From Dethiobacter alkaliphilus AHT 1 (lineage in GTDB: Bacteria > Bacillota > Dethiobacteria > Dethiobacterales > Dethiobacteraceae): DNA of 64,000 nucleotides. Positions 1 through 64,000 of this stretch are shown piece by piece; the first letter of the stretch is position 1; every line of letters starts with the position of its first letter. The stretch spans positions 186,001-250,000 of the forward strand of contig NZ_ACJM01000001.1 of the NCBI RefSeq assembly GCF_000174415.1, given 5' to 3'. A program made the position numbers and the translations under genes. The notes beneath the pieces are model-generated. The model made no database searches, had not been told where the DNA came from, and saw nothing but the letters and a program-made list of their open reading frames with translations.

Positions 1-1
1 G

Positions 2-1414
2 ATCGCCATGGTGGGGCCCAGTTTCGGTTTAGACAACTATACCATCGGCGCCATGATGGGCCATCAGATGCTGCTTTTTACCGCCATAGCGGTGGCAATT
101 ATGGCCATCCTGCTTGTAGCCCGCCACACCCGCGCTGATGAAGAAGCGGGCCGCATTGAATTGCTGCGCTCCTTGCCGGTGGGAAGGTTGTCTAATTTAG
201 CCGCTGTATTGTTGGTATTGTTTTTAACCTATGTTCTTCTCACGGTGCTGACCGGTTTTAGCATGTATTCCTTAGGGGAGGAAAGCATGGATTTGGCCGG
301 CTCCCTGCTCTACGGTGCCCTTTTGGGTTCTGTCGGGATTTTCTTTGCCGCTGTAACCGCTTTCTTTGCCCAGCTTTCGGAAAGCTCTCGCGGCACCGTC
401 GGTTTGTCCTTCACATTTTTAGGGGTGGCCTATCTGGTACGTGCCATAGGGGATGTGAGTAATGAAACTTTGTCCATGCTCTCTCCTCTGGGCTGGATCA
501 TGCATGCACAGGTCTATGTCAACGACTACTGGTGGCCAGTGTTTGCCTTGGTGGGGGCGGCCATAGTAATTGGCGCCATTGCTCTCAAACTTAACTCAAC
601 CCGTGATTTGGGTGCCGGCTTTATTGCGGCCAAACCAGGCAGAAGTACAGCATCCGCATTTTTGCAGAGTCCCTTAGGGTTAAACCTGAAGCTGCAGCGG
701 ACCATGATTATCGCCTGGTTAATCGGAATGTTTGTGCTTGGCGCCTCCTACGGCTCTGTTTTTGGCGACTTGGAAGCATTTTTTGCCGAGAGTGAAATGA
801 TGCAGCAGATACTGCCTCCAGGAGAAGGTTTTACCCTGGCAGAGCAGTTTATGACCATGATTATGTCTATTATGTCCATGGTGGCAGCAATTCCGGCCCT
901 TTTAATAACCCTTAAGCTACTGGCAGAAGAAAACAAAAACCGCACCGAACATTTATTGGCCCGTGCGGTCTCCCGGGCCAACCTGATGGCCAGTTTCCTC
1001 TCTGTTGCCCTGGTGGTTGGGTTCTTGTCCATGCTGCTAAGCGCCTTCGGAATGTGGGCAGCAGCTGCCGCAGTGATGGAAGATACCATTAGCTTAAACT
1101 CGGCTCTTAGTGCCTCCGCAGTTTACCTGCCGGCAATAGGGGCAATGGTGGGGTTAGCGGCATTTCTGGTAGGCGTTCTCCCTAAAGGAGCAGGGCTTAC
1201 CTGGCTCTATCTGGGTTATTCCTTTATTGTTGTCTACCTGGGAAATCTTCTGCAGTTTCCCGAATGGATGGCTACTCTTTCTCCCTTTGGTAACGTTCCG
1301 CAGGTACCTCTGGAGGATTTTAATCTGACAGCAGTTACAGTATTAAGCATCGTAGCCGTTATGTTATTGGCTGCAGCTTTTAGGGGATATCGACAGCGGG
1401 ATATACACGGTTAA
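2..1414 (+). CDS. ABC-2 type exporter permease, 5' end cut by window
   Basis: Integral-membrane subunit of an ABC exporter. The visible ~470 residues contain about ten hydrophobic segments separated by short charged loops. The layout resembles the TnrB3/EfrC-like group of COG3559 exporters (antibiotic or polyketide efflux), which are usually about 530 aa. The frame is open to the window edge, so the first Met at base 8 is probably internal and roughly 60 N-terminal residues are missing. The partner ATPase would be expected just upstream, outside the window. The gene ends at a strong terminator. The substrate cannot be inferred. Confidence 0.8.
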   Translation: MAMVGPSFGLDNYTIGAMMGHQMLLFTAIAVAIMAILLVARHTRADEEAGRIELLRSLPVGRLSNLAAVLLVLFLTYVLLTVLTGFSMYSLGEESMDLAGSLLYGALLGSVGIFFAAVTAFFAQLSESSRGTVGLSFTFLGVAYLVRAIGDVSNETLSMLSPLGWIMHAQVYVNDYWWPVFALVGAAIVIGAIALKLNSTRDLGAGFIAAKPGRSTASAFLQSPLGLNLKLQRTMIIAWLIGMFVLGASYGSVFGDLEAFFAESEMMQQILPPGEGFTLAEQFMTMIMSIMSMVAAIPALLITLKLLAEENKNRTEHLLARAVSRANLMASFLSVALVVGFLSMLLSAFGMWAAAAAVMEDTISLNSALSASAVYLPAIGAMVGLAAFLVGVLPKGAGLTWLYLGYSFIVVYLGNLLQFPEWMATLSPFGNVPQVPLEDFNLTAVTVLSIVAVMLLAAAFRGYRQRDIHG

Positions 1415-1420
1415 AACAAA

Positions 1421-1453
1421 AACCGTCGCAGCTTTATGCTGCGGCGGTTTTTA
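1421..1453 (+). terminator. Rho-independent terminator of the ABC-2 permease gene
   Basis: A perfect-type stem (1423-1432 with 1438-1447, one G-T pair) with a 5-nt loop is followed by five Ts, seven bases after the stop codon. Confidence 0.85.
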
Positions 1454-1492
1454 GATAGAGGCCGGAATTAGTTTATCATATCGTCCATGCGA

Positions 1493-1530
1493 CCTAAGGG
1501 TTCGGTTGCTCGCGCCCCTTAGGGCCCTTT
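1493..1530. repeat. Inverted repeat, possible second terminator
   Basis: CCTAAGGG at 1493-1500 is complementary to CCCTTAGG at 1516-1523 across a 15-nt loop. A GCCC step and six Ts follow. It lies between the tail-to-tail genes on either side and could act as a backup terminator. The long loop makes this uncertain. Confidence 0.4.
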
Positions 1531-1567
1531 TTTAAAAGAAATAACCGGCCGCATTGGCCGAATGCAA

Positions 1568-2305
1568 TCAATTATTTATTTCCTCAAGAATCCGTTCATA
1601 AGCAGCTTTTGTTTCCTCAGCTTCTGCCAGGTTGAAAATTACTATTTCCCCGTTACTTAAGAAGATGAAAGGAGGATTGTCTCTGTTGACAAACAGTTTT
1701 TTAGCTCCGAACTCTTCTGAGCTAAAGTTGCCTTTTAAATGGGGGCCAAGTCCAGACCCGTTGGTGCGCCGCAGGCCCGTGGGGAGCGTCTCAATTAGTC
1801 TAACCTCTTCGATACTTTCCCAGGCATATGTTTGGCCATACATGCCATGTATTTGCAGGCCTTCTTCCAAAAAAGAAGCGGAAGTTGGCTGGGAAGAAAA
1901 ATACATTAAGCCAGCGACTCCAAGAAGTGTGACCACGATAATTGCCAGTGGGGCTTTCACTTGTTTACGTGCACCCGGGATCAGGTCTCCACCTGTTTCA
2001 GATATGTTGCCATTATACTGCTGAGCTTTTATAAGCAGGTACACTGTGGAAATAACCAGGAAAACAATGGAGGGGGCAATGCCGATGTCTGCACCTGAGG
2101 CATATAAGATTCCAGTCACAAATAATACAAAACCGTTGGCATAAGAATAATACCCCATCAACCGTCCCAGTGCTTCTGTATCCACCTGTGCCTGTTGTTC
2201 TTTGGACATGGTGTTATAGCCCGCAATTAAGAAGTACCACTTAAAAACATGGATAGCCAGGCCGATTAAAAAGAATATTGCCGCAAGGGCAAAATAAAGC
2301 CACAT
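1568..2305 (-). CDS. DUF3784 membrane protein with C-terminal PH-like domain
   Basis: Membrane protein of unknown function. Residues 1-100 match the DUF3784 pattern: an N-terminal helix, then KWYFLIAGYNTMS, then a conserved LGRLMGYYS stretch, with two further membrane helices at about 55-90. A fourth helix lies near 118-135. The last ~95 residues (from LEEGLQIHG) have the alternating beta pattern and closing helix of small bacterial PH-like domains. Start chosen at ATG 2305 behind a GGGGGA ribosome site. It stands alone and points towards the previous gene. Confidence 0.7.
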   Translation of the reverse strand: MWLYFALAAIFFLIGLAIHVFKWYFLIAGYNTMSKEQQAQVDTEALGRLMGYYSYANGFVLFVTGILYASGADIGIAPSIVFLVISTVYLLIKAQQYNGNISETGGDLIPGARKQVKAPLAIIVVTLLGVAGLMYFSSQPTSASFLEEGLQIHGMYGQTYAWESIEEVRLIETLPTGLRRTNGSGLGPHLKGNFSSEEFGAKKLFVNRDNPPFIFLSNGEIVIFNLAEAEETKAAYERILEEINN

Positions 2306-2474
2306 CTCATTTTCCCCCTTTTTATCCAGTCTACTGTAATTCTACCATAATTTATAAAATCTTTCTCTACCCAATATTTACTGTGGGAGAAGCTAATTAA
2401 TAATTGCTTAAGGCAGGCTGTGAGTAGTAGCGGGTATAATTTTGATAATGCACTAACAACGGGAGAGCTGTTAA

Positions 2475-3089
2475 GTGATAACTACAATAATTACTGCAGC
2501 AGTGGTATATGTTGCCACCAGTATTGATAATCTAATAATTCTGTTGGTATTTTTTGCCCATAAGAAGGACAACCCTACCGTTATGCGCATCGTTGGGGGT
2601 AAGGTTTTAGGGACTTCTGTTTTAATAGCAGTAAGCCTCTTGTCTGCTTTTGGCCTGCGGGTTATTCCTGAGCAATGGATTCTTGGGCTTTTGGGCTTTG
2701 TCCCCCTGGGATTGGGCCTGAAAGTCCTATTTGAACAGGAAGGAGAGGAGAGCCTGGAGAAAATATACTTCGCTGCTAATAAAAAACACGGCAACCTTCT
2801 GGTAGCCATGACAATCATCACCATTGCCAGCGGAGGAGATAACCTGGGTGTATATATACCGCTTTTTGCCGCTATATCACAAGCGGAGCTTGTGGTTACT
2901 GTATTAGTATTTTACATGGGAGTGGCCCTGTTGTGCTATCTTGGTTACCGACTGGCAAAGTTACAGCAGCTAGGCGGTACTATTGAAAAATATGAGCGTA
3001 TAATAGTCCCTGTTGTTTTTATTGGGCTAGGAATAATGATATTGGTAGAAAACGGAACCATTGCTGAAATTATAGAGATATTAATGTGA
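2475..3089 (+). CDS. CadD-family cadmium/cation resistance transporter
   Basis: Small LysE-superfamily exporter of 204 aa, the usual CadD length. It starts with the family signature of a first helix ending in ATSIDNLIILLVFF and has about six membrane segments. A conserved segment, ASGGDNLGVYIPLFA, sits in the middle (about residues 116-130). CadD proteins give cadmium resistance in staphylococci, but many homologues have no tested substrate. Start is GTG 2475, eight bases after GGGAGAG. A TATAAT-like box lies near 2436. No metal-sensing regulator is adjacent. Confidence 0.75.
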   Translation: MITTIITAAVVYVATSIDNLIILLVFFAHKKDNPTVMRIVGGKVLGTSVLIAVSLLSAFGLRVIPEQWILGLLGFVPLGLGLKVLFEQEGEESLEKIYFAANKKHGNLLVAMTIITIASGGDNLGVYIPLFAAISQAELVVTVLVFYMGVALLCYLGYRLAKLQQLGGTIEKYERIIVPVVFIGLGIMILVENGTIAEIIEILM

Positions 3090-3154
3090 AACTGGGTAAC
3101 CCTGAGGAAAGATAAGTTTTTATGACCAAGATATCAATACAGGGGGTGGGGGTC

Positions 3155-3919
3155 ATGTCTGAAAGAGAAGAGAAATTAGCCCGTTCACTGACAGCGGAAA
3201 CTACGGAATTAATACCGCACCTGCCTTATCTGTTGCAGGATTTGTGGGAACTTGGGTCAAGCCCCAAGGATATGATTGCGCTGGCTTTAGAGCACACAAA
3301 CATATCCAGAGAAAGCAAAGTACTTGACTTAGGATGCGGAAAAGGAGCTGTCAGCATTGGGTTGGCAAAATCCATCGGTTGTAAGGTTAAGGGGATTGAC
3401 ATCCTTTCGCAATTCATTGATTATGCCAAAGAAAAGGCTATGGAATATGGAGTACAACATTTATGCCAGTTTGTTGTGGATGATATTAATGAATCAGTGA
3501 GAGTTGAGGAGGGTTATGATTTTGTTATTCTGGGAGCGGTGGGGGATGTGTTGGGCAATCCGCTAACAACGCTTCTTAAATTAAAAAGTACCATTAAGCA
3601 GGGAGGGTTTATCTTCCTAGATGATGCGTATGCCAACGGCGGCTCAGATAACCCATACCCCTCCCGTGGCGACTGGCTGCAGTATTTTAACAAGGCAGAT
3701 CTAGCGGTGATTGCCGAAAAGCCCATTGACCATGACGAGCTTATTGCCATAAACCGCAGCCAGCAAGAGCAGATAGTTCAACGGGCCCGGGAGCTAATGA
3801 GAAAGTTTCCGGAAAAAAAGGACATGTTTCAAGGATACATTTTCAGTCAGCAGGCCGAGTGCGACGAGCTAGAAAGCGGGTTGACCGGGGTGACCTGGTT
3901 GTTACAGAAAACGGCATAG
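3155..3919 (+). CDS. Class I SAM-dependent methyltransferase
   Basis: Soluble methyltransferase. Motif I (VLDLGCGKGAVSIGLA) lies near residue 60, followed by an acidic residue ending the second strand (GIDILSQFIDYA) and later strands DFVILGAVGDVLG and GFIFLDDAYANGG. These give the Rossmann-like SAM fold. The substrate is unknown. ATG 3155 is preferred over ATG 3122, because the G-rich ribosome site at about 3141-3152 lies directly before 3155 and would otherwise be translated. A clear terminator follows. Confidence 0.75.
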   Translation: MSEREEKLARSLTAETTELIPHLPYLLQDLWELGSSPKDMIALALEHTNISRESKVLDLGCGKGAVSIGLAKSIGCKVKGIDILSQFIDYAKEKAMEYGVQHLCQFVVDDINESVRVEEGYDFVILGAVGDVLGNPLTTLLKLKSTIKQGGFIFLDDAYANGGSDNPYPSRGDWLQYFNKADLAVIAEKPIDHDELIAINRSQQEQIVQRARELMRKFPEKKDMFQGYIFSQQAECDELESGLTGVTWLLQKTA

Positions 3920-3935
3920 TTTTAAAGCAGAGAGA

Positions 3936-3975
3936 ACACCGCAATTTCCGAATGAGGAAAAAGCGGTGTTCTTTT
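3936..3975 (+). terminator. Rho-independent terminator of the methyltransferase gene
   Basis: GAACACCGC at 3936-3944 pairs with GCGGTGTTC at 3963-3971, followed by a T-rich tail. Confidence 0.8.
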
Positions 3976-4132
3976 AACTTGTTGACAGGGGCAAAGTTTG
4001 ATAATCTTAACAAGGAGTTCATCTTCAGTTCACATTCACGATTTATAATACTATGCGGTTGGTTTAGTTTTAGTTAGAACCGTACTAAAGATAGAGTAAT
4101 GATTAATCACCTAACATATCAGGGGGGAAATT

Positions 4133-7100
4133 ATGCTTTCGCAATTTAGTGTCAAGCGTCCATACACTGTGCTTGTGGCAGTGATTCTGGTAATAGTTCT
4201 GGGATTCGTTTCTTTTTCCGGCATGACCACCGATATGCTACCGGATATCGAGCTGCCTTATGTGGTGGTAGTAACCTCATACCCGGGGGCCAGCCCGGAG
4301 CAGGTAGAGTTATCGGTGACCCGGCCGTTGGAATCGGCTTTGGGTACCACCAGCGGTTTAAGCAGTATCAGCTCCAGATCTAATGAAAACTCCAGTTTAA
4401 TTATCCTGGAGTTTGTCCAAGGGACCAACATGGATACGGCCATGATTGAGCTGTCCAATAATTTGGATATGATTTCATCGCAGTTGAGCAGTGATGTTGG
4501 CAGCCCCATGCTGATGCGTCTTAATCCGGATATGATGCCCATCATGGTGGCCACCGTTGATATGGAAGGAGCCGGTATGGCGGAAGTATCCGACTTTGTC
4601 AGCGATTCACTTCTGCCTACTTTTGAGCGGATTAACGGTGTGGCCTCTGTCACCGCCTCAGGGTTGTTGGAAAGAGAGATACGCATAACGCTGGACCAGG
4701 AGAAAATCGATGCACTTAATGAAGAAGTGCTAAGAGACCTGGACCGCACCATGGATGAAACAGAAAGTGAATTGGAAGAGGCGCGCAGAGAGCTAGTTGA
4801 CGCCCGTGACCATCTGGAGGCGGAAACCGAGAACCAGCAGACTCAACTGGCCCAGGCCAGTTCGCAGCTAAATAATGCCATTGCCAATCTCAATGCTTTG
4901 CTGGCAGAGGAGACTTTGCTTGAAGGCCAGCGGATGGCCTTTGAACAGGAAAGGGAAGCCCTTTCTCAGCTCACCGAACTAGGTCCTGTGTTTAGTCAGC
5001 CATTTGCCGGTGGCGTAGCTGCCCTCTCTCCTGAAGCATTTGATTCTATAATGGAGCAGCTTGCCCCCCATCTTCCCGCTGAGCTGTCTCAGCTTTCGCA
5101 AAGTGAAATGGTAGAAATGATGGAGATGGCCTCCATGGCCAGTTCCCGGGTAGCCGCCATCGATGCGGAGTTGCAAAATATTTCGGTGCGGCAGATGACC
5201 CTGGAGGCAATGAAACCGCAGCTGGAGCAAGGATTGGCCGAAGCAACAGCAGGTTACGAAGAGCTGGAAACGGGCAAAATGACTCTGTCCATCGAGCTTG
5301 CCAAAGCTCAGATGCAGCTGGAAAACGGTCAGAGTGAGTTGGAAAAAGGCATTGAGGAGCTAAAGAAGGCTCGCGAAGATGCCCGTGAAAGTGCAGACCT
5401 GAGTAATTTTGTTACCGCGGAGATGCTTAGCGGTATCCTGCAGGCGCAAAACTTTAACATGCCTGCCGGATATATTGATGAAGGGGAAGACGGACACCTG
5501 GTTAAGGTGGGAGACCGATACCAGACGGTGGAATCCATCGAAGAAACCTTGGTATTTTCCATGGACAGTATCGGTGATGTTTATCTTTCCGATATTGCCG
5601 AGATTGAAGTAACCGACAATGCCGCCCAAACTTATGCCAAGGTAAACGGCAACGACAGTGTAATGCTGATGTTTCAGAAGCAAAGCACCGCCTCCACAGC
5701 CGATGTGGCCGGCCGCGTAAATGAGACAATTGCCGATTTAACCGCCGAGCACGAAGGCTTGCGTATTCTTCCCTTGATGGACCAAGGCGAATATATTAAC
5801 ATGACCATTGAGAGCGTCCTGCAAAACCTGATGGTTGGTGGGTTGCTGGCAATTATAGTGCTGGTTATATTCTTAAAAGATATCAGGCCTACTTTGGTAA
5901 TTGCTTTTAGCATCCCCATTAGCTTAATGTTTGCCATTACGCTGATGTACTTCAGTAACGTTACCATCAACATCATCTCCCTTTCCGGTCTGGCGCTTGG
6001 TGTTGGGATGTTGGTGGATAACAGTATTGTGGTGATTGAAAACATTTACCGCATGCGCAATGAAGGTGTGCCTGTCCACCGGGCAGCTGTGCAGGGGGCA
6101 AGGCAGGTGGGAGGAGCTATCTTTGCTTCAACCCTGACCACCGTCTGTGTGTTTTTACCCATTGTCTTTACCCACGGTATTTCCCGGGAGATTTTCAGTG
6201 ACATGGGGTTAACCATTGCCTACAGTTTGCTGGCCAGTCTGGTGGTGGCTCTGACGGTGGTGCCCAGTATGGCCTCCACTGTGATGAAGTCTACCAATGA
6301 GAAGAGGCATAAATGGTTCGATGCTCTGGTGAATCAGTATGCGAGAGTGCTGGACTTTTCATTGCGCTATAAATTTGTTGTCTTAATCCTGGTAGTATTC
6401 CTGTTTGGTTTAAGTCTGTACGGAGTCACCATCATGGGGACCAGCTTCATGCCGGAGATGGATGCACCGCAGATGAGTGCCAGCCTTACCATGCCGGAAG
6501 GCAGTGAGCGGGAAGACACTTACGCCATGGCGGATGAAGTAATGGCTCGTATTTTAGAGATCGAGGCTGTGGACAGTGTGGGCGCCATGTCCGGAAACGG
6601 TGGCGGCGGTATGATGATGGGCGGAGGCGGATCCGGCAGTGGTGCCTCCTTCTATATCCTTTTGCATGAAAACCGCCAAATGACAAACCAGGATGTGGCC
6701 AGAGCCATTTTGGACAAAACCGAGGACTTGGATGTGGAAATGTCTGTCTCCACCTCTGATATGGATATGGCTGCCATGGGTGGCAGCGGTATGGAAATAA
6801 TAATTAAAGGCAATGACTTAGATGAGCTCTCCGATGTTGCCAATGAAGTAGCAGACCTGCTTATTGCTACAGAAGGCACCACCAATGTTTCCGCCGGTGA
6901 TGAGGATGCCGGGGTAGAAACCAGGGTGATGGTGGATAAAGATGCTGCCATGGCAGAAGGGCTGACGGTAGCCCAGGTTTTCCAGAAGGTTTCTGAGGCC
7001 CTGTCCACTGAAACGCAAGCCACTACTTTAACTGAAGGCATAGACGAATACGCCGTTATCGTGGTTAAAGCAGTAAACGGAGAGCTAACCCGCAATAATG

Positions 7101-7909
7101 TGAGCGACTATACTTTTACGGTAAACGGGCAAAACGGTGAAGAGAGCGAAGTACGCCTGGGTGATATTGCACAAATCTACGAGGCGGAGAGCCCTTCATC
7201 AATACTCCGCGATAACCAGTCACGCTATGTTTCCGTCACCGCCAATGTCGATTATGGCTACAACATCGGCCTGGTGAGCCGTGACTTTGAGCGTACTCTG
7301 GCCGACTACACCCCGCCTCCGGGAATTACGGTGGAAGTTGCCGGTGAAAACGAAATGATCGCCAGTGCCATCTCCGATATGATTCTGATGATCACCTTGG
7401 CCGTCATCTTTATCTATCTGATTATGGTGGCCCAGTTCCAGAGCCTGCTCTCACCGTTTATTATCCTCTTTACTCTGCCTTTGGCCTTTACAGGTGGTTT
7501 GCTCTTGCCGTGGATTATTGGTATGGAGCTATCTGTCCCGGCCATGCTTGGCTTCTTGGTTCTGGCCGGTATTGTGGTAAACAACGGGATTGTCTTTGTA
7601 GACTATGTAAACCAGTTGCGCCTGGAAGGCAAAGATAAGCGGGCCGCATTAATTGAGGCCGGCCGCACCAGGATACGCCCCATTCTGATGACAGCCTTAA
7701 CCACCATTTTAGCCATGAGCACCATGGCTCTGGCGGTGGGCGAAGGGGCGGAGATGACTCAACCCATGGCGGTTGTCTCCATTGGTGGTCTGACTTATGC
7801 CACTCTGCTTACCCTATTGGTGGTTCCCATCATGTACGACATTCTCCATCGAAAATCTATGAAAAAGATTGATGTGGGAGATGAAGTGCCGGCTGTTGAC
7901 AAAATGTAA
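4133..7909 (+). CDS. RND-family efflux pump with periplasmic coiled-coil insertion
   Basis: Large proton-driven efflux permease of the AcrB/HAE1 class (1258 aa versus ~1030 for AcrB). The N-terminus (QFSVKRPYTVLV) and the first loop (SYPGASPEQVE) are typical. The extra length is a roughly 200-residue insert at about 200-430, rich in E, Q, L and A, which should form a long coiled coil, as in SwrC/YerP-type pumps of Firmicutes. Helix blocks follow near 560-730, with the conserved GMLVDNSIVVIEN segment, and near 1080-1240. Gly/Met-rich low-complexity sequence lies around residue 820. No membrane-fusion protein or outer-membrane channel gene is adjacent. A two-component system follows and may control it. 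Confidence 0.9.
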   Translation: MLSQFSVKRPYTVLVAVILVIVLGFVSFSGMTTDMLPDIELPYVVVVTSYPGASPEQVELSVTRPLESALGTTSGLSSISSRSNENSSLIILEFVQGTNMDTAMIELSNNLDMISSQLSSDVGSPMLMRLNPDMMPIMVATVDMEGAGMAEVSDFVSDSLLPTFERINGVASVTASGLLEREIRITLDQEKIDALNEEVLRDLDRTMDETESELEEARRELVDARDHLEAETENQQTQLAQASSQLNNAIANLNALLAEETLLEGQRMAFEQEREALSQLTELGPVFSQPFAGGVAALSPEAFDSIMEQLAPHLPAELSQLSQSEMVEMMEMASMASSRVAAIDAELQNISVRQMTLEAMKPQLEQGLAEATAGYEELETGKMTLSIELAKAQMQLENGQSELEKGIEELKKAREDARESADLSNFVTAEMLSGILQAQNFNMPAGYIDEGEDGHLVKVGDRYQTVESIEETLVFSMDSIGDVYLSDIAEIEVTDNAAQTYAKVNGNDSVMLMFQKQSTASTADVAGRVNETIADLTAEHEGLRILPLMDQGEYINMTIESVLQNLMVGGLLAIIVLVIFLKDIRPTLVIAFSIPISLMFAITLMYFSNVTINIISLSGLALGVGMLVDNSIVVIENIYRMRNEGVPVHRAAVQGARQVGGAIFASTLTTVCVFLPIVFTHGISREIFSDMGLTIAYSLLASLVVALTVVPSMASTVMKSTNEKRHKWFDALVNQYARVLDFSLRYKFVVLILVVFLFGLSLYGVTIMGTSFMPEMDAPQMSASLTMPEGSEREDTYAMADEVMARILEIEAVDSVGAMSGNGGGGMMMGGGGSGSGASFYILLHENRQMTNQDVARAILDKTEDLDVEMSVSTSDMDMAAMGGSGMEIIIKGNDLDELSDVANEVADLLIATEGTTNVSAGDEDAGVETRVMVDKDAAMAEGLTVAQVFQKVSEALSTETQATTLTEGIDEYAVIVVKAVNGELTRNNVSDYTFTVNGQNGEESEVRLGDIAQIYEAESPSSILRDNQSRYVSVTANVDYGYNIGLVSRDFERTLADYTPPPGITVEVAGENEMIASAISDMILMITLAVIFIYLIMVAQFQSLLSPFIILFTLPLAFTGGLLLPWIIGMELSVPAMLGFLVLAGIVVNNGIVFVDYVNQLRLEGKDKRAALIEAGRTRIRPILMTALTTILAMSTMALAVGEGAEMTQPMAVVSIGGLTYATLLTLLVVPIMYDILHRKSMKKIDVGDEVPAVDKM

Positions 7910-7912
7910 AGC

Positions 7913-7939
7913 ATAAGGGACGGCCCGGCCGTCCCTTAT
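7913..7939 (+). terminator. Hairpin after the RND gene
   Basis: An 11-bp perfect stem (7913-7923 with 7929-7939) closes a 5-nt loop just after the stop codon. There is no long T-run, so it may be a weak terminator or a 3'-end stabiliser. Confidence 0.6.
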
Positions 7940-8022
7940 CTATATGACGTTGAGTTGATAGCTACAGGATACCATGAGTCGGTACTACAATTTTGATATA
8001 ATATGGGGCAGAGGTGAAATGC

Positions 8023-8697
8023 ATGTTCAATATTCTGGTGGTTGAAGATGATAGGAACCTGCAAAAACTGATGAAGGCCGTGCTAAGACAAAACGGCTAT
8101 AACGTTTTATGTGCCGAAGACGGCGTGCAGGCTTTGGAGCTTTTGGACTCTGCTCATGTGGATCTGATTATTTGTGATATTATGATGCCAAATATGGACG
8201 GATACGCGCTGACAGACACGCTGAGAAAAGCAAATAATAATCTGCCCGTTTTAATGGTAACTGCCAGGGAAACCTTTGATGATAAGAAAAAGGGGTTCCT
8301 GGTAGGAACTGATGATTATATGGTGAAGCCAGTGGACATGGATGAAATGGTTTTAAGGGTGGCCGCACTGCTTAGACGCTCCCGTATTATTAATGAACGG
8401 CGTTTATCTATCGGAGAAGTGGAACTGAATTATGATACGCTGACAGTGCATAGAAATAATAACTCCTATATATTACCGAAAAAGGAGTTTTACCTGTTAT
8501 TTAAGCTTTTGAGCTACCCAAAGCAGATTTTTACCAGACAACAGCTGATGGATGAAATTTGGGGTATGGATGCAGAGGCGGATGAGCGGACGGTGGATGT
8601 GCATATCAAAAGACTGCGGGAGAAATTTGCCGACTTTCCCGAATTTGAAATTGTAACGGTTCGGGGACTGGGCTATAAGGCGGAGAAAAAGATATGA
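8023..8697 (+). CDS. OmpR/PhoB-type response regulator
   Basis: DNA-binding response regulator. The receiver domain has the acidic pair ED-D near residues 8-10, phospho-acceptor Asp52 (ICDIMMPNMDG), Thr80 and Lys102 (MVKP). A winged-helix effector domain follows from about 125, ending in the usual TVRGLGYKAEKK. ATG 8023 is preferred, with GAGG eight bases upstream and the family-typical MFNILVVEDD. GTG 8014 in the same frame is an alternative. It overlaps the kinase gene by 4 bp, so the two are translationally coupled. Confidence 0.9.
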   Translation: MFNILVVEDDRNLQKLMKAVLRQNGYNVLCAEDGVQALELLDSAHVDLIICDIMMPNMDGYALTDTLRKANNNLPVLMVTARETFDDKKKGFLVGTDDYMVKPVDMDEMVLRVAALLRRSRIINERRLSIGEVELNYDTLTVHRNNNSYILPKKEFYLLFKLLSYPKQIFTRQQLMDEIWGMDAEADERTVDVHIKRLREKFADFPEFEIVTVRGLGYKAEKKI

Positions 8698-9995
8698 AGA
8701 AAATCAGCGTAAAACTGGCCATGTTTTTTATCGCTGTGATTATTTTTTCTTCGATTTTATCTTTTCTCGTTTCAATCTTTTTCACAGACGACATCCGTAC
8801 AGAAATCCGGCGTGACCAGGAAACCATTGCCGTATCCATCTTAGAACTGCGGCAAAAGACAGAGTTAAGCATGGATGAAATATTGAGCTTTATTTCATCT
8901 CCCATGTATGAAGTTAGACGCCTTGAAGACATGGAAGCGCAGGAGATGACCCCGGAGGAAATTGAAAGAGTTCAAGATAATGAGATGGTATTTTTGTCCC
9001 GCGGTAAATTTCACGCCACTGCCACGATTTTCATGGTAGACGGTGAGGTTGTGCAAATTAGGCTGCAACCGCATAACACAGTTTTTCGCATTGCCGGCTC
9101 CCGTGTGGCATTCACGCTCCTTTCATCGGTCTTAATTGCTGCCCTTCTTGTTATCCTCCTGATAAAAAGAGTAGTCAGACCCGTAGTAAAACTAAGCGGA
9201 GCAACACAGGAAGTGGCCAAAGGCAATTTTGATGTAAAACTTGAATACAAAAGCGATGATGAAATTGGTCAGCTTACAGAAAACTTCAACCGCATGACCA
9301 GAGAACTGAAAAATATAGAATACCTGCGTAAAGACTTTGTTACTAATGTTTCCCATGAATTTAAAACACCCATTGCTTCAATTCAGGGATTTGCAAGACT
9401 GCTACAACAAGGAATGCTGTCTGAAACGGAAAGGCAGGAATATACCGATATTATTGTTAACGAAACAAAAAGACTCTCCAACCTTTCCGCCAACATCTTA
9501 AAGCTCTCCAAACTGGAGAACCAGGAATTTGTAGAAAAGCAGACAGCCTTTTCACTGGATGAGCAAATCAGAAAAAGTATCTTACTGCTGGAGCATTTAT
9601 GGACCGAGAAAAATATTGAATTTGATATTGAACTGGAAAAAGTAACTTATCATGGGGATGAAGAACTGCTGGAGCAGGTATGGCTGAATCTTTTGGGGAA
9701 TGCCATTAAATTTTCTCATCATGATAGTAAAATTTTTGTTAGCCTGGAGCAGAATACGTCCTCAATAAAAGTGCAAATCACCGATTATGGCATCGGTATC
9801 AGTGAAGATGCAATAAGTCGCATTTTTGAAAAGTTTTATCAGGGTGACAAAACTCATTTAAACGAAGGTAATGGATTAGGCCTACCCTTGGTAAAGCGTA
9901 TCCTCGACCTCTTCGATGGCAAGATCCGTGTAGAAAGCAAGCCACAGCAGGGGTCCACATTCACCGTAGAACTCCCTTCCGGGGGTCAGGTTTAA
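8694..9995 (+). CDS. Membrane sensor histidine kinase
   Basis: Cognate kinase of the preceding regulator. Membrane helices lie at about residues 8-30 and 138-157 and bracket a ~105-residue extracytoplasmic sensor region. A HAMP linker (about 158-210), the H-box with His221 (NVSHEFKTPIAS), the N-box around Asn336, and G-boxes DYGIGI (364-369) and GNGLGL (392-397) are all present. The kinase therefore looks fully functional. The signal is unknown, and the neighbouring RND pump suggests envelope or drug stress (inference). Confidence 0.9.
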   Translation: MKKISVKLAMFFIAVIIFSSILSFLVSIFFTDDIRTEIRRDQETIAVSILELRQKTELSMDEILSFISSPMYEVRRLEDMEAQEMTPEEIERVQDNEMVFLSRGKFHATATIFMVDGEVVQIRLQPHNTVFRIAGSRVAFTLLSSVLIAALLVILLIKRVVRPVVKLSGATQEVAKGNFDVKLEYKSDDEIGQLTENFNRMTRELKNIEYLRKDFVTNVSHEFKTPIASIQGFARLLQQGMLSETERQEYTDIIVNETKRLSNLSANILKLSKLENQEFVEKQTAFSLDEQIRKSILLLEHLWTEKNIEFDIELEKVTYHGDEELLEQVWLNLLGNAIKFSHHDSKIFVSLEQNTSSIKVQITDYGIGISEDAISRIFEKFYQGDKTHLNEGNGLGLPLVKRILDLFDGKIRVESKPQQGSTFTVELPSGGQV

Positions 9996-10071
9996 TCTTT
10001 TTAATCATTTTGCGTTAACACCTTTGACTATTCCAAGGCCCGACATTCTATTCTTAAAATGAGGTAAATTT

Positions 10072-10896
10072 ATGAAGGATATTATCGAGCTGGAGATAAA
10101 ACGCTTTGTAAACAATAGTGAGCATAATCGGCTGACTGCCACTGATAAGCCATATTTTATTGAGCCTTTGATAGGTTATGCAGATGCCCTTGATCCATTG
10201 TTTACAGACTATAAGGAGATAATAGGAGACTTTCATTTAACTCCTGCGGAGTTTTTTGCTGCAGAGTTTGGTGTGAGCAGTTTTGCTGCAGGAACAGTAA
10301 TCAGCTGGATACTTCCTATCAACAGAGAGATAATCGAGAGTAATCGATTACATTCTCGTTATCCTTCCAGAGAGTGGGCACATACCCGCTATTTCGGGGA
10401 AATGTTTAATAATAAGTTGCGGGAGCATCTACAGAAGTTTTTTAGCAGCAAAGGATTCCGTGCCGTGGCACCGTCCATTAGTAAAGAGTGGAGTAGGGTT
10501 CACTCTGAAAGAACAGGGCTTGCCTCTACCTGGTCGGAACGCCACGCAGCCTATGCCTGTGGCTTGGGAACATTTAGCTTAAACGATGCTTTAATCACAG
10601 AAAAGGGGATTGCCCACCGCTGCGGCAGCATTATAGTAGAGGCTAAGCTAGCACCTACCCCAAGGGTATATCAGGGTCCTTATGAATATTGTCTGTACTG
10701 TACTTCAAAAAAGTGTGGAGCCTGTATAAAACGCTGCCCTGCCGGTGCTATAACAGAAAAGGGCCACGACAAAGAAAAGTGTTTTAACTACACACGAAAT
10801 GAAGTTTACCCTGTCTATAACAAAGAATATGGTGTGGGAATCTCCGGCTGCGGTTTATGCCAGACAAAGGTGCCCTGTGAGCAAAAGATTCCATAG
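10072..10896 (+). CDS. 4Fe-4S protein related to epoxyqueuosine reductase QueG
   Basis: Cytosolic ferredoxin-like oxidoreductase of 274 aa. The C-terminal third has a Cys cluster (CLYCTSKKCGACIKRCPAGA, about residues 211-230), then a lone CF and a final CGLCQTKVPCE, enough for two 4Fe-4S centres. The preceding region (WSERHAAYACGLGTFS) resembles the segment that QueG proteins use around cobalamin. The N-terminal half differs from true QueG, so queuosine synthesis should not be assumed. A ribosome site GAGG precedes the ATG. It is monocistronic, ending at a hairpin shared with the convergent acetyltransferase gene. Confidence 0.7.
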   Translation: MKDIIELEIKRFVNNSEHNRLTATDKPYFIEPLIGYADALDPLFTDYKEIIGDFHLTPAEFFAAEFGVSSFAAGTVISWILPINREIIESNRLHSRYPSREWAHTRYFGEMFNNKLREHLQKFFSSKGFRAVAPSISKEWSRVHSERTGLASTWSERHAAYACGLGTFSLNDALITEKGIAHRCGSIIVEAKLAPTPRVYQGPYEYCLYCTSKKCGACIKRCPAGAITEKGHDKEKCFNYTRNEVYPVYNKEYGVGISGCGLCQTKVPCEQKIP

Positions 10897-10897
10897 A

Positions 10898-10939
10898 TAA
10901 GCATCACCCCTGAAATCATTTTTTCAGGGGTGATGCTTA
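10898..10939. terminator. Bidirectional terminator
   Basis: An A/T-flanked stem of about 17 bp (10899-10915 with 10922-10938) lies between two convergent genes and can serve both. Confidence 0.75.
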
Positions 10940-10954
10940 GCGTATTCCTGCAGG

Positions 10955-11557
10955 TTATGCTAAAGCTTTTTTTACTTGAAAAGTACCCATTTTTCTGTTT
11001 TTGTGCTGCATGATATTTTCCGACTCGATGTTAAAACCTGTTTTTTGATAGAACTTAATTGCTTGAGTATTATGGATGTTAACATCCAGATAGAGTTTAG
11101 TATGTTTTTTTGCCAACTCATTAATGATTTGGGTACCAATTCCCCGGCTGCGATATGAGTCACGGACGCATAGGCTATGAATGTAATACCCGTCTTCATC
11201 AATGTTATTGGATACAATTTTGCCCATTTTGATAAAGGTGGGGATCTTTTTTAAAAATGACCAAAGGCCGAATACCTGACAAAAAGCTTTTCCGGAAACT
11301 TGGTCAATAGCCTTTTTATCTTGGCCATGGAAGCTGACAACCACTCCGGCAATTTCTTCTTCATCCATTACGCACTCTACGTAAGGATGTGCAAAATAAT
11401 TATTTTCCATGCTCAGCAGCCTGGTAATGCATTGGACTGCTTTTTCTCTTTTACCGTATACCAGAGTATTAAATTCGATATCAGCATCGTAAATGAGAGT
11501 AGCCACCATCTGCTTATCATGTTTTTCAGGATTAAACTTTTCCAGTCTGATTTTCAT
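10955..11557 (-). CDS. GNAT-family N-acetyltransferase
   Basis: Acetyl-CoA-dependent acetyltransferase of 200 aa. Motif A is visible at about residues 128-150 (IHSLCVRDSYRSRGIGTQIINEL), with the R-x-x-G-x-G/A loop that binds the CoA pyrophosphate. It is followed by LYLDVNIHNTQAIKFYQKTGF, the standard motif B ending. The acceptor substrate is unknown. A ribosome site (GGGAGG on the minus strand) precedes ATG 11557. Confidence 0.8.
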   Translation of the reverse strand: MKIRLEKFNPEKHDKQMVATLIYDADIEFNTLVYGKREKAVQCITRLLSMENNYFAHPYVECVMDEEEIAGVVVSFHGQDKKAIDQVSGKAFCQVFGLWSFLKKIPTFIKMGKIVSNNIDEDGYYIHSLCVRDSYRSRGIGTQIINELAKKHTKLYLDVNIHNTQAIKFYQKTGFNIESENIMQHKNRKMGTFQVKKALA

Positions 11558-11706
11558 TGTTTTTTCCTCCCGACATCTTTTGCTTATATTCTACCAAGAG
11601 GCCAAAGAGGGTAAAACAGTCGAAAGGATGATTATGGTCTACATAAATAGGCTGATTTGTTATCGGGCCACACAGTAACCGTCCCTTGTCTGGTTATTTA
11701 AAGATG

Positions 11707-11734
11707 TTGAGTTTTTATGTTTATGTGTTATAAT
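11707..11734 (+). promoter_or_regulatory. Sigma-A-type promoter of metA
   Basis: TTGAGT (11707-11712), a 16-bp spacer and TATAAT (11729-11734) lie about 50 bp before the metA start. I see no SAM riboswitch or T-box in the leader. Confidence 0.65.
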
Positions 11735-11784
11735 AAAATCTATATTTTTATTAACTATCGCAGAATAAGTTGGGGTGAGTGCAG

Positions 11785-12726
11785 ATGCCTATTAAAATTC
11801 CAAATGATTTGCCGGCGGCGGAGACGTTAAACAGTGAGAATATCTTTGTCATGTCTGAGACCAGGGCGGTTGCTCAGGATATCCGGCCGTTACGAATAGC
11901 CATTCTAAACCTCATGCCCACAAAGATTTCTACGGAGACACAGCTGCTGCGCCTGATTGGGAACACGCCCTTGCAGGTGGAAGCGTATTTTGTTCATCCC
12001 AAAACCCATTGTCCGAAAAATACTCCGCAGGAGCATATGACCAGTTTTTATAAAACCTTTGATGAAATTAAGCACGAGAGGTTTGACGGGTTGATAATTA
12101 CCGGTGCTCCCATTGAGGAGATGGAGTTTGAAGAGGTTACTTATTGGGAAGAGCTCAAAGAAATTATGGAGTGGAGCCTGCATAATGTATTTTCCACATT
12201 CCATATTTGTTGGGGCGCCCAGGCCGGATTATATTATCATTATGGTATTAAGAAGCACCCTTTAAAAGAAAAAATGTTCGGTGTTTTTCCGCATACTATA
12301 ACCAAACCAAACACCATGCTGCTTAGGGGATTTGATGATGTTTTCAACGTGCCCCACTCCCGCTACACTACAGTGCACCGGGAAGATATCGAAAAAGTAA
12401 GCGAAATTGATATTCTGGCCGAATCACAAGAGGCAGGAGTTTACTTGATGAAGACAGACCAGGGCAGGCAGATTTTTGTCACCGGTCATTCCGAGTATGA
12501 TCCGCATACCCTTAAGGCCGAGTATGACAGAGACATTGCCAAAGGGCTGGATATCAAGGTGCCCCAAAACTATTTCCCCAATGATGATCCGGACAAGCCC
12601 CCTATTGTTACCTGGCGCGGGCATGCCAATTTGTTGTATTCCAACTGGCTAAATTATTTTGTCTATCAGGAAACACCGTTTGACCTAAACCAATTAAAAA
12701 AGAGCCAGGCAAAAAGGCAGAGCTAA
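11785..12726 (+). CDS. metA: Homoserine O-acetyltransferase, MetA family
   Basis: Activates homoserine for methionine synthesis. The E. coli MetA numbering holds exactly: nucleophile Cys142 (ICWGAQAG), His235 and Glu237 (TGHSEYD). Residue 111 is Glu (GAPIEEMEF). In this family Glu111 favours acetyl-CoA and Gly111, as in E. coli, favours succinyl-CoA, so this enzyme should make O-acetylhomoserine despite the family name. ATG 11785 is chosen, six bases after GGGGTGAG and with the family start MPIKIP. The upstream GTG 11779 overlaps the ribosome site. Single gene with its own promoter and terminator. Confidence 0.93.
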
Positions 12727-12733
12727 CCATAAA

Positions 12734-12765
12734 GGCCCCACGTTCACATTGAACGTGGGGCCTGC
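12734..12765. terminator. Terminator between convergent metA and glnS
   Basis: A 13-bp perfect stem (12734-12746 with 12750-12762) with a 3-nt loop is followed by a T-rich stretch. It can serve both converging genes. Confidence 0.8.
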
Positions 12766-12766
12766 T

Positions 12767-14464
12767 TTATTTATTTTTCTTGGCCCAGGTGTCCCTTAGG
12801 CCTACGATACGGTTGTAAATGATGTTACCTTTGGCTGCATCCACATGATCCAGGTAGAAGTAACCTTTGCGCATAAACTGAAAACGGCTCCCCGCCGGTG
12901 CTTCGGCAATGGCCGGTTCTGCCGGTACATCGGTGAGGGTAATCAGTGAATCGGGATTTATATTGTTTAAGAAATCACCGTTTTCTTCATCCTCGGGATT
13001 CTCTTTGGTAAACAGATTATCGTACATACGCACAGTAATTTTTTCGGCGTGCTTTGCCGACACCCAATGGATAACGCCCTTTACTTTTTTACCGCTGGTG
13101 TCCTGCCCGCTTTTGGTCTGCGGGTCATAAGTACAGCGCAGCTCAACAACCTTGCCGTCGGCGTCCTTTATTACTTCTTCACAGAGAATCACGTACGCGC
13201 CTTTCAGGCGTACTTCTTTGCCGGGAGCCAACCTGTGAAACTTCTTGGGCGGCTCTTCCATGAAGTCTTCCTGTTCAATATAGATTTCCCGGCCAAAGGG
13301 AACCTGGCGTGTACCGGCATTTTCGTCGCCCGGCATATTTTCCAGTTCCAGCATTTCCGCTTTATCCTCCGGCCAGTTAGTGATCACCACTTTTAGAGGG
13401 TCTAAAACCGCCATCATACGATGGGCTTTTTCGCCCAAATCTTCCCTGATACAGTGCTCAAACATAGCCAAATCCACTGTGCTGTCAGCTCTGGCCACGC
13501 CAACCCGTTCCTGAAAGTCGGCAATGGCCGCAGGTGTAATGCCCCGCCTACGTAAACCGGCAATGGTGGGCATTCTGGGATCATCCCAGCCCTCCACATG
13601 ATTCTCTTCCACCAAGCGACGCAGTTTTCGCTTACTCATCACGGTGTAGGTCATATTCAGCCGGGCAAACTCGGTTTGCTGAGAGCGGCTCTTCATTACT
13701 TCCGGCATCAGCTCCAGCGCGTTGTCCACAATCCAGTCATAGAGCGGCCGGTGATCGCTGTACTCAATGGAGCAGAGGGAGTGGGTGATGCCCTCCAGTG
13801 AATCGGTAAAAGGATGGTCAAAATCATACATGGGGTAGATACACCATTTATCTCCGGTGCGGTGGTGATGGGCATGGAGTATGCGGTAAATTACCGGATC
13901 CCGCATGTTCAGATTGCCGGAAGACATATCTATTTTGGCCCGCAGTACCTTGGAGCCGTTGGGGAATTCACCCTGGCGCATCCGTTCAAAAAGATCCAGG
14001 TTTTCCTCCGCGGAGCGGTCACGGTACGGACTGTTTTTGCCCGGTTCTGTCAGGGTTCCTCTGTATTCCCTGATTTGTTCCGGGTCCAAGTCGCAGACGT
14101 AAGCCCGGCCCGCTTTAATTAGTTTTTGCGCAAACTCATACTTGATTTCAAAGGAGTCGGAGGTAAAGAACAGACGGTCTTCCCAATCCACCCCCAGCCA
14201 GCGGAGGTCTTCCAGAATGGAGTCCACAAACTCCTGCTCTTCTTTGATGGGATTGGTATCATCGAAGCGTACATTAAATTTGCCGTTAAAAGTTTTCGCC
14301 AGATTGTAATTTAATAAAACAGCCTTGGCATGTCCAATATGCAGGTAACCGTTTGGCTCCGGCGGAAACCGGGTATGTACCGACCCGTTGTTTTTTCCCT
14401 CTTCCACATCTTTTTTGATGAGGTTATGGATAAAGTTGGTTTGAACTTCAGTTTCGTTTGACAT
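12767..14464 (-). CDS. glnS: Glutaminyl-tRNA synthetase
   Basis: Charges tRNA-Gln directly. Class I synthetase, 565 aa, close to E. coli GlnRS (554). The HIGH motif is [11 protein letters not shown] (about residues 38-48) and the KMSKS-type loop is VMSKRKL (about 276). The C-terminal two-barrel anticodon domain is complete. GlnRS is patchily distributed in Firmicutes, most of which make Gln-tRNA through GatCAB, so its presence suggests an old acquisition (inference). It has its own promoter on the minus strand. Confidence 0.96.
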
Positions 14465-14531
14465 CTGTTACTCCCCCTTATGCTCAAACCCGCAAAACGG
14501 GTTCATAGAAAGTTTTTACGCTGCTCTTTTC

Positions 14532-14560
14532 TTTATACTCTATCCTATTATAGCAGACAA
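14532..14560 (-). promoter_or_regulatory. Promoter of glnS
   Basis: Read on the minus strand: TTGTCT, a 17-bp spacer and TATAAA, about 70 bp before the glnS start codon. Confidence 0.6.
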
Positions 14561-14646
14561 GCCCCAATGGAAACAAATCCCTTAGCATACTTATCCCTTC
14601 CATTAGGGAGAATAGAAATGATAAAAACCTAAGGGAGGTTTATCCA

Positions 14647-16767
14647 TTGTCAATTAAAGACATCTTCAGTTCCTTTACCAAAAGTGCGGAAACAATGAGG
14701 GGTGATGACAAAACCTTTGCCGCGGACCTGACCAATAAAGATTTTAACGACCCCGCCGTGCATGAGCATGGCAGCCCGGTGGACTATCAAAAAATTGAAA
14801 AATCACCGGACATGGAAAAGGTTCATCAGTGGCAGCGCGACCATATTAAAAAGGACGATCAAAGCAAAGAGGGCTATCCCCTAAACGTTATTATCGACCC
14901 CGCCATGCGGGAGATGTATCAGGTAGTACATAATGCGGAAATGACCAACGTTTTTGACCGTTTTGCCCAGCAGCAGCCCACCCAGTGTAAATTCTGCATT
15001 GAGGGCTTATCCTGTCAGCTTTGTGCCAATGGCCCCTGCCGTATAAGCAAAAAAGCTCCCCGCGGCACCTGCGGCGTGGACGCCCACACCATGGTGGCCA
15101 GAAACTTTATGTACCGCCACGTCACCATCGGTACCGCCGCCAATATCTTTCACTGCCACCAGGCCGCCAGAACGCTTAAGGCTGCCGGAGAGCATCCCCA
15201 AAGCGGCCTGAAAATCCGCGATGCGGAGAAACTCAAGAAATATGCGGATATGGCAGGGCTTGATGCCAACCAGCCCATTGAAAAGCTGGCGGTGGACTTT
15301 GCCGACTGGGTAATGAATGATATCCATGCCCCGTTCCATGTGGAATCAAAAACAGTGGAAGCTTTTGCTCCTGCCCGCAGAAAAGAACTGTGGCGTAAAC
15401 TGGGCATCTTTCCCGGCGGCGGCTACAGCGAAGTAGCTTACGCCCAAACCCAGTGTATGACCAACTTCACCTCCGACCCGGTGGAATTTTTGGTCAGAGG
15501 TGTGCGCCTCGGCGTTGCCAACGAATACCAGGGCCTGTTTATGCTAAATATTCTCCAGGAAATTTTGATGGGAACCCAGGCTATTACCAAGAAGCAGCAA
15601 AACATGGGACTGTTAAAAGAAAACAAGGTCAATGTCATCACCAACGGCCATATGCCGCTGTTGGCCCATGTGGCCATTGATCTGGCTTCCAGCGAAGAAT
15701 GGCAGCAGAAAGCCAAAGATGCGGGAGCCGAAGGAATTCAGATTTTGGGCCATGTTTGTGAAGGGCAGCAGTTGATTAACTATGAAGGAACCCATAACCA
15801 GAGCGCTTACGCCGGGCAGGAAGGCGAATGGCTCTCCCAGGAGTATCTGTTGGCCACCGGCGTGGTAGACCTTTTCATGTTTGACTATAACTGTACCGTT
15901 CCCACCATGCCGCTCTTTGCCAAGAAGTTTGGCACAAAACTCCTCAGTACCCATCCCGTCATTAAGCTGCAGGGCACCGATACCCTGGACTTTGTGCCGG
16001 AAAAAATGCAGGAACAGGCGGCCAAAGCACTGGATATGGCCATCGAATCATTTAAAAACCGTAAGGCCGAAGGCCGTGAAACCTACATCCCGCCCCACGT
16101 ATCCGACTGCATGGTGGGCTTTAGTACCGAATCCATCAAAAATGCTCTGGGTGGCAGCTTTAAACCCCTCATCGACCAGATCGCCAACGGTAACATCCGT
16201 GGCGTAGCCACCATCGTGGGCTGCACCACCGCCCGCTACGGACAGGGCGGCAGCAACATTTTCAAGATTACCAAAGGCTTAATAGAAAACAATATTCTGG
16301 TCCTCTCCGGCGGCTGTACTTCCTCGGTTATGGAATACACCGGGCTTACCGATCCCAAAGCGGCGGAAGAATGCGGCGACACCCTTAAAGCTGTCTGCCA
16401 GCAGCTAGGCATTCCACCCGTGTTGACCTACGGCGCCTGTGTGGACATCGGCAAGATGACGCAAACCGCCATGGAACTGGCCGATGCTTTGGATGTGGAC
16501 ACCAACAAGCTGCCTCTTGTTATCGGCGCACCGGAATACCTGGAGCAAAAAGCTGTGGCCGACGCCTGTACAGCGGTAGCTCTGGGCTGGCTCGTCCACG
16601 TAGCCCCCGTTCCCTCCATCACCGGCAGCGAAGTAGTAGTCAAAACCCTCACCGAAACCACAGAAACCCTGGGCCTGGGTAAAGTAGTAGTAGAAATGGA
16701 CGCCGAAAAAACAGTCCAAATCTACGTCGACCACATCGAACAAAAACGCAAAGAATTAGGCATCTAA
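14647..16767 (+). CDS. cooS: Anaerobic Ni-Fe carbon monoxide dehydrogenase catalytic subunit
   Basis: Interconverts CO and CO2 using the Ni-4Fe-4S C-cluster. B-cluster ligands are Cys123, Cys126, Cys131 and Cys142. Candidate C-cluster ligands appear in order: NGHMPLLAH (His), GHVCEGQ, DYNCTVP, VGCTTAR, GGCTSSV and YGACVDI. The subunit-bridging D-cluster looks altered: Cys114 and Cys117 form CxxC, while the Cys immediately before the B-cluster in the Carboxydothermus enzyme is Ser122 here. Length is 706 aa versus about 640, with an extra N-terminal ~75 residues. Start is TTG 14647 behind AAGGGAGG. No cooF, cooC or acetyl-CoA synthase gene is adjacent, so its electron partner is elsewhere. Confidence 0.93.
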   Translation: MSIKDIFSSFTKSAETMRGDDKTFAADLTNKDFNDPAVHEHGSPVDYQKIEKSPDMEKVHQWQRDHIKKDDQSKEGYPLNVIIDPAMREMYQVVHNAEMTNVFDRFAQQQPTQCKFCIEGLSCQLCANGPCRISKKAPRGTCGVDAHTMVARNFMYRHVTIGTAANIFHCHQAARTLKAAGEHPQSGLKIRDAEKLKKYADMAGLDANQPIEKLAVDFADWVMNDIHAPFHVESKTVEAFAPARRKELWRKLGIFPGGGYSEVAYAQTQCMTNFTSDPVEFLVRGVRLGVANEYQGLFMLNILQEILMGTQAITKKQQNMGLLKENKVNVITNGHMPLLAHVAIDLASSEEWQQKAKDAGAEGIQILGHVCEGQQLINYEGTHNQSAYAGQEGEWLSQEYLLATGVVDLFMFDYNCTVPTMPLFAKKFGTKLLSTHPVIKLQGTDTLDFVPEKMQEQAAKALDMAIESFKNRKAEGRETYIPPHVSDCMVGFSTESIKNALGGSFKPLIDQIANGNIRGVATIVGCTTARYGQGGSNIFKITKGLIENNILVLSGGCTSSVMEYTGLTDPKAAEECGDTLKAVCQQLGIPPVLTYGACVDIGKMTQTAMELADALDVDTNKLPLVIGAPEYLEQKAVADACTAVALGWLVHVAPVPSITGSEVVVKTLTETTETLGLGKVVVEMDAEKTVQIYVDHIEQKRKELGI

Positions 16768-16768
16768 A

Positions 16769-16797
16769 TGGGACAAGGGGACAGGTCAACTGTCCCA
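16769..16797. repeat. Short palindromic repeat, copy 1
   Basis: Arms TGGGACA and TGTCCCA flank a core that contains, on the minus strand, ACCTGTCCC. The same core inside different but still complementary arms recurs at 32542-32573 and 32577-32607. Confidence 0.6.
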
Positions 16798-16805
16798 CTT
16801 TCTCA

Positions 16806-16847
16806 AAGCACTCAGGGAAAACTATTGTTCCCTGAGTGCTTTTTTTT
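16806..16847 (+). terminator. Terminator of cooS
   Basis: A 14-bp perfect stem (16806-16819 with 16828-16841) is followed by eight Ts. Confidence 0.9.
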
Positions 16848-16867
16848 ACCGCACCCCCAAAGGCACC

Positions 16868-16896
16868 TTGACTGTTCGGACCATATTTAGTACTAT
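16868..16896 (+). promoter_or_regulatory. Promoter of the toxin-antitoxin operon
   Basis: TTGACT (16868-16873), a 17-bp spacer and TACTAT (16891-16896) lie just before the AGGAGG of the antitoxin gene. Confidence 0.65.
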
Positions 16897-16918
16897 ATTT
16901 GTACAGGAGGTGGCATTT

Positions 16919-17200
16919 GTGAACAGTAAAGAGGATATCAGGCCTATTTCTTATATTAAAGCGCATGCTGCTGAGGTGCTTGCTCAGGTAAATGAGACTC
17001 ATCGACCGGTCTATGTAACCCAAAACGGTGAGGCTAAAGCTGTGTTAGTGGACACTGAAACGTTTGAGAAAATGAAGAAGGCGCTTGGCTTATTAAAGTT
17101 GCTAGCCCAAGGCGAGCGTAATATTGCTGAAGGAAATGTTATAGCCCAGGAAGATGTTTTTGCAACCATGGAACGTGAGTTGGGAATAGATGATGAGTGA
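16919..17200 (+). CDS. Type II antitoxin, Phd/RelB-like
   Basis: Antitoxin of about 93 aa. The N-terminal half (IRPISYIKAHAAEVL, then RPVYVTQNGEAKAVLVDTETFEKM) is the DNA-binding Phd/YefM-type fold. The acidic C-terminus should wrap the toxin. Start is GTG 16919, eight bases after a consensus AGGAGG. A more upstream in-frame TTG at 16868 is actually the -35 box. It overlaps the toxin gene, the usual arrangement for coupling. The antitoxin normally represses its own promoter. Confidence 0.85.
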   Translation: MNSKEDIRPISYIKAHAAEVLAQVNETHRPVYVTQNGEAKAVLVDTETFEKMKKALGLLKLLAQGERNIAEGNVIAQEDVFATMERELGIDDE

Positions 17201-17519
17201 AGAACTCTATAGTGTTGTTTGGACGAAAACGGCTCTGCAAGATCTGCAAAGTATAATTAGATATATTTCCTCCCACAGTAATCGTCAGGCAAAGAATATC
17301 TATGTGGAGATTAAAGAGCACGTTAAAGATTTGCGGCAATTACCTTTCAGGGGAAGGGTTGTTCCTGAACTGCAGTTTTTTGGGGTATTGATTTACAGGG
17401 AGCTTATCGTTAAGCCCTGGAGAATTATTTATAAGCTTGAAGGTAAGAATGTCTGGATACTAGCAGTAATCGATGGAAGAAGAAATGTGGAAGATATATT
17501 GTTTAACAGGTTAGTATAG
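17190..17519 (+). CDS. Type II toxin, RelE/ParE superfamily
   Basis: Small basic toxin of 109 aa. It shows the fold pattern VVWTKTALQDLQSIIRYI, then a long helix with LRQLPFRGRVVPEL, then YRELIVKPWRIIYKLEG and ILAVIDGRRNVEDIL. RelE members cleave ribosome-bound mRNA and ParE members poison gyrase, and sequence alone does not decide which. Start is ATG 17190 or the next codon 17193, overlapping the antitoxin stop. The pair sits between terminators, like a small stabilising module. Confidence 0.85.
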   Translation: MMSEELYSVVWTKTALQDLQSIIRYISSHSNRQAKNIYVEIKEHVKDLRQLPFRGRVVPELQFFGVLIYRELIVKPWRIIYKLEGKNVWILAVIDGRRNVEDILFNRLV

Positions 17520-17536
17520 AAAGCGATGTGGCAGAG

Positions 17537-17569
17537 AAGGGGCTAATCGCAAGATTAGCCCCTTGTTTA
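17537..17569 (+). terminator. Terminator of the toxin-antitoxin operon
   Basis: A 12-bp stem (17537-17548 with 17553-17564), GCAA tetraloop and T-rich tail. Confidence 0.8.
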
Positions 17570-17670
17570 TACCGGAAGTAAATTATAACGCTTCGTAGTT
17601 TGCGAAGCTGCTAAGGTAACCGGTATTGAAAAGCACGCGTTGAGGGAGCTGAATAAGCGTGCCTTTCTTA
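17570..17670. repeat. ~100-nt structured dispersed repeat, copy A
   Basis: Nearly identical to 57891-57990. It begins TACCGG, which can pair with CCGGTA about 45 nt later, enclosing a small hairpin (GCTTCG.../...CGAAGC). A second hairpin has GCACGC/GCGTGC arms around an 18-nt loop, and the element ends CCTTTCTTA. Both copies directly follow a Rho-independent terminator. It could be an IS200/IS605-like miniature element or a conserved RNA. Confidence 0.75.
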
Positions 17671-17678
17671 TGAGAACG

Positions 17679-18380
17679 TCAGGTTTTATTCTGGTTTTTG
17701 AGGAGATCCAGGTGAACTCTGCCATCTTTTAATTCCACTATTCTGTCGGTTCTTTCTGCTACTTTTTTGTCATGGGTTATTACAATAAAAGTCGACTGGA
17801 ATTCCTGATTTATTTCCTTTAGCAGGTTGTAGATTTTATCAGTGGTTTCCGAATCCAGGTTGCCGGTGGGCTCATCGGCCAAAATTACTTTAGGTCTGTT
17901 AATTAGGGCCCGGGCAATGGCGGCTCTTTGCTGCTGCCCCCCTGACATATCGGTGGATAAATTATTTTTCACTTTTTCCAGGCCCACAATTTCGATAAGC
18001 TCTTCCGCTCTGCGGAGAATCTCTTTGTCAGGCTTTTTGTTTTTTATCAGATACGGTATCAGTACATTTTCCAGTGTTGTAAACTCAGGCAGTAGGTAAT
18101 GAAACTGAAAAACAAAGCCCAGCGTCTCATTTCTTAGTTTGGCCAGTTCTTTGTTGTTCAGGCTTACAGTATCCACATTGTTAATGAGAACTTTCCCGCT
18201 GGTTGGTTTGTCTAAGGTGCCGATAATATTTAGCAGGGTGCTTTTGCCACTGCCCGATTCGCCAATAATAGAGTTGAAAGATCCTGGTTCAAAGCTCAGG
18301 TTAATATCAAAAAGAACCTGGGTTTTTACTTTAGTTCCATAGACTTTATCTATATTTTGCAAAGTGAGAATCTTATCCAT
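17679..18380 (-). CDS. ABC exporter ATPase, LolD/MacB type
   Basis: ATP-binding subunit of 233 aa. Walker A is GESGSGKST (about residues 38-46), the signature is MSGGQQQR, and Walker B is VILADEPTG followed by the LDSETT D-loop and a TxxH switch (ITHD). Together with the FtsX-like permease just upstream it forms a mechanotransmission-type ABC system that acts on envelope lipids, peptides or antibiotics. The two genes overlap by 8 bp. Confidence 0.9.
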
Positions 18381-19533
18381 TTCTTATCACCTCAATCGGT
18401 TCAAGTCGGGATGATTTTCTTGCCGGAATCAGAGCAGCAAAGGCTGATGCTACTACCGCAATTAAAAACGAGAACAGAATAAAACGATAATCAATAAATA
18501 TCTCCACCACCGGAGAACCATCGGGGTTTACTGCAAACTGCATAAAGGCAAGCGATAATGACAAGCCAATGATAACTCCCAAAATTCCGCCGGCAATGCC
18601 AAGAATCAGGCCCTGAAATAAAAAGATCAGGCTTGATACTTGATTGTTTACCCCCATGGCCTTTAGAATGCCGATCTGTTTGGATCGTTGAATAACCGAG
18701 ATTGCCAAAACGCTGGCGATCCCCAAGACCACCGCCACAACAACAAAAATCTGTATCATAATACTGGAAATATCCTGTCCCTGCAAACCGCTTAACAGTT
18801 CTTCATTGGCTTCCTTCCAGTTAGAAACGGTCAGCTCGTTTCCTGCAAGCAGTTCTGCTATCTGACCCGCCAGTGTATCGGCTTCAAAGACATCTTCAAT
18901 TTGAATCTCCAGGGCAGAAACAGAGTCAGGCCGCTCAAAAATTTCCTGAGCAGTTTCTAATGTGCTGATGACCCAGGATTCATTAATGCTGGAAACTCCC
19001 AGATCAAAAAAACCGCTAATTATCACCTCACCACGCTGCCCGTCAAAATTAAAAAAGGTTAATTCATCTCCAACGTTTAGGTCTAGGTCGTCGCCCAGTT
19101 TTTCTCCCACCACTACTTCGCCGTCTGATGTTGGCAAATTTCCGGCCACAATTTTGGAACTAATACCGTAAATATTGTCTGCCTGTTCAAGTAGAAAGCC
19201 TCTAAATACTGCTGCTTCTGCATTGTCATCAAAGCTGATAAAAGCCGGTAAGGTAAGAGTAGGCGACGTGTACCTGATTCCCTCAATGTTTTCTAATATA
19301 AGCTCTTCTTTTTCTTGCCAGTCTGAGAATACTTCATTTTTTTGTTCTGCCTCCACCGTAATTTGTGAAGCGTTGCCTATGGTTGAGTCTACAAGACTAA
19401 TTTGCAGTCCGTTAATCAGCAGCCCGATAAACAACTGCACAGAAATGCCAATAGCAATTCCGGCCAGAATAAGCAGTGTCTGCCCTTTGCCCGAAATCAA
19501 AAAGCGCCACGCTATACTAAGTGCGAACTTCAT
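18373..19533 (-). CDS. ABC exporter permease, FtsX/MacB-like
   Basis: One N-terminal helix (about 15-35), a ~220-residue extracytoplasmic domain, then three helices near 255-285, 305-335 and 350-375 give the 4-TM MacB/LolCE architecture. The sequence ends in [19 protein letters not shown], a typical FtsX-domain tail. ATG 19533 is chosen (AGAGG eight bases upstream) over GTG 19542. The gene overlaps the B12-protein gene before it, so all three genes form one operon. Confidence 0.88.
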   Translation of the reverse strand: MKFALSIAWRFLISGKGQTLLILAGIAIGISVQLFIGLLINGLQISLVDSTIGNASQITVEAEQKNEVFSDWQEKEELILENIEGIRYTSPTLTLPAFISFDDNAEAAVFRGFLLEQADNIYGISSKIVAGNLPTSDGEVVVGEKLGDDLDLNVGDELTFFNFDGQRGEVIISGFFDLGVSSINESWVISTLETAQEIFERPDSVSALEIQIEDVFEADTLAGQIAELLAGNELTVSNWKEANEELLSGLQGQDISSIMIQIFVVVAVVLGIASVLAISVIQRSKQIGILKAMGVNNQVSSLIFLFQGLILGIAGGILGVIIGLSLSLAFMQFAVNPDGSPVVEIFIDYRFILFSFLIAVVASAFAALIPARKSSRLEPIEVIRNG

Positions 19534-20173
19534 GAAATTCACCTCTTCCCAGCCGGTCTATATCTTCAGAGGAGTTGAGGTAAAGATCAGCTCCCAGGTC
19601 TTGTGTCGGATCGTCCCGGTCTTGAAAAGCGTAGCCGCCAATGATAATTTTGGGTTTGTAGGATAACTTGCTGCGAATTTCAGAGATTAGTTTTTTGGCA
19701 GCAAAAATGTTGTAATAGTTCGTTACGCTAACGGCAATGTATTCGGGGGTGTTTTTTTCTAAAATCTCTACAAGGCCAAACAGAGGCGTGTTTCCCCCCA
19801 AATATAAGGCATTAAAGCCGGCCAGGGTAAAAAAATCTTCCACCATTCGGGGTCCGATTTCGTGGTACTCTTCCACCGGACAGAGTATCATTACTCTTTC
19901 CCCTGCTCCATTTTTCTTTCTTGCCTGAAGAACATAAGGATAGCAGCATTCGATGATGGTGCGCACAATGGCAGTGCGCAGATGCTCCTGAGCGACAGAG
20001 ATCTTTTGTGGTCGCTTGTTTCCCGCAATTTCGTACAAAGCAGGTTTTAATATGTTATTATAGAGAGTAATAACATCAACTTTACCTTCATCAACCAACC
20101 CTAAGGCATAGCGGACACAGTTTTCTTTGTCTTCCCGCTCAAAATAGTTTATGAACTGTTCATAATAATTCAC
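19517..20173 (-). CDS. CarH-like cobalamin-binding protein without HTH domain
   Basis: Soluble B12-binding protein of about 218 aa. Residues ~1-85 form the four-helix cap (PF02607-like) and include SVAQEHLRTAI, the Glu-His pair that CarH/LitR photoreceptors use near the upper cobalamin ligand. The Trp normally found nine residues earlier is absent. From ~95 on is a Rossmann B12 domain with EYHEIG, matching the [D/E]xHxxG motif that donates the lower His ligand. There is no methyltransferase or MerR domain. Start is GTG 20173 behind GGGAGGG. It heads an operon with an ABC exporter, so a regulatory or sensory role is likely (inference). Confidence 0.8.
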   Translation of the reverse strand: MNYYEQFINYFEREDKENCVRYALGLVDEGKVDVITLYNNILKPALYEIAGNKRPQKISVAQEHLRTAIVRTIIECCYPYVLQARKKNGAGERVMILCPVEEYHEIGPRMVEDFFTLAGFNALYLGGNTPLFGLVEILEKNTPEYIAVSVTNYYNIFAAKKLISEIRSKLSYKPKIIIGGYAFQDRDDPTQDLGADLYLNSSEDIDRLGRGEFHEVRT

Positions 20174-20237
20174 TGCATACCCTCCCTTGTTAAATTGATA
20201 CGTCACCGGCGAAAAATAAAAAGTCAGGGGTGTCATT

Positions 20238-20399
20238 ATGTGTCAGAGACAGCGTCCTTCTTTAAAGTCTTTTTTTAATAATTGGCAGGAAAGCCCGGAG
20301 CCTTTTATATCGAAAATAAGAATGGTCCTGAAAAACAACTGGCTGAAAATAAAAAACGGTGAAAGCTGCTGTGGAAATTATGGAGAAGTAGGCTGCTGA
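20238..20399 (+). CDS. Small basic protein with C-terminal CCGNYGEVGC motif
   Basis: A 53-aa protein starting at ATG 20238 behind AGGGGTG and ending in SCCGNYGEVGC. The middle (ISKIRMVLKNNWLKIKNGE) is an amphipathic basic helix. Short Clostridial proteins with a basic helix and a CCG-x-x-GE-x-GC tail look familiar to me, but I know of no function. The three Cys could bind metal or form disulphides. It is divergent from the B12-protein operon and may share its control region. Confidence 0.6.
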   Translation: MCQRQRPSLKSFFNNWQESPEPFISKIRMVLKNNWLKIKNGESCCGNYGEVGC

Positions 20400-20739
20400 G
20401 TAGGTTTGCAGAACTCCGGCGGGGTTCAAAAAGATTTGCAGAAATGAACTACATCCATTTTATAGCAGCAGGTTTATGCAGGTGTTAACAGTTCATGATA
20501 TTATTAAAAAGCCCGGTTCATCTGTCATCTTAAGAGATGCGGTTCCTATTTACTGTGCCAAATAAACACTTTCCCACAGAAACACCGGAAGCTTTGCTCC
20601 GGTGTTTCTGTGTTGCTTCCATCCAGCGGACTATGCCAATATGTCTTAATATGTTTGGCATAATTTTAATACTTTTTTAAGTGTGTTCTTAAAGGTAAGT
20701 GGTGGAATATATCGAAGGGGGTAGATGAGGAGGGATAAA
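20400..20739. other. 340-bp non-coding stretch
   Basis: No convincing gene. It contains a 15-bp hairpin (see 20575-20612) and an A/T-rich promoter-like segment at about 20640-20700 before the lipoprotein gene. No known RNA motif was recognised. Confidence 0.5.
20575..20612 (+). terminator. Strong hairpin without T-tail
   Basis: A 15-bp perfect stem (20575-20589 with 20598-20612) and an 8-nt loop. No T-run follows, so it may be a processing or pause hairpin rather than a true terminator. Confidence 0.5.
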
Positions 20740-21702
20740 ATGCGCAGAAAAGTAGGCTCAGGATTGTTTATTCTCCTTATACTTTTTGTTTTTGCACAGT
20801 TCATCTCAGGATGCTCTGCCCAATATGAAGTTAGTGTTGAGGCAGACCCTCAGGGAGCAGGAGGAGTAACAGGAGGCGGAACCTATGAAGCGGGAGAAAG
20901 CGTAGTTGTTGAAGCCAGCCCCCTGGAGGGTTATGAGTTTGCCGGCTGGTTTATAGAAGGACAAAAAATCAGCTCAGAAAAAAGCTATGATTTTATTGCT
21001 GAAGAAGATGTGGCGCTGACAGCAAGCTTTACAGAAGAGGAGCAGCTTTCCAGAAGCGTTGAGTTTGCCAATGAGCAAGACCATGGAGGAGAGACGCTGC
21101 AAGTTGTGGATGAGGAAGGCAGCATAATTTTTGAATATACTTTTGCAGAATTTAAAGATTGGGCCGCAGAGAATTGGGATGACATTTTTGAGGAAACTCC
21201 CGCATTTATGGACCCGGTTTATCCCAAAGACCTTTATCCTTTCTTTTTGGATACGGCCACTTTGTCTCCGGACGAAAATAAGCTGGCTTTTTCAGTGCAC
21301 AGTTATTTTGCAGCCTCTTACATGTCCTTTGTGGGGGTAGTAAATTTGGAAACGGAAGAAGTCACCCTGATAGATGAGGAAAACGACGGACAGGTAGATG
21401 AGTTTTTGTGGTCGCCTGAAGGAACGTATCTTGCCTATACACTTACTACGGCGGTGGGAGAAGGTTTTTACCTGACAGTTGATAATGCGGGCTCCATGGA
21501 AAAGGAATTTACATTATCCGGAGGTGATCTGTCAGAAGATCCGGATTTAAGTGCAGAGGATACTTTTCCGCGCTTTAGAAATGTTGACTGGTCTGAAAGT
21601 GAAGAACGCCTTTATTTTACAGCGGATATTCACTTAGAAGGGGAGTTTGACTGGAGCATTGATCCCCAGGGAACGGACTTAAGAAAACAAAGTGATCCTT
21701 AA
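20740..21702 (+). CDS. Lipoprotein with InlB-type beta-grasp repeat and TolB-like C-terminus
   Basis: Exported lipoprotein of about 320 aa. The signal peptide has an RRK start, a hydrophobic core and lipobox FISGC (Cys about 26). Residues ~30-85 form one bacterial repeat unit ending in GYEFAGWF...DVALTASF, as in listerial B-repeats. The C-terminal half has two TolB/WD-like blades (LSPDENKLAFSVHS and WSPEGTYLAYT). Start ATG 20740 fits the AGGAGGG at 20728-20734. The upstream ATG 20725 overlaps that site. No partner gene is evident. Confidence 0.75.
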   Translation: MRRKVGSGLFILLILFVFAQFISGCSAQYEVSVEADPQGAGGVTGGGTYEAGESVVVEASPLEGYEFAGWFIEGQKISSEKSYDFIAEEDVALTASFTEEEQLSRSVEFANEQDHGGETLQVVDEEGSIIFEYTFAEFKDWAAENWDDIFEETPAFMDPVYPKDLYPFFLDTATLSPDENKLAFSVHSYFAASYMSFVGVVNLETEEVTLIDEENDGQVDEFLWSPEGTYLAYTLTTAVGEGFYLTVDNAGSMEKEFTLSGGDLSEDPDLSAEDTFPRFRNVDWSESEERLYFTADIHLEGEFDWSIDPQGTDLRKQSDP

Positions 21703-21717
21703 AAACTGTGTTTATTT

Positions 21718-21750
21718 GCCGGATGCCCCAGAGCATCCGGTATTTGTTTT
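21718..21750 (+). terminator. Terminator of the lipoprotein gene
   Basis: GCCGGATGC pairs with GCATCCGGT (21718-21726 with 21733-21741), and T-rich sequence follows. Confidence 0.8.
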
Positions 21751-21802
21751 ACCTGAAAGTAAAGGATATAATAGCAGGAAGAACCGAAAAAGGAAGAATA
21801 AT

Positions 21803-23401
21803 ATGATCCGAGTAAATGAAGTTAAGCTTTCTGTAGACGAGGACAGAAAGCTGCTGAAAAATAAAATAGCAAAGAAGCTTAGAATCAGCCCGGAGGAAAT
21901 CAGTAGTTTTTCTATCTTTAAGGAATCCATAGATGCCAGAAAAAGGCATGAAATAAGCTTTGTCTACATCGTTGATGTGGAAGTTACCGATGAAGAGCGG
22001 GTATTGCGAAAAAACAAGAGCCTGCAAAAAAGCCCGGACTTGCGCTACCGGGATGCAGAGGCCGGGGATGGCGTTTTGAAGCACCGCCCGGTGGTGGTGG
22101 GAACCGGACCCGCCGGCATGTTTGCCGGACTGATTCTGGCACAACGGGGCTATCGGCCTATTCTATTAGAGCGCGGCCAGGATGTGGATGCCAGAACCCG
22201 GGATGTGGAGGAGTTTTGGCACAACCGAAAATTAAACCCCGAATCCAATGTTCAATTCGGGGAAGGGGGAGCGGGAACGTTCTCCGACGGGAAACTGACT
22301 ACCCGGACCAAAGACCTGCGCTCACGCAAAGCTTTAGAGGAGTTTGTGGCAGCGGGAGCACCAGAAGAAATCCTTTATGCCGCCAAGCCCCATATCGGCA
22401 CGGACATTTTGAAGACGGTGGTAAAAAATATCCGTGGGCGCATAATTGAGTTGGGCGGCGAGGTCCGGTTTGGCAGCAAAGTTACCGATATTTTAATTGA
22501 GAACGGCCACGTAGCCGGCATTATAATAAATGATAAGGAAACGCTTCCGGCAGAGGCGGTAATCCTGGCCATCGGGCACAGTGCCCGGGATACGTACCAG
22601 ATGCTTCACGCCAGGGAAGTTAATATCCGGCAAAAGCCTTTTTCCATCGGGGTGCGCATTGAACATCCCCAAACTCTGATTAACGTTTCACAATACAAAG
22701 AGCAGGCAGAACATCCCCGTCTGGGCGCAGCGGACTACCGGCTCACCTATCAAAGCAAAAATGGCCGCTCCGTTTATACATTCTGCATGTGCCCCGGGGG
22801 CACCGTGGTGGCTGCCGCTTCAGAGCTCAATACTGTGGTCACCAACGGGATGAGTGAATATGCCCGGGACAGGGAAAATGCCAACAGTGCGGTGTTGGTG
22901 CAGGTGGGCCCAAAAGATTTCGGCAGTGAGCACCCTCTGGCCGGTATCGAATATCAGAGAGAATGGGAAAAGGCGGCTTTTGTGTCAGGTGGCCAAAACT
23001 ACAATGCACCGGCACAACTGGTGGGAGATTTTCTGGCAGAAAAGCCTTCCACTCAGCAGGGAGACATTAAACCATCATTTCTCCCCGCCGTAACTTTCAC
23101 CGATTTAAAGCAGTGTTTACCTGCATATGTGGTGGAGTCTCTGCAGGATGCAATTGCCTCTCTGGATAAGAAGCTGCGGGGATTTGCCCGTTCCGATGCA
23201 GTGTTAACAGGAGTGGAGACAAGAAGTTCGGCTCCGGTACGCATTGAAAGAGACAGTGAAACAATGCAAAGCATGAATGTGGCGGGCCTCTACCCCATTG
23301 GCGAAGGTGCCGGGTACGCCGGCGGTATTATTTCGGCCACCGTGGACGGAATTAAGGTGGCTGAGAAAATTATCGGCAAATTTAAGCCATTTTCCGGGTA
23401 G
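21803..23401 (+). CDS. FAD-dependent dehydrogenase, COG2509 family
   Basis: Flavoprotein of about 532 aa. An N-terminal ~85-residue domain (beta-alpha pattern, [18 protein letters not shown]) precedes the FAD-binding [28 protein letters not shown]-terminal [22 protein letters not shown] segment closes the FAD site. This is the arrangement of COG2509 proteins, widespread in anaerobes and of unknown reaction. Start ATG 21803 is behind AGGAAGA. Translation from 21692 would run through the preceding terminator and is unlikely. YgiQ follows after 17 bp. Confidence 0.88.
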
Positions 23402-23418
23402 GCACAAAGGAGAAACTC

Positions 23419-25320
23419 ATGACACAGTTTTTACCCATTAATAAAGAGGATATGTCAGAGCGCGGCTGGGACCGGCTGGATTTTGTGTTGGTCTCCGGGG
23501 ATGCCTATGTGGACCATCCTTCCTTTGGTGCCGCCGTAATCGGCCGGGTGCTGGAAAACCGCGGCTACAAAGTTGGTATTATTGCTCAGCCTTCATGGCA
23601 GAGCGCGAAAGACTTTAAGTCATTGGGTAAACCCAGGCTGGGCTTTTTAGTTACAGCCGGAAACATTGACTCCATGGTTAATCACTACACCGTGGCTAAA
23701 AAGAAGAGGAAGGACGACCTGTATTCTCCCGGTGGTAAAGGCGGTTATCGTCCCGACCGGGCCAGCATTGTTTATTCTCAGCGCATCAAAGAGGCCTACG
23801 GTAGTGTGCCTATTATCCTGGGAGGCATCGAGGCCAGTCTGCGACGCTTTGCTCACTATGACTACTGGAGTGATAAAGTAAGACGGTCTGTTCTCTTAGA
23901 TGCCAAAGCGGATCTTCTGGTTTATGGGATGGCGGAGCGACAGATTATTGAAATCGCTGAAGCTCTGGAAAGCGGTATACCCATCGAAGAAATTACCTTT
24001 ATCAAAGGTACCGTTTATAAGACAAAGGATAAAGACAGGCCCTACCAACCGCAATTCTTACCCAGTTATGATGAAATCCTGGAATCCAAGAAAACATATG
24101 CTCAAAGCTTTATGGTGCAGTACAATAATATGGATGCCATCACCGGTAAACCGCTGGTGGAGCCGTACCGGGATTTTTATGTGGTACAAAACCCTCCCCA
24201 CCAACCGCTGCAGCAGTCGGAGCTGGATCAGATTTACTCCCTGCGCTATATGCGCACTTATCATCCAAGTTATGAGAAAGACGGCGGCATTCCCGCCATC
24301 AAAGAAGTAAAGTACAGCCTGATTAGCAATCGGGGCTGCTTTGGTAGCTGTAACTTTTGTGCCCTTAACTTCCACCAGGGACGGGTGGTTCAGTCTCGCA
24401 GCCATCAGTCTATTTTGGCGGAAGCGGAACAAATGGTTTGGGAGCCGGATTTTAAAGGCTACATTCACGATGTGGGCGGGCCCACCGCCAACTTTCGGCA
24501 TCGAGCCTGCAAGAAGCAGGAGAAGCACGGTGTCTGTGCCGACAAACAATGTCTTTTCCCAGAACCGTGCAAACAGCTGAAGGTTGACCATCGTGATTAC
24601 CTGAACCTTTTGCGTAAGTTAAGGGAACTGCCCAATGTGAAGAAGGTATTTGTCCGCTCAGGCCTGCGCTATGACTATTTGATGCACGACCAGAATGATG
24701 AATTCTTTAATGAGCTGTGTGAGCACCATATCAGCGGCCAGCTAAAAGTTGCACCGGAGCATATCTCACCGGCGGTGCTGGAGAAAATGGGCAAACCGCA
24801 AAAGCATGTCTACGAGCGCTTTGTCAAAAAATATCATCAGGTTAATGAGAAACTGGGCTTAAAGCAGTTTTTGGTTCCCTATCTGATGTCCAGCCATCCG
24901 GGCTCTACTTTAAATGATGCCATTGAACTGGCTGAGTATTTGCGGGACCTGGGCTATATGCCAGAGCAGGTCCAGGATTTTTACCCCACTCCGGGTACAT
25001 TATCCACCTGCATGTACTACACAGAGCTTGATCCCCGCACCATGGAGCGGGTTTATGTGCCCAAGTCTCCCCATGAAAAAGCCATGCAGCGGGCGCTTAT
25101 CCAATACCGTAAACCGCAAAACTACAATCTGGTTCATGAAGCACTGACTAAAGCGGGCCGTACCGACTTAATCGGCTTCAGCAAGAAATGCCTGATTCGT
25201 CCCAGAAAAGATGCCGGCCCCCAAAAGCCCGGTAAATACGGTAAACCGGGTAAACCAGATAACCGAAAATCCAGGCACAATAAACCGAAAAACAAGCGCA
25301 AAAACCGGAACAAAAGGTAA
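23419..25320 (+). CDS. YgiQ-family radical SAM protein
   Basis: Radical SAM enzyme of 633 aa. The 4Fe-4S loop is [17 protein letters not shown] (CxxxCxxC). An N-terminal cobalamin-type Rossmann domain ([32 protein letters not shown]) and the DUF3362-type tail are as in YgiQ. The last ~45 residues are a very basic Lys/Pro/Gly/Asn tail, probably disordered and RNA-binding (inference). The substrate of YgiQ is not established. It is probably co-transcribed with the flavoprotein before it and ends at a clear terminator. Confidence 0.92.
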
Positions 25321-25321
25321 T

Positions 25322-25356
25322 AAAAAGGAGAGAGCCTAAACGGTTCTCTCCTTTTT
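25322..25356. terminator. Terminator after ygiQ, bidirectional
   Basis: A 12-bp stem AAAAAGGAGAGA / TCTCTCCTTTTT is usable from both converging genes. Confidence 0.8.
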
Positions 25357-25365
25357 GTATCAAGC

Positions 25366-26118
25366 TTATGGGTTATGCCATAATTCTTTTAAGGGGACAG
25401 ACAACCCGGGAAAGTTTGGATGCTCCAGCACTTCATCATCCATGCCCTGTGCAGCAACAGCGTAGAAGCCATCACGGAGGACAAAGCATTCAAATGTTTT
25501 GTCCTCCGGACTGACCAGCCAATAATGCTGCACGCCGGCTTTTTGATATATTTGCCGCTTTTGCATCCGGTCTTTGCGACTGGTGGTAGGGGATAGGATT
25601 TCCACTGCCAGTGTCGGGGCGCCGTCAATGCGCTGGTCTTCAATTGCTGATTTTTGTTTTCCTGAAATATAGAACAGATCCGGCTGAACAACTGTCAGAT
25701 TGCCCAAAGTTACATCCAAAGGAGAGATGAACACTTCCCCTTCGGTATCAACCTGCCAGAAATAATCTTCCAGCATTCTCACCAACCTGCGTATAACCCT
25801 TTGATGTGTAACATTTGGCGACGGTTCCTTAACCAGCGTTCCCTCGAGAATCTCAAAACGATACCCGGGCTCCTCCGGCAGCTGAAGATAGTCATCATAG
25901 GTGTATTCTTTATCTGATTTATATTCTGCAGTTTTTTCCCGAACCGGGGAAGTGCTTAGGGCTTTAACCACTTCCTCCAAATTGTAGCGGTATTGCTTCT
26001 TACCCAGCTCTACATAGGGTATCTTTTTTTCCCGGGTGTATCTCCAAATGGTTTCCACCGACAGATTCAGCGCTGCTGCCAGTGCCTGGGCTGTTATCAG
26101 TTCCTTGTCGTAGGACAT
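25366..26118 (-). CDS. HTH-Uma2 fusion: putative PD-(D/E)XK nuclease
   Basis: A 250-aa fusion. Residues ~5-55 are an excisionase-type helix-turn-helix (TAQALAAALNLSVETIWRYTREKKIPYVELG). After a charged linker, residues ~75-245 form a Uma2 (DUF820) domain with nuclease-core residues in VVQPDLFYI and TLAVEILSPTTSRKDR (D...E-x-L pattern). Uma2 proteins are abundant in cyanobacteria and some Firmicutes and have no proven biological role. The attached HTH suggests site-specific DNA binding. It is monocistronic on the minus strand behind a GGAGGTGAT ribosome site. Confidence 0.8.
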   Translation of the reverse strand: MSYDKELITAQALAAALNLSVETIWRYTREKKIPYVELGKKQYRYNLEEVVKALSTSPVREKTAEYKSDKEYTYDDYLQLPEEPGYRFEILEGTLVKEPSPNVTHQRVIRRLVRMLEDYFWQVDTEGEVFISPLDVTLGNLTVVQPDLFYISGKQKSAIEDQRIDGAPTLAVEILSPTTSRKDRMQKRQIYQKAGVQHYWLVSPEDKTFECFVLRDGFYAVAAQGMDDEVLEHPNFPGLSVPLKELWHNP

Positions 26119-26276
26119 GACATCACCTCCAAGTCCATTATATCTTTTCTATAAACCATTATCAACTATTAACAAGTAAAAAAGGTTATAATTTAAAAAG
26201 ATAATTTATCATGTTTGCTGCATATATGATAAAATAAATCTGTAATTCACGTTTGCTATAAAGTGGTGGTGACTGA

Positions 26277-27203
26277 GTGTTAAACAGCATTAAGTACGCA
26301 ACTGTTCAGTTTGTCTGGAAAATTATCGATAAGTTAGCCGAGAAGCAGGCAAAGGGCGCTGTTTTGCCCCCGGGCATTAAAGTAATTGCCGATATCCCTT
26401 ATAAGAATACCGGGTTGATGGCGCATCTATTGGATGTTTATTATCCCCAGGACACCAGAGGTCCGCTACCAGTAATTATCTATATCCACGGCGGCGGCTT
26501 TTTGGCAGGGGATAAACTTCACACCAGGCAGTACTGCATGACCCTCTCCCAATATGGTTACTGCGTTGTAAACCTTAACTATCGATTGGCTCCTGAACAT
26601 AAAAATCCCGCGGCCATCGAAGATGTTTTTTCTGCCATGGCCTGGGTCAGAGACAATTGCCACCATTACCACGGTGACAGTAACCGGCTGATATTAGCGG
26701 GAGATTCGGCGGGTGCATACCTGGCCGGGTTGGCCGCAGCAATCTGCACAAACAATAAACTGGCAGAGCAGCACGGCCTTGATGTGCCTGTTGCTCCGGA
26801 AAATATCCGCGGTGTGCTTCTTTTTAGCGGCCTGTTCGATCCGGTCACCGCGGTAACCCGTAAATTCATAGGAATTAAAGCGGATATTGAATTGTATATG
26901 GGAACTAACATATCAGAGTCTCCCTCTCTGGACCATTATTCCGTTAAAAAAAATATCACCCCTGGTTTTCCTCCAGCTTTTATCAGCAGTGGCCAGGTAG
27001 ACGGTCTTCATCCCGAATCTGAGGCCCTGTCCGCCGAGTTATCCAAAAACAATGTTTGGCATAGGGCGCTGTTTTTTGCTAAATCAGAAAAGAAAGGCTT
27101 CCATTGTTACCAGCAACATCTGTCATTGGATACCGCCAAGCAATGTATGGAGCATGTCCGGGGTTTTCTTGCTGATGTTTTAAAAGAGGATGAAGGGATG
27201 TAG
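26277..27203 (+). CDS. Alpha/beta hydrolase, HSL-type esterase
   Basis: Serine hydrolase of 308 aa. The oxyanion-hole motif HGGGF (about residue 71), nucleophile elbow GDSAG (about 140) and a C-terminal His (KGFHCYQQH) are those of hormone-sensitive-lipase-like esterases (LipH/Aes group). There is no signal peptide, so it should act in the cytosol on short-chain esters. Start GTG 26277 has only a weak upstream site. It lies 4 bp before the YgjP-like gene and is probably in the same transcript. Confidence 0.82.
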   Translation: MLNSIKYATVQFVWKIIDKLAEKQAKGAVLPPGIKVIADIPYKNTGLMAHLLDVYYPQDTRGPLPVIIYIHGGGFLAGDKLHTRQYCMTLSQYGYCVVNLNYRLAPEHKNPAAIEDVFSAMAWVRDNCHHYHGDSNRLILAGDSAGAYLAGLAAAICTNNKLAEQHGLDVPVAPENIRGVLLFSGLFDPVTAVTRKFIGIKADIELYMGTNISESPSLDHYSVKKNITPGFPPAFISSGQVDGLHPESEALSAELSKNNVWHRALFFAKSEKKGFHCYQQHLSLDTAKQCMEHVRGFLADVLKEDEGM

Positions 27204-27207
27204 ACAA

Positions 27208-27873
27208 ATGTCTTTTGAGGTTATCCGAACAAAAAGAAAAACAGTTGCCCTCATAATAAACTCCGAGGGCGAATTGATTGTCCGGGCGCCATTACAAACT
27301 CCCAATTCTTATATTGAGGATCTGGTGATCAAAAAAGCAGATTGGATAAGACAGACACAGGAAAGAATCAGGGAAAGGAACTTGCTCTATCCTCCTTTGC
27401 TTTGTCGGGAGGGGGAGTGGTTTCCCTATCTTGGTCAGGATTATCAACTGGAATTCAATGATTATACAGGCCAAATACGGTTAAATGATGACCGCCTGTT
27501 AGTGCCACATGGAATCGATGATGTGAAGGCGACTATGATTTTGTGGTACAAAAGTAAGGCTAAAGAAGTTATTGTAAAAAGGCTCGATTTGTACTCTAAG
27601 CGTCTGGGCCTGGAATATAAAGCGATGCGCATTACCAATGCGTCAAGAAGGTGGGGTTCCTGCAGCACAAAAGGAACGGTAAATTTCAGCTGGCGGCTGG
27701 TTATGTGTCCTCTCCAGGTCATAGATTATGTGGTTATTCACGAACTCTGCCACCTAAAGCACCATAACCACTCCCAGGAGTTTTGGCAAACAGTTGGTGA
27801 GTATATGCCGGACTATCAGATACATAGGAAATGGTTGGCGGATAACCAGAGGATAATGGATATTTTACAATAA
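27208..27873 (+). CDS. YgjP-type zinc metallopeptidase (DUF45)
   Basis: A 221-aa cytosolic protein. The zinc motif HELCHLKHHNH (HExxH plus a downstream His) lies near residue 172, preceded by the family signature RRWGSCSTKGTVNFSWRLVM. The N-terminal beta-rich part ends before WIRQTQERIRERN. Physiological substrates of YgjP/DUF45 are unknown, and the fold is related to SprT and minigluzincins. Start ATG 27208 fits the family start, while ATG 27190 would overlap the esterase gene. Confidence 0.82.
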   Translation: MSFEVIRTKRKTVALIINSEGELIVRAPLQTPNSYIEDLVIKKADWIRQTQERIRERNLLYPPLLCREGEWFPYLGQDYQLEFNDYTGQIRLNDDRLLVPHGIDDVKATMILWYKSKAKEVIVKRLDLYSKRLGLEYKAMRITNASRRWGSCSTKGTVNFSWRLVMCPLQVIDYVVIHELCHLKHHNHSQEFWQTVGEYMPDYQIHRKWLADNQRIMDILQ

Positions 27874-27898
27874 AGCCGGGTAATTTCTACCCGGCTTT
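27872..27898. terminator. Compact bidirectional terminator
   Basis: AAAGCCGGGTA / TACCCGGCTTT, an 11-bp stem with a 5-nt loop, touches the stop codons of both convergent genes. Confidence 0.85.
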
Positions 27899-28143
27899 CA
27901 CTTGATATGTTCTTTTTTCTGTATTGCCACTCGCCATACATCCGGTCCTTCTTCCAGGTAGTTCCAGATAAATTGATCCGGCAGTTCAGCCATGAACATA
28001 TGGCGTAGAGGTTTGGGGTCATGGTCATTAACTAACTCCATTTGTTCACCCGGTTTTAGACTGTCATAGGTGCCAAAAATCTTTGCTTGCCTGTCTTTAG
28101 GTGGATATTCTCGCACATCTACTTGCGCTGCAAAGTCCGACAT
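27898..28143 (-). CDS. DUF2249 domain protein
   Basis: An 81-aa single-domain protein. It carries the DUF2249 pattern: VDVREYPPKDRQAKIFGTYD, then GEQMELVNDHDPKPLRHMF and a final WNYLEEGPDVWRVAI. The family has a SirA/TusA-like fold and often sits near nitrogen-oxide or hemerythrin-type proteins, but no such neighbour is present here. A GGAGG site precedes ATG 28143. Confidence 0.88.
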   Translation of the reverse strand: MSDFAAQVDVREYPPKDRQAKIFGTYDSLKPGEQMELVNDHDPKPLRHMFMAELPDQFIWNYLEEGPDVWRVAIQKKEHIK

Positions 28144-28322
28144 AGTAAAACCTCCATTGTTTGAGTTAAATATATTTTCTGCGCAATGTAATATGGATAT
28201 TCCGTAACCTTGATGCAGTTATTTTAAATTTTTGAAGTACGGTATGTTTTTGCAATTAACAACTATTTATCTAATGTAATTCGATATAAAATAGGTAGGG
28301 AAATCTATTAGTGGAGGATATG

Positions 28323-28808
28323 ATGAGAAAACAAAAAGCTGTACTTATTTTACTTCTAGTAGGGATGGTTCTTATCACTGGGTGTGCCGGAGATATTTTA
28401 AACACTGTGACTGCAGAGCAGCAGAAGATATTTGACAATCCGTCAAGAATTGCTGAACGGACGGACAGTTATACTTATTTTGTACGTTCAGGCAGTGTGA
28501 GAGGGGATACGGCAGATATCGCTTTTGAAACATTTTACGGCATGGAAACCTGGTGGATTTTAAATTCCAATGGGGACCAAACTGTTACAGTTGATGCGGT
28601 CCTGGATATTACTGAAGGCAGGTTTAAGTTGGTTCTCATAACAGAGGACAATGAAGTGGAAGAAATTATCGGTCAGTCTCAAAAAGGCAGTGCTGCCATA
28701 ACTGTACCCAACGGTAGAAACAGAATTAAAGCGGTCGGTGATAATGCAACGGGTTCTATTAATATTAAGCTTTCTGATTATGAAGATGTTTCTGTTACAA
28801 CCAATTAA
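28323..28808 (+). CDS. Small lipoprotein of unknown function
   Basis: About 161 aa. The signal peptide ends in lipobox LITGC (Cys near 21). The mature part is beta-rich and acidic with no Cys. I do not recognise a family. The body alternates short strands (TVTVDAVLDITEGRFKLVLI, SAAITVPNGRNRIKAVG), suggesting a compact beta-sandwich facing outward. Start ATG 28323 has GGAGG five bases upstream. It is monocistronic with its own terminator. Confidence 0.65.
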   Translation: MRKQKAVLILLLVGMVLITGCAGDILNTVTAEQQKIFDNPSRIAERTDSYTYFVRSGSVRGDTADIAFETFYGMETWWILNSNGDQTVTVDAVLDITEGRFKLVLITEDNEVEEIIGQSQKGSAAITVPNGRNRIKAVGDNATGSINIKLSDYEDVSVTTN

Positions 28809-28816
28809 TTCATTAT

Positions 28817-28848
28817 AAAAAGCCAGGACCACAGGGTCTTGGCTTTTG
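28817..28848. terminator. Bidirectional terminator
   Basis: AAAAGCCAGGACC / GGTCTTGGCTTTT lies between the lipoprotein gene and the convergent ABC permease gene. Confidence 0.8.
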
Positions 28849-28854
28849 TGCTTG

Positions 28855-29655
28855 TTAGAGAGCTAGACTTCTGCGATTAAAGATTGTGATGCCGCCGATG
28901 TAGGTAGCTAGGGAGACAGCAATGAGAATTGCGGCGGCCACGACCATAAAGGAATCACCACTTAGGATTCTACCGGGATCCAGCAGGGTATAGAGAGAAA
29001 AATTGCCGATCCAGGCGTATTGCTCGCTCACGTTGGCGAGCATGTTCAGGATAAAAAAGGCAATGGGAACCCCTGCTCCGAAAGCCAGGGAATACTTGGT
29101 GTCATCAAAGAGGCAGGAGAAGAAAAAGCAGATGCCGCTGACGGCGTAGGTTGTAAGCAGTGTAATCAGGTTTATTTGCAAAAAGCCGGAGACGTTTAGT
29201 TCGCCGGGGAAAAGGGCCTGGGCAAAGGTGAGACCAAGTAGTGTAACCAGGGCCATTAACACCGTAATACTAATAAGGAAATAAAGAGCCTGGGTGGAGA
29301 TGATGGTCACCCTTGTATGTGGGGTGGAGAGGAGATAGGCCATGGAACCGCTGTCTACGTGGCGGGCGACCAGGCGGTTACCAACGATAATACAGTAAAT
29401 CATAGGAAACATAATGGCGATAAACCCGTAATAGTAGCTGCCAAGAAATGCGGTAAGTTCGGTGCTGAGGTCATCCATGCCCATGGCTGAAATCAGTTCC
29501 CTGGGCATTGTTTCCATCATGGCAATCAGACCTTCCATGCTCTCCGGATCAAACATGGAGATAATAACCGAGAGATACATGAGCATTACCAGAAATATTA
29601 TTAAGGCAATAACCCAGTTTGCTTTCAGTGTTGCTTTAAAAAGTGTACCGTTCAT
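28855..29655 (-). CDS. ABC-2 type exporter permease
   Basis: A 266-aa membrane subunit with six predicted helices in ABC-2 order. The first helix (WVIALIIFLVMLMYLSVIIS) is followed by an amphipathic stretch rich in Met and Glu. Its start codon overlaps the stop of the ATPase gene by one base (TAATG), with AGGAGG inside the upstream gene, so the two are translationally coupled. The substrate is unknown. Confidence 0.82.
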   Translation of the reverse strand: MNGTLFKATLKANWVIALIIFLVMLMYLSVIISMFDPESMEGLIAMMETMPRELISAMGMDDLSTELTAFLGSYYYGFIAIMFPMIYCIIVGNRLVARHVDSGSMAYLLSTPHTRVTIISTQALYFLISITVLMALVTLLGLTFAQALFPGELNVSGFLQINLITLLTTYAVSGICFFFSCLFDDTKYSLAFGAGVPIAFFILNMLANVSEQYAWIGNFSLYTLLDPGRILSGDSFMVVAAAILIAVSLATYIGGITIFNRRSLAL

Positions 29656-30536
29656 TACTGCACCTCCTGGCCATAGTACTTCATAAAGACCTGCTCCAGA
29701 CTTTGGGAAATAACATCAAGCCCTTTTACATGGCAATCGGCCAGGACGCCAATGAAGCGGTCGTATTCGCTGCTGATATAAACTTCAACCTGGTTACCGG
29801 TGATTTTCCCGATTTCCAACTCACTGACTTTTAGCCGGTCCACATCTGCCGGGGAGGCCACCGTAACCAGAAAAGCTTTGCGCTGGGAAGCCTTAAGGGA
29901 GTGGACATCTTCCACCGCCACCAACTTGCCCTCACGGATTACACCGGCACGGTCGGAGGTTCGCTCGATTTCCTCGAAGCTATGGGAGGACATTAGGACG
30001 GTTTTGCCCCGGCTCCTTTCTTCCAGGATCAATTCAATGAAGGTTTTTTGCATTAAAGGATCCAGCCCGCTGGTGGGTTCATCCAGGATGTAGACACAGG
30101 GGTCGTGCATAAAAGCAGCAATGAGACCTGCCTTTTGCTTCATGCCTTTGGACATTTTGCGGATTTTACGGTCCGTTTCCAAATCGAAGCGCTCGATCAA
30201 CTGTTTTTTGCGGGTGTTATCTTTAACGCCACGCATATCATTCATAAACTGCAAAAACTGTGTGCCGGACATCTCATCAAAAAAAGCGATTTCCCCGGGC
30301 AGATAGCCCAGTGATTTCTGAATCTCTTTAGCTTGGGTACGGGTATCCATACCATTAATGGTGCAGGTACCTTTATCTGCATTGGTAAAGCCCATCAGCT
30401 GCCGTATGGTAGTGGTTTTACCCGAACCGTTAGGGCCCAGGTAGCCAAAAACTTCCCCCTCGTTTACAGAAAAGGTTAAATCAAATATCCCTTTGCCGTT
30501 TTTGTAGGTCTTCGTCAACCCTTTAACAGAAATCAT
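29655..30536 (-). CDS. ABC exporter ATPase
   Basis: About 293 aa. Walker A is GPNGSGKTT, the signature is MSKGMKQKAG, and Walker B is VYILDEPTSGLDPLMQ. An H-switch (SSHSFEE) and a C-terminal accessory domain of about 80 residues follow, as in drug-type ABC-2 systems. Start ATG 30536 follows GGGGGTGA. Upstream in-frame codons would read into the intergenic control region. A TetR gene diverges from it and is the likely regulator. Confidence 0.88.
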   Translation of the reverse strand: MISVKGLTKTYKNGKGIFDLTFSVNEGEVFGYLGPNGSGKTTTIRQLMGFTNADKGTCTINGMDTRTQAKEIQKSLGYLPGEIAFFDEMSGTQFLQFMNDMRGVKDNTRKKQLIERFDLETDRKIRKMSKGMKQKAGLIAAFMHDPCVYILDEPTSGLDPLMQKTFIELILEERSRGKTVLMSSHSFEEIERTSDRAGVIREGKLVAVEDVHSLKASQRKAFLVTVASPADVDRLKVSELEIGKITGNQVEVYISSEYDRFIGVLADCHVKGLDVISQSLEQVFMKYYGQEVQ

Positions 30537-30671
30537 CAGTTCACCCCCATGTTTTGAAATGAATGTGCTGCTTGATTTCATTCTACTCCTGCGCAAAGTG
30601 TGTGTCAATGATTTGAACCGTGATGCTTGCGATATTTCAAAACTTTGTTATACTTAAATTGGGTGATAACG

Positions 30672-31265
30672 ATGGATGGATACGAAAAGCGCACGCAGCA
30701 AAAAAAAGAAGCTATACTGGCCGCTGCCCGGGAACTGTTTTTTGCCAACGGGCCAAGTGCCACAAGTATTGCCGAAATTGCCGATATGGCCAATGTTTCT
30801 CAGGTGACGATATATAACTATTTTGGCAGCAAGGATCGTTTGGTGCATCTGGTAATGGAGCAGTATATGCAGGAAAAGCTGGCTGAGATGGAAGAATTGG
30901 TGGCCAGGGACATTCCTTTTCCGGAAAAAATAGAAAAACTACTGTTTGCTAAAAAAGAATCGGCCAAAGAAATAGAAGACAGAGGTTTTTTACAGTTTAT
31001 CTCCATGGAAGATCCTGAGCTAAGGGAAATGTTGGATGAATTTACGCAAAGCAAGACTTTGCCAGCTGTGCTCAGGCTTATAAAGCAAGGACAGGAGCAG
31101 GGGTACGTAAACCCCGGTATCTCTGCAAAGGGTGTGCTGCTTTTTATTGAAGGAGCCAGAGCAACTATGGAACGTCCGGGGTTCTTTGACGAAGACAATG
31201 AAAAGCTACGCAGGGAGATTGCCGAGTTGGTGTTTTATGGGTTGCTGGGCAAGGGTAATCATTAA
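30672..31265 (+). CDS. TetR/AcrR-family transcriptional regulator
   Basis: A 197-aa repressor-type protein. The HTH lies at residues ~10-55 (KKEAILAAARELFFANGPSATSIAEIADMANVSQVTIYNYFGSK), followed by a helical ligand-binding domain. It is divergent from the ABC-2 exporter operon, with 135 bp between. The classic arrangement suggests it controls the exporter and itself. Start ATG 30672 gives the family-typical N-terminus. Confidence 0.87.
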   Translation: MDGYEKRTQQKKEAILAAARELFFANGPSATSIAEIADMANVSQVTIYNYFGSKDRLVHLVMEQYMQEKLAEMEELVARDIPFPEKIEKLLFAKKESAKEIEDRGFLQFISMEDPELREMLDEFTQSKTLPAVLRLIKQGQEQGYVNPGISAKGVLLFIEGARATMERPGFFDEDNEKLRREIAELVFYGLLGKGNH

Positions 31266-31293
31266 AAACTTAACGATAAACATTAAAAACTTA

Positions 31294-31323
31294 TTGACAT
31301 AGTATAAATTATCATGTTATGAT
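31294..31323 (+). promoter_or_regulatory. Promoter with palindromic operator before the DUF2975 gene
   Basis: TTGACA (31294-31299), an 18-bp spacer and TATGAT (31318-31323). The -10 box lies inside the palindrome ATCAT-GTT-ATGAT (31311-31323), a candidate site for the co-encoded HTH protein. Confidence 0.55.
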
Positions 31324-31355
31324 CACCTCAAGAACAATTTGTGGGGTGATTATCT

Positions 31356-31961
31356 ATGTCTACGGATTTTGCCGTTGAGAGGTACAGAAAGCTGGCTAAA
31401 ATACTGCGGGTGCTGTCACAAGTAGGGTACTGGGGTTCTGCTTTGGTGGTGCTGATTTTGCTACCCTTGGCAATTTACATTTCAACAGCCCAGAATATTG
31501 CCTTTGGCTGGGGTACAATGGAATATTTTAACCTGGGGCTTACAGACGGGGTAATTCGTTATAACCTTAGTTTGGCAGAACAGAGTACCGACCCTGGAGT
31601 CAGTCGAACTGTTGTGGCAGGAATATTATACTCAGTTGTTGTTTACAGTGCGGTATATGGGCTGGTTTTATTTTTTCTCAGTGGTGTGCTTAAATCTGTG
31701 GAGAAAGGGACGCCCTTTATCAGGCAAAACGCCCGCAGGCTTACTTCTATAGGAATAGTTTTTATCGTGGGTTCGGTATTTGCCGGGGTAACCCAAGCTG
31801 CGGCTGCCTACGCAATAATTCAGGCACTGGATCTTGCCGCGCTTTCTGTTAACTATTCCGTCAATAGCAATATGATTTTAACTGGGCTGTTAATGCTCAT
31901 TCTGTCAGGTGTTTTCCGCTATGGCGCGTACCTGCAGGAAGAGTATGACGCTACACTTTAG
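31356..31961 (+). CDS. DUF2975 membrane protein
   Basis: A 201-aa protein with four membrane helices (about 25-48, 85-110, 125-150 and 165-185) in the DUF2975 pattern, including a charged FIRQNARRLTSIG loop. DUF2975 genes are commonly paired with a YozG-type HTH gene, as here, where the HTH gene starts 10 bp downstream. The pair is presumed to be a membrane-linked regulatory unit. No ligand is known. Confidence 0.82.
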   Translation: MSTDFAVERYRKLAKILRVLSQVGYWGSALVVLILLPLAIYISTAQNIAFGWGTMEYFNLGLTDGVIRYNLSLAEQSTDPGVSRTVVAGILYSVVVYSAVYGLVLFFLSGVLKSVEKGTPFIRQNARRLTSIGIVFIVGSVFAGVTQAAAAYAIIQALDLAALSVNYSVNSNMILTGLLMLILSGVFRYGAYLQEEYDATL

Positions 31962-31971
31962 GGGTAAAATC

Positions 31972-32190
31972 ATGGCCATTATTCTCAGACTTGACAGAAT
32001 GTTGGCAGACAGGAAGATGCAATTGAGCGAACTGGCCGACAGAATTGGCATCAGTGTTGTCAACCTTTCAAACATTAAGACCGGCAAGGTAAAAGCGATT
32101 CGCTTTTCCACACTGAACTTAATCTGCAGAGAGCTTAATTGTCAGCCGGGGGATATCCTGGAATATCAACCGGACAGCGAGGGGGCTTGA
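31972..32190 (+). CDS. YozG-like HTH transcriptional regulator
   Basis: A 72-aa Cro/CI-type HTH protein (LDRMLADRKMQLSELADRIG, then VVNLSNIKTGKVKAIRFSTL) ending in CRELNCQPGDILEYQPD, the usual tail of this subfamily. ATG 31972 has AGGGG upstream. It is co-transcribed with the DUF2975 gene and probably autoregulates through the palindrome at 31311-31323. A truncated relative lies at 62761-62877. Confidence 0.88.
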   Translation: MAIILRLDRMLADRKMQLSELADRIGISVVNLSNIKTGKVKAIRFSTLNLICRELNCQPGDILEYQPDSEGA

Positions 32191-32251
32191 GGACCCTCTT
32201 GTCGATACCGGCAAGCTTATATTCTTATTGATTCTTAATAAAGAATATGAT

Positions 32252-32289
32252 AATGTCAGTTCAGATAAACCGTAGCTGGCATTTTTTTC
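32252..32289 (+). terminator. Terminator of the DUF2975-HTH operon
   Basis: A stem ATGTCAG / CTGGCAT (with G-T pairing) is followed by seven Ts. Confidence 0.55.
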
Positions 32290-32337
32290 TTTATATCTGC
32301 ATAATAAAATACGACAAGTCTTTTGGAGGTGGGGATT

Positions 32338-32499
32338 ATGGACGGGCTAATGGAGTTTTTGCCTTTGATTGTGATAGTCCTGGCGGCTTTTTTGGTGGTT
32401 CGGTTTGTGGTGAAAATGGCTGTGCGTTTGGCGTTTCTGGCAATTATTCTTGTGGTGGCAGCTTTGTATTTTACAGGAAATCTACCGCTGCCGTTGTAA
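32338..32499 (+). CDS. Small two-helix membrane protein
   Basis: A 53-aa hydrophobic protein. Two membrane stretches (about 5-22 and 28-45) are separated by a basic KMAVR turn. It has a near-perfect GGAGGTGGGG ribosome site before ATG 32338 and its own terminator, which supports real translation. No family was recognised. Confidence 0.65.
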   Translation: MDGLMEFLPLIVIVLAAFLVVRFVVKMAVRLAFLAIILVVAALYFTGNLPLPL

Positions 32500-32507
32500 T
32501 GCAAAAG

Positions 32508-32540
32508 CTCCCCGCCGGGTCCCGGCGGGGAGTTGTCTGT
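32508..32540 (+). terminator. Terminator after the small membrane protein gene
   Basis: A 12-bp GC-rich perfect stem (32508-32519 with 32521-32532) and a T-rich tail. Confidence 0.7.
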
Positions 32541-32541
32541 T

Positions 32542-32573
32542 TGTGGACAAATAAACCTGTCCCTCTGTCCACA
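32542..32573. repeat. Short palindromic repeat, copy 2
   Basis: Arms TGTGGACA / TGTCCACA around a core containing ACCTGTCCC. It is tandem with copy 3. See 16769-16797 for copy 1. Confidence 0.6.
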
Positions 32574-32576
32574 TTG

Positions 32577-32607
32577 TGAGACAAAATCACCTGTCCCCTT
32601 TGTCTCA
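32577..32607. repeat. Short palindromic repeat, copy 3
   Basis: Arms TGAGACAAA / TTTGTCTCA around a core containing ACCTGTCCC. It overlaps the stop codon of the FetB-like gene. Confidence 0.6.
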
Positions 32608-33384
32608 GAGGTCCAGTTGTTGTTCTTCGTTGAAGAATGTTTTGTAGCCTAGTTCCACAAAGAGGATGACGGTGAGGGCTACGCTGCCTACGATGCCCAG
32701 CATAATGGCAATCTGGTATTCGATGGCGGTTAGGGGGGAGACGCCGGAGAGGATCTGTCCGGTCATCATGCCGGGGAGAAAGACGATGCCCATGCCCACC
32801 ATGGAATTTATGGTGGGGACAATGGCGGAATCGAAGGCGCCGTTTACGATGGGTTTGGCTGCCGTTTTGGGGGTGGCGCCCAGCATCAGGGCCGCTTCCA
32901 CCAATTGCTTTTGGGATTGCATGCCTTCCACCAGTCGGCTTACCCCCAGGGTGATACCGGTCATGGAGTTGCCGATAATCATGCCGGCGATGGGGATAAA
33001 GTAGCGCGGTTCATACCAGGGGGAAAGGGCTATAACCACAAGGAGAAAATAAAGCAGGCTGGCCAATGTCCCAATGGCCATGGAAAAAGCAATAACCTTT
33101 TTTATTTTTTGCGACAGGGCAACTTTGACCCGCTTCATGATATTATTGATGGCAAAGGCCAGCATTACCGTGATTACCAGTACCGTTAATAAAGGGCTGG
33201 GATTTTCAAAGAGATAGACAAGAACGTATCCGGTGAGGACTAGCTGCAAAATCATGCGTAATGTGGCAATGATAATTTCTTTTTCCCGGGGAATACCTTT
33301 AATACGGACAATGGCCATTAACAGGAGGATAAAGATGTAGGCTGCCCCTAACTGCCAGATTTGCAGTTTAATTACGTCCTGCAT
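32605..33384 (-). CDS. FetB/YbbM-like ABC permease (UPF0014)
   Basis: A membrane subunit of about 259 aa with seven predicted helices in the UPF0014 pattern (GMIIGNSMTGITLGVSRL, then EAALMLGATPKTAA and NSMVGMGIVFLPGMMTGQIL). In E. coli FetAB is implicated in iron export and peroxide tolerance, and the substrate here is assumed by homology. Start ATG 33384 is chosen, overlapping the ATPase gene by 17 bp. More upstream starts lie inside that gene. Confidence 0.87.
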   Translation of the reverse strand: MQDVIKLQIWQLGAAYIFILLLMAIVRIKGIPREKEIIIATLRMILQLVLTGYVLVYLFENPSPLLTVLVITVMLAFAINNIMKRVKVALSQKIKKVIAFSMAIGTLASLLYFLLVVIALSPWYEPRYFIPIAGMIIGNSMTGITLGVSRLVEGMQSQKQLVEAALMLGATPKTAAKPIVNGAFDSAIVPTINSMVGMGIVFLPGMMTGQILSGVSPLTAIEYQIAIMLGIVGSVALTVILFVELGYKTFFNEEQQLDL

Positions 33385-34027
33385 TACCTGCCACCTCCTC
33401 CTGCCTGATGATTTTTCCTGAGCGCACCTCAATGATCTGTTGTGCATATTGACGGGCCACATTTTTAGAATGGGTGACCATAATCAGCGTTTTATTGTGG
33501 TCCCGGGCGAAGTTAACCAGGCTGTTGATGATTAGCTCCTCAGTATCTTCATCCAGTGCTCCGGAGGGTTCGTCCAAAAGCATTACCTCCGGTTCCATTA
33601 GCATCATTCTGGCCAGGCATAATCGTTGTTTTTCGCCTCCGGACAGCTTGTCCGCCTCGCCCGCCAGGTCTTTGTTTAAGTGTACCAGTAATAGAGCTTC
33701 CCTGAGTTTTTGCTCCTCTGCTAAAGGCTTTTCTGAAAAGCTTAGCCCCGCCTGCAGATTATCTTCAATTGTTCCGGGAAAAATTACCGGAACCTGCGAC
33801 AGCATAACAACACGCCGACGTAAGTCCACTGCAGGAATATTTGTTAACGGCGTGTCATGGAAAAATATTTCTCCCTCATCAGGGCTGATCATTTTATTAA
33901 GCAGGCGCAAAAGTGTGGTCTTGCCGCTGCCGCTTTCACCCACAATGCAGGTGACCTTGTTAACGGGAATAAGTAAGTCTTCGATTTCTAAAATGTCTTT
34001 GTAACGTATGTTATTGAATGTAAACAT
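33368..34027 (-). CDS. FetA/YbbL-like ABC ATPase
   Basis: About 219 aa. Walker A is GESGSGKTT, the signature is LSGGEKQR, Walker B is VMLLDEPSGALD, and the H-switch is VTHS. It is paired with the FetB-like permease. Start ATG 34027 has GGAGGG upstream on the minus strand. An in-frame start at 34099 would run through the upstream terminator. Confidence 0.85.
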   Translation of the reverse strand: MFTFNNIRYKDILEIEDLLIPVNKVTCIVGESGSGKTTLLRLLNKMISPDEGEIFFHDTPLTNIPAVDLRRRVVMLSQVPVIFPGTIEDNLQAGLSFSEKPLAEEQKLREALLLVHLNKDLAGEADKLSGGEKQRLCLARMMLMEPEVMLLDEPSGALDEDTEELIINSLVNFARDHNKTLIMVTHSKNVARQYAQQIIEVRSGKIIRQEEVAGNAGRN

Positions 34028-34097
34028 AAAACCCTCCGGTTCTGCGCTATGGTTAATATTAATAATTATAGCACGACTGTGAAAGGCTGAATACTGC

Positions 34098-34126
34098 AAA
34101 AAAGCCCCGCAATTGCGGAGCTTTTT
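34098..34126 (-). terminator. Terminator of the DUF1540 gene
   Basis: AAAGC-CCGCAA pairs with TTGCGG-GCTTT. Read on the minus strand it ends in six Ts and lies 11 bp after the stop. Confidence 0.75.
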
Positions 34127-34136
34127 GTATCTTTAA

Positions 34137-34307
34137 TTATTTGGGCTTGAAAGTTGCGCAGTCTGTGTCCTGTGTATCTGAGGCTTGTGGTGGTTGGATT
34201 TCAATGGCTGATGCCAGGCATTGGTTACCGTTGTCCCAGTATTCGCAACTGTCAACCACACATTTTACCCTTGTAATGGGGGATGAATCTTTATGGGCGC
34301 GCTCCAT
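34137..34307 (-). CDS. DUF1540 small Cys-rich protein
   Basis: 56 aa with the DUF1540 Cys pattern: VKCVVDSCEYWDNGNQCLAS, then a final TDCATF. Four Cys (residues 16, 21, 30 and 50) probably bind one metal ion. DUF1540 proteins are frequent in spore-forming Firmicutes, with no known function. GGAGG precedes ATG 34307. It is monocistronic. Confidence 0.85.
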   Translation of the reverse strand: MERAHKDSSPITRVKCVVDSCEYWDNGNQCLASAIEIQPPQASDTQDTDCATFKPK

Positions 34308-34505
34308 AACATGACCTCCTTGTTAGTTTGTCTTACAGGTTTATTTTTTGCCGGGTTGATTTGTTTATACTGGAAAAACACAGGTAGCAGTAAGATAAGT
34401 TCCTAATATTTAATTAAGATGTTTGGACAAAACAGGTTTTAGAGAAGGTGTTGGTGAAATTGGCATATTGCTATCTTTTATTTGCTTCATGAAAGGATGT
34501 TGTTT

Positions 34506-34985
34506 GTGAGTAAACAGGAAGTATCAGAGATTACCAAAGCGTATCGGGCAGCCATAGCCGACCGGGCCACCTGGTTTTACCTTTTACTGCAGGCTGCAGA
34601 AGAGAAGGGCGTAAATACCGATGAATTGGCACAAAAAGCTATTTGGCAGTTTGGTGTGGAGAAAGGAAAACGGCTTGGGGAAATTAAAAATGCAGCTGAT
34701 TTTGCAGCCGCATTGCAAAGTGGGTATGGCTGCGGGGCGTTTGCCATGGAAGCCCTAGAAGTGAGTCCCACAGCCAGCAGGTTGCGCTTTCATCATTGTG
34801 AACTGGTGGAGACGTGGCGTAAAAGAGGCTTGTCTGAGAAGGAGGTTTCCCGGCTTTGCCGTCTGGCCCGGTGGGGTGATTTGGGCATGGTCAGTAATTT
34901 TACCGGAATGACTTTGGAATTTCCCAGTGTGATTGCCGATGGCGATGATTATTGTGAGCTGTGCGTCCGCTACGAGGAAAATTAA
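34506..34985 (+). CDS. L-2-amino-thiazoline-4-carboxylate hydrolase-like protein
   Basis: 159 aa, resembling the ATC_hydrolase family: helical N-terminus (ITKAYRAAIADRATWFYLLLQ), then FHHCELVETWRKRGLSEKE, then CRLARWGDLGMVSNFTG and a terminal DYCELCVRY. Conserved His/Cys residues (HHC, CELC) may form the active or metal site. The name comes from a cysteine-synthesis enzyme of Pseudomonas, and members in anaerobes likely act on other substrates. Start GTG 34506 is behind AAAGGA. Confidence 0.65.
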   Translation: MSKQEVSEITKAYRAAIADRATWFYLLLQAAEEKGVNTDELAQKAIWQFGVEKGKRLGEIKNAADFAAALQSGYGCGAFAMEALEVSPTASRLRFHHCELVETWRKRGLSEKEVSRLCRLARWGDLGMVSNFTGMTLEFPSVIADGDDYCELCVRYEEN

Positions 34986-35012
34986 AAACCCTCTGAGGAA
35001 ATCCTCAGAGGG
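34984..35012 (-). terminator. Terminator of the LiaF-like gene
   Basis: An 11-bp perfect stem (34989-34999 with 35002-35012). On the minus strand it is followed by five Ts. Confidence 0.75.
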
Positions 35013-35017
35013 TAAGG

Positions 35018-35719
35018 CTATACTCTTTTAATGTCTATCCCGCCCATAACGGCCCGGGACTGAATTTTTAAGATTTTGGTGTTGTCTTTCTTGTCCTCGG
35101 GGGAGTAGCGGGCTGAGCCGATTATGCCGCCGCTGCCTTCACCAAAAAACTCCACTCCGCCTAATACGGCAAATCCGTCGGCTTCCACCGGCAGGTCGGC
35201 GGGAACCCGGATTTCGATGCCGCCCATGATGGCGGTGAGATCCAGGAAAGTTTCTCCTTCGGGAATAATGGCATGCCTCAGATCTAACTCAATGCCGCCC
35301 ATAAATGCCAGGTAGGAACCGTTTTCCAGGTGCCAGGTGTTTTTCTTGCCTCGTTCCACACCACCCATAATGGCAGAGGTGGTTTTTCCGGAAACGGAGC
35401 GTCCCATAAAAAGGCTGATGCCAATGAGAATAATCAGTATGGGGAAGAAGAGTCGCAGTATGTCTCCCAGTCTGATGTCGGTGTATCCCAGGTTGTTGGC
35501 TAAAAGAATGGCGCCAACGATGATGGCAAAGACGGAGATGCCCTGGCCGGCCAGGTTACGGCTGCCGGTAAAGAGTGCGTTTAAACCCCAGAGAATCAGC
35601 AAAACCGGCCAGTACCTGAATATATTAATGTCTGTAAAATCCAGGTTGTTAAGTAGCAGTACGATACCGGCGGCGATGACGATAATGCCCCATAATGTTC
35701 TTGACTTGTCCGTTGTCAT
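35018..35719 (-). CDS. LiaF-like membrane protein
   Basis: 233 aa. Four short hydrophobic helices lie in the first ~110 residues (LiaI/LiaF-type TM region with repeated WGxxxxxxG units). A soluble beta-helical LiaF/DUF2154-like C-terminus follows, with three repeated SAIMGGVE / AIMGGIE motifs. In Bacillus, LiaF restrains the cell-envelope stress kinase LiaS, but no LiaRS pair is adjacent here, so its partner is unknown. Confidence 0.82.
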   Translation of the reverse strand: MTTDKSRTLWGIIVIAAGIVLLLNNLDFTDINIFRYWPVLLILWGLNALFTGSRNLAGQGISVFAIIVGAILLANNLGYTDIRLGDILRLFFPILIILIGISLFMGRSVSGKTTSAIMGGVERGKKNTWHLENGSYLAFMGGIELDLRHAIIPEGETFLDLTAIMGGIEIRVPADLPVEADGFAVLGGVEFFGEGSGGIIGSARYSPEDKKDNTKILKIQSRAVMGGIDIKRV

Positions 35720-35782
35720 GATACAGCTCCTTTTAAAAATTTCTGGTATAAAATATTATGCACAGTAAAGGTTATTTCTTCC

Positions 35783-36346
35783 TTAATGTAAGAAATCCTG
35801 CAAAGGAGCATGCGTCCATCTTGTTTTGTCCCAGACCGACAGTTCCCAGGTCACCATCTGAACGTTCTTGTCGCGGTAAAAGGTTCTGAACAAATCTTTA
35901 ATAACAGCATCTAAATCGGATAAAGCGGTACTGAGGTAGGTATAATTAGCAAGATGATATTGTCCTTTGTTTCTTATAATGAGAACCGTATGGGAATGGT
36001 GAAGGGGCAGTGTTGCCACCGTAAGAAGCCGGCAGGAAAAATGCTGCGAAACCGCCCAGTACAGTGCAGAATGGAACCCGTCACAATCATCCCTGAGGGG
36101 AGGATAGTTAAAAGCTCTGTCCCAACATGAAGCGGGAGAGTCTATGCTATCAAAGAGACGGCCCGGCCCGTCCTGAGTCCAGACAAAATTGTTGTGGAGA
36201 GCCCGCATTGTACCCTTTATTTCTGCTATGTTTTCCGGGATTTCAAAGTATTCACAGTGCAGCTCTTTAATTGAATGTTTATGTCTGAGGGCAGACCAAA
36301 GGTAACGGAAGTATTTAAACCACAGGGTGATGAGAATATTTATGAT
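35783..36346 (-). CDS. Transglutaminase-like cysteine protein, apparent non-standard start
   Basis: About 187 aa. The core DDCDGFHSALYW supplies a Cys in the transglutaminase/papain-like context, and HSHTVLIIRNKGQYHLANYTYL supplies the His and a following polar residue. The first ATG in frame (36208) lies too far inside. The frame stays open and coding-like upstream (ITLWFKYFRYLW, IKELHCEYFEIPEN) back to a perfect GGAGGTGAT at 36350-36358, but no ATG, GTG or TTG follows it in frame. AUC 36346 is seven bases and AUA 36343 ten bases from GGAGG. The function is unknown. Confidence 0.6.
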   Translation of the reverse strand: MINILITLWFKYFRYLWSALRHKHSIKELHCEYFEIPENIAEIKGTMRALHNNFVWTQDGPGRLFDSIDSPASCWDRAFNYPPLRDDCDGFHSALYWAVSQHFSCRLLTVATLPLHHSHTVLIIRNKGQYHLANYTYLSTALSDLDAVIKDLFRTFYRDKNVQMVTWELSVWDKTRWTHAPLQDFLH

Positions 36347-36433
36347 GGTATCACCTCCAGCTGTGTTACTATATAATATTCAATTCAGTCCCCGTAGTTT
36401 CTTACTGAATCCGGTAACGAAAGGAGTAAGGAA

Positions 36434-37165
36434 ATGTTTTATGAAACATTGGCCCGTTATTATGATGATATTTTCCCGTCCGAACCTGCTAAGCTGACTT
36501 TTTTACACCGTGAGTTTCAGGTGGTTAGGGCAAATTCGGTACTGGATTTAGCCTGTGGAACTGGGACATATTCCATAGAGTTGGCGCTGTTGGGGTATAA
36601 AGCCTGGGGGACAGATTTAGAACCGGGTATGATTGAGCAGGCAAGGACAAAAGCGCAACAATTCGGCGTGGATGCCTCTTTTGCTGTGGGGGATATGCGC
36701 AAGCCGCAATCATTGGGACAGAAGTTTGATGGCCTGTTTTGTATTGGCAACTCGCTTGCGCACCTTACGGGCAGAAAGGAACTGCAGGAAACACTGCAGG
36801 CAATGTATGGCGTACTTGAGACACCCGGGGTGGCCGTTTTTCAGATTGTAAATTTTGACCGTATTCTGGCCCGGGGTGATACAGATTTGCCGCTTATTGA
36901 GCGCGAGCATTTACGTTTTACCCGCACATATCGCCCGCAAAGTGAAAATAAGCTAATTTTTGATTCCGTGCTGGAGCTGAAAATGGATGATGGTTCGGTA
37001 AAACGCCTGGATAACAGTGTAGAACTTCGACCTATCCGTCAGCAGGATTTAAAAAATGACATGGAAGCTGCCGGGTTTACTGACGTTAAAACCTTTGGCA
37101 ACTTTAAGCGTGATAAGTATATTAGCCACGATTCGCCGGCTACAGTGATGGTGGCCAGGCACTAA
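36434..37165 (+). CDS. Class I SAM-dependent methyltransferase
   Basis: 243 aa. Motif I is VLDLACGTGTYSIELALLG (about residues 36-54), with an acidic post-I residue in GTDLEPGMIEQA and strand 4 in FDGLFCIGNSLAHL. A beta insertion near the C-terminus (LIFDSVLELKMDDG) is typical of this small-molecule methyltransferase group. The substrate is unknown. AAGGAG precedes ATG 36434. Confidence 0.82.
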   Translation: MFYETLARYYDDIFPSEPAKLTFLHREFQVVRANSVLDLACGTGTYSIELALLGYKAWGTDLEPGMIEQARTKAQQFGVDASFAVGDMRKPQSLGQKFDGLFCIGNSLAHLTGRKELQETLQAMYGVLETPGVAVFQIVNFDRILARGDTDLPLIEREHLRFTRTYRPQSENKLIFDSVLELKMDDGSVKRLDNSVELRPIRQQDLKNDMEAAGFTDVKTFGNFKRDKYISHDSPATVMVARH

Positions 37166-37193
37166 AAAACGCTCCCTTGTGGGAGCGTTTTTC
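37166..37193. terminator. Bidirectional terminator
   Basis: A stem of about 10 bp, AACGCTCCC / GGGAGCGTT, with a TTGT loop and A/T tails on both sides, between convergent genes. Confidence 0.85.
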
Positions 37194-38786
37194 TTAGGCT
37201 ACTTTATCAAACGTATCTTTTAAATGCTGAGCAGCAGGTTTTTGAGTAACAAGGGAGACAACGACCAGTACCACTGCACTGATAGGTAGTGCATAAATCA
37301 GCGGGTCGATATGGGTCCAGGGAAACGGCAGCAGGGTGGCACGGTCAAAGAGTCGTGATACAAGGCCGATGGCCACCGCTTCCTGTTCTTTGAGGAGAAC
37401 GTAGCCCAGTCCGCTGATGAGGCTGCCGGAAATCGTGCTGGCCAGGGCGCCGGCTTTGGTGGCGGCGGGCCAGTACAGCGCTGCGGTCAATGTAGGCAGA
37501 AATGCAGCGGCACAGATGCCAAACCAGAATGCGGTGGCACGGGCTATTACGCCCGCCGGCAGAACATAGGCCAGTACCACGGCGGCCAAAAGGGATACCA
37601 GAACGCCTGCTTTGGCCCAGTGCCTGGTGCCAAACTGCGGAACGAGTTTGCCGGCCCCCAAGGTGTCTACCAAATCCCGGGCAAAGGCTGCGCCCTGGAC
37701 GTGGAGAAGGGAGACCAGGGTTGACACTGCGGCGGATAAGAGAGAGAGCATAAAGAAATAGAGGAACCAGTTAGGCATAATCTGTGAAACGAAGATGGGT
37801 ATGATGCGGTCCATGTTGCCTTCTGCAACCTGCAGGGCAATCTGCCCCTGGTTTTGTACGAAATAGAGGTTGCTAAGCGGTCCCACAATAAAGGCTGTGC
37901 CGGTCATAAAGAAGATAAATATGCCGCCCACCAAAATTGCCTGGTAAATTGATTTGGGCTGCTTTACCGTCATAAAACGCATGGTCAGCTGTGGTTGGGC
38001 CAGAACACCAATGCCAACTCCCAGCACCATGGTGGAAATAACGGTCCACCAGATACTGGAGCCAACGGCGGGCATAGCGGTCCATCCCCGGTGTCCCTGT
38101 TCGGTTAACGCTTCCGGCACCATGGAGGCCAGGGCGGAGAGGCCGGTGTGCCCGGGGATAATGCCCCCCACTGCGTTGTATGTGCTTAAAAGCAGTGCCG
38201 CCATGCCAATGAGCATGACTACGGCAAAAAAGGCATCGGTATACATTACACCGCGCAGGCCGCCGCTTACCACATAGATACCCACCAATACAGCCAGAAT
38301 CAGCAGGCTGATGTTAAAGGGCATGGCCAGGGCGTCCTGGAGAAAGCGGGCTCCGCCAATGAGAATTGCGCTGGTGTAGGCCGGCATTAAAAGAAAGATT
38401 AAAAGTCCTGCGTAAGCGGTCAGCCCTTTGGACTGAAACCTGGTACCCAGCATGGAGGGAAATGTATCACAGTTTAAGTTACAGGACATACGGCGAATGC
38501 GCACGCCAAAAACTGCAAAAGCAATAAAGATTCCAACAAAGATTGTTAACACGGTGAGCCAGAGCAAAGAAAAGCCAAACAGGCCGGCAGCACCGCCAAA
38601 GCCAATAATGGCGGAGGTAGAGATAAACGCTGCGCCGTAAGACAGGGCCATTACCCAGGGATGCATACTGCGTCCCGCCACCATATAATCTGCATCGGTT
38701 TTGGTTTTTTTGTATCCCAGAGCCATAAGTCCGGTCATAATTGCCAGGTAGATCAAAATGACAATGGTTAAAGTAGTAATATTCAT
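37194..38786 (-). CDS. Sodium:solute symporter (SSS family), T-box controlled
   Basis: About 530 aa with 13 predicted membrane helices of the SSS/LeuT fold. Family features include the N-terminal YKKTKTDADYMVAGRSMHPWVMALSYGAAFISTSAIIGFGGAAG and the TM5 segment VVSGGLRGVMYTDAFFAVVM. It is co-transcribed with a 37-aa partner just upstream and led by a T-box whose specifier reads UUC. The cargo is therefore predicted to be phenylalanine or a related aromatic, not the proline or pantothenate usually annotated for this family. AGGAGG precedes ATG 38786. Confidence 0.87.
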   Translation of the reverse strand: MNITTLTIVILIYLAIMTGLMALGYKKTKTDADYMVAGRSMHPWVMALSYGAAFISTSAIIGFGGAAGLFGFSLLWLTVLTIFVGIFIAFAVFGVRIRRMSCNLNCDTFPSMLGTRFQSKGLTAYAGLLIFLLMPAYTSAILIGGARFLQDALAMPFNISLLILAVLVGIYVVSGGLRGVMYTDAFFAVVMLIGMAALLLSTYNAVGGIIPGHTGLSALASMVPEALTEQGHRGWTAMPAVGSSIWWTVISTMVLGVGIGVLAQPQLTMRFMTVKQPKSIYQAILVGGIFIFFMTGTAFIVGPLSNLYFVQNQGQIALQVAEGNMDRIIPIFVSQIMPNWFLYFFMLSLLSAAVSTLVSLLHVQGAAFARDLVDTLGAGKLVPQFGTRHWAKAGVLVSLLAAVVLAYVLPAGVIARATAFWFGICAAAFLPTLTAALYWPAATKAGALASTISGSLISGLGYVLLKEQEAVAIGLVSRLFDRATLLPFPWTHIDPLIYALPISAVVLVVVSLVTQKPAAQHLKDTFDKVA

Positions 38787-38799
38787 AAGATCCTCCTGT

Positions 38800-38913
38800 T
38801 TACTCCTCGTCCTCGTAATTCCAGTGCATTGCCCCATACACAACACAACCTACAGCGGAGCCGACAGAAAGGATCCAGGCTGCCGATACCCAGGCATCTA
38901 CCATACCTAACAT
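38800..38913 (-). CDS. Symporter small accessory subunit
   Basis: 37 aa: one membrane helix (WVSAAWILSVGSAVGCVVYG) and an acidic tail NYEDEE. It has a GGAGGTG site before ATG 38913 and lies 13 bp before the symporter gene. Tiny single-helix partners next to SSS and SNF symporters are known in Gram-positives (MetS is the model) and are needed for stable transport. It is the first gene after the T-box terminator. Confidence 0.8.
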   Translation of the reverse strand: MLGMVDAWVSAAWILSVGSAVGCVVYGAMHWNYEDEE

Positions 38914-38939
38914 TTGCTTACACCTCCATTGGAATACTT

Positions 38940-39228
38940 TGAAAAACAAAAACTCTCCCGTCCAGAAAGGACGAGAGAGATCTCCCGCGGTACCACCTTT
39001 GTTGAATGCCAAATAGCATTCCGGCTTATTTCAGGTACGGACATATTTTTTATATATCGATACCCTATCCAGATAACGGTGGAGGCCGCCAGCGCCTACT
39101 TACGTTCAGCACGGAGCTCAGGGGTGAACCTCGATAACTCGTAACCGCCGGGCTTGCACCTTCCCCGGCTCGCTGAGGGTTCGTTTGTTATCCAACTTCC
39201 CCGTCATTGCTTAAAAGAAATATAATTG
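38940..39228 (-). promoter_or_regulatory. T-box riboswitch, specifier UUC (phenylalanine)
   Basis: The minus-strand leader has all T-box parts. Stem I runs from about 39216. The specifier loop is closed by GAUAAC/GUUAUC and GGGG/CCCC, and the 3' strand reads GAGG-UUC-A (UUC at 39126-39128), aligning with GAAA-GGC-A of Bacillus glyQS. The AG-bulge/GGUGCAAGCC apical elements are present. The T-box proper is AAAGGUGGUACCGCGG (about 38985-39000). Its UGGU bulge would pair with ACCA, consistent with the A73 of tRNA-Phe. The terminator stem 38953-38963 / 38969-38979 is followed by a U-rich run. Confidence 0.92.
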
Positions 39229-39234
39229 TCTTCT

Positions 39235-39264
39235 ATTATAGTCAGTTACAGTTTGTCCTGTCAA
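39235..39264 (-). promoter_or_regulatory. Consensus promoter of the T-box operon
   Basis: On the minus strand: TTGACA (39264-39259), an 18-bp spacer and TATAAT (39240-39235), both perfect hexamers. Confidence 0.8.
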
Positions 39265-39291
39265 GTGATTTCTTTGCCGAAAAAATGCTGC

Positions 39292-39561
39292 TTAACGGTT
39301 CTGGAAGCAGTTGCGGCAATAAACCGGGCGGTCGTTGGTGGGATTAAAGGGCACTTCTGTTTCCACGCCGCAATCGGAACAGGTCACAGCATACATGCGC
39401 CGTTCTCCACCGCTATTGCGCTGTTTACGGGCAGAGCGGCAGGACGGGCAGCGGGCCGGCTCATTTTCAAAACCTTTTTCCGCATAAAACTCCTGTTCCC
39501 CTGTTGTAAAGATGAAATCCTCTTTGCAGTCACGACATTCCAGTGTTTTGTCCGTGTACAT
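39292..39561 (-). CDS. Zinc-ribbon domain protein
   Basis: 89 aa. Zinc ribbons of the type CRDCKEDFIFTTGEQEFYAEKGF...RCPSCR and a second CSDCGVETEVPF...VYCRNCF supply eight Cys in four CxxC pairs. Start ATG 39561 is behind AAAGGAGG. This small protein is widespread in Clostridia, and its role is unknown (possibly nucleic-acid or ribosome-associated). The leader can fold to hide the ribosome site (see 39570-39636). A TATAAT box lies at about 39688-39693 on the minus strand. Confidence 0.82.
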   Translation of the reverse strand: MYTDKTLECRDCKEDFIFTTGEQEFYAEKGFENEPARCPSCRSARKQRNSGGERRMYAVTCSDCGVETEVPFNPTNDRPVYCRNCFQNR

Positions 39562-39569
39562 ACAAAAAC

Positions 39570-39636
39570 CTCCTTTGTTGTGGTTCCCCTGACTTCTGAA
39601 ACGTGGACTGGTAAATCTAACCGACCAACAAAGGAG
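39570..39636 (-). promoter_or_regulatory. Leader hairpin sequestering the ribosome site of the zinc-ribbon gene
   Basis: In the mRNA, CUCCUUUGUUG (39636-39626) is perfectly complementary to CAACAAAGGAG (39580-39570), which contains the ribosome site. The 45-nt loop can itself fold. This is the layout of a translational switch or RNA thermometer, and no known riboswitch class was recognised. Confidence 0.55.
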
Positions 39637-39832
39637 TCTAGATTTCCCGAAACCCCACGGAAAAGCAGTGGTACTCATATTATACAATGTAACGGAAAAA
39701 AAAAGCAATAAAAATCGGTGAGAAACGTTGAATGTTTGGGATAATGTAAGTATCTGTATGCTCATAATGATAGCGCTTGTTTATCAAGTGAAAACCATTC
39801 TTGACAAAAAAACTCACTGTACGGGTTTATAA

Positions 39833-39860
39833 CAAAAAATGAAGACCCTTGCGGGTCTTC
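39833..39860 (-). terminator. Terminator of the Mn catalase gene
   Basis: GAAGACCC-TTGC-GGGTCTTC. On the minus strand it is followed by ATTTTTT. Confidence 0.8.
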
Positions 39861-39868
39861 AACTGCGG

Positions 39869-40552
39869 CTATTGCATCGGCGCCTGGTTGGGGTTGGCAA
39901 ACGATGGAGGAGTGGGGAAGGGATGCTCAAAGAACTTGCCTGGTGTGGAAAGGTCAAAGTAGAGGCGTGAATCTTCCGTGACACCGAAATCCTTGTTGGA
40001 TCCATCGTTTTGCACCTTATTCAAAGCTTCCCTGAACAAGGCGTTGTGGGCCTCTTCCCGATTGAGAAGAAAATCAATAGTTTCCCGTACACCCTTGTCA
40101 TTAATCTGACGGTATAGGTACTCATAGACGACTTTAGCCCTTTGCTCCGCAGCGATGTTGGACAGAATATCTGCCGGCAGGTCGCCGGTGCAGTTTACGT
40201 ATACCCCGGTCCAGGGAAAGCCGGATGCGTCGGTATAAAGGGGAGCCAACCCACCCAGAACATGAGCCTGGATACTGCCGCCGGACATGGCGTCAGCTTC
40301 CAAATCATGGCCGTTTAACATATTAATCATGGTGGCCACCATTTCCATATGGCTCAGTTCTTCAGCACCGATATCCAAAAACAGGTCTTTAATTTCCTGG
40401 TCCTTAATACGGAAGCTTTGGGCGATGTATTGCAAACCGGCTTTTAACTCACCGTTTGAACCGCCCAGCTGCTCCTGCAGCATAGCCGCATATTGCGGGT
40501 TGGGCGCATCTACCTTAACCGGATGAAGCATGGGCTTTTCATGCTTAAACAT
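39869..40552 (-). CDS. Manganese catalase family protein
   Basis: 227-aa ferritin-like di-manganese protein. The ligands are in register: Glu35, Glu65 and His68 (EELSH), Glu136 and His169 (EEAH). It removes H2O2, useful to an anaerobe meeting air. The relative CotJC is a spore-coat protein in Bacillus, so a spore location is possible. The C-terminus is Pro/Asn-rich. The gene has its own ribosome site (GGGGGAAUG context) and terminator. Confidence 0.9.
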   Translation of the reverse strand: MFKHEKPMLHPVKVDAPNPQYAAMLQEQLGGSNGELKAGLQYIAQSFRIKDQEIKDLFLDIGAEELSHMEMVATMINMLNGHDLEADAMSGGSIQAHVLGGLAPLYTDASGFPWTGVYVNCTGDLPADILSNIAAEQRAKVVYEYLYRQINDKGVRETIDFLLNREEAHNALFREALNKVQNDGSNKDFGVTEDSRLYFDLSTPGKFFEHPFPTPPSFANPNQAPMQ

Positions 40553-40636
40553 TTCATTCCCCCTCGATAAATTTTCGGGTCAGTTATAGGATTTGCTTTG
40601 CACAGCAGAGTATGAGTGGCAATATATTAATAAAAA

Positions 40637-40666
40637 TTGAAAAAAAGTCTGTTTTTGCGCTATAAT
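40637..40666 (+). promoter_or_regulatory. Promoter of the pcrB-yvoF-like operon
   Basis: TTGAAA (40637-40642), an 18-bp spacer and TATAAT (40661-40666). Confidence 0.7.
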
Positions 40667-40699
40667 GGTTTCAAACGTCTAAGTATGGGAAGTGAAAAG

Positions 40700-41434
40700 A
40701 TGCATGTCCGTAAAACTTTGGAGCAAATTATCACATTTCGTCCGGCGCATCTTACTCTAATTGATCCGGCCAAGCAGCCGGCGGACAGAGCGGGCGAAGT
40801 TGCCGCCACCGCAGATGAGTTGGGAACAGACGGATTTTTAATCGGCGGCTCCAGCGGCATTAATCAGGCTAATTTATCCGCCACCGTAAATGCAGTGAAA
40901 AAAGTTACGGAAAAACCGGTGATATTTTTCCCCGGACAGGATAAAGCATATAGCTTAACATTTGATGCCACGCTCTTTATTTCATTATTAAATTCACGCA
41001 ATGTCCGTTATGTTGTGGGCGTGCATGCTGAAAGTGCCATGTTGATTAAGCAGTTAAATATTGAGGTGCTGCCCACCGGTTATCTTGTTATCGCACCGGG
41101 CATGAGTGTGGGCGAAGTGGGAGAGGCAAACCTCATCGACCGGGATGACCAATGGACAGTCTGCGGCTATGCCGCTGCAGCTCAACTAATGGGCTTTAAG
41201 TATCTTTATCTGGAAAGCGGCAGCGGTTCACCGGTCTCGGTTCCGCCGGAAATGGTCAAAGCGGTAAAAGACACGGTGGAGATGCCGGTTATTGTGGGCG
41301 GAGGTATTCGCACCGCTGCGGTGGCCCGGCAGCTTTTGGAGGCAGGGGCCGATATTTTGGTGACGGGCACAGTTGTGGAGAGGCATGAATATAAGCAGCG
41401 TTTATCTGAAATCCTGGCGGTGCTGCAGCGATGA
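40700..41434 (+). CDS. pcrB: Polyprenylglyceryl phosphate synthase (PcrB/GGGPS family)
   Basis: TIM-barrel prenyltransferase of 244 aa that couples a polyprenyl diphosphate to glycerol-1-phosphate through an ether bond. Signatures are LTLIDPAKQ near residue 18, FLIGGSSG, FFPGQ, KYLYLESGSGSPV and the phosphate-binding VGGGIRTAAVARQLLEAGADILVTGT. Archaea use the C20 form for membrane lipids and Bacillus PcrB uses a C35 chain. The chain length here cannot be read from sequence alone. Start ATG 40700 has GGAAGTG upstream. It overlaps the YvoF-like acyltransferase gene by 4 bp. Confidence 0.9.
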   Translation: MHVRKTLEQIITFRPAHLTLIDPAKQPADRAGEVAATADELGTDGFLIGGSSGINQANLSATVNAVKKVTEKPVIFFPGQDKAYSLTFDATLFISLLNSRNVRYVVGVHAESAMLIKQLNIEVLPTGYLVIAPGMSVGEVGEANLIDRDDQWTVCGYAAAAQLMGFKYLYLESGSGSPVSVPPEMVKAVKDTVEMPVIVGGGIRTAAVARQLLEAGADILVTGTVVERHEYKQRLSEILAVLQR

Positions 41435-41979
41435 AGAGAAAAATTACCAGGCATCAGGTTCCCGGACCGAAAAATTCGCTGTACTACTGGACAAGTTATG
41501 TTAATCCCCTGCGGGTCTGCTTTAATTTCGCCGTAATCTTTATGTGCCGTTTCATTCCCTCATTGCGTCTGAAAAATTTCCTCTACCGCATGGTGGGGAT
41601 AAAAATCGGCAAGGATGTATCGGTGGGGTTAATGGTAATGTTTGATGTGTTTTTTCCCCAGCTCATAACGGTGGGTGATAACAGTGTTATCGGCTACAAC
41701 ACCACAATTTTGGCCCATGAGTTTATGGTGCGCCAGTGGGCCACCGGAGAAGTGGTCATCGGCCGCGATGTAATGATTGGAGCCAACAGCACCGTACTGG
41801 CCGGTGTTACCGTGGGCGATGAAGCCACCGTTTCGGCACATTCTTTGGTGAATCATGATATCATGCCCGCCACCTTTGTGGGCGGTGTGCCGGCAAAAGA
41901 GATCCCGGTCTCAGAGCCCTTAGAGGAAGAGCAAAATAACACAAACCTTCATAATTTAAAAAAACGGAGCAGCGTTTAG
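41431..41979 (+). CDS. YvoF-like hexapeptide acetyltransferase
   Basis: 182-aa left-handed beta-helix acyltransferase. After a helical N-terminus (PLRVCFNFAVIFMCRFIPSLRLKNFLYRMVG) come hexapeptide turns, with the catalytic-type His in NTTILAHEF and the family block VVIGRDVMIGANSTVLAGVTVGD. It strongly resembles Bacillus YvoF, which acetylates heptaprenylglycerol made from the PcrB product. The overlap with pcrB makes the same role very likely. The phosphatase step must be encoded elsewhere. Confidence 0.85.
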   Translation: MKRKITRHQVPGPKNSLYYWTSYVNPLRVCFNFAVIFMCRFIPSLRLKNFLYRMVGIKIGKDVSVGLMVMFDVFFPQLITVGDNSVIGYNTTILAHEFMVRQWATGEVVIGRDVMIGANSTVLAGVTVGDEATVSAHSLVNHDIMPATFVGGVPAKEIPVSEPLEEEQNNTNLHNLKKRSSV

Positions 41980-41996
41980 GCTAGGCTCCGTTTTTT
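41961..41996 (+). terminator. Terminator of the pcrB operon
   Basis: AAAACGGAGC / GCTCCGTTTT (41961-41970 with 41985-41994). It overlaps the end of the coding region and is followed by Ts. Confidence 0.8.
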
Positions 41997-42001
41997 GGTG
42001 C

Positions 42002-42523
42002 TTATAAGTAAATAATTATACCCGCCACCGCGGAAATGGCCAATACCACAATGGGATGGAGCTTGGTAAAAATCAGTAGGGCAAACGCTGCCAGGCCGAA
42101 AATTACTGAGATGTAGTCAGTAATGGCGGTGCCGGCCACATAGATGGCGGCGCCGGCAATCAAAGCGATGACGGCAGGGCGCAGGCCGCCAAATGCGGCC
42201 TGAACCCAACGGTTTTCATAGAAGCGGTTAATCATTTTTGCTGCTAAGACCATCAGGACTAAGGAAGGGGTAACCACGCCGGCGGTGGCAAAAGCGGCGC
42301 CCCAGATTCCGGCGGTCTGATAACCGATAAATGTGGCAGAATTAATGGCCACGGGACCCGGTGTCATCTCGGCAATGGCGATGATATCCACAAATTCTGT
42401 CTGGGTCAGCCAGCCGTAGTTTTCAATGATTTCCTTTTGAATTAAAGGCAGCATCACATAACCGCCGCCAATGCTGAACATACCGATTTTTAAAAACGCC
42501 ATATAAAGCTGCAATATAATCAT
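42002..42523 (-). CDS. chrA: Chromate transporter family protein, half-size (B)
   Basis: 173 aa, six short hydrophobic segments. The family start is GMFSIGGGYVMLPLIQKEII, followed by ELTPGPVAI-like AEMTPGPVAINSATFIGYQTAG. Half-size CHR proteins work as pairs, and the partner gene overlaps by 4 bp. The real substrate in anaerobes (chromate, sulfate or other anions) is unproven. Confidence 0.87.
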   Translation of the reverse strand: MIILQLYMAFLKIGMFSIGGGYVMLPLIQKEIIENYGWLTQTEFVDIIAIAEMTPGPVAINSATFIGYQTAGIWGAAFATAGVVTPSLVLMVLAAKMINRFYENRWVQAAFGGLRPAVIALIAGAAIYVAGTAITDYISVIFGLAAFALLIFTKLHPIVVLAISAVAGIIIYL

Positions 42524-43086
42524 GACTCATTATCCTCCCCATCCTGCTCTGTGCTCAAATAAGACAGCAGCAGTCCACTGCCGGCACCCAATACAATAAC
42601 CGCCACGGGATGGACGTTAAAAGCCGAGGAAAGGATTAGAAAGGCCAGGGCAAAAATTATTTGTGTCCGGCTTTTTAGGACCGGCTTGCCGATTTTAAGA
42701 ACCGCCGCAGCAATGAGAGCGGCAACAGCAGGGCGGATACCGGCAAAAGCAGCGGCCACCACCGGTATTTCTGTATAGCGGGCAAAAAAGATAGCTATGG
42801 TTAAAATGACGATAAACGAGGGCAGTACCGCCCCCAGCATGGAAGCCACCGCTCCGGGGTAGCCATGAAGTTTGCAGCCGATAAAGATAGCCGAGTTGAT
42901 GGCCACCGCTCCGGGGGAGGACTGGGCTACCGCCAGGACGTCCACAAATTCGTCTTCATGCAGCCAGCCATGGGTCTCAACCACTTCCCGTTTAATGATG
43001 GGCAGCATTGCATACCCGCCGCCAAAAGTGGTGGCGCCTATTTTAAAGAATGTGCTAAACAGTTGAAAGTAAGGATTTTGCTTCAT
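42520..43086 (-). CDS. chrA: Chromate transporter family protein, half-size (A)
   Basis: 188 aa, the homologous partner of the next gene. It begins FFKIGATTFGGGYAMLPIIKREVV and carries AVAQSSPGAVAINSAIFIGC in place of TPGP. ATG 43086 is preferred over 43104 because GAGG lies five bases upstream of it. The two halves presumably form an antiparallel heterodimer. Confidence 0.87.
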   Translation of the reverse strand: MKQNPYFQLFSTFFKIGATTFGGGYAMLPIIKREVVETHGWLHEDEFVDVLAVAQSSPGAVAINSAIFIGCKLHGYPGAVASMLGAVLPSFIVILTIAIFFARYTEIPVVAAAFAGIRPAVAALIAAAVLKIGKPVLKSRTQIIFALAFLILSSAFNVHPVAVIVLGAGSGLLLSYLSTEQDGEDNES

Positions 43087-43153
43087 AAAATACCTCTTTT
43101 TCATAACCGGGTATTCCGGGACATATTATTATAAATGAAAGGGGGTCTGCCTG

Positions 43154-43876
43154 ATGCGTGTCACCTTTTATTTTACGCCTAAAGTAGACAGAAGAGCAAG
43201 GATTCTTATCTGCCTGGTGCTGATTCTGGCAGCGGTTCTGTTGCTGCAAACGGTTCTGGGGCGCAGCAGTACAGCGATGGTGTCAGGTTTGCCTCTGACA
43301 GGTAAAACCATTGTCATCGACCCGGGGCACGGAGGTTATGACCCTGGAGTAGCAAGCAATAATATCACAGAAAAAGTGGTGGCGCTGGGCATCTCGGTGG
43401 CATTGCGCGATTATTTGCAGTCTGCCGGCGCCCGCGTGGTAATGACACGGGAAACGGACCGGGACCTGTTGGTGCTGCCCACCGCCGGCCCCAAAAAGAA
43501 TCAGGACATGAAAAACAGGTTGAAAATTATAGAGGATGCAAATCCGGACCTGTTAATCAGCGTCCATGCCAATGCCATTTCTGCCCCGCGCTGGCGGGGC
43601 GCCCAGGTCTTTTACAGGGGGGACTGTGAAGCCTCCCGGATGTTGGCTCAACTGCTTCAGCAGGAATTAATCCGTGTTTTGGAAAATACCAACCGCAAGG
43701 CTAAACCGGGTGATTATCTGGTCTTAAATAAATCAAAAGTGCCCGGTGCCATGGTGGAAACCGGTTTTATCTCAAATCCCGAAGAAGCCGGTCTGTTGAG
43801 TGACCCCCACTACCAATCCAAGGTGGCCTGGGCCATGTATGTGGCTATCAATCAGTATCTGGATACGACACAATAA
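43154..43876 (+). CDS. cwlD: N-acetylmuramoyl-L-alanine amidase, CwlD-like
   Basis: 240 aa. One N-terminal membrane helix (about 17-36), then an Amidase_3 domain with zinc ligands His59 (DPGHGGYD), Glu73 and His138 (SVHAN), and catalytic Glu202 (VETGF). Size, membrane anchor and domain match CwlD, which strips peptides from cortex muramic acid to make muramic-delta-lactam during sporulation. Together with other genes this supports a spore-forming host. Confidence 0.88.
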   Translation: MRVTFYFTPKVDRRARILICLVLILAAVLLLQTVLGRSSTAMVSGLPLTGKTIVIDPGHGGYDPGVASNNITEKVVALGISVALRDYLQSAGARVVMTRETDRDLLVLPTAGPKKNQDMKNRLKIIEDANPDLLISVHANAISAPRWRGAQVFYRGDCEASRMLAQLLQQELIRVLENTNRKAKPGDYLVLNKSKVPGAMVETGFISNPEEAGLLSDPHYQSKVAWAMYVAINQYLDTTQ

Positions 43877-43899
43877 CTCCCGAGGGAGTTATTTTTTTT
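43872..43899 (+). terminator. Terminator of cwlD
   Basis: AATAACTCCC / GGGAGTTATT with a 2-nt gap and eight Ts. Confidence 0.85.
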
Positions 43900-43973
43900 C
43901 GTACCTGTTTCCCTTTGGTCCATTAACAAAACATTAAAAACAAGCCTTGCTGACAGTTTATCAAAATATTGAA

Positions 43974-44003
43974 TTGCTTAACAATAAAAAAATCCGCTAT
44001 GAT
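43974..44003 (+). promoter_or_regulatory. Promoter of the AmmeMemoRadiSam genes
   Basis: TTGCTT (43974-43979), an 18-bp spacer and TATGAT (43998-44003), about 60 bp before the start codon. Confidence 0.55.
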
Positions 44004-44068
44004 GATGTAAAGGAAAACATTTCCGGAAATAATAAGTGATGTTTAACTGTATAAAGGAGGTTTATGTT

Positions 44069-45436
44069 GTGGGTAAAGTTGTTCATGCCGGAATTTATCC
44101 TCATCCGCCCATCATTGTTCCGGAAGTTGGCGGAAAAGAGGCCGAAAAAGTCTCCGCAACCGTAGACGCCATGGAGGAGATGGCCCGACGGGTGAAGGGA
44201 AGCGGCGCCGATACTTTGGTGGTAATTTCGCCGCACGGACCTGTTTTCCGTGATGCGGTGGCCATGTTGGCAGAGAGCACGCTAAGCGGATCGTTGGCAC
44301 GGTTTGGGGCACCCAATGTAGAGCTTAAGTATCATAACGATAAACATCTGCTGGAAGCCATTGAGGTGGAAGCAGACCGGGCCGGTATCCGCACAGCCAA
44401 AATAACAGAACGAAAAGCCACAGCTTACGGAGTGCAGGCGGTTTTGGATCACGGTGCAATGGTCCCTCTCTACTTTTTACATAAAGAAGGGGTCCGCATG
44501 CCTATGGTACACATTACTTTTGGTATGCTGCCGGCAAAACAATTATTTGCCTTTGGACAAATTATCGGCAAAGTCCTGCAGCGCATCAACCGGAGGGCGG
44601 CAGTGGTTATAAGCGGCGACCTTTCCCACCGGTTAACCGAGGATGCACCGGGGGGATATTCCCCTGATGGGCAGGAATTTGACCGAAAGCTTGTTGATCT
44701 GCTATCCGACTATGATGTGCCGGCGGTCTTGTCCATTAACCACTCCCTGCTGGAGAGTGCCGGGGAATGCGGCTATCGCTCCATTTTAATCGGTCTGGGA
44801 ATACTGGACGGCAAAGCTGTGCAACCGGAGATTCTCTCTTATGAAGGGACTTTCGGGGTGGGCTATCTGGTGGCCGATTTGACGCCGGGGGTGGCGCGCA
44901 AAAAAGAACAGACAACCCCGGGCGAAAGTGAGCACGTCCGCCTGGCCAGGAAAACACTGGAGACCTTTGTGCGGGAAAAAGAAATAATTCCTCCACCCCA
45001 AGATACTCCTTTGCGCAAAGAGAAAGCCGGCGTTTTTGTCTCTTTAAAAATAGATGGCCAGCTGCGTGGCTGCATTGGTACCATTGAGCCGGTACAGAAG
45101 AATCTGGCAGAGGAAATCATTGAAAATGCCATTTCCGCCGGATTTTATGATCCGCGGTTTAAGCCTGTCACAGAAGAAGAACTGCCCCGCCTTGAGTATT
45201 CGGTGGACGTGCTTTCTGAACCGGAAGAGGTTTCGGGACCCAATGACCTGGACCCGAAAAAATACGGTGTCATTGTCCAAAGCGGTGGTCGCAAGGGGCT
45301 GCTTTTGCCTGATCTGGAAGGAGTGGAAACGGTGGAGCACCAGCTAAGCATTGCTTTGCAAAAAGCCGGTATTTCCCCCGGTGAAAAGTATAGCATTTAT
45401 CGTTTCCACGTAAAACGCCACAGTCAGGGGGCCTAG
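44069..45436 (+). CDS. AmmeMemoRadiSam system proteins B and A fused (MEMO1 + AMMECR1)
   Basis: A 455-aa fusion. Residues ~1-265 are the Memo/LigB-type dioxygenase-like domain ([38 protein letters not shown]). Residues ~285-455 are the AMMECR1 domain ([48 protein letters not shown]). Start is GTG 44069 behind AAAGGAGG. The radical-SAM third component follows after 2 bp. The system is conserved from archaea to humans in parts. Its chemistry is unsettled, with metal or redox roles proposed for MEMO1. Confidence 0.92.
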
Positions 45437-45438
45437 TT

Positions 45439-46434
45439 ATGCATGAAGCGCTTTTTTATAAAAAGAAAAGGCCGGGAGTGCACTGTGAACTCTGCCCGCA
45501 GTTTTGCCGCTTAAAAAACGGGGAGTTAGGTGTTTGCGGCGTACGGCAGGAAGAGGAGGGGAAGCTGTATTCCTTAAATTACGGCATCTGTGCCGGGATG
45601 GCGCTGGACCCCATTGAGAAAAAACCGCTGTACCATTATCAGCCCGGCCGCCAGGTGTTTTCTGTGGGAACTTTGGGTTGTAACCTGGGCTGCGGTTTTT
45701 GCCAGAACTGGCATCTGGCCAGAAAAGCGCCCGGTGTACAGACAGTCCGGCTTACCCCCAAGCAGCTTGTAGCCCGCCTTGATGAAGCCGCGGCGCAAAA
45801 TCCGGTGGGTATGGCCTATACCTATTCGGAGCCGGGAATGTGGTTTGAATATGTTTTGGATACTGCAAAGCTGGTCCGGGAAAAGGGATTAAAAAATATT
45901 ATGGTCACCAATGGTTTTCTTAACGAAGAGCCCCTTATTCATTTGCTCCCCTTAATTGATGCTTTCAATATTGATGTGAAAGCTTTCCGTGATGAATACT
46001 ATCGTGAACACTGCAAAGGGCGTCTGGAGCCTGTGCTGCGTTATGTGGAAATCGCCGCCCAATCCGCCCATGTTGAGCTGACCTATCTGGTGGTTCCCAC
46101 GCTAAATGACCGGGAAGAAGATATCCGCCGCTTCACCGATTGGGTGGCAGGGATTAACCCCGCCATCCCCGTTCACTTTTCCCGTTACTATCCTCAGCAT
46201 GAATTTAAGCTGCCGCCCACCCCCGTTGAGGTCATGGAGCATATCCGCAGCGTGGCCCTGGAGAAATTAAACTATGTGTATCTGGGTAATCTGCCGGGAA
46301 GCGAGGCTGCCAATACTTTTTGCCCGCAATGCGGAAAAGAGGTTGTCAGCCGTGACGGCTACCGGGTAGAAAACCTTCTGCAAGCCGGCAATTGTGCCCA
46401 GTGCGGCTGGAATATTGAAGTGCATGAAGAATAA
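45439..46434 (+). CDS. amrS: AmmeMemoRadiSam system radical SAM enzyme
   Basis: 331 aa. The radical-SAM loop is TLGCNLGCGFCQNW (CxxxCxxC, about residues 76-85). An N-terminal Cys cluster (CELCPQFCRLKNGELGVCGVR) and a C-terminal zinc-ribbon-like pair (CPQCGKEV...CAQCGW) frame it. This is the typical AmrS/PflA-like layout and should act on whatever the A/B fusion handles. Confidence 0.92.
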   Translation: MHEALFYKKKRPGVHCELCPQFCRLKNGELGVCGVRQEEEGKLYSLNYGICAGMALDPIEKKPLYHYQPGRQVFSVGTLGCNLGCGFCQNWHLARKAPGVQTVRLTPKQLVARLDEAAAQNPVGMAYTYSEPGMWFEYVLDTAKLVREKGLKNIMVTNGFLNEEPLIHLLPLIDAFNIDVKAFRDEYYREHCKGRLEPVLRYVEIAAQSAHVELTYLVVPTLNDREEDIRRFTDWVAGINPAIPVHFSRYYPQHEFKLPPTPVEVMEHIRSVALEKLNYVYLGNLPGSEAANTFCPQCGKEVVSRDGYRVENLLQAGNCAQCGWNIEVHEE

Positions 46435-46444
46435 TATCATTTTT

Positions 46445-46511
46445 TCTCCTCCCTGCGGCATACTATTTTTCAGGGGAAGACTTGCCTGAGTACAAGGTTT
46501 GCGGGAGGAGA
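46445..46511 (+). promoter_or_regulatory. Leader hairpin sequestering the ribosome site of the AGCS gene
   Basis: UCUCCUCCC (46445-46453) is perfectly complementary to GGGAGGAGA (46503-46511), extended by GC/GC past a bulge. The ribosome site of the next gene lies in the 3' arm. The 44-nt loop contains a smaller TCAGG/CCTGA hairpin. It may be a translational switch, and the ligand is unknown. Confidence 0.5.
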
Positions 46512-46519
46512 GCTGTTTT

Positions 46520-47869
46520 TTGGACATGATGGTGTTTCTGCAACAAGTAAATGCCCGGCTGCAGGATTTTGTGGGCGGACCGGTGATGATTGTGGCCATT
46601 ATTTCCACCGGACTGTATCTGACACTGCGCTCGGACTTTTTGCAAGTGCGGCGTTTCGGTGCGGTGCTGCAGGAAACGGTGCTTGGCCTTTTAAAGTCGG
46701 AAAAGAGCAGTAAAGGAGATATCAGTCCGTTTCAGGCTCTGACCACAGCTCTGGCCGCCACCATAGGCACCGGCAATATTGCCGGGGTGGCCACCGCCAT
46801 TACTCTGGGTGGCCCCGGAGCCATCTTTTGGATGTGGGTCTCGGCCTTTTTTGGCATGGTGACCAAGTATGCCGAAGTTGTGCTGGCCGTTCATTACCGG
46901 CAGACCAATCCGGAAGGTGCCGTGGTGGGCGGGCCCATGTATTTTCTGGAGCATGGCCTGAAAATGCGCATTCTGGCGGTTCTCTTTGCCCTGTTTGGAT
47001 CTCTGGCCGCTTTTGGCATCGGCAATATGGTTCAGGCCAATTCTGTAGCTGATGCCATGAACCAGGCTTTTGCTATCCCGCCGCTGGCCACCGGCCTTAT
47101 TCTCGCTGCGGCTACCGCTGTGGTGATTCTGGGCGGCATCCGCCGTGTGGCGGCCATAACAGCTAAAATTGTTCCCTTAATGGCTGCATTTTATATGATA
47201 GGTGCCCTGGTGATTATCGTCCTTTCCATAGAGCAGGTGCCCGCCGCTTTTGCAGCCATCATCGGCAACGCTTTTACCGGCCGAGCCGCCGTTGGCGGTT
47301 TTGCGGGAGCCACAATTTTGCAGGCTATTCGTTTTGGCGTGGCCCGGGGCATCTTTACCAACGAAGCGGGACTGGGCAGCGCCTCCATTGCCCACGCCGC
47401 CGCCCGCACCGACCATCCTGCCCGACAGGGTCTGTGGGGTATTTTTGAAGTGTTTTTTGATACCCATGTGGTATGTACCATCACCGCAGTTACCATTCTG
47501 GTGACCGGTGTCTGGACCGAAGGTCTGGAAGGTGCAGCGCTCACCACCGCAGCTTTTAACCAGGGCCTGCCTGGTCCCGGCGGCTACATTGTGGCCATTG
47601 GCCTGGTGTTTTTCTCTTTTTCCACCTTGGTGGCCTGGTCTTTTTACGGCGAGAAATGCTTTGAGTATTTGGCGGGCAGCCGCTTGGTCTATGTTTACCG
47701 GTTGGTCTGGATTCCCCTGATACCCATTGGAGCCATAGGGGGGTTGCGGGCGGTCTGGGCTCTGGCCGATACCCTAAACGGCCTGATGGCTGTTCCCAAC
47801 CTCATTGGGTTATGGGGGCTAAGCGGTATTGTCATGGGGCTTACCCGTGACTTTTTCCGGAAGCGGTAA
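46520..47869 (+). CDS. Alanine/glycine:cation symporter (AGCS family)
   Basis: About 449 aa with 10-11 membrane helices. AGCS signatures are GPVMIVAIISTGLYLTLRSDFLQ at the start, ALTTALAATIGTGNIAGVATAI, and ARGIFTNEAGLGSASIAHAAA in the middle. It imports alanine or glycine with Na+. TTG 46520 is chosen (GGAGGAG nine bases upstream), and ATG 46526 is too far from it. Confidence 0.92.
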   Translation: MDMMVFLQQVNARLQDFVGGPVMIVAIISTGLYLTLRSDFLQVRRFGAVLQETVLGLLKSEKSSKGDISPFQALTTALAATIGTGNIAGVATAITLGGPGAIFWMWVSAFFGMVTKYAEVVLAVHYRQTNPEGAVVGGPMYFLEHGLKMRILAVLFALFGSLAAFGIGNMVQANSVADAMNQAFAIPPLATGLILAAATAVVILGGIRRVAAITAKIVPLMAAFYMIGALVIIVLSIEQVPAAFAAIIGNAFTGRAAVGGFAGATILQAIRFGVARGIFTNEAGLGSASIAHAAARTDHPARQGLWGIFEVFFDTHVVCTITAVTILVTGVWTEGLEGAALTTAAFNQGLPGPGGYIVAIGLVFFSFSTLVAWSFYGEKCFEYLAGSRLVYVYRLVWIPLIPIGAIGGLRAVWALADTLNGLMAVPNLIGLWGLSGIVMGLTRDFFRKR

Positions 47870-47996
47870 GCCTGTTTTTTATTCTTTAAAATATAGGAAC
47901 CACTGATACTTTTCGGGTACCCGGGGCAGGTTTTTTGCTCTATTTGGCGAATTAAACTGAAGATTGTGTTTTAATTCTTTAAATCAGGAGGTGAGG

Positions 47997-48818
47997 ATGG
48001 TGGAGCGGGTTATGCAGCTGCTGACTGTGTTAAGTTGGCGCGATATTTTGGATATTGTCCTTGTTACATTCATTTTCTATAAAGCCATTATCCTCATCCG
48101 GGGGACCCGGGCCGAGCAGTTGGTTAAAGGCCTGGCTGTGCTGCTTATTGCCACGGTGTTAAGCGGTCAGCTGGGGCTGGCTACCTTTAACTGGGTTCTG
48201 GAATCGGTGATGACCATCGGTTTGGTGGCCATTCCCATTGTTTTTCAGCCGGAGCTTCGGCGCGGTTTGGAAACTCTGGGCCGCGGCAAGATATTTACCC
48301 GCAGCAGTTATCTCTACGGTGAAAAAGATTTCGAACCGATGCTCGATGAGCTGATTAAAGCCATTCAGGTACTGGTGAAAAAGAAGCTGGGCGCCCTCAT
48401 TGTGTTGGAGAGGGAGACAGGCCTAAATGAATTTATTGAAACCGGCATTTCCATTGACGGGCAAATCAGTGCGGAACTTTTGATTAACATCTTTTTATCC
48501 CGCAGCCCCTTGCATGACGGCGCTGCCATTATCCGCGGCAACCGCCTGATGGCCGCCGGTTGCTATCTGCCCCTTACGGAAAATCCTAATCTCAGCAAGG
48601 AGCTGGGCACCCGGCACCGCGCCGCCTTAGGAGTTTCTGAACACTCCGATGCGGTGGCCATTATTGTTTCTGAGGAAACGGGTGTTGTCTCTCTGACCAC
48701 CAATGGTAAGCTGACCCGCTACCTGGATGAAAAAACACTGAAGCAGATGCTTATTAACCTGTGTAAGCCGCCATCCAATACGCTCAGCTTCTGGCAATGG
48801 AGGTCGACGGAATCATGA
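47997..48818 (+). CDS. cdaA: Diadenylate cyclase CdaA
   Basis: 273 aa; makes c-di-AMP from two ATP. Three N-terminal membrane helices (about 17-80), a short coiled linker, then the DAC domain with DGA (174-176) and RHR (206-208), the two catalytic motifs. It is the first gene of the cdaA-cdaR-glmM order found in many Firmicutes, in which GlmM binds and inhibits CdaA. AGGAGGTGAGG precedes ATG 47997. Confidence 0.95.
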   Translation: MVERVMQLLTVLSWRDILDIVLVTFIFYKAIILIRGTRAEQLVKGLAVLLIATVLSGQLGLATFNWVLESVMTIGLVAIPIVFQPELRRGLETLGRGKIFTRSSYLYGEKDFEPMLDELIKAIQVLVKKKLGALIVLERETGLNEFIETGISIDGQISAELLINIFLSRSPLHDGAAIIRGNRLMAAGCYLPLTENPNLSKELGTRHRAALGVSEHSDAVAIIVSEETGVVSLTTNGKLTRYLDEKTLKQMLINLCKPPSNTLSFWQWRSTES

Positions 48819-49738
48819 TGGATCGCCTCCTGAAAAACAACACTGTCGTAAAAGTATTTGCTTTCTTTCTGGCGCTAATGCTGTGGCTTTATGTTTCCGG
48901 CGAGCGGGCGCTGCCCGATGCTACCCTGCCGGTTCGCAACGTACCCCTTAATTACCGCAATCTTGATGATCAGTTGGCGATAATGCAAATTCCTGAAGAA
49001 ATAGACGTTGTTTTGCGCGGACGGCCCAATATTCTGCAGGATCTTACACCGCAAAGCCTTAACGTTTATGTGGATCTGCAGGACCTGGGAGAGGGCCGGC
49101 ACAGTCTGACTCCCCGGGCGGAGGTGCCCCGCGGTGTGCATGTCAGTGTCTTTAATCCCTCGCAGGTGCAGGTGGAGTTGGAGGAAGTGGAATCACCTCA
49201 GGAAAATGTTGTCCTGGAGATTATCGGCACGCCGGATCCCGGCTTTGTGATGGGAGAGCCGCGCATCATTCCCGATTCTGTCTTTGTGCGCGGGCCGCGG
49301 TCAGTATTGGCTGAAGTGGACCGGGTACTGGCAATTATTAATGTGGATGGTGCAGACGGCGACCGGGTACAGATGGTCCCGGTGCGCGCCATTGATACTA
49401 TGGGTCAGGAAGTAGAAGGCGTGGTGGTAAATCCCGGCATGGTGGAAGTGATGATCCCCTTCTCCGAGCCGCAAAAAACAGTTCCCATCCGGGTACCTAT
49501 GGACGGAGAGCCGGCAGAGGGCTATCAGGTAAAAAGGACCAATCTGCAACCCGCTGAAGTGACTATACAGGGGTCGGAAGAAAACATTGCCGCAATTGAT
49601 GAAGTTGTTACGGAGCGGGTTGATATCACCGATGCTTCGGACAAACTAACCTTTGAGCTTTCGCTGATACCGCCGGAAGGGGTGGAGCTGCTTTATGACG
49701 GCCCTGTAAACGCGGAAATAGAAATAGACCAGGAGTAG
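48815..49738 (+). CDS. cdaR: CdaR, YbbR-domain regulator of CdaA
   Basis: About 307 aa. One N-terminal membrane anchor (VVKVFAFFLALMLWLYVSG) precedes three or four YbbR repeats, each about 80 residues, facing outward (recurrent P-V-x-V/I-P and VxVxG/P-x-x-x-x-L patterns). It modulates CdaA through the membrane. ATG 48815 overlaps the cdaA stop codon. The upstream ATG 48797 forms part of the ribosome site. Confidence 0.9.
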   Translation: MMDRLLKNNTVVKVFAFFLALMLWLYVSGERALPDATLPVRNVPLNYRNLDDQLAIMQIPEEIDVVLRGRPNILQDLTPQSLNVYVDLQDLGEGRHSLTPRAEVPRGVHVSVFNPSQVQVELEEVESPQENVVLEIIGTPDPGFVMGEPRIIPDSVFVRGPRSVLAEVDRVLAIINVDGADGDRVQMVPVRAIDTMGQEVEGVVVNPGMVEVMIPFSEPQKTVPIRVPMDGEPAEGYQVKRTNLQPAEVTIQGSEENIAAIDEVVTERVDITDASDKLTFELSLIPPEGVELLYDGPVNAEIEIDQE

Positions 49739-49741
49739 CAT

Positions 49742-49770
49742 TTGTCAGAAATCAACAGGTATGCTATACT
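49742..49770 (+). promoter_or_regulatory. Promoter of glmM directly after cdaR
   Basis: TTGTCA (49742-49747), a 17-bp spacer and TATACT (49765-49770). Transcription from here would give a leader of about 175 nt before the ribozyme cleavage site, containing a hairpin at about 49796-49830. Confidence 0.6.
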
Positions 49771-49950
49771 AAGATGATTTTGTCTGCAACACCGGGGACG
49801 GTTCTTGCTGTTGCACAGCGGGAGCCGTCCTATAGTATGCAGGCATTTCTAATAGTACCTAAAGAGGTCCTGTAGCATATGATGGCTAATGAGTCCGTGC
49901 TGATGACTACCGGGATAAAGGGGTGATGATTATCGACAGCTGCATAGCGA

Positions 49951-50090
49951 AGCGCCAGAACACGTGTTTTGCGTGTTGACGAGGGGGAGGTTTATCGAAT
50001 TTTTCGGCGGATGCCTCCCGGCCTGCCACGGCCGTAAGGAACCTACAAAACCGATGAGTGATCAGCGGGACAAAGGGGTTTGCAGTGGCT
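49951..50090 (+). ncRNA. glmS-class self-cleaving ribozyme in the glmM leader
   Basis: Sequence matches the glmS ribozyme core in order. The cleavage site is A49951/G49952 (A-GCGCC). The AACACG/CGUGUU stem is followed by GACGAGG, then GGUUUAUCGA, UCGGCGGAUGCCUCCCGG, a small GGCC hairpin, CCGUAAGG, the CCGAUGA-GUGA-UCAGCGG stem and ACAAAGGGG. All strictly conserved blocks known to me are present, so it should cleave with GlcN6P. It is followed by the same AAAGGAGATTCATAA ribosome-site context as the glmS gene, indicating duplication of the whole leader. Confidence 0.9.
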
Positions 50091-50214
50091 TATTTGTGTT
50101 TGCAATAAAAAGAAAATTATTTCGTTCCTCTATGTTTATTGACGCTGCATTACAAATACTAAGGTGAAATCATTTTTGCAGTGTAACAGTGTGTCATCGA
50201 AAGGAGATTCATAA

Positions 50215-51558
50215 ATGGGAAAAATGTTTGGCACAGACGGAATCCGCGGTGTTGCCAACCGGGAACTGACGCCGGAAATTGCTTATAAAATGGGCAGAGT
50301 AGCCGGATATGTACTGGCAAAGAATAATAACGGCGGCAATGATTTTATTATTGCCCGTGATACCCGGGTTTCCGGGCAAATGCTGGAAGGTGCCCTGGTT
50401 GCCGGCCTTACTTCGGTAGGAGTTAATGTGCATCTTGCGGGAGTGATTTCCACTCCGGCTGCAGCTTACCTTACCAAAGAGTTGGATGGTTGCGGCGGTG
50501 TAATGATCTCCGCCTCCCATAACGCCTATCCGGATAACGGTATTAAATTTTTTAGTGCCGACGGTTTTAAGCTCCCTGACAGAGTAGAGGAAGAAATGGA
50601 AACCCTTTACTTTCAGGAAGTTGATAACCTGCCGCGCCCGGAAGCCGGTGATGTTGGCCGGGTTTGCCATGACACTACCGCGGAGGAGCGCTACCTTAAA
50701 TATCTTTTATCTACTGTGCCTTGTCGTTTTGACGGCATTAAAATTGTCCTGGACTGTGCCAACGGCGCAGCATTTCGCCTGGGGCCCCAGGCATTTCAAA
50801 CCCTTGGTGCAGACGTAATTGCAATTAATGACGCTCCCGACGGGGTTAACATCAATCATAACTGCGGCTCTACCTATCCGGAAGCCATTGGTCAGGCTAT
50901 CCGCGAAAACAACGCTCAGCTTGGTTTTACATTTGACGGGGATGCCGATCGGGTTTTAGCCGTTGATGAAGCAGGAAACCTGGTAGACGGTGATGCCATT
51001 ATGACCATCTTAGCCATGTCCCTTAAGGAAAAAGGGCTTCTGAAAAATAATGCGGTGGTTGCCACTGTGATGAGTAACTTAGGTCTGGAGAAAGCTGCAC
51101 AGGCGCAGGATTTCAAACTGCTGCGCACAAAAGTAGGTGACCGCTACGTTCTGGAGCAAATGCAGGCGGGGGGCTATTGTATCGGCGGAGAACAATCCGG
51201 CCATATCATTTTGTTGGATTACAACACCACCGGTGACGGTGTGTTAACTGCTCTGCAACTGGCTGCAGTGGTAGCAGAAAAAAATCAGTCCCTGTCCCAG
51301 CTTGCTTCTCACTTTACCCGTTATCCTCAGGTCTTGGTAAATTGCCGTGTTGGCTCCCGCGAAGGTTGGGATACAAACAGCCGCATCAAACAGGCAATGC
51401 AGGATGTGGAAGAAAAACTGGCGGGCCGGGGCCGGTTGCTGGTACGCCCCTCGGGAACTGAGCCTTTAATCCGTGTGATGCTTGAGGGTCAGGATGAAGA
51501 AGAGTTGAATGTGATGGCAAACGGCCTGGCGGAGATTATTAAAGAAGAACAGGCTTAA
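50215..51558 (+). CDS. glmM: Phosphoglucosamine mutase
   Basis: 447 aa; converts GlcN-6-P to GlcN-1-P for peptidoglycan precursors. Active-site Ser101 (ISASHNAYPDNG), metal loop DGDADR (Asp241, 243, 245), sugar-binding GGEQSGH and phosphate-binding RPSGTEPLIRVM are intact. In Firmicutes GlmM also binds CdaA. Its mRNA leader carries a glmS-class ribozyme, so its own substrate is predicted to trigger cleavage of its message. Confidence 0.96.
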   Translation: MGKMFGTDGIRGVANRELTPEIAYKMGRVAGYVLAKNNNGGNDFIIARDTRVSGQMLEGALVAGLTSVGVNVHLAGVISTPAAAYLTKELDGCGGVMISASHNAYPDNGIKFFSADGFKLPDRVEEEMETLYFQEVDNLPRPEAGDVGRVCHDTTAEERYLKYLLSTVPCRFDGIKIVLDCANGAAFRLGPQAFQTLGADVIAINDAPDGVNINHNCGSTYPEAIGQAIRENNAQLGFTFDGDADRVLAVDEAGNLVDGDAIMTILAMSLKEKGLLKNNAVVATVMSNLGLEKAAQAQDFKLLRTKVGDRYVLEQMQAGGYCIGGEQSGHIILLDYNTTGDGVLTALQLAAVVAEKNQSLSQLASHFTRYPQVLVNCRVGSREGWDTNSRIKQAMQDVEEKLAGRGRLLVRPSGTEPLIRVMLEGQDEEELNVMANGLAEIIKEEQA

Positions 51559-51592
51559 GCATTGCCAAACTATCAGGGAGGGGATGCCTGCC

Positions 51593-51598
51593 TATAAT
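51593..51598 (+). promoter_or_regulatory. Candidate -10 box of glmS
   Basis: TATAAT, with only a poor -35 (CTATCA, 17 bp upstream). It would start transcription a few bases before the ribozyme cleavage site, the normal geometry for a glmS leader. Confidence 0.45.
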
Positions 51599-51607
51599 TA
51601 CATTTAA

Positions 51608-51745
51608 AGCGCCTGAACACGTATTTTAGTGTTGACGAGGAGGAGGTTTATCGAAGTTTTCGGCGGATGCCTCCCGGTCTGCCACGACCGTAAGGAAACC
51701 TACAAAACCGTTGAGTGATCGGCGGGACAAAGGGGTTTCCGGTGG
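51608..51745 (+). ncRNA. glmS ribozyme in the glmS leader
   Basis: Canonical GlcN6P-dependent ribozyme. The cleavage site is A51608/G51609, followed by the same ordered core blocks as the glmM copy. Helices differ but keep pairing: the P4-like stem is CCGUUGA/UCGGCGG here, and the closing stem is GGAAACC/GGUUUCC. Similarity to the glmM copy continues past the core into GTGGCTTATTT.TGTTTG. Confidence 0.96.
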
Positions 51746-51831
51746 CTTATTTCTGTTTGTAACAAACCCCTGTTTTCGGGATTAAAAATAAGTCGGCGCA
51801 GACCGCGCCTGCTAAAGGAGATTCATAAACA

Positions 51832-53658
51832 ATGTGTGGAATTGTTGGCTATATCGGGGGGCAGCAAGCCTACCCCATTTTAATAGAGGGCTTATCAAAG
51901 CTGGAGTACCGTGGATATGATTCTGCAGGGGTAGCACTGCTGGATGACAGTGGCGTTGAAATTATCAAGTCGGTGGGTCGCCTACAGAATCTGGAAGAGA
52001 AAGTTGGTAATGAAGTGCCGGCCGGCACCATGGGAATCGGCCACACCCGGTGGGCAACCCACGGCCGTCCCTGTGATGAAAATGCTCATCCCCACAGTGA
52101 CTGCTCCGGCCAATATGTGGTTATACACAACGGAATTATCGAAAACTATCATGCACTGCGGGAGTGGCTTACTTCCGTGGGTCATACTTTCCGTTCTGAA
52201 ACAGATACGGAAGTGTTGGCTCATCTGGTGGAGCATTACTTCCAGGGCGATTTAAAACAAACGGTGCGTCAGGTTCTGGAGAAAGTGACCGGCTCTTATG
52301 GTATTGTTGTTATGAGTGAAAGGGATCCCGATCGCCTGATTTGTGCCCGTAAAGACAGTCCGCTTATCATCGGGCTGGGAGATGGTGAAAATTTTATTGC
52401 CTCCGACATCCCCGCCCTGCTGAAATATACCCGGGATACCATTATCCTGGAAGACGGTGAACTGGCGGAAGTAACCCGGGACAGTGTTGTTGTGGAAGGC
52501 AGTGACGGAAAGCAGCTGCAAAAAGAAATTTACCATGTTAAATGGGATGCTGTGGCAGCTGAAAAAGAAGGCTATGACCATTTCATGCTCAAGGAAATTC
52601 ATGAGCAGCCCAAAGCAATTCGTGATACCCTGCGGGGTCGGCTCACCGAGGGCGGTTTGGTAAACCTGGCAGAACTAAATCTGGCTGAAGACCAAATCTG
52701 GCAACTGCGAAAAATTGTGATGGTTGCCTGCGGGACTGCGTATCATGCCGGTTTGGTAGGCAAATATGTCTTTGAAAACCTCCTGCGTCTCCCGGTGGAG
52801 GTAGACGTGGCCTCAGAATTTCGCTACCGCGATCCGCTGCTGGGGGAAGATACCCTGGTGGTTGTTATCAGCCAGTCCGGTGAAACAGCCGATACGCTGG
52901 CGGCCATGCGTCTTGCCAGGCAAAAGGGAAGCCCTGTGGTGGCCATCACCAATGTAGTGGGCAGTACCGTTTCCCGTGAAGCGGACCGGGTACTCTATAC
53001 CTGGGCAGGCCCGGAAATTGCGGTGGCATCCACAAAAGCTTATACCACTCAGTTGGTTGTTCTCTACCTTCTGGCTCTGCAGTTGGGCCAGACCGCAGGG
53101 ATTGTGGCGGAAGAAGAGATAAAAAACATGACTGAGGCTCTGCAAAACATTCCTGCTGATGTGGAACGCATACTGGAGCAGGAAGAATCCGTTAAAGACT
53201 TTGCCAACCATATTAAAGATTGGGAACATGCCTTTTTTATCGGACGTGGCCTTGATTACGCCGTAGCGTTGGAAGGCTCCCTTAAGTTAAAGGAGATTTC
53301 CTATATTCATGCCGAAGCATATGCCGCCGGTGAGCTAAAGCATGGCACACTGGCTTTGATTACCGAAAACATCCCCATAATCGCTTTGGCTACCCAACCT
53401 GCACTATACGAAAAGATGTGGAGTAACATTAAGGAAGTAAAGGCCCGCGATGCCTATGTTTTTGGGATAGTTACCGCAGGGGACGATGAAACCGAAAAAG
53501 AAGTAGATGTAATCTTTGCAATACCAAAAACTATTCCGATTCTTTCTCCAATCCTCTCTGTGATTCCTTTACAGTTAATTTCCTACCATGCATCGGTTTT
53601 GCGTGGTTGCGATGTTGATAAACCCAGGAATCTGGCAAAATCGGTAACAGTGGAATAA
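51832..53658 (+). CDS. glmS: Glutamine-fructose-6-phosphate aminotransferase (isomerising)
   Basis: 608 aa; makes GlcN-6-P from Fru-6-P and glutamine, the first amino-sugar step. The N-terminal Ntn domain starts at catalytic Cys2 (MCGIVGYIGG). Two SIS domains follow (SQSGETADTLAAMR; AEAYAAGELKHG), with C-terminal LAKSVTVE. AAAGGAG precedes the ATG. Expression is controlled by the ribozyme in its leader: when GlcN6P is high the message is cut and degraded. Confidence 0.97.
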   Translation: MCGIVGYIGGQQAYPILIEGLSKLEYRGYDSAGVALLDDSGVEIIKSVGRLQNLEEKVGNEVPAGTMGIGHTRWATHGRPCDENAHPHSDCSGQYVVIHNGIIENYHALREWLTSVGHTFRSETDTEVLAHLVEHYFQGDLKQTVRQVLEKVTGSYGIVVMSERDPDRLICARKDSPLIIGLGDGENFIASDIPALLKYTRDTIILEDGELAEVTRDSVVVEGSDGKQLQKEIYHVKWDAVAAEKEGYDHFMLKEIHEQPKAIRDTLRGRLTEGGLVNLAELNLAEDQIWQLRKIVMVACGTAYHAGLVGKYVFENLLRLPVEVDVASEFRYRDPLLGEDTLVVVISQSGETADTLAAMRLARQKGSPVVAITNVVGSTVSREADRVLYTWAGPEIAVASTKAYTTQLVVLYLLALQLGQTAGIVAEEEIKNMTEALQNIPADVERILEQEESVKDFANHIKDWEHAFFIGRGLDYAVALEGSLKLKEISYIHAEAYAAGELKHGTLALITENIPIIALATQPALYEKMWSNIKEVKARDAYVFGIVTAGDDETEKEVDVIFAIPKTIPILSPILSVIPLQLISYHASVLRGCDVDKPRNLAKSVTVE

Positions 53659-53677
53659 AAAGTAAGGAGGCAGAGAT

Positions 53678-54496
53678 ATGCTAAAACCGGAAAACTTTTT
53701 TGAGCTTCAGGATAGTCCCTTTGCATCTCTCTTCAATGATTGTCAGTATGTATGGGACGCATTAAAAAAGCTCCCTGAATATATTAAAACAACAGTTAAA
53801 GGTAATGTGGCAGATATCCGTCAGGGCCAGACTTTTATTAACAAAACGGTGGTCCTTTATGAAGGCCGGGTTTTAGAGAGCGGGTTTGCCATCGACACAT
53901 CGGGTAAGAAGCCTCAGGTACTAATAGACGGTGCAGTACTGGCAGGAGCCAGTATCATCTATGCGGGCTCAGTTTTAATGGATGACCTTATTTATATCGG
54001 ACAGGGAACCGTGGTAGAATCCGGTGCCTACATTAGCGGCCCCACCTATATCGGCAATAATACCGAGGTTCGGCAAGGAGCCTATATCCGCGGCCAGGTC
54101 CTGGTGGGGGATAACTGTGTGGTGGGCCATACCACGGAAATTAAATCCTCCGTTATGCTGGGAGGAAGCAAAGCAGGGCACTTTGCCTATATCGGCGACA
54201 GTATTCTGGGTAAGGTTAACCTGGGTGCCGGCACAAAAATTGCCAACCTGAAGATTACCGGTTCGGCAGTAAAAGTCAGCGCCGCAGGTGTCAGCCATGA
54301 AACGGGACTGAGAAAATTTGGGGCCATCCTCGGTGATGGAGTAGAAACGGGCTGTAACAGCGTTACAACCCCCGGTACCCTGCTTAGTAAAAATGTCCTT
54401 CTTTACCCCAACAGTACCGCCCGGGGATATTATCCTGCCCAAAAGATTGTAAAATCAAAAAATGTCCAGGAAATACTGGACTTCGACTTCGCTTAA
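53678..54496 (+). CDS. Left-handed beta-helix acyltransferase, GlmU C-domain-like
   Basis: 272 aa. A ~75-residue N-terminal lead-in precedes hexapeptide-repeat coils similar to the acetyltransferase half of GlmU (VVGHTTEIKSSVMLGGSKAGHFAYIGDSILGKVNLGAGTKIANL, including the catalytic-type His in AGHFAYIGD). There is no pyrophosphorylase domain. Its position 19 bp after glmS suggests it acetylates GlcN-1-P or a related sugar phosphate, possibly as half of a split GlmU (inference). AAGGAGG precedes the ATG. Confidence 0.75.
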   Translation: MLKPENFFELQDSPFASLFNDCQYVWDALKKLPEYIKTTVKGNVADIRQGQTFINKTVVLYEGRVLESGFAIDTSGKKPQVLIDGAVLAGASIIYAGSVLMDDLIYIGQGTVVESGAYISGPTYIGNNTEVRQGAYIRGQVLVGDNCVVGHTTEIKSSVMLGGSKAGHFAYIGDSILGKVNLGAGTKIANLKITGSAVKVSAAGVSHETGLRKFGAILGDGVETGCNSVTTPGTLLSKNVLLYPNSTARGYYPAQKIVKSKNVQEILDFDFA

Positions 54497-54499
54497 GCC

Positions 54500-55399
54500 A
54501 TGAAACAGATTGTGGATGTCCTAAAGGACAGTGGCCCGCTGACGGGAAAGGAACTCTTAAGGGCAGTGCCCATGGAAGACCTTTCCCTTTGGGCGGCCTG
54601 CCGCCGCTCAGAGCAGATTTTCAGCCGTATCGTGGGAAGACGCTACCTCAGGCTTGACATGCGGGTGGATGAATATGCCCGTCTGTCTCCCTCAATTATG
54701 CGGGAGTTCTATAATTATACTGTTTTGGGTACAGCAGACCAGGTACAAGAAGTTGAAGCCAGGGCAGAAGAACTGCAAATTGAGTTGGCGCGGATAAGCA
54801 GAGAGAAATTTTCTCTGGCACAAAAATCCATGGAGCAGTTGGTGGACGGTCTGGAATGTAGGGAGCAGATAAAAAACTCTGCTGCTTTCATGATAGCTGG
54901 AGATGTGGTTTACGGCATGGCCCATGTGGAGCCCCGCCCAGAAATCTCCACGGGGGAACTGGTTAAAGGATCGGATCTGGATATTATAGTGGTGGTGGAG
55001 GGTTTGCCTGAAAAAGAGGTGGCAGTTTTGGATGCTGCCATCCAACGGGAAAAATACCGTTTGTTGACGAGCCCGGCATGGAGGGAAGAGATTGATTCCA
55101 TTATCAAGGATACCGCCAGGGTCCGGGAGCAATTGAAATTTCAGGATTTTAAAGCCATGGTGGCCAGTAAAATTCTGCACGAAGCGGATTTTCTTTGGGG
55201 CAGCCATGACATTTTTGGCCGTATTAAAGAGATGGTTAAGCAAAGCGGCATTCCGGAAAAAATCAGGGCCATGGAAGAAAAAGCCGTGGAGAACCGCAAG
55301 GCAGCAGAAGAATGTCTCCTGCAGTCTCCCCCCAGCCTTTCCCGGGATGAGGCTATGAAGCTATTTTTAACCACAGAAGAAAAAGAGGAGATATTTTAA
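54500..55399 (+). CDS. Unassigned protein with nucleotidyltransferase-like domain
   Basis: 299 aa. Residues ~1-60 look like a winged helix (GPLTGKELLRAVPMEDLSLWAACRRSEQIFSRI). A helical coiled middle follows, then AGDVVYGMAHVEPRP and GSDLDIIVVVEGL, which resembles the GS...DxD core of the pol-beta-type nucleotidyltransferase fold. I recognise no named family. It starts 3 bp after the acyltransferase gene, with almost no ribosome site of its own, so translational coupling is likely. A role in amino-sugar control or nucleotide transfer is speculative. Confidence 0.6.
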   Translation: MKQIVDVLKDSGPLTGKELLRAVPMEDLSLWAACRRSEQIFSRIVGRRYLRLDMRVDEYARLSPSIMREFYNYTVLGTADQVQEVEARAEELQIELARISREKFSLAQKSMEQLVDGLECREQIKNSAAFMIAGDVVYGMAHVEPRPEISTGELVKGSDLDIIVVVEGLPEKEVAVLDAAIQREKYRLLTSPAWREEIDSIIKDTARVREQLKFQDFKAMVASKILHEADFLWGSHDIFGRIKEMVKQSGIPEKIRAMEEKAVENRKAAEECLLQSPPSLSRDEAMKLFLTTEEKEEIF

Positions 55400-55415
55400 C
55401 AGGGAGGATGATTCA

Positions 55416-56144
55416 ATGAAAATTATTGTTGTTGAGGATTACCGGGAGATGAGCAAGAAGGCTGCCGACATTGTGGCCAGTCAGGTAATCTTAAAAAATG
55501 ATTCGGTTCTGGGTTTGGCCACCGGATCTACCCCGGAAGGAATGTACAGCCGTCTGGTAGAGATGCACCGGGAAGGAACGCTGGATTTTAGCAGCATTCA
55601 GTCCTTTAACCTGGATGAATATCTGGGCCTGGATCCCGAGCATTCCCAAAGCTACCACCATTATATGCATCATCATCTCTTCAACCATATCAATACCGAC
55701 CCCAACAATGTACATATTCCCTGGGGTCAGGCAAGTGATATGGCGGCTTACTGCCGGAACTACGATCAACAAATTGCCGCTGCCGGCGGCATCGACCTGC
55801 AGGTTCTGGGCATCGGAGGAAACGGACATATCGGTTTTAATGAGCCCGATGAGTTTTTAAGCGCCGGCACTCATGTGGTAGACTTAACCGAAGAAACGGT
55901 GGAAGCCAACAGCCGCTTTTTTGCTTCCCGGGATGAAGTCCCTAAAAAAGCCGTCACCATGGGTATGGGCTCAATCATGAAAGCAAAAAAGATCCTGCTT
56001 CTGGCCAGCGGCAAAGGAAAGGCTCAGGCCATAAAAGATACGGTAAGCGGCAACGTCTCCACCCGGGTGCCCGCTTCTTTTCTCCAGCTCCATGGGGACG
56101 TAACGTTAATTCTCGATGAAGAAGCGGCGGCATTATTACCCTAG
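55416..56144 (+). CDS. nagB: Glucosamine-6-phosphate deaminase
   Basis: 242 aa; converts GlcN-6-P to Fru-6-P and ammonia, the reverse of GlmS without glutamine. Signatures are GLATGSTPEGMYSRLV, FNLDEYLGL (catalytic Asp), and VLGIGGNGHIGFNEPDE (with the active-site His). Co-location with glmM and glmS puts synthesis and disposal of the ribozyme ligand in one cluster. AGGGAGG precedes the ATG, and a terminator follows. Confidence 0.95.
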   Translation: MKIIVVEDYREMSKKAADIVASQVILKNDSVLGLATGSTPEGMYSRLVEMHREGTLDFSSIQSFNLDEYLGLDPEHSQSYHHYMHHHLFNHINTDPNNVHIPWGQASDMAAYCRNYDQQIAAAGGIDLQVLGIGGNGHIGFNEPDEFLSAGTHVVDLTEETVEANSRFFASRDEVPKKAVTMGMGSIMKAKKILLLASGKGKAQAIKDTVSGNVSTRVPASFLQLHGDVTLILDEEAAALLP

Positions 56145-56153
56145 ATTTCTACT

Positions 56154-56182
56154 ACCCTGCAGATTTGCGGGGTTTATTTTAT
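56154..56182 (+). terminator. Terminator of the glm-nagB cluster
   Basis: ACCCTGCA / TGCGGGGT with one mismatch, followed by T-rich sequence. Confidence 0.7.
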
Positions 56183-56272
56183 TGTATTTCGTTATATTTG
56201 ACGATTTTAAATAATTTAATAGCTTCTATTTTTGAGAAGGACTTATCTTAAAATTTAGAATAGAAAAATTAT

Positions 56273-56301
56273 TTGTAATTATCAGAAAATTGTGTTATAA
56301 T
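56273..56301 (+). promoter_or_regulatory. Promoter of the permease gene
   Basis: TTGTAA (56273-56278), a 17-bp spacer and TATAAT (56296-56301). The 115-nt leader that follows is purine-rich, and I recognise no riboswitch in it. Confidence 0.65.
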
Positions 56302-56414
56302 CTGTTCAGATTTTATTAACAGACTATTACAGAGTGGAGGGGTGAGGCAGTTTAGGTATCATTTGGGGTTAGGTAAAGTTGGGCAGAACTTTATTTAAAG
56401 GGAGGAATTCGTAG

Positions 56415-57827
56415 ATGATCAATCGTCCGGACGGAGCAGAACAACCATTTTTGCAAGCGGGTATTTTTAAGATTCGTGTACCTGGTATTCATTACCAGTG
56501 GTCTTGGCCGGAATTTTTCCAGGCAATGATAATGTTTGTTACCAGCTTGGGTATGATTCCGTTGCTGACAGCCCATTTGGGTTTGCCGTATGAAATTGCA
56601 CTTACTTATGTATTTATTTGTGGTATCGGGTTTATGTTACCGACGTTTTTGGGGGACCCTCTGGTTCCAGGTTGGATTACGCCGGCTATCCCGGTGGTAG
56701 TATTATTCCTTGGCAACTTTGAGCCGGGGCCGGAAGCAATTCGTGCCTTGTTTGCCCTACAGTTTATTGTGGCCTTTATCTTTATGTTTTTGGGCCTGAC
56801 TAAGTTAGGTGGCAAGCTGGTTGAATTGGTACCCGTTTCTATGAAGGCCGGGATTCTCATTGGTGCCGGTATTGCAGCCATCATGGGTGAGTTTGAAGTG
56901 GGCGGCAATGTGGGCCGTTTGGCCGCAACCCCTTATTCAATTATCGCCGGGACAGGTGTTGCTCTATATCTGATATTCTCTGAGTCTTTTAAAGAATGGC
57001 GTAAGTCTAACAAGTTTGCCAAGGCATTGGCTAACTATGGTATGGTTCCCGCTTTAGTGGTGGCCATGTTTATTGGTTGGATGGTCAGCGAATACCCGCT
57101 ACCGGACATTCAGATGGGGATTACCAATATGGCATTTTCCGAGTACTTCAATTACCTGCCCTTTGCCGTTGGTTTCCCGGGACTGGATATCTTCCTCTTT
57201 GCGGTACCCACCGCCATTATCGCCTATATTATTGCTTTTGGTGATATTATTGTGGGACATACGCTGATTCGCCGGGCTGATGATTTCAGACAGGACGAGA
57301 AGATTGATCTGGACATTAACCGGACTCACATCATTACCTCTATCCGTAACTTTATGCACGCTTTCCTGGCTCCCTATCCGGGGTTGGCCGGTCCCATCTG
57401 GACTGCGGTAACTGCGGTTGTGGCCGAGCGTTATAAATTCGGTCGCAAGGCAATGGATTCCATCTACAGTGGTGCAGGTACTTTCTGGATTGCCGGTTTT
57501 ATTGCCCTGTTTATTCTGCCGCTGGTAAGTATTTTCCAGCCGGTGCTGCCCATTGCTTTGTCGCTGACGCTGATGATTACCGGGTTCTTGTGCATCATGG
57601 TGGGAACAGAAATTATTGAGTCCCAGGCACAGCGCGGTGTGGCCGGACTGATGGCCGTTGTACTTGCTGTCTACGGTGCAGGCTGGGGATTGTTGGCCGG
57701 TATAGCCCTCTACTTCCTCATTGAGAAGAAATACTCTGCCCAGGAAGTGGAAGTTACTGAAACTCAGGTTGAGAAAAACCTCAACACACAGGTGCAAGTT
57801 TCCAGCAGCCAGTCTTTGGGCGAATAA
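56415..57827 (+). CDS. NCS2/SulP-like solute permease
   Basis: 470 aa with about 12-13 membrane helices. The sequence resembles solute-carrier-23/SulP-type folds (AHLGLPYEIALTYVFICGIGFMLPTFLGDPLVPGWITPAIPVV; later PYPGLAGPIWTAVTAVVAERYKFGRKAMDSIYSGAGTFWIAG). The N-terminus includes a cytosolic PGIHYQWSWPEFFQAM lead. The substrate could be a nucleobase, benzoate-like acid or other anion. GGGAGG precedes ATG 56415. Confidence 0.75.
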   Translation: MINRPDGAEQPFLQAGIFKIRVPGIHYQWSWPEFFQAMIMFVTSLGMIPLLTAHLGLPYEIALTYVFICGIGFMLPTFLGDPLVPGWITPAIPVVVLFLGNFEPGPEAIRALFALQFIVAFIFMFLGLTKLGGKLVELVPVSMKAGILIGAGIAAIMGEFEVGGNVGRLAATPYSIIAGTGVALYLIFSESFKEWRKSNKFAKALANYGMVPALVVAMFIGWMVSEYPLPDIQMGITNMAFSEYFNYLPFAVGFPGLDIFLFAVPTAIIAYIIAFGDIIVGHTLIRRADDFRQDEKIDLDINRTHIITSIRNFMHAFLAPYPGLAGPIWTAVTAVVAERYKFGRKAMDSIYSGAGTFWIAGFIALFILPLVSIFQPVLPIALSLTLMITGFLCIMVGTEIIESQAQRGVAGLMAVVLAVYGAGWGLLAGIALYFLIEKKYSAQEVEVTETQVEKNLNTQVQVSSSQSLGE

Positions 57828-57850
57828 GTCCGACAGTAACACTAAATCAA

Positions 57851-57889
57851 AGAGAACTCGCTTTGCAAAAGAGCGAGTTCTCTTTTGTT
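57851..57889 (+). terminator. Terminator of the permease gene
   Basis: An 11-bp perfect stem (57851-57861 with 57873-57883) and a T-rich tail, directly followed by repeat copy B. Confidence 0.85.
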
Positions 57890-57890
57890 C

Positions 57891-57990
57891 TACCGGTAGG
57901 AAATTATAACGCTTCGCAATTTGCGAAGCTGCTAAGGAAACCGGTATTGAAAGCACGCGTTGAGGGAACCGAATAAGCGTGCCTTTCTTA
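57891..57990. repeat. ~100-nt structured dispersed repeat, copy B
   Basis: Nearly identical to 17570-17670. Differences keep the central hairpin paired (TTCGCAA..TTGCGAA here, TTCG..CGAA in copy A). It occurs just after a terminator, as copy A does, and before the lactate permease gene. Confidence 0.75.
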
Positions 57991-58082
57991 CCAAAAAAGC
58001 ATACTCAATAAACAACTTTTTTGTTAAAATGAAACTTACAGCTTAAAAGCAGCTTTTGTTTTGGGAAAGGTGGAACTGTATT

Positions 58083-59633
58083 TTGGAAACTTCATTGCCT
58101 GTAAATACCCTTAGTATATTTCTTTCTGCCTTGCCGCTTATTGCCATTACGGTAGCTTTGTTGCGCATGCGGTGGTCTCTATTGCACGCCGCGCTGCTGA
58201 CATGTTTTCTGGCGTTTGTACTGGCGCCTTCTTTTTTCGGTGTGGGCGCTGCCATGCTCTTGTCCATGACGGGAAAAGGTGTTGCGTTTACTCTGTTTAT
58301 CGGCATTATCCTGATTACCGCTATTTTGTTTTATAATCTGCTAACAGAGTTGGGCATCATGGAGGCCATGGGCAAACGGCTGTTGTTTCTAAAAGGCCGG
58401 CCTTTGCTCCAAGTGCTGTTTTTGGCCTGGTGTTTTGCCGGGTTTATGGAAGGATTTATTGGTTTTGGTATCCCCGTTGTGCTGGTGGCGCCTTTTTTAA
58501 TAATCGGCGGCCTATCACCGTTTATGGCGGTGGCACTGACCCTGGTGGGACATGCCTGGGCTGTTACCTACGGAACGCTGGGTGTGGCCCTGTTTACATT
58601 GGCCCTTGCCTCCCGTATTCCTGTTGCGGAGCTATCGTTTGCTCTGGCGGCCCAATTTACTTTGATGTTTACCCTAACCGGTTTCATTGTTGCTCATTTG
58701 TATCACGGCTGGCAAGGCGTGCGAGAAGGAACGGTGTACATTCTGGTGGCGGGGGTGGTGGCGGGTTTGGTGTTTTATGCCAGTGCCTATGCAAATGTCC
58801 CGCAGCTCTCCGCTTTGCTGGGGGGACTGGCCGGTGCGGGTGCACTGCTGTTGGTGGATGCTTTTTTGCCTGACAATCCTAAAAAGACAGAGGAGCCGGC
58901 AGGAGGCGAGGCAGAATTCTCTGTGTTTGATACATTTGCGCCGTATGGTTTTTTGTGTGTAGCAGCAATTCTATTTCAGGCTAATCCGATTCGTGATACG
59001 TTAGACACTGTGGGTTTTTCTTTTTCCTTTACTGAAGCCTCCACCGCCTTAGGTTTTCTTGTTCCTGCGGAGCCGGAATTTGTGCGTATCAGTCTGCGGC
59101 ATCCAGGGACGGCCATTTTCCTGGCCACGCTTTTTACCTTTATTTTGTACCGTTGTCGCGGAAATTGTGCGCCGGTATTTCCGGTGGGTGTGTTTAAAAG
59201 GACCATAAGCCTGGCCGCCCCTGCCATAATCACCTTGCTGGTTTTGGTAACTACGGCTATGATTATGAATGATTCGGGGATGACCACCATTCTTGCTTTG
59301 GGAGTATCCCGTGCTGCGGGACCATTTTACCCGGTGCTGGCCCCGTTTTTTGGATTGCTGGGCACTTTTCTCACCGGCTCCAATACCAATTCCAATTTGC
59401 TGTTTGGCCTTTTTCAGCATCAGGCAGCCCTTAACCTTGGCTTTGCGCCCACTTTGCTGGTGGCCAGCCACACTGCAGCCGCATCTGTGGCCAGCTCCAT
59501 TGCCCCGGCCAAAATCCTTTTGGGCACATCGGCCATTGGTAACAACGGGGATGAGCAGACACTGTTAGCCCGCACTCTACCATACTGTCTGTTTTTAACT
59601 ATTGCTGCCGGTTTGGCAACCTATATTTTTTAA
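58083..59633 (+). CDS. L-lactate permease family protein
   Basis: About 516 aa with 12-13 membrane helices of the LldP/LctP family. Markers are GFMEGFIGFGIPVVLVAPFLI (a conserved sequence of the family) and the C-terminal FLTGSNTNSNLLFGLFQHQAA. It probably exchanges lactate or glycolate. TTG 58083 is chosen because GAAAGGTGG lies about nine bases upstream. The in-frame TTG 58056 has no site. Confidence 0.87.
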   Translation: METSLPVNTLSIFLSALPLIAITVALLRMRWSLLHAALLTCFLAFVLAPSFFGVGAAMLLSMTGKGVAFTLFIGIILITAILFYNLLTELGIMEAMGKRLLFLKGRPLLQVLFLAWCFAGFMEGFIGFGIPVVLVAPFLIIGGLSPFMAVALTLVGHAWAVTYGTLGVALFTLALASRIPVAELSFALAAQFTLMFTLTGFIVAHLYHGWQGVREGTVYILVAGVVAGLVFYASAYANVPQLSALLGGLAGAGALLLVDAFLPDNPKKTEEPAGGEAEFSVFDTFAPYGFLCVAAILFQANPIRDTLDTVGFSFSFTEASTALGFLVPAEPEFVRISLRHPGTAIFLATLFTFILYRCRGNCAPVFPVGVFKRTISLAAPAIITLLVLVTTAMIMNDSGMTTILALGVSRAAGPFYPVLAPFFGLLGTFLTGSNTNSNLLFGLFQHQAALNLGFAPTLLVASHTAAASVASSIAPAKILLGTSAIGNNGDEQTLLARTLPYCLFLTIAAGLATYIF

Positions 59634-59670
59634 GAAAAACAACAGGCATTCCCATGCCTGTTGTTGGATT
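59632..59670. terminator. Bidirectional terminator between lactate permease and the small-protein cluster
   Basis: AACAACAGGCA / TGCCTGTTGTT (59638-59648 with 59655-59665), perfect 11 bp, with A/T flanks on both sides. Confidence 0.8.
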
Positions 59671-59988
59671 TTAGTTGTTCTTTTTTGTTTTGGCATAAAT
59701 TGCAAGCATTTTTTCAAGAGCGATTTCTGCCGTGATCTCTTGGTTGCCAGAAGCTTTTGGTTGGCTGGGCTCTTCTTGCACCAGCTCAGGTTCCGGTGCT
59801 GGTGCCTGTTGTGGAATCTCCGGTTGCGAAACTTCCCCAGCGTCCGGGATAGGTTGCTGAGGCTGGTCTATAGCTTCTGCACCTACGGAGTCTTCCTGGG
59901 CAGGTTGTTGTAAAGGTGCTTCTTGCTGGACGGTAGTTTTATTTTCTTTTTCATAAAAGGAAGTGGTCGAATATACTCTGCGTCTCAC
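59671..59988 (-). CDS. Small-protein cluster gene 11: Pro/Gln/Glu-rich protein
   Basis: 105 aa, last gene of the cluster. The N-terminus is basic (MRRRVYSTTSFYEKE). The middle ~70 residues are low-complexity P/Q/E (QQPIPDAG, QAPAPEPELVQEEP). A short helix with a basic tail closes it (ALEKMLAIYAKTKKNN). It is likely disordered, as is common for spore-coat linker proteins. Start is GTG 59988 with GGGAGG upstream, 4 bp after the previous gene. No family recognised. Confidence 0.65.
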   Translation of the reverse strand: MRRRVYSTTSFYEKENKTTVQQEAPLQQPAQEDSVGAEAIDQPQQPIPDAGEVSQPEIPQQAPAPEPELVQEEPSQPKASGNQEITAEIALEKMLAIYAKTKKNN

Positions 59989-59992
59989 AGGG

Positions 59993-60370
59993 TTAACCTC
60001 CCTTCATGATGTTTTGATACATGGTGATTTTCTTAAAAAGAATGTAAATTTCTTTGCTATCTGCTTGACAAATTTCCGAAAGCCTTTTGGCTTTGTCTGC
60101 CGGGTCGGCAGTTTGATAGTATTTCATGTCCCTGGTAATTTCAGTAATTAATTTTTGGTACAACGTGATTTCATTAGGGTTAAGCAAGTCTTCCAGGCGC
60201 TGGACCGGTTTATGGGGCCGGGAATACATACCGCCCTGGTCCTGGTACGGTTCCCGCCAGGAATGTCCGTTTGTACATTCGCAATAAACGTTTACCGCCA
60301 TACTGATAGTAAAAATATTTGCATCACCACATACTTTGCAGGTTACTTTTTTATCGCTTACTGATGCCAA
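59993..60370 (-). CDS. Small-protein cluster gene 10: Cys-containing protein
   Basis: About 125 aa. An N-terminal putative metal-binding ribbon has CKVCGD and, later, YCECTNGHSW (four Cys plus His). The C-terminal half is helical and charged (NEITLYQKLITEITRDMKYYQTADPADKAKRLSEICQADSKEIYILFKKITMYQNIM). TTG 60370 is chosen because GAGGAG lies nine bases upstream. It overlaps gene 9 by about 20 bp. No family recognised. Confidence 0.65.
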   Translation of the reverse strand: MASVSDKKVTCKVCGDANIFTISMAVNVYCECTNGHSWREPYQDQGGMYSRPHKPVQRLEDLLNPNEITLYQKLITEITRDMKYYQTADPADKAKRLSEICQADSKEIYILFKKITMYQNIMKGG

Positions 60371-60641
60371 TGATTTTAACTCCTCTCGCAACCTCTATGG
60401 GCTCAAAGCATTGATTGCCGACCCAGAGGATTCCGTCGTCGTCAATTTTAATTTCCAGATCAAGGCCTTCCATATTAAACTTCTCAACGTAGTATGGTGA
60501 TACCAAGAGAAAAATGGAGTTAATTTGCTGAGTGTTGAGATCTTTGACATCGGCCAGATTAGCCTGATTTGAAGCGTTTACAAGTATATTAAATGATTGC
60601 CCGGTTTTAGGGTTATTTTTTTTATTACAGCATTTGCTCAT
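60351..60641 (-). CDS. Small-protein cluster gene 9: SNQAN-type protein
   Basis: 96 aa. It starts SKCCNKKNNP, then SFNILVNASNQANLADVKDLNTQQINSIFLLVSPYYVEKF, then a beta-rich C-terminus (LDLEIKIDDDGILWVGNQCFEPIEVARGVKIIG). The SNQAN segment and general layout recur in gene 8. ATG 60641 is the first sensible start after gene 8. No family recognised. Confidence 0.7.
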   Translation of the reverse strand: MSKCCNKKNNPKTGQSFNILVNASNQANLADVKDLNTQQINSIFLLVSPYYVEKFNMEGLDLEIKIDDDGILWVGNQCFEPIEVARGVKIIGISKR

Positions 60642-60663
60642 ATCCTGTTGTTCCCCCTTCCTG

Positions 60664-60948
60664 TTACTCCATGTCTTGATCAGGGCTTTTAGTGACTTTA
60701 CGGTCTGCATGGACGCGAATATTATCATCTGATACAGTAACCCCATCAAGGCCGCTGATGTCCAGCTCCCCGGTACGATTGACGGAAATGCTCAGGGGAG
60801 TTTTTAAGCGGAGTTGCTGACTGGTATCAAGATGCTCCAGCCCGATGGCAATTACCACGTTCAGTTGGTACAGTTCACTGGTTTCAGTACTATTCATGTT
60901 GGCTTGATTAGAGAGGTTGCTGACAAATGTTTTTCTGGTTCTGTTCAT
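60664..60948 (-). CDS. Small-protein cluster gene 8: SNQAN-type protein
   Basis: 94 aa: TFVSNLSNQANMNSTETSELYQLNVVIAIGLEHLDTSQQLRLKTPLSISVNRTGELDISGLDGVTVSDD, then a basic/acidic tail. It shares the pattern [S/T]F-x(4,6)-SNQAN-x(8,10)-polar-QLN/QIN-hydrophobic with gene 9. GAGGGA lies seven bases before ATG 60948, which directly abuts the stop of gene 7. Confidence 0.7.
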   Translation of the reverse strand: MNRTRKTFVSNLSNQANMNSTETSELYQLNVVIAIGLEHLDTSQQLRLKTPLSISVNRTGELDISGLDGVTVSDDNIRVHADRKVTKSPDQDME

Positions 60949-61110
60949 CTAATAATCCCTCAAAATCTCTTGCAACTTTTCTGTTTTTTCTTCGTTGGTC
61001 ATTTCACTTAACCTAAGATCATAAAGCTGCTCTAATAACCCGGAGCAATCTTTTTGTGAAAAGGCCAAATCAACCTCATAGCCTCCGCACTTAAATTTAG
61101 CTTTATTCAT
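60949..61110 (-). CDS. Small-protein cluster gene 7: 53-aa acidic protein
   Basis: MNKAKFKCGGYEVDLAFS, then an acidic helix (CSGLLEQLYDLRLSEMTNEEKTEKLQEILRDY). Two Cys. A strong GAGGTGG precedes ATG 61110, and the stop abuts the next start, so coupling is tight. No family recognised. Confidence 0.65.
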   Translation of the reverse strand: MNKAKFKCGGYEVDLAFSQKDCSGLLEQLYDLRLSEMTNEEKTEKLQEILRDY

Positions 61111-61125
61111 ACTAAGCCACCTCTT

Positions 61126-61422
61126 TTAAAACTTAACTGTTGTTGATTCAGACTTATTTTTATCCCTGTTTTCACTGACGGTTTTTATGTCTCCTTCCTG
61201 GGATTCCTTTTGCATCTCAATCATTTTCCTCGTTTCCTCACCGTTGCTGATTTTATTATGGCGCTCGGCATTTACAGAAAAATGCCTATAGCGGGTATCG
61301 TTTTCGTCATAGAGCTTGCCGTCAATAAAGACGTTGCCGTTTTTATCAATTCTTGTTTCCGGAAATTTACCGCCCTTTATTCGCTTGATGACAATCCAGT
61401 CATCATTATTGCAATTTGTCAT
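61126..61422 (-). CDS. Small-protein cluster gene 6: hydrophilic 98-aa protein
   Basis: MTNCNNDDWIVIKRIKGGKFPETRIDKNGNVFIDGKLYDENDTRYRHFSVN looks like a small beta domain. The remaining ~45 residues are charged and probably disordered (KMIEMQKESQEGDIKTV). AGAGG lies seven bases before ATG 61422. No family recognised. Confidence 0.65.
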   Translation of the reverse strand: MTNCNNDDWIVIKRIKGGKFPETRIDKNGNVFIDGKLYDENDTRYRHFSVNAERHNKISNGEETRKMIEMQKESQEGDIKTVSENRDKNKSESTTVKF

Positions 61423-61438
61423 ATACACGCCTCTTTTC

Positions 61439-61606
61439 TCAAGTGACATTTAATTTAACCAAAGATTCGGTCTGTGTGATAACCGACCCTGTTGATAGAG
61501 TCATGTTGGACTGCTGGTTCGTATTTAACTGATCAATAATATCGGCCTGCATATGAACATGTTCATGGCCTGAGCGTTGCTTAGATTCATTTAATTTCTC
61601 AGTCAT
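61439..61606 (-). CDS. Small-protein cluster gene 5: 55-aa Thr/Ser/Gln-rich protein
   Basis: It starts MTEKLNESKQRSGHEHVHMQ, a His-rich stretch, then ADIIDQLNTNQQSNMTLSTGSVITQTESLVKLNVT, a polar beta-prone segment. The NQQSNM part faintly echoes the SNQANM of gene 8. GGAGG precedes ATG 61606. No family recognised. Confidence 0.65.
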   Translation of the reverse strand: MTEKLNESKQRSGHEHVHMQADIIDQLNTNQQSNMTLSTGSVITQTESLVKLNVT

Positions 61607-61657
61607 TGGTACAGCCTCCTCTGCAGATTGGTGCCAAAAAAGTCTTAAATATGGCTA

Positions 61658-61687
61658 GGTCCCCTGTTGCCGGGGCAACAGGGGACC
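61658..61687 (-). terminator. Perfect 14-bp hairpin inside the small-protein operon
   Basis: GGTCCCCTGTTGCC (61658-61671) is fully complementary to 61674-61687, with almost no loop. No T-run follows on either strand. It lies between gene 4 and gene 5, so it may attenuate transcription or protect the upstream mRNA from 3' decay, giving genes 1-4 higher expression. Confidence 0.65.
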
Positions 61688-61694
61688 CGGACTT

Positions 61695-61850
61695 TTATGC
61701 GTTAATTTGGTCGTTATCCAGGTTTGTAGAGTAGCCGAACTGAGCTTCCATAACGGTTAAGACTTGAGCTGCAACTAAAGCAAGAACTTGCTGAGCATTT
61801 TGGTTAACTACTTTTTGATTTATAACACTGGCTAAAAATACATCTGGCAT
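61695..61850 (-). CDS. Small-protein cluster gene 4: VINQK/EAQFG paralogue
   Basis: 51 aa, the shortest of three paralogues: MPDVFLASVINQKVVNQNAQQ, then VLALVAAQVLTVMEAQFGYS and TNLDNDQINA. The shared core is D-x-F-x-A-x-VINQK-x-VNQNAQQVL-x(2)-VAAQ, then EAQFG and an Asp/Asn-rich tail. It should form one or two amphipathic helices. AAGGAGG precedes ATG 61850. No family recognised. Confidence 0.8.
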   Translation of the reverse strand: MPDVFLASVINQKVVNQNAQQVLALVAAQVLTVMEAQFGYSTNLDNDQINA

Positions 61851-61877
61851 TTTATTTCCTCCTTATAATTTAAATGT

Positions 61878-62090
61878 TTATCTGCGCAGGACGCTGCGTA
61901 GCGCCCTAATCTGATCCAATCTGGTGGCACCTTCGCCCCTGGCTGAGGACAAGTTCTCCAGGCACTCAAAAGGTTCTGCGTTTGGCAGATTATCGTCGGT
62001 TTCAATTCCGTGACCGTCTACGCTGAGATCCAGGGGATTAAACTTTTTCCCGTCGATGGTCAGGCCGCCTTTGTTAAACCCGATTTTCAA
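61878..62090 (-). CDS. Small-protein cluster gene 3: 70-aa protein between paralogues
   Basis: An N-terminal beta motif (KIGFNKGGLTIDGKKFNPLDLSVDG) with an acidic centre, and a basic helix at the end (ATRLDQIRALRSVLRR). One Cys. TTG 62090 fits AAGGAG eight bases upstream. It sits between paralogue genes 2 and 4. No family recognised. Confidence 0.65.
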   Translation of the reverse strand: MKIGFNKGGLTIDGKKFNPLDLSVDGHGIETDDNLPNAEPFECLENLSSARGEGATRLDQIRALRSVLRR

Positions 62091-62114
62091 GGTACATGCT
62101 CCTTTCTCATAGAT

Positions 62115-62339
62115 TTACGTGCCGACTATATCTGAATCATCGTTGGTTGCAAAGCCAAACTGGGCCTCCATAATGTTAGATAACTGAGCGGCAACGATGG
62201 TCAGGACCTGCTGAGCGTTTTGGTTAACTGCTTTCTGGTTAATCACATAGGCCTGAAATACATCGGCATTTGCAGGTATGATATGGTGGGCGTGTCTGGG
62301 TTTTTTGCCGTACTGATGTTGAAACGCGAAACTCCTCAT
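62115..62339 (-). CDS. Small-protein cluster gene 2: VINQK/EAQFG paralogue with His-rich leader
   Basis: 74 aa. A distinctive basic/His leader (MRSFAFQHQYGKKPRHAHHI) precedes the common core (VFQAYVINQKAVNQNAQQVL, VAAQLSNIMEAQFGFATN, DDSDIVGT). AAAGGAG lies eight bases before ATG 62339. The leader suggests metal binding or a targeting or cross-linking function (speculative). Confidence 0.8.
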   Translation of the reverse strand: MRSFAFQHQYGKKPRHAHHIIPANADVFQAYVINQKAVNQNAQQVLTIVAAQLSNIMEAQFGFATNDDSDIVGT

Positions 62340-62394
62340 GCATATAGCTCCTTTCTTAGGTTGTGACAGCGAAAACTTATTTGTGGCTATTAAG

Positions 62395-62574
62395 CTACGT
62401 ATTAATGATATCGCTGTCGTCGTTGGTAGCAAAACCAAACTGAGCCTCAATGATGTTGGACACCTGTGCTGCAACTAATACAAGTACTTGCTGGGCGTTT
62501 TGGTTTACCGCCTTTTGATTAATTACGCTTGCCAAAAAAAGATCGCCGGGGATTTGTTGTCTTTGGTTGGACAT
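62395..62574 (-). CDS. Small-protein cluster gene 1: VINQK/EAQFG paralogue
   Basis: 59 aa, first gene of the operon. A leader SNQRQQIPGD precedes LFLASVINQKAVNQNAQQVL, VAAQVSNIIEAQFGFATN and DDSDIINT. The core is almost the same as in gene 2. A consensus AGGAGGTG precedes ATG 62574. No signal peptide or Cys, so it is probably made in the cytosol or mother cell and assembles by itself or onto a surface (inference). Confidence 0.8.
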   Translation of the reverse strand: MSNQRQQIPGDLFLASVINQKAVNQNAQQVLVLVAAQVSNIIEAQFGFATNDDSDIINT

Positions 62575-62595
62575 TTGTTCACCTCCTGATTAATG

Positions 62596-62625
62596 TATAA
62601 TATGACAACGGGTATAGATTCTGTG
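62596..62625 (-). promoter_or_regulatory. Candidate sigma-K promoter of the small-protein operon
   Basis: Minus strand: CACA (62625-62622), a 17-bp spacer and CATATTATA (62604-62596). This fits the sigma-K pattern mACm-N16/17-CATAnnnTA, active in the mother cell late in sporulation. It lies about 22 bp before the first start codon. No good sigma-A promoter is seen. Confidence 0.5.
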
Positions 62626-62760
62626 ATATAATCAGTTGCTGTTTAATGTCTGTGCCTAGGTCATGATTAGGCGATATCATAGTATGCTAATAGAAGATAA
62701 ATTGTTAATAGTTTAATGTTCTGCATGCTGATTTTTTATTAAATAAGGCATAAATTAATC

Positions 62761-62877
62761 ATGCCCGGCCTTACAGATTGCAAAGCAAAAGCAGTACGCT
62801 TTTCCACGTTGGAGGCATTATGTCGCGAACTTAATTGTCAGCCCGGTGATTTGCTTGAATATCAGCCGGATGAGTAA
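62761..62877 (+). pseudogene. Truncated YozG-like HTH regulator
   Basis: A 38-codon frame whose last ~30 residues (KAVRFSTLEALCRELNCQPGDLLEYQPDE) closely match the end of the HTH protein at 31972-32190. The DNA-recognition half is missing and there is no ribosome site, so this is a decayed copy or relative. Confidence 0.7.
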
Positions 62878-62946
62878 AGGATATCAACACTCTATTGGCG
62901 AAGAACCCAACAGGTGGTTTATCCTGTACTGTGAGGAGTGAGAGTT

Positions 62947-63075
62947 ATGGAATCTCTTAGTTTTCTGGCGCCCATTGCTTTTATTTTTGGTTTAGCCGGC
63001 TTTGCGGAAGCATCCCGGCTGAAAAAGGACGTGGCGGAGCTAAAAGCTGAAGTTGAGAAATTAAAAAACAAATAA
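62947..63075 (+). CDS. Small membrane-anchored coiled-coil protein
   Basis: 42 aa: one hydrophobic helix (LSFLAPIAFIFGLAGFAEA) followed by a charged heptad helix (RLKKDVAELKAEVEKLKNK). GAGGAG precedes ATG 62947 and a strong terminator follows. Function unknown. Confidence 0.65.
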   Translation: MESLSFLAPIAFIFGLAGFAEASRLKKDVAELKAEVEKLKNK

Positions 63076-63092
63076 CCTGGGATAACAAATAT

Positions 63093-63134
63093 CGGTCCCG
63101 GGACGGAGAAAAGTCCGTTCCCGGGACCGTTTTT
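63093..63134 (+). terminator. Terminator of the 42-aa gene
   Basis: A stem of about 14 bp, GGTCCCGGGACGGA / TCCGTTCCCGGGACC (one bulge), followed by five Ts. Confidence 0.85.
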
Positions 63135-63187
63135 GTTTAATGGTTATGGATGTAAACTATAAGCAGAAGTCTACAACTACGGTGGTT

Positions 63188-63215
63188 TTGATAACAGTGA
63201 AAAGACTGTTATAAT
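63188..63215 (+). promoter_or_regulatory. Promoter with palindromic operator of the DUF302 gene
   Basis: TTGATA (63188-63193), a 16-bp spacer and TATAAT (63210-63215). A perfect palindrome ATAACAGT-GAAAAG-ACTGTTAT (63191-63212) fills the spacer and touches both boxes. A dimeric repressor bound there would block RNA polymerase. Confidence 0.65.
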
Positions 63216-63240
63216 AGCCATAACAAGTCTTAAGGAGTTG

Positions 63241-63630
63241 ATGTTCTTGCAGCCAATTTTTGAAGTTGTCACCAATAAGTCTTTTGGCGAAGCGGTGGAT
63301 GCTGTCATTGAAAGAACCAAGGCAAACGGTTTCAGGGTGCTTCATGTTCATGATGTACAGGCTACGTTGGCAGAAAAGAACTTTGAGCAGGAACCGCTTA
63401 AGATTATAGAGGTCTGCAATGCAAAATATGCTCATACGGCGCTGCAAATCGAAGTGACCGTCAGCCTGCTGATGCCCTGTCGGATTAATGTGTATGTAAC
63501 GGAAGGCAAAACAGTCATCAGCACAGTTAAACCCCGTTCTCTGGCAGGAATATTTAATAAGCCGGAGCTGCAAAGTTTCGCGGAGGATGTTGAGGAAGTT
63601 TTGCTCAGGATTATTGATGAAAGTAAATAG
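63241..63630 (+). CDS. DUF302 domain protein
   Basis: About 129 aa with the DUF302 pattern: SFGEAVDAVIERTKANGFRVLHVHDVQATL, then KIIEVCNAKYAHTALQIEVTVSLLMPCRINVYVTEGKTVISTVKPRSL. The Cys in EVCNA and in MPCR are typical, and heme or metal binding has been suggested for relatives. The start is uncertain: ATG 63241 is only three bases from AAGGAG, whereas TTG 63247 is nine. Its operator is described separately. Confidence 0.82.
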   Translation: MFLQPIFEVVTNKSFGEAVDAVIERTKANGFRVLHVHDVQATLAEKNFEQEPLKIIEVCNAKYAHTALQIEVTVSLLMPCRINVYVTEGKTVISTVKPRSLAGIFNKPELQSFAEDVEEVLLRIIDESK

Positions 63631-63642
63631 GAGCTGTATGTT

Positions 63643-63783
63643 GTGGCTAAAGAAGAACTGGCAGAGATTAAAGAGCGAATACAGGATTTGAAAAAAAGAA
63701 TGCCCAAGCACTCTGTAAAACCGGCCATGCTGCAGGAGTTGGAGGAATTGGAGGAAAGGCTGGCTGAGTTGGAACGAGATTAA
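63643..63783 (+). CDS. Small charged coiled-coil protein
   Basis: 46 aa, almost entirely two heptad helices around a Pro/His turn (ELAEIKERIQDLKKRMPKHS, then PAMLQELEELEERLAELERD). GTG 63643 has AGGAG nine bases upstream. It lies 12 bp after the DUF302 gene and is probably in the same operon. Function unknown. Confidence 0.65.
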   Translation: MAKEELAEIKERIQDLKKRMPKHSVKPAMLQELEELEERLAELERD

Positions 63784-63785
63784 TT

Positions 63786-63816
63786 AGGCCGTGGACTAAG
63801 CGCCATGGCTTTTTTA
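63786..63816 (+). terminator. Terminator of the DUF302 operon
   Basis: A stem of about 9 bp (63786-63794 with 63803-63811, including G-T pairs) running into a T-run. Confidence 0.65.
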
Positions 63817-63884
63817 ATATCTGGCCCTACATAAATCGGCCTGGGTTTGAATAAAGGTTACTATATTCAAACCCGGGGGTGCTT

Positions 63885-64000
63885 ATGAAGATTTTAGTGA
63901 TTACAGGTAAAATTGTGCTGACTGTGGTTGTTGTCTTCGTCCTGACCTTTGTCGCTGTAATGGTGCTGGGCTTATTGGGTTCGGTGCTGTCCGGTCAGAT
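63885..64000 (+). CDS. Membrane protein, 3' end cut by window
   Basis: The first ~38 codons show MKILVITGKIVLTVVVVFVL and a second hydrophobic part (AVMVLGLLGSVLS). CGGGGGTG precedes ATG 63885. An 11-bp inverted repeat GGGTTTGAATA / TATTCAAACCC lies just upstream at about 63843-63874. Too little is present for a family call. Confidence 0.5.
   Translation, partial: MKILVITGKIVLTVVVVFVLTFVAVMVLGLLGSVLSGQ

Follow-up and report, generated by a model that had tools for sequence, protein, structure and literature searches.

A second glmS ribozyme at the head of a predicted glmM-glmS-nagB operon, and a possible link between ribozyme position and the enzyme that makes glucosamine 6-phosphate

The glmS ribozymes constitute a class in which cleavage, triggered by glucosamine 6-phosphate (GlcN6P), leads to loss of the mRNA and lower expression (PMC10043782). 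In a 64,000-nucleotide stretch of DNA from Dethiobacter alkaliphilus AHT 1 (in the following, the window), the original prediction placed a second member of this class in the leader of glmM, i.e., ahead of a gene whose product consumes GlcN6P, and pointed out that destruction of this mRNA by the substrate of the enzyme would be counter-intuitive. What, then, is controlled by a GlcN6P-responsive ribozyme in this position?

The two ribozymes, here named RZ1 (glmM leader) and RZ2 (glmS leader), are the only glmS ribozymes found in a whole-genome search with the RF00234 covariance model (3,112,004 bases, 34 contigs; no third copy). The match of RZ1 scores 105 bits, to be compared with a gathering score of 37 bits, and its alignment spans model positions 1-167, i.e., all 167. 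It recovers all conserved blocks of the ribozyme in order as well as the predicted cleavage position, A49951/G49952 in the motif A/GCGCC, both as originally claimed, and the invariant columns are common to 21 relatives. The score is near those in the family, where ribozymes located on glmS reach about 107-122 bits and those on nagB about 103-110 bits. In an Rfam search of the glmM leader RF00234 was the only notable match; the rest were chance-level snoRNA matches far under their cut-offs, and a different RNA element was rejected.

Coordinates of the ribozyme helices and of the surrounding features are listed in Table 1. Among 34 helix pairs checked in RZ1, one A-G mismatch is found in P4.1, while the outer end of P4 displays one G-G and one gapped position; both defects are peripheral. 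When 22 ribozymes from the family and its neighbours are compared, 94.1% of the cells are paired and 12 pairs are changed on both sides, where none of 500 shuffles yielded a paired fraction or covariation score as high. The original prediction had made its case depend on intact core pairs: the helices hold, with strong covariation, except for the one P4.1 pair and the outer part of P4. The sequence blocks of the double-pseudoknot core are present and almost invariant, which places them beyond the reach of covariation. A chance match is ruled out by the full-length 105-bit score and the covariation, and RZ1 is confirmed at the sequence level as a complete glmS ribozyme, for which GlcN6P-dependent cleavage is predicted.

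Table 1. Features at the glmM-nagB locus of the window and genomes assigned to each ribozyme position (positions are those of the window)
Feature	Position or genomes	Strand	Details
T-box leader, RF00230	38964-39216	-	112 bits
cdaA, diadenylate cyclase; upstream neighbour outside the switch	47997..48818	+	TIGR00159 266.9 bits, cut-off 188.8
cdaR-like gene; upstream neighbour	48815..49738	+	follows cdaA, similar to relatives' gene; no NCBIfam match; named by context
Promoter-like site TTGTCA-17-TATACT, just past cdaR stop	49742..49770	+	10/12 consensus matches; predicted
17-bp hairpin in 5' part of leader, without T run	49795..49831	+	fold of 49777-49951, z -3.65
RZ1, RF00234 match in glmM leader	49940-50093	+	E 1.5e-23 (64-kb window search)
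RZ1 helix P1	49959-49964 with 49972-49977 (49959..49977)	+	99.2% of cells paired, 3 pairs with both-side changes
RZ1 helices P2	49986-49990 with 50014-50018; 49995-49998 with 50004-50007 (49986..50018)	+	100% paired, almost invariant
RZ1 helix P3	50019-50023 with 50030-50034 (50019..50034)	+	one pair C-G, U-A in RZ2: compensatory
RZ1 helices P4 and P4.1	50038..50083 (P4.1: 50051-50057 with 50062-50068)	+	P4.1 96.1% paired, P4 70.9%
glmM, phosphoglucosamine mutase	50215..51558	+	TIGR01455 585.5 bits, cut-off 447.55
RZ2, glmS ribozyme in glmS leader	51597-51750	+	RF00234 119.5 bits; predicted cleavage A51608/G51609
glmS, glutamine-fructose-6-phosphate transaminase	51832..53658	+	TIGR01135 846.6 bits, cut-off 418.05
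glmU-like gene, acetyltransferase hexapeptide-repeat half only	53678..54496	+	TIGR03992 154.9 bits (below cut-off); PF00132
ORF between glmU-like gene and nagB	54500..55399	+	no Pfam/NCBIfam match
nagB, glucosamine-6-phosphate deaminase family; proposed aminating synthase	55416..56144	+	NF001684 334.6, TIGR00502 301.6 bits, both over cut-off
Terminator-like hairpin, operon end	56154..56173	+	8-bp stem then TTTATTTTATT
Ribozyme ahead of glmS (15)	RZ2 of this genome, G001, G002, G004, G005, G011, G012, G013, G017, G019, G022, G025, G027, G029, G046		
Ribozyme in glmM leader (3)	RZ1 of this genome, G009, G015		
Ribozyme directly ahead of nagB (6)	G006, G007, G008, G010, G014, G016		four other genera
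Ribozyme at contig end (1)	G018		

RZ2 resides within the 273 nt that separate glmM from glmS. From G+1 to column 155 the two ribozymes differ at only 14 of 143 columns, while upstream of G+1 they differ at 9 of 12; this difference in conservation inside and outside the ribozyme, together with the compensatory change in P3, suggests selection on RZ1. The 14 internal differences and the differing upstream flanks also rule out that RZ1 is an assembly artefact duplicating RZ2. At their downstream ends, the glmM and glmS leaders are identical over 16 nt including the ribosome-binding site (AAAGGAGATTCATAAA, present in two exact copies in the window, at 50200..50215 for glmM and at 51814 for glmS), which implies that leader material was once copied between them. 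RZ1 could be a copy of the glmS leader, particular to this lineage, that arrived ahead of glmM and is either confined in its action to this gene or nearly neutral, with the nagB cases described below being unrelated. The 85.2% identity of RZ1 and RZ2 is in line with such a copy, as is a poorly resolved ribozyme tree, in which most branches are without support and which leaves the age of RZ1, as a recent copy of RZ2 or an older element, undecided. We regard this explanation as improbable, because of the signs of selection on RZ1 and because a second genus (see below) harbors its sole ribozyme in the same glmM-leader position, behind the same promoter-like site.

RZ1 ends near 50093 and is followed by 121 nt of ordinary leader (50094-50214), which holds the glmM ribosome-binding site. 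In a consensus match the only strong promoter-like site is that between cdaR and RZ1, no convincing terminator was seen on the + strand before the hairpin at the end of the gene cluster, and the only extragenic terminator-like site is located past nagB. Consequently, all of glmM, glmS, the glmU-like gene and nagB would lie behind RZ1, and a single transcript glmM-[RZ2]-glmS-glmU-like-ORF-nagB is likely on these predicted signals. The 17-bp hairpin sits between the promoter-like site and RZ1; it is not a terminator and could not be aligned in G009 and G015. The ORF upstream of nagB, for which a similar gene is absent from the related loci, encodes 299 aa with a GSDLDIIVV stretch that recalls nucleotidyltransferases. 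The initial statement that RZ1 controls glmM and not glmS thus holds with respect to its location in the glmM leader, but not for glmS, which belongs to the predicted operon headed by RZ1 and in addition keeps its own RZ2.

This arrangement also bears on an earlier suggestion, that cleavage of RZ1 separates cdaA-cdaR mRNA from glmM, or lowers GlmM such that CdaA is released and c-di-AMP is raised. The three genes are adjacent, and CdaA and GlmM are known to form a complex in Bacillus (cited in PMC6171935). However, given the promoter-like site between cdaR and RZ1, such cutting is unnecessary as a main purpose, even if it would still occur on read-through transcripts, and in four relatives (G006, G007, G010 and G016) cdaR and glmM are adjacent with no ribozyme between them. 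A role of this kind is accordingly very unlikely.

The interpretation that we consider probable is that RZ1 is an operon-wide off switch triggered by GlcN6P, and that the ribozyme follows the source of GlcN6P, whichever enzyme this may be. Upon build-up, GlcN6P would bind to RZ1 and the leader would cut itself at A49951/G49952. In Bacillus subtilis, RNase J is reported to degrade the 5'-OH RNA that results from cleavage of the glmS transcript. RNase J is encoded also in the genome studied here, where the downstream RNA with its 5'-OH end would presumably be degraded from that end. The output of the whole UDP-GlcNAc operon would then fall, with glmS struck twice, via RZ1 and RZ2, and with GlmM being carried along as the product of the first gene rather than being repressed by its own substrate. 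The ribozyme would stay with the gene or operon responsible for making GlcN6P, i.e., with glmS where present and, in genomes that have lost full-length glmS, with nagB, either directly or in a glmM-led operon. A switch of opposite sign, with a 3' fragment made more stable by cleavage and a resulting rise in glmM, would be metabolically sensible in that GlmM consumes GlcN6P, which is the only point in its favor; known glmS ribozyme cleavage lowers expression (PMC10043782) and RNase J is encoded, which makes this alternative barely credible. In B. subtilis, more GlmM is thought to relieve cleavage of the glmS ribozyme (PMC6171935), and shut-off of glmM together with the operon would therefore add positive feedback. 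This feedback is an open weakness of any interpretation in which RZ1 acts on glmM.

The positions of the ribozyme in related genomes are relevant to this operon-wide switch. In the taxonomic class of this organism, 24 of 98 genomes harbor the ribozyme, and two copies are found only in the genome of the window. The gene order around these 25 ribozymes places 15 ahead of glmS, three in glmM leaders and six directly ahead of nagB, with one at a contig end (Table 1). Six of the genomes, G007, G009, G010, G014, G015 and G016, have no full-length glmS (completeness 90-97%; most relatives are fragmented assemblies, with completeness of 87-99%). Within the family, nagB is found in exactly nine genomes, namely those in which the ribozyme heads nagB directly or via an operon; the nine genomes in which the ribozyme is found only on glmS have none. 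Loss of glmS and a nagB located behind the ribozyme are associated (p 0.009 in a Fisher test that disregards shared ancestry). No nagA over the cut-off was found in any of the 20 genomes of this family (f1). Three relatives, G008, G006 and G018 (L172, L173 and L174), harbor a full-length but divergent glmS, with about 50% identity to that of the window and without a ribozyme; G006 and G008 thereby combine a ribozyme on nagB with a divergent glmS elsewhere in the genome.

The comparison of glmM leaders across relatives, proposed with the original prediction, showed that the ribozyme is also present in the glmM leader of G009 and G015, ahead of glmM-glmU-nagB. These two genomes (97% and 96% complete) constitute the sister genus g10; neither has a full-length glmS, and the glmM-leader ribozyme is their only one. 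The order in G015 is cdaR, promoter-like site, ribozyme, glmM, glmU and nagB, and that in G009 is the same from the promoter-like site onward, where the contig ends before cdaR. The promoter hexamers and their TGCTATACT context are common to the window, G009 and G015; local alignment of the 3' leader of glmM in the window with those of G009 and G015 is not beyond chance. Without RZ2-glmS and the extra ORF, the order in the window equals that of g10, i.e., the glmS-less state of g10 with its glmM-leader ribozyme can be derived from a window-type operon by loss of RZ2-glmS. The order of events between the window and g10 is left undecided by the ribozyme identities (RZ1-RZ2 as above, RZ2-G009 86.4%, RZ1-G009 84.4%) and the tree. 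With regard to the puzzle of a substrate that destroys the mRNA of its own enzyme, glmM-glmU-nagB in these glmS-less relatives points to the operon as its best explanation.

In a wider sample of the phylum, the ribozyme was found in 272 of 398 genomes. The genes behind 108 of the best-scoring ribozymes, a sample biased towards high scores rather than random, are 99 glmS, three nagB, four isolated GlmS isomerase domains, one glnA and one fructose-1,6-bisphosphatase gene, in agreement with the earlier claim that positions other than glmS are rare. Two further nagB-ribozyme cases, beyond the 108, are found in genus g134. Three genomes of this genus (G193, G222 and G339; family f25) harbor the ribozyme on nagB without full-length glmS, and f25 genera g236 and g66 contain the ribozyme together with full-length glmS. 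The ribozyme is on nagB, without full-length glmS, also in G223 and G401 of family f78, where G223 has a glmS fragment. Taken together, all 11 examined genomes from three families that have the ribozyme and lack any GlmS (these five and the six of the family named above) carry nagB behind the ribozyme, while full-length GlmS is retained in the genome of the window, G006 and G008. As a control, no ribozyme was found in 80 other nagB loci, among the matches listed, with a model that recovered all 108 known ribozymes. As in family f1, nagA is absent from G223 and G401; it is present in g134.

NagB usually favors deamination. A GlcN6P off switch placed on nagB would have the correct sign only when GlcN6P is the product of NagB, and from gene content and ribozyme position we infer that NagB would work in the aminating direction, substituting for GlmS. 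D. alkaliphilus grows autotrophically (PMC10376724) and must therefore make GlcN6P; its autotrophy and the missing nagA fit with synthesis by NagB, which is not required in this organism as it retains glmS. In contrast, NagB behind the ribozyme may be a normal deaminase, with glmS-less species importing GlcNAc and the ribozyme adjusting recycling instead of synthesis. A precedent is provided by Akkermansia, in which glmS is absent and yet NagB, a deaminase only, is unable to make GlcN6P at physiological conditions, such that GlcNAc is needed (PMC5902328), and the nagA of g134 points in the same direction; in that genus NagB could also be catabolic. However, nagA is absent from all f1 genomes, G223 and G401, and an off switch responding to GlcN6P would stop a deaminase at high substrate concentration, which is the wrong sign for catabolism. 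A purely deaminating role is on balance rather unlikely.

The remaining exceptions involve other genes. In G381, G297, G230 and G336 (L084, L134, L136 and L152) the ribozyme precedes a GlmS isomerase domain that lacks the glutaminase domain; G230, G297 and G381 have this domain only and no full-length GlmS, which suggests an ammonia-dependent form in these three genomes. In G118 (L155 / L170), a glmS ribozyme of 101 bits is located about 50 nt ahead of glnA, encoding a type I glutamine synthetase, the product of which is a co-substrate of GlmS. In G418 (L156 / L171), one of 100 bits precedes, by about 200 nt, a gene for fructose-1,6-bisphosphatase (PF01950), the enzyme that makes Fru6P, the other substrate of GlmS. 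Both genomes harbor another ribozyme on glmS. G365 (L116 and L161) has two full-length glmS genes with one ribozyme each.

The cdaA-cdaR-glmM-glmS region of B. subtilis (RF00234) resembles the window in the full model match, cleavage motif, helices and neighbourhood, and RZ2 represents this ordinary case; unlike B. subtilis, the window has an extra ribozyme one gene earlier, a separate promoter-like site and nagB at the operon end. Reportedly, all but two of 463 glmS ribozymes surveyed by McCown et al. in 2011 reside in glmS mRNAs. The locus of the window may be one of these two exceptions, which, as RZ1, lie outside glmS leaders. Here, unlike those rarities, the pattern is repeated, i.e., on nagB in three families, in glmM-led operons in two genera, and on isomerase domains, glnA and the fructose-1,6-bisphosphatase gene. 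In the literature searched, no report of a glmS ribozyme on glmM or nagB was found. The window also resembles tandem riboswitches in having two sensors of one class on one predicted transcript, but RZ1 and RZ2 are separated by a gene and do not form a tandem leader; glmS is listed among the classes not found in tandem (PMC9481103). The ribozyme class is thus known, while its repeated attachment to nagB, to isolated isomerase domains and to a glmM-led operon appears to be new or nearly so.

From the above discussion, we lean towards a model in which the glmS ribozyme regulates GlcN6P supply, rather than glmS in itself, and moves with this function, after loss of GlmS, to NagB (operating in reverse, on ammonia) or to an isolated GlmS isomerase domain, and in which the double-ribozyme glmS-plus-nagB operon of the window represents a state from which that of g10 could derive by loss of RZ2-glmS. 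If true, this would be a case where a regulatory RNA keeps its ligand and changes its gene, and it would widen the regulon of a ribozyme class under study as a target for antibacterials. In defined lineages, it would become possible to test whether NagB has replaced GlmS. More generally, the position of the ribozyme may reveal which enzyme makes GlcN6P and would indicate the in-cell direction of a reversible enzyme, where a NagB under a GlcN6P off switch should be a synthase.
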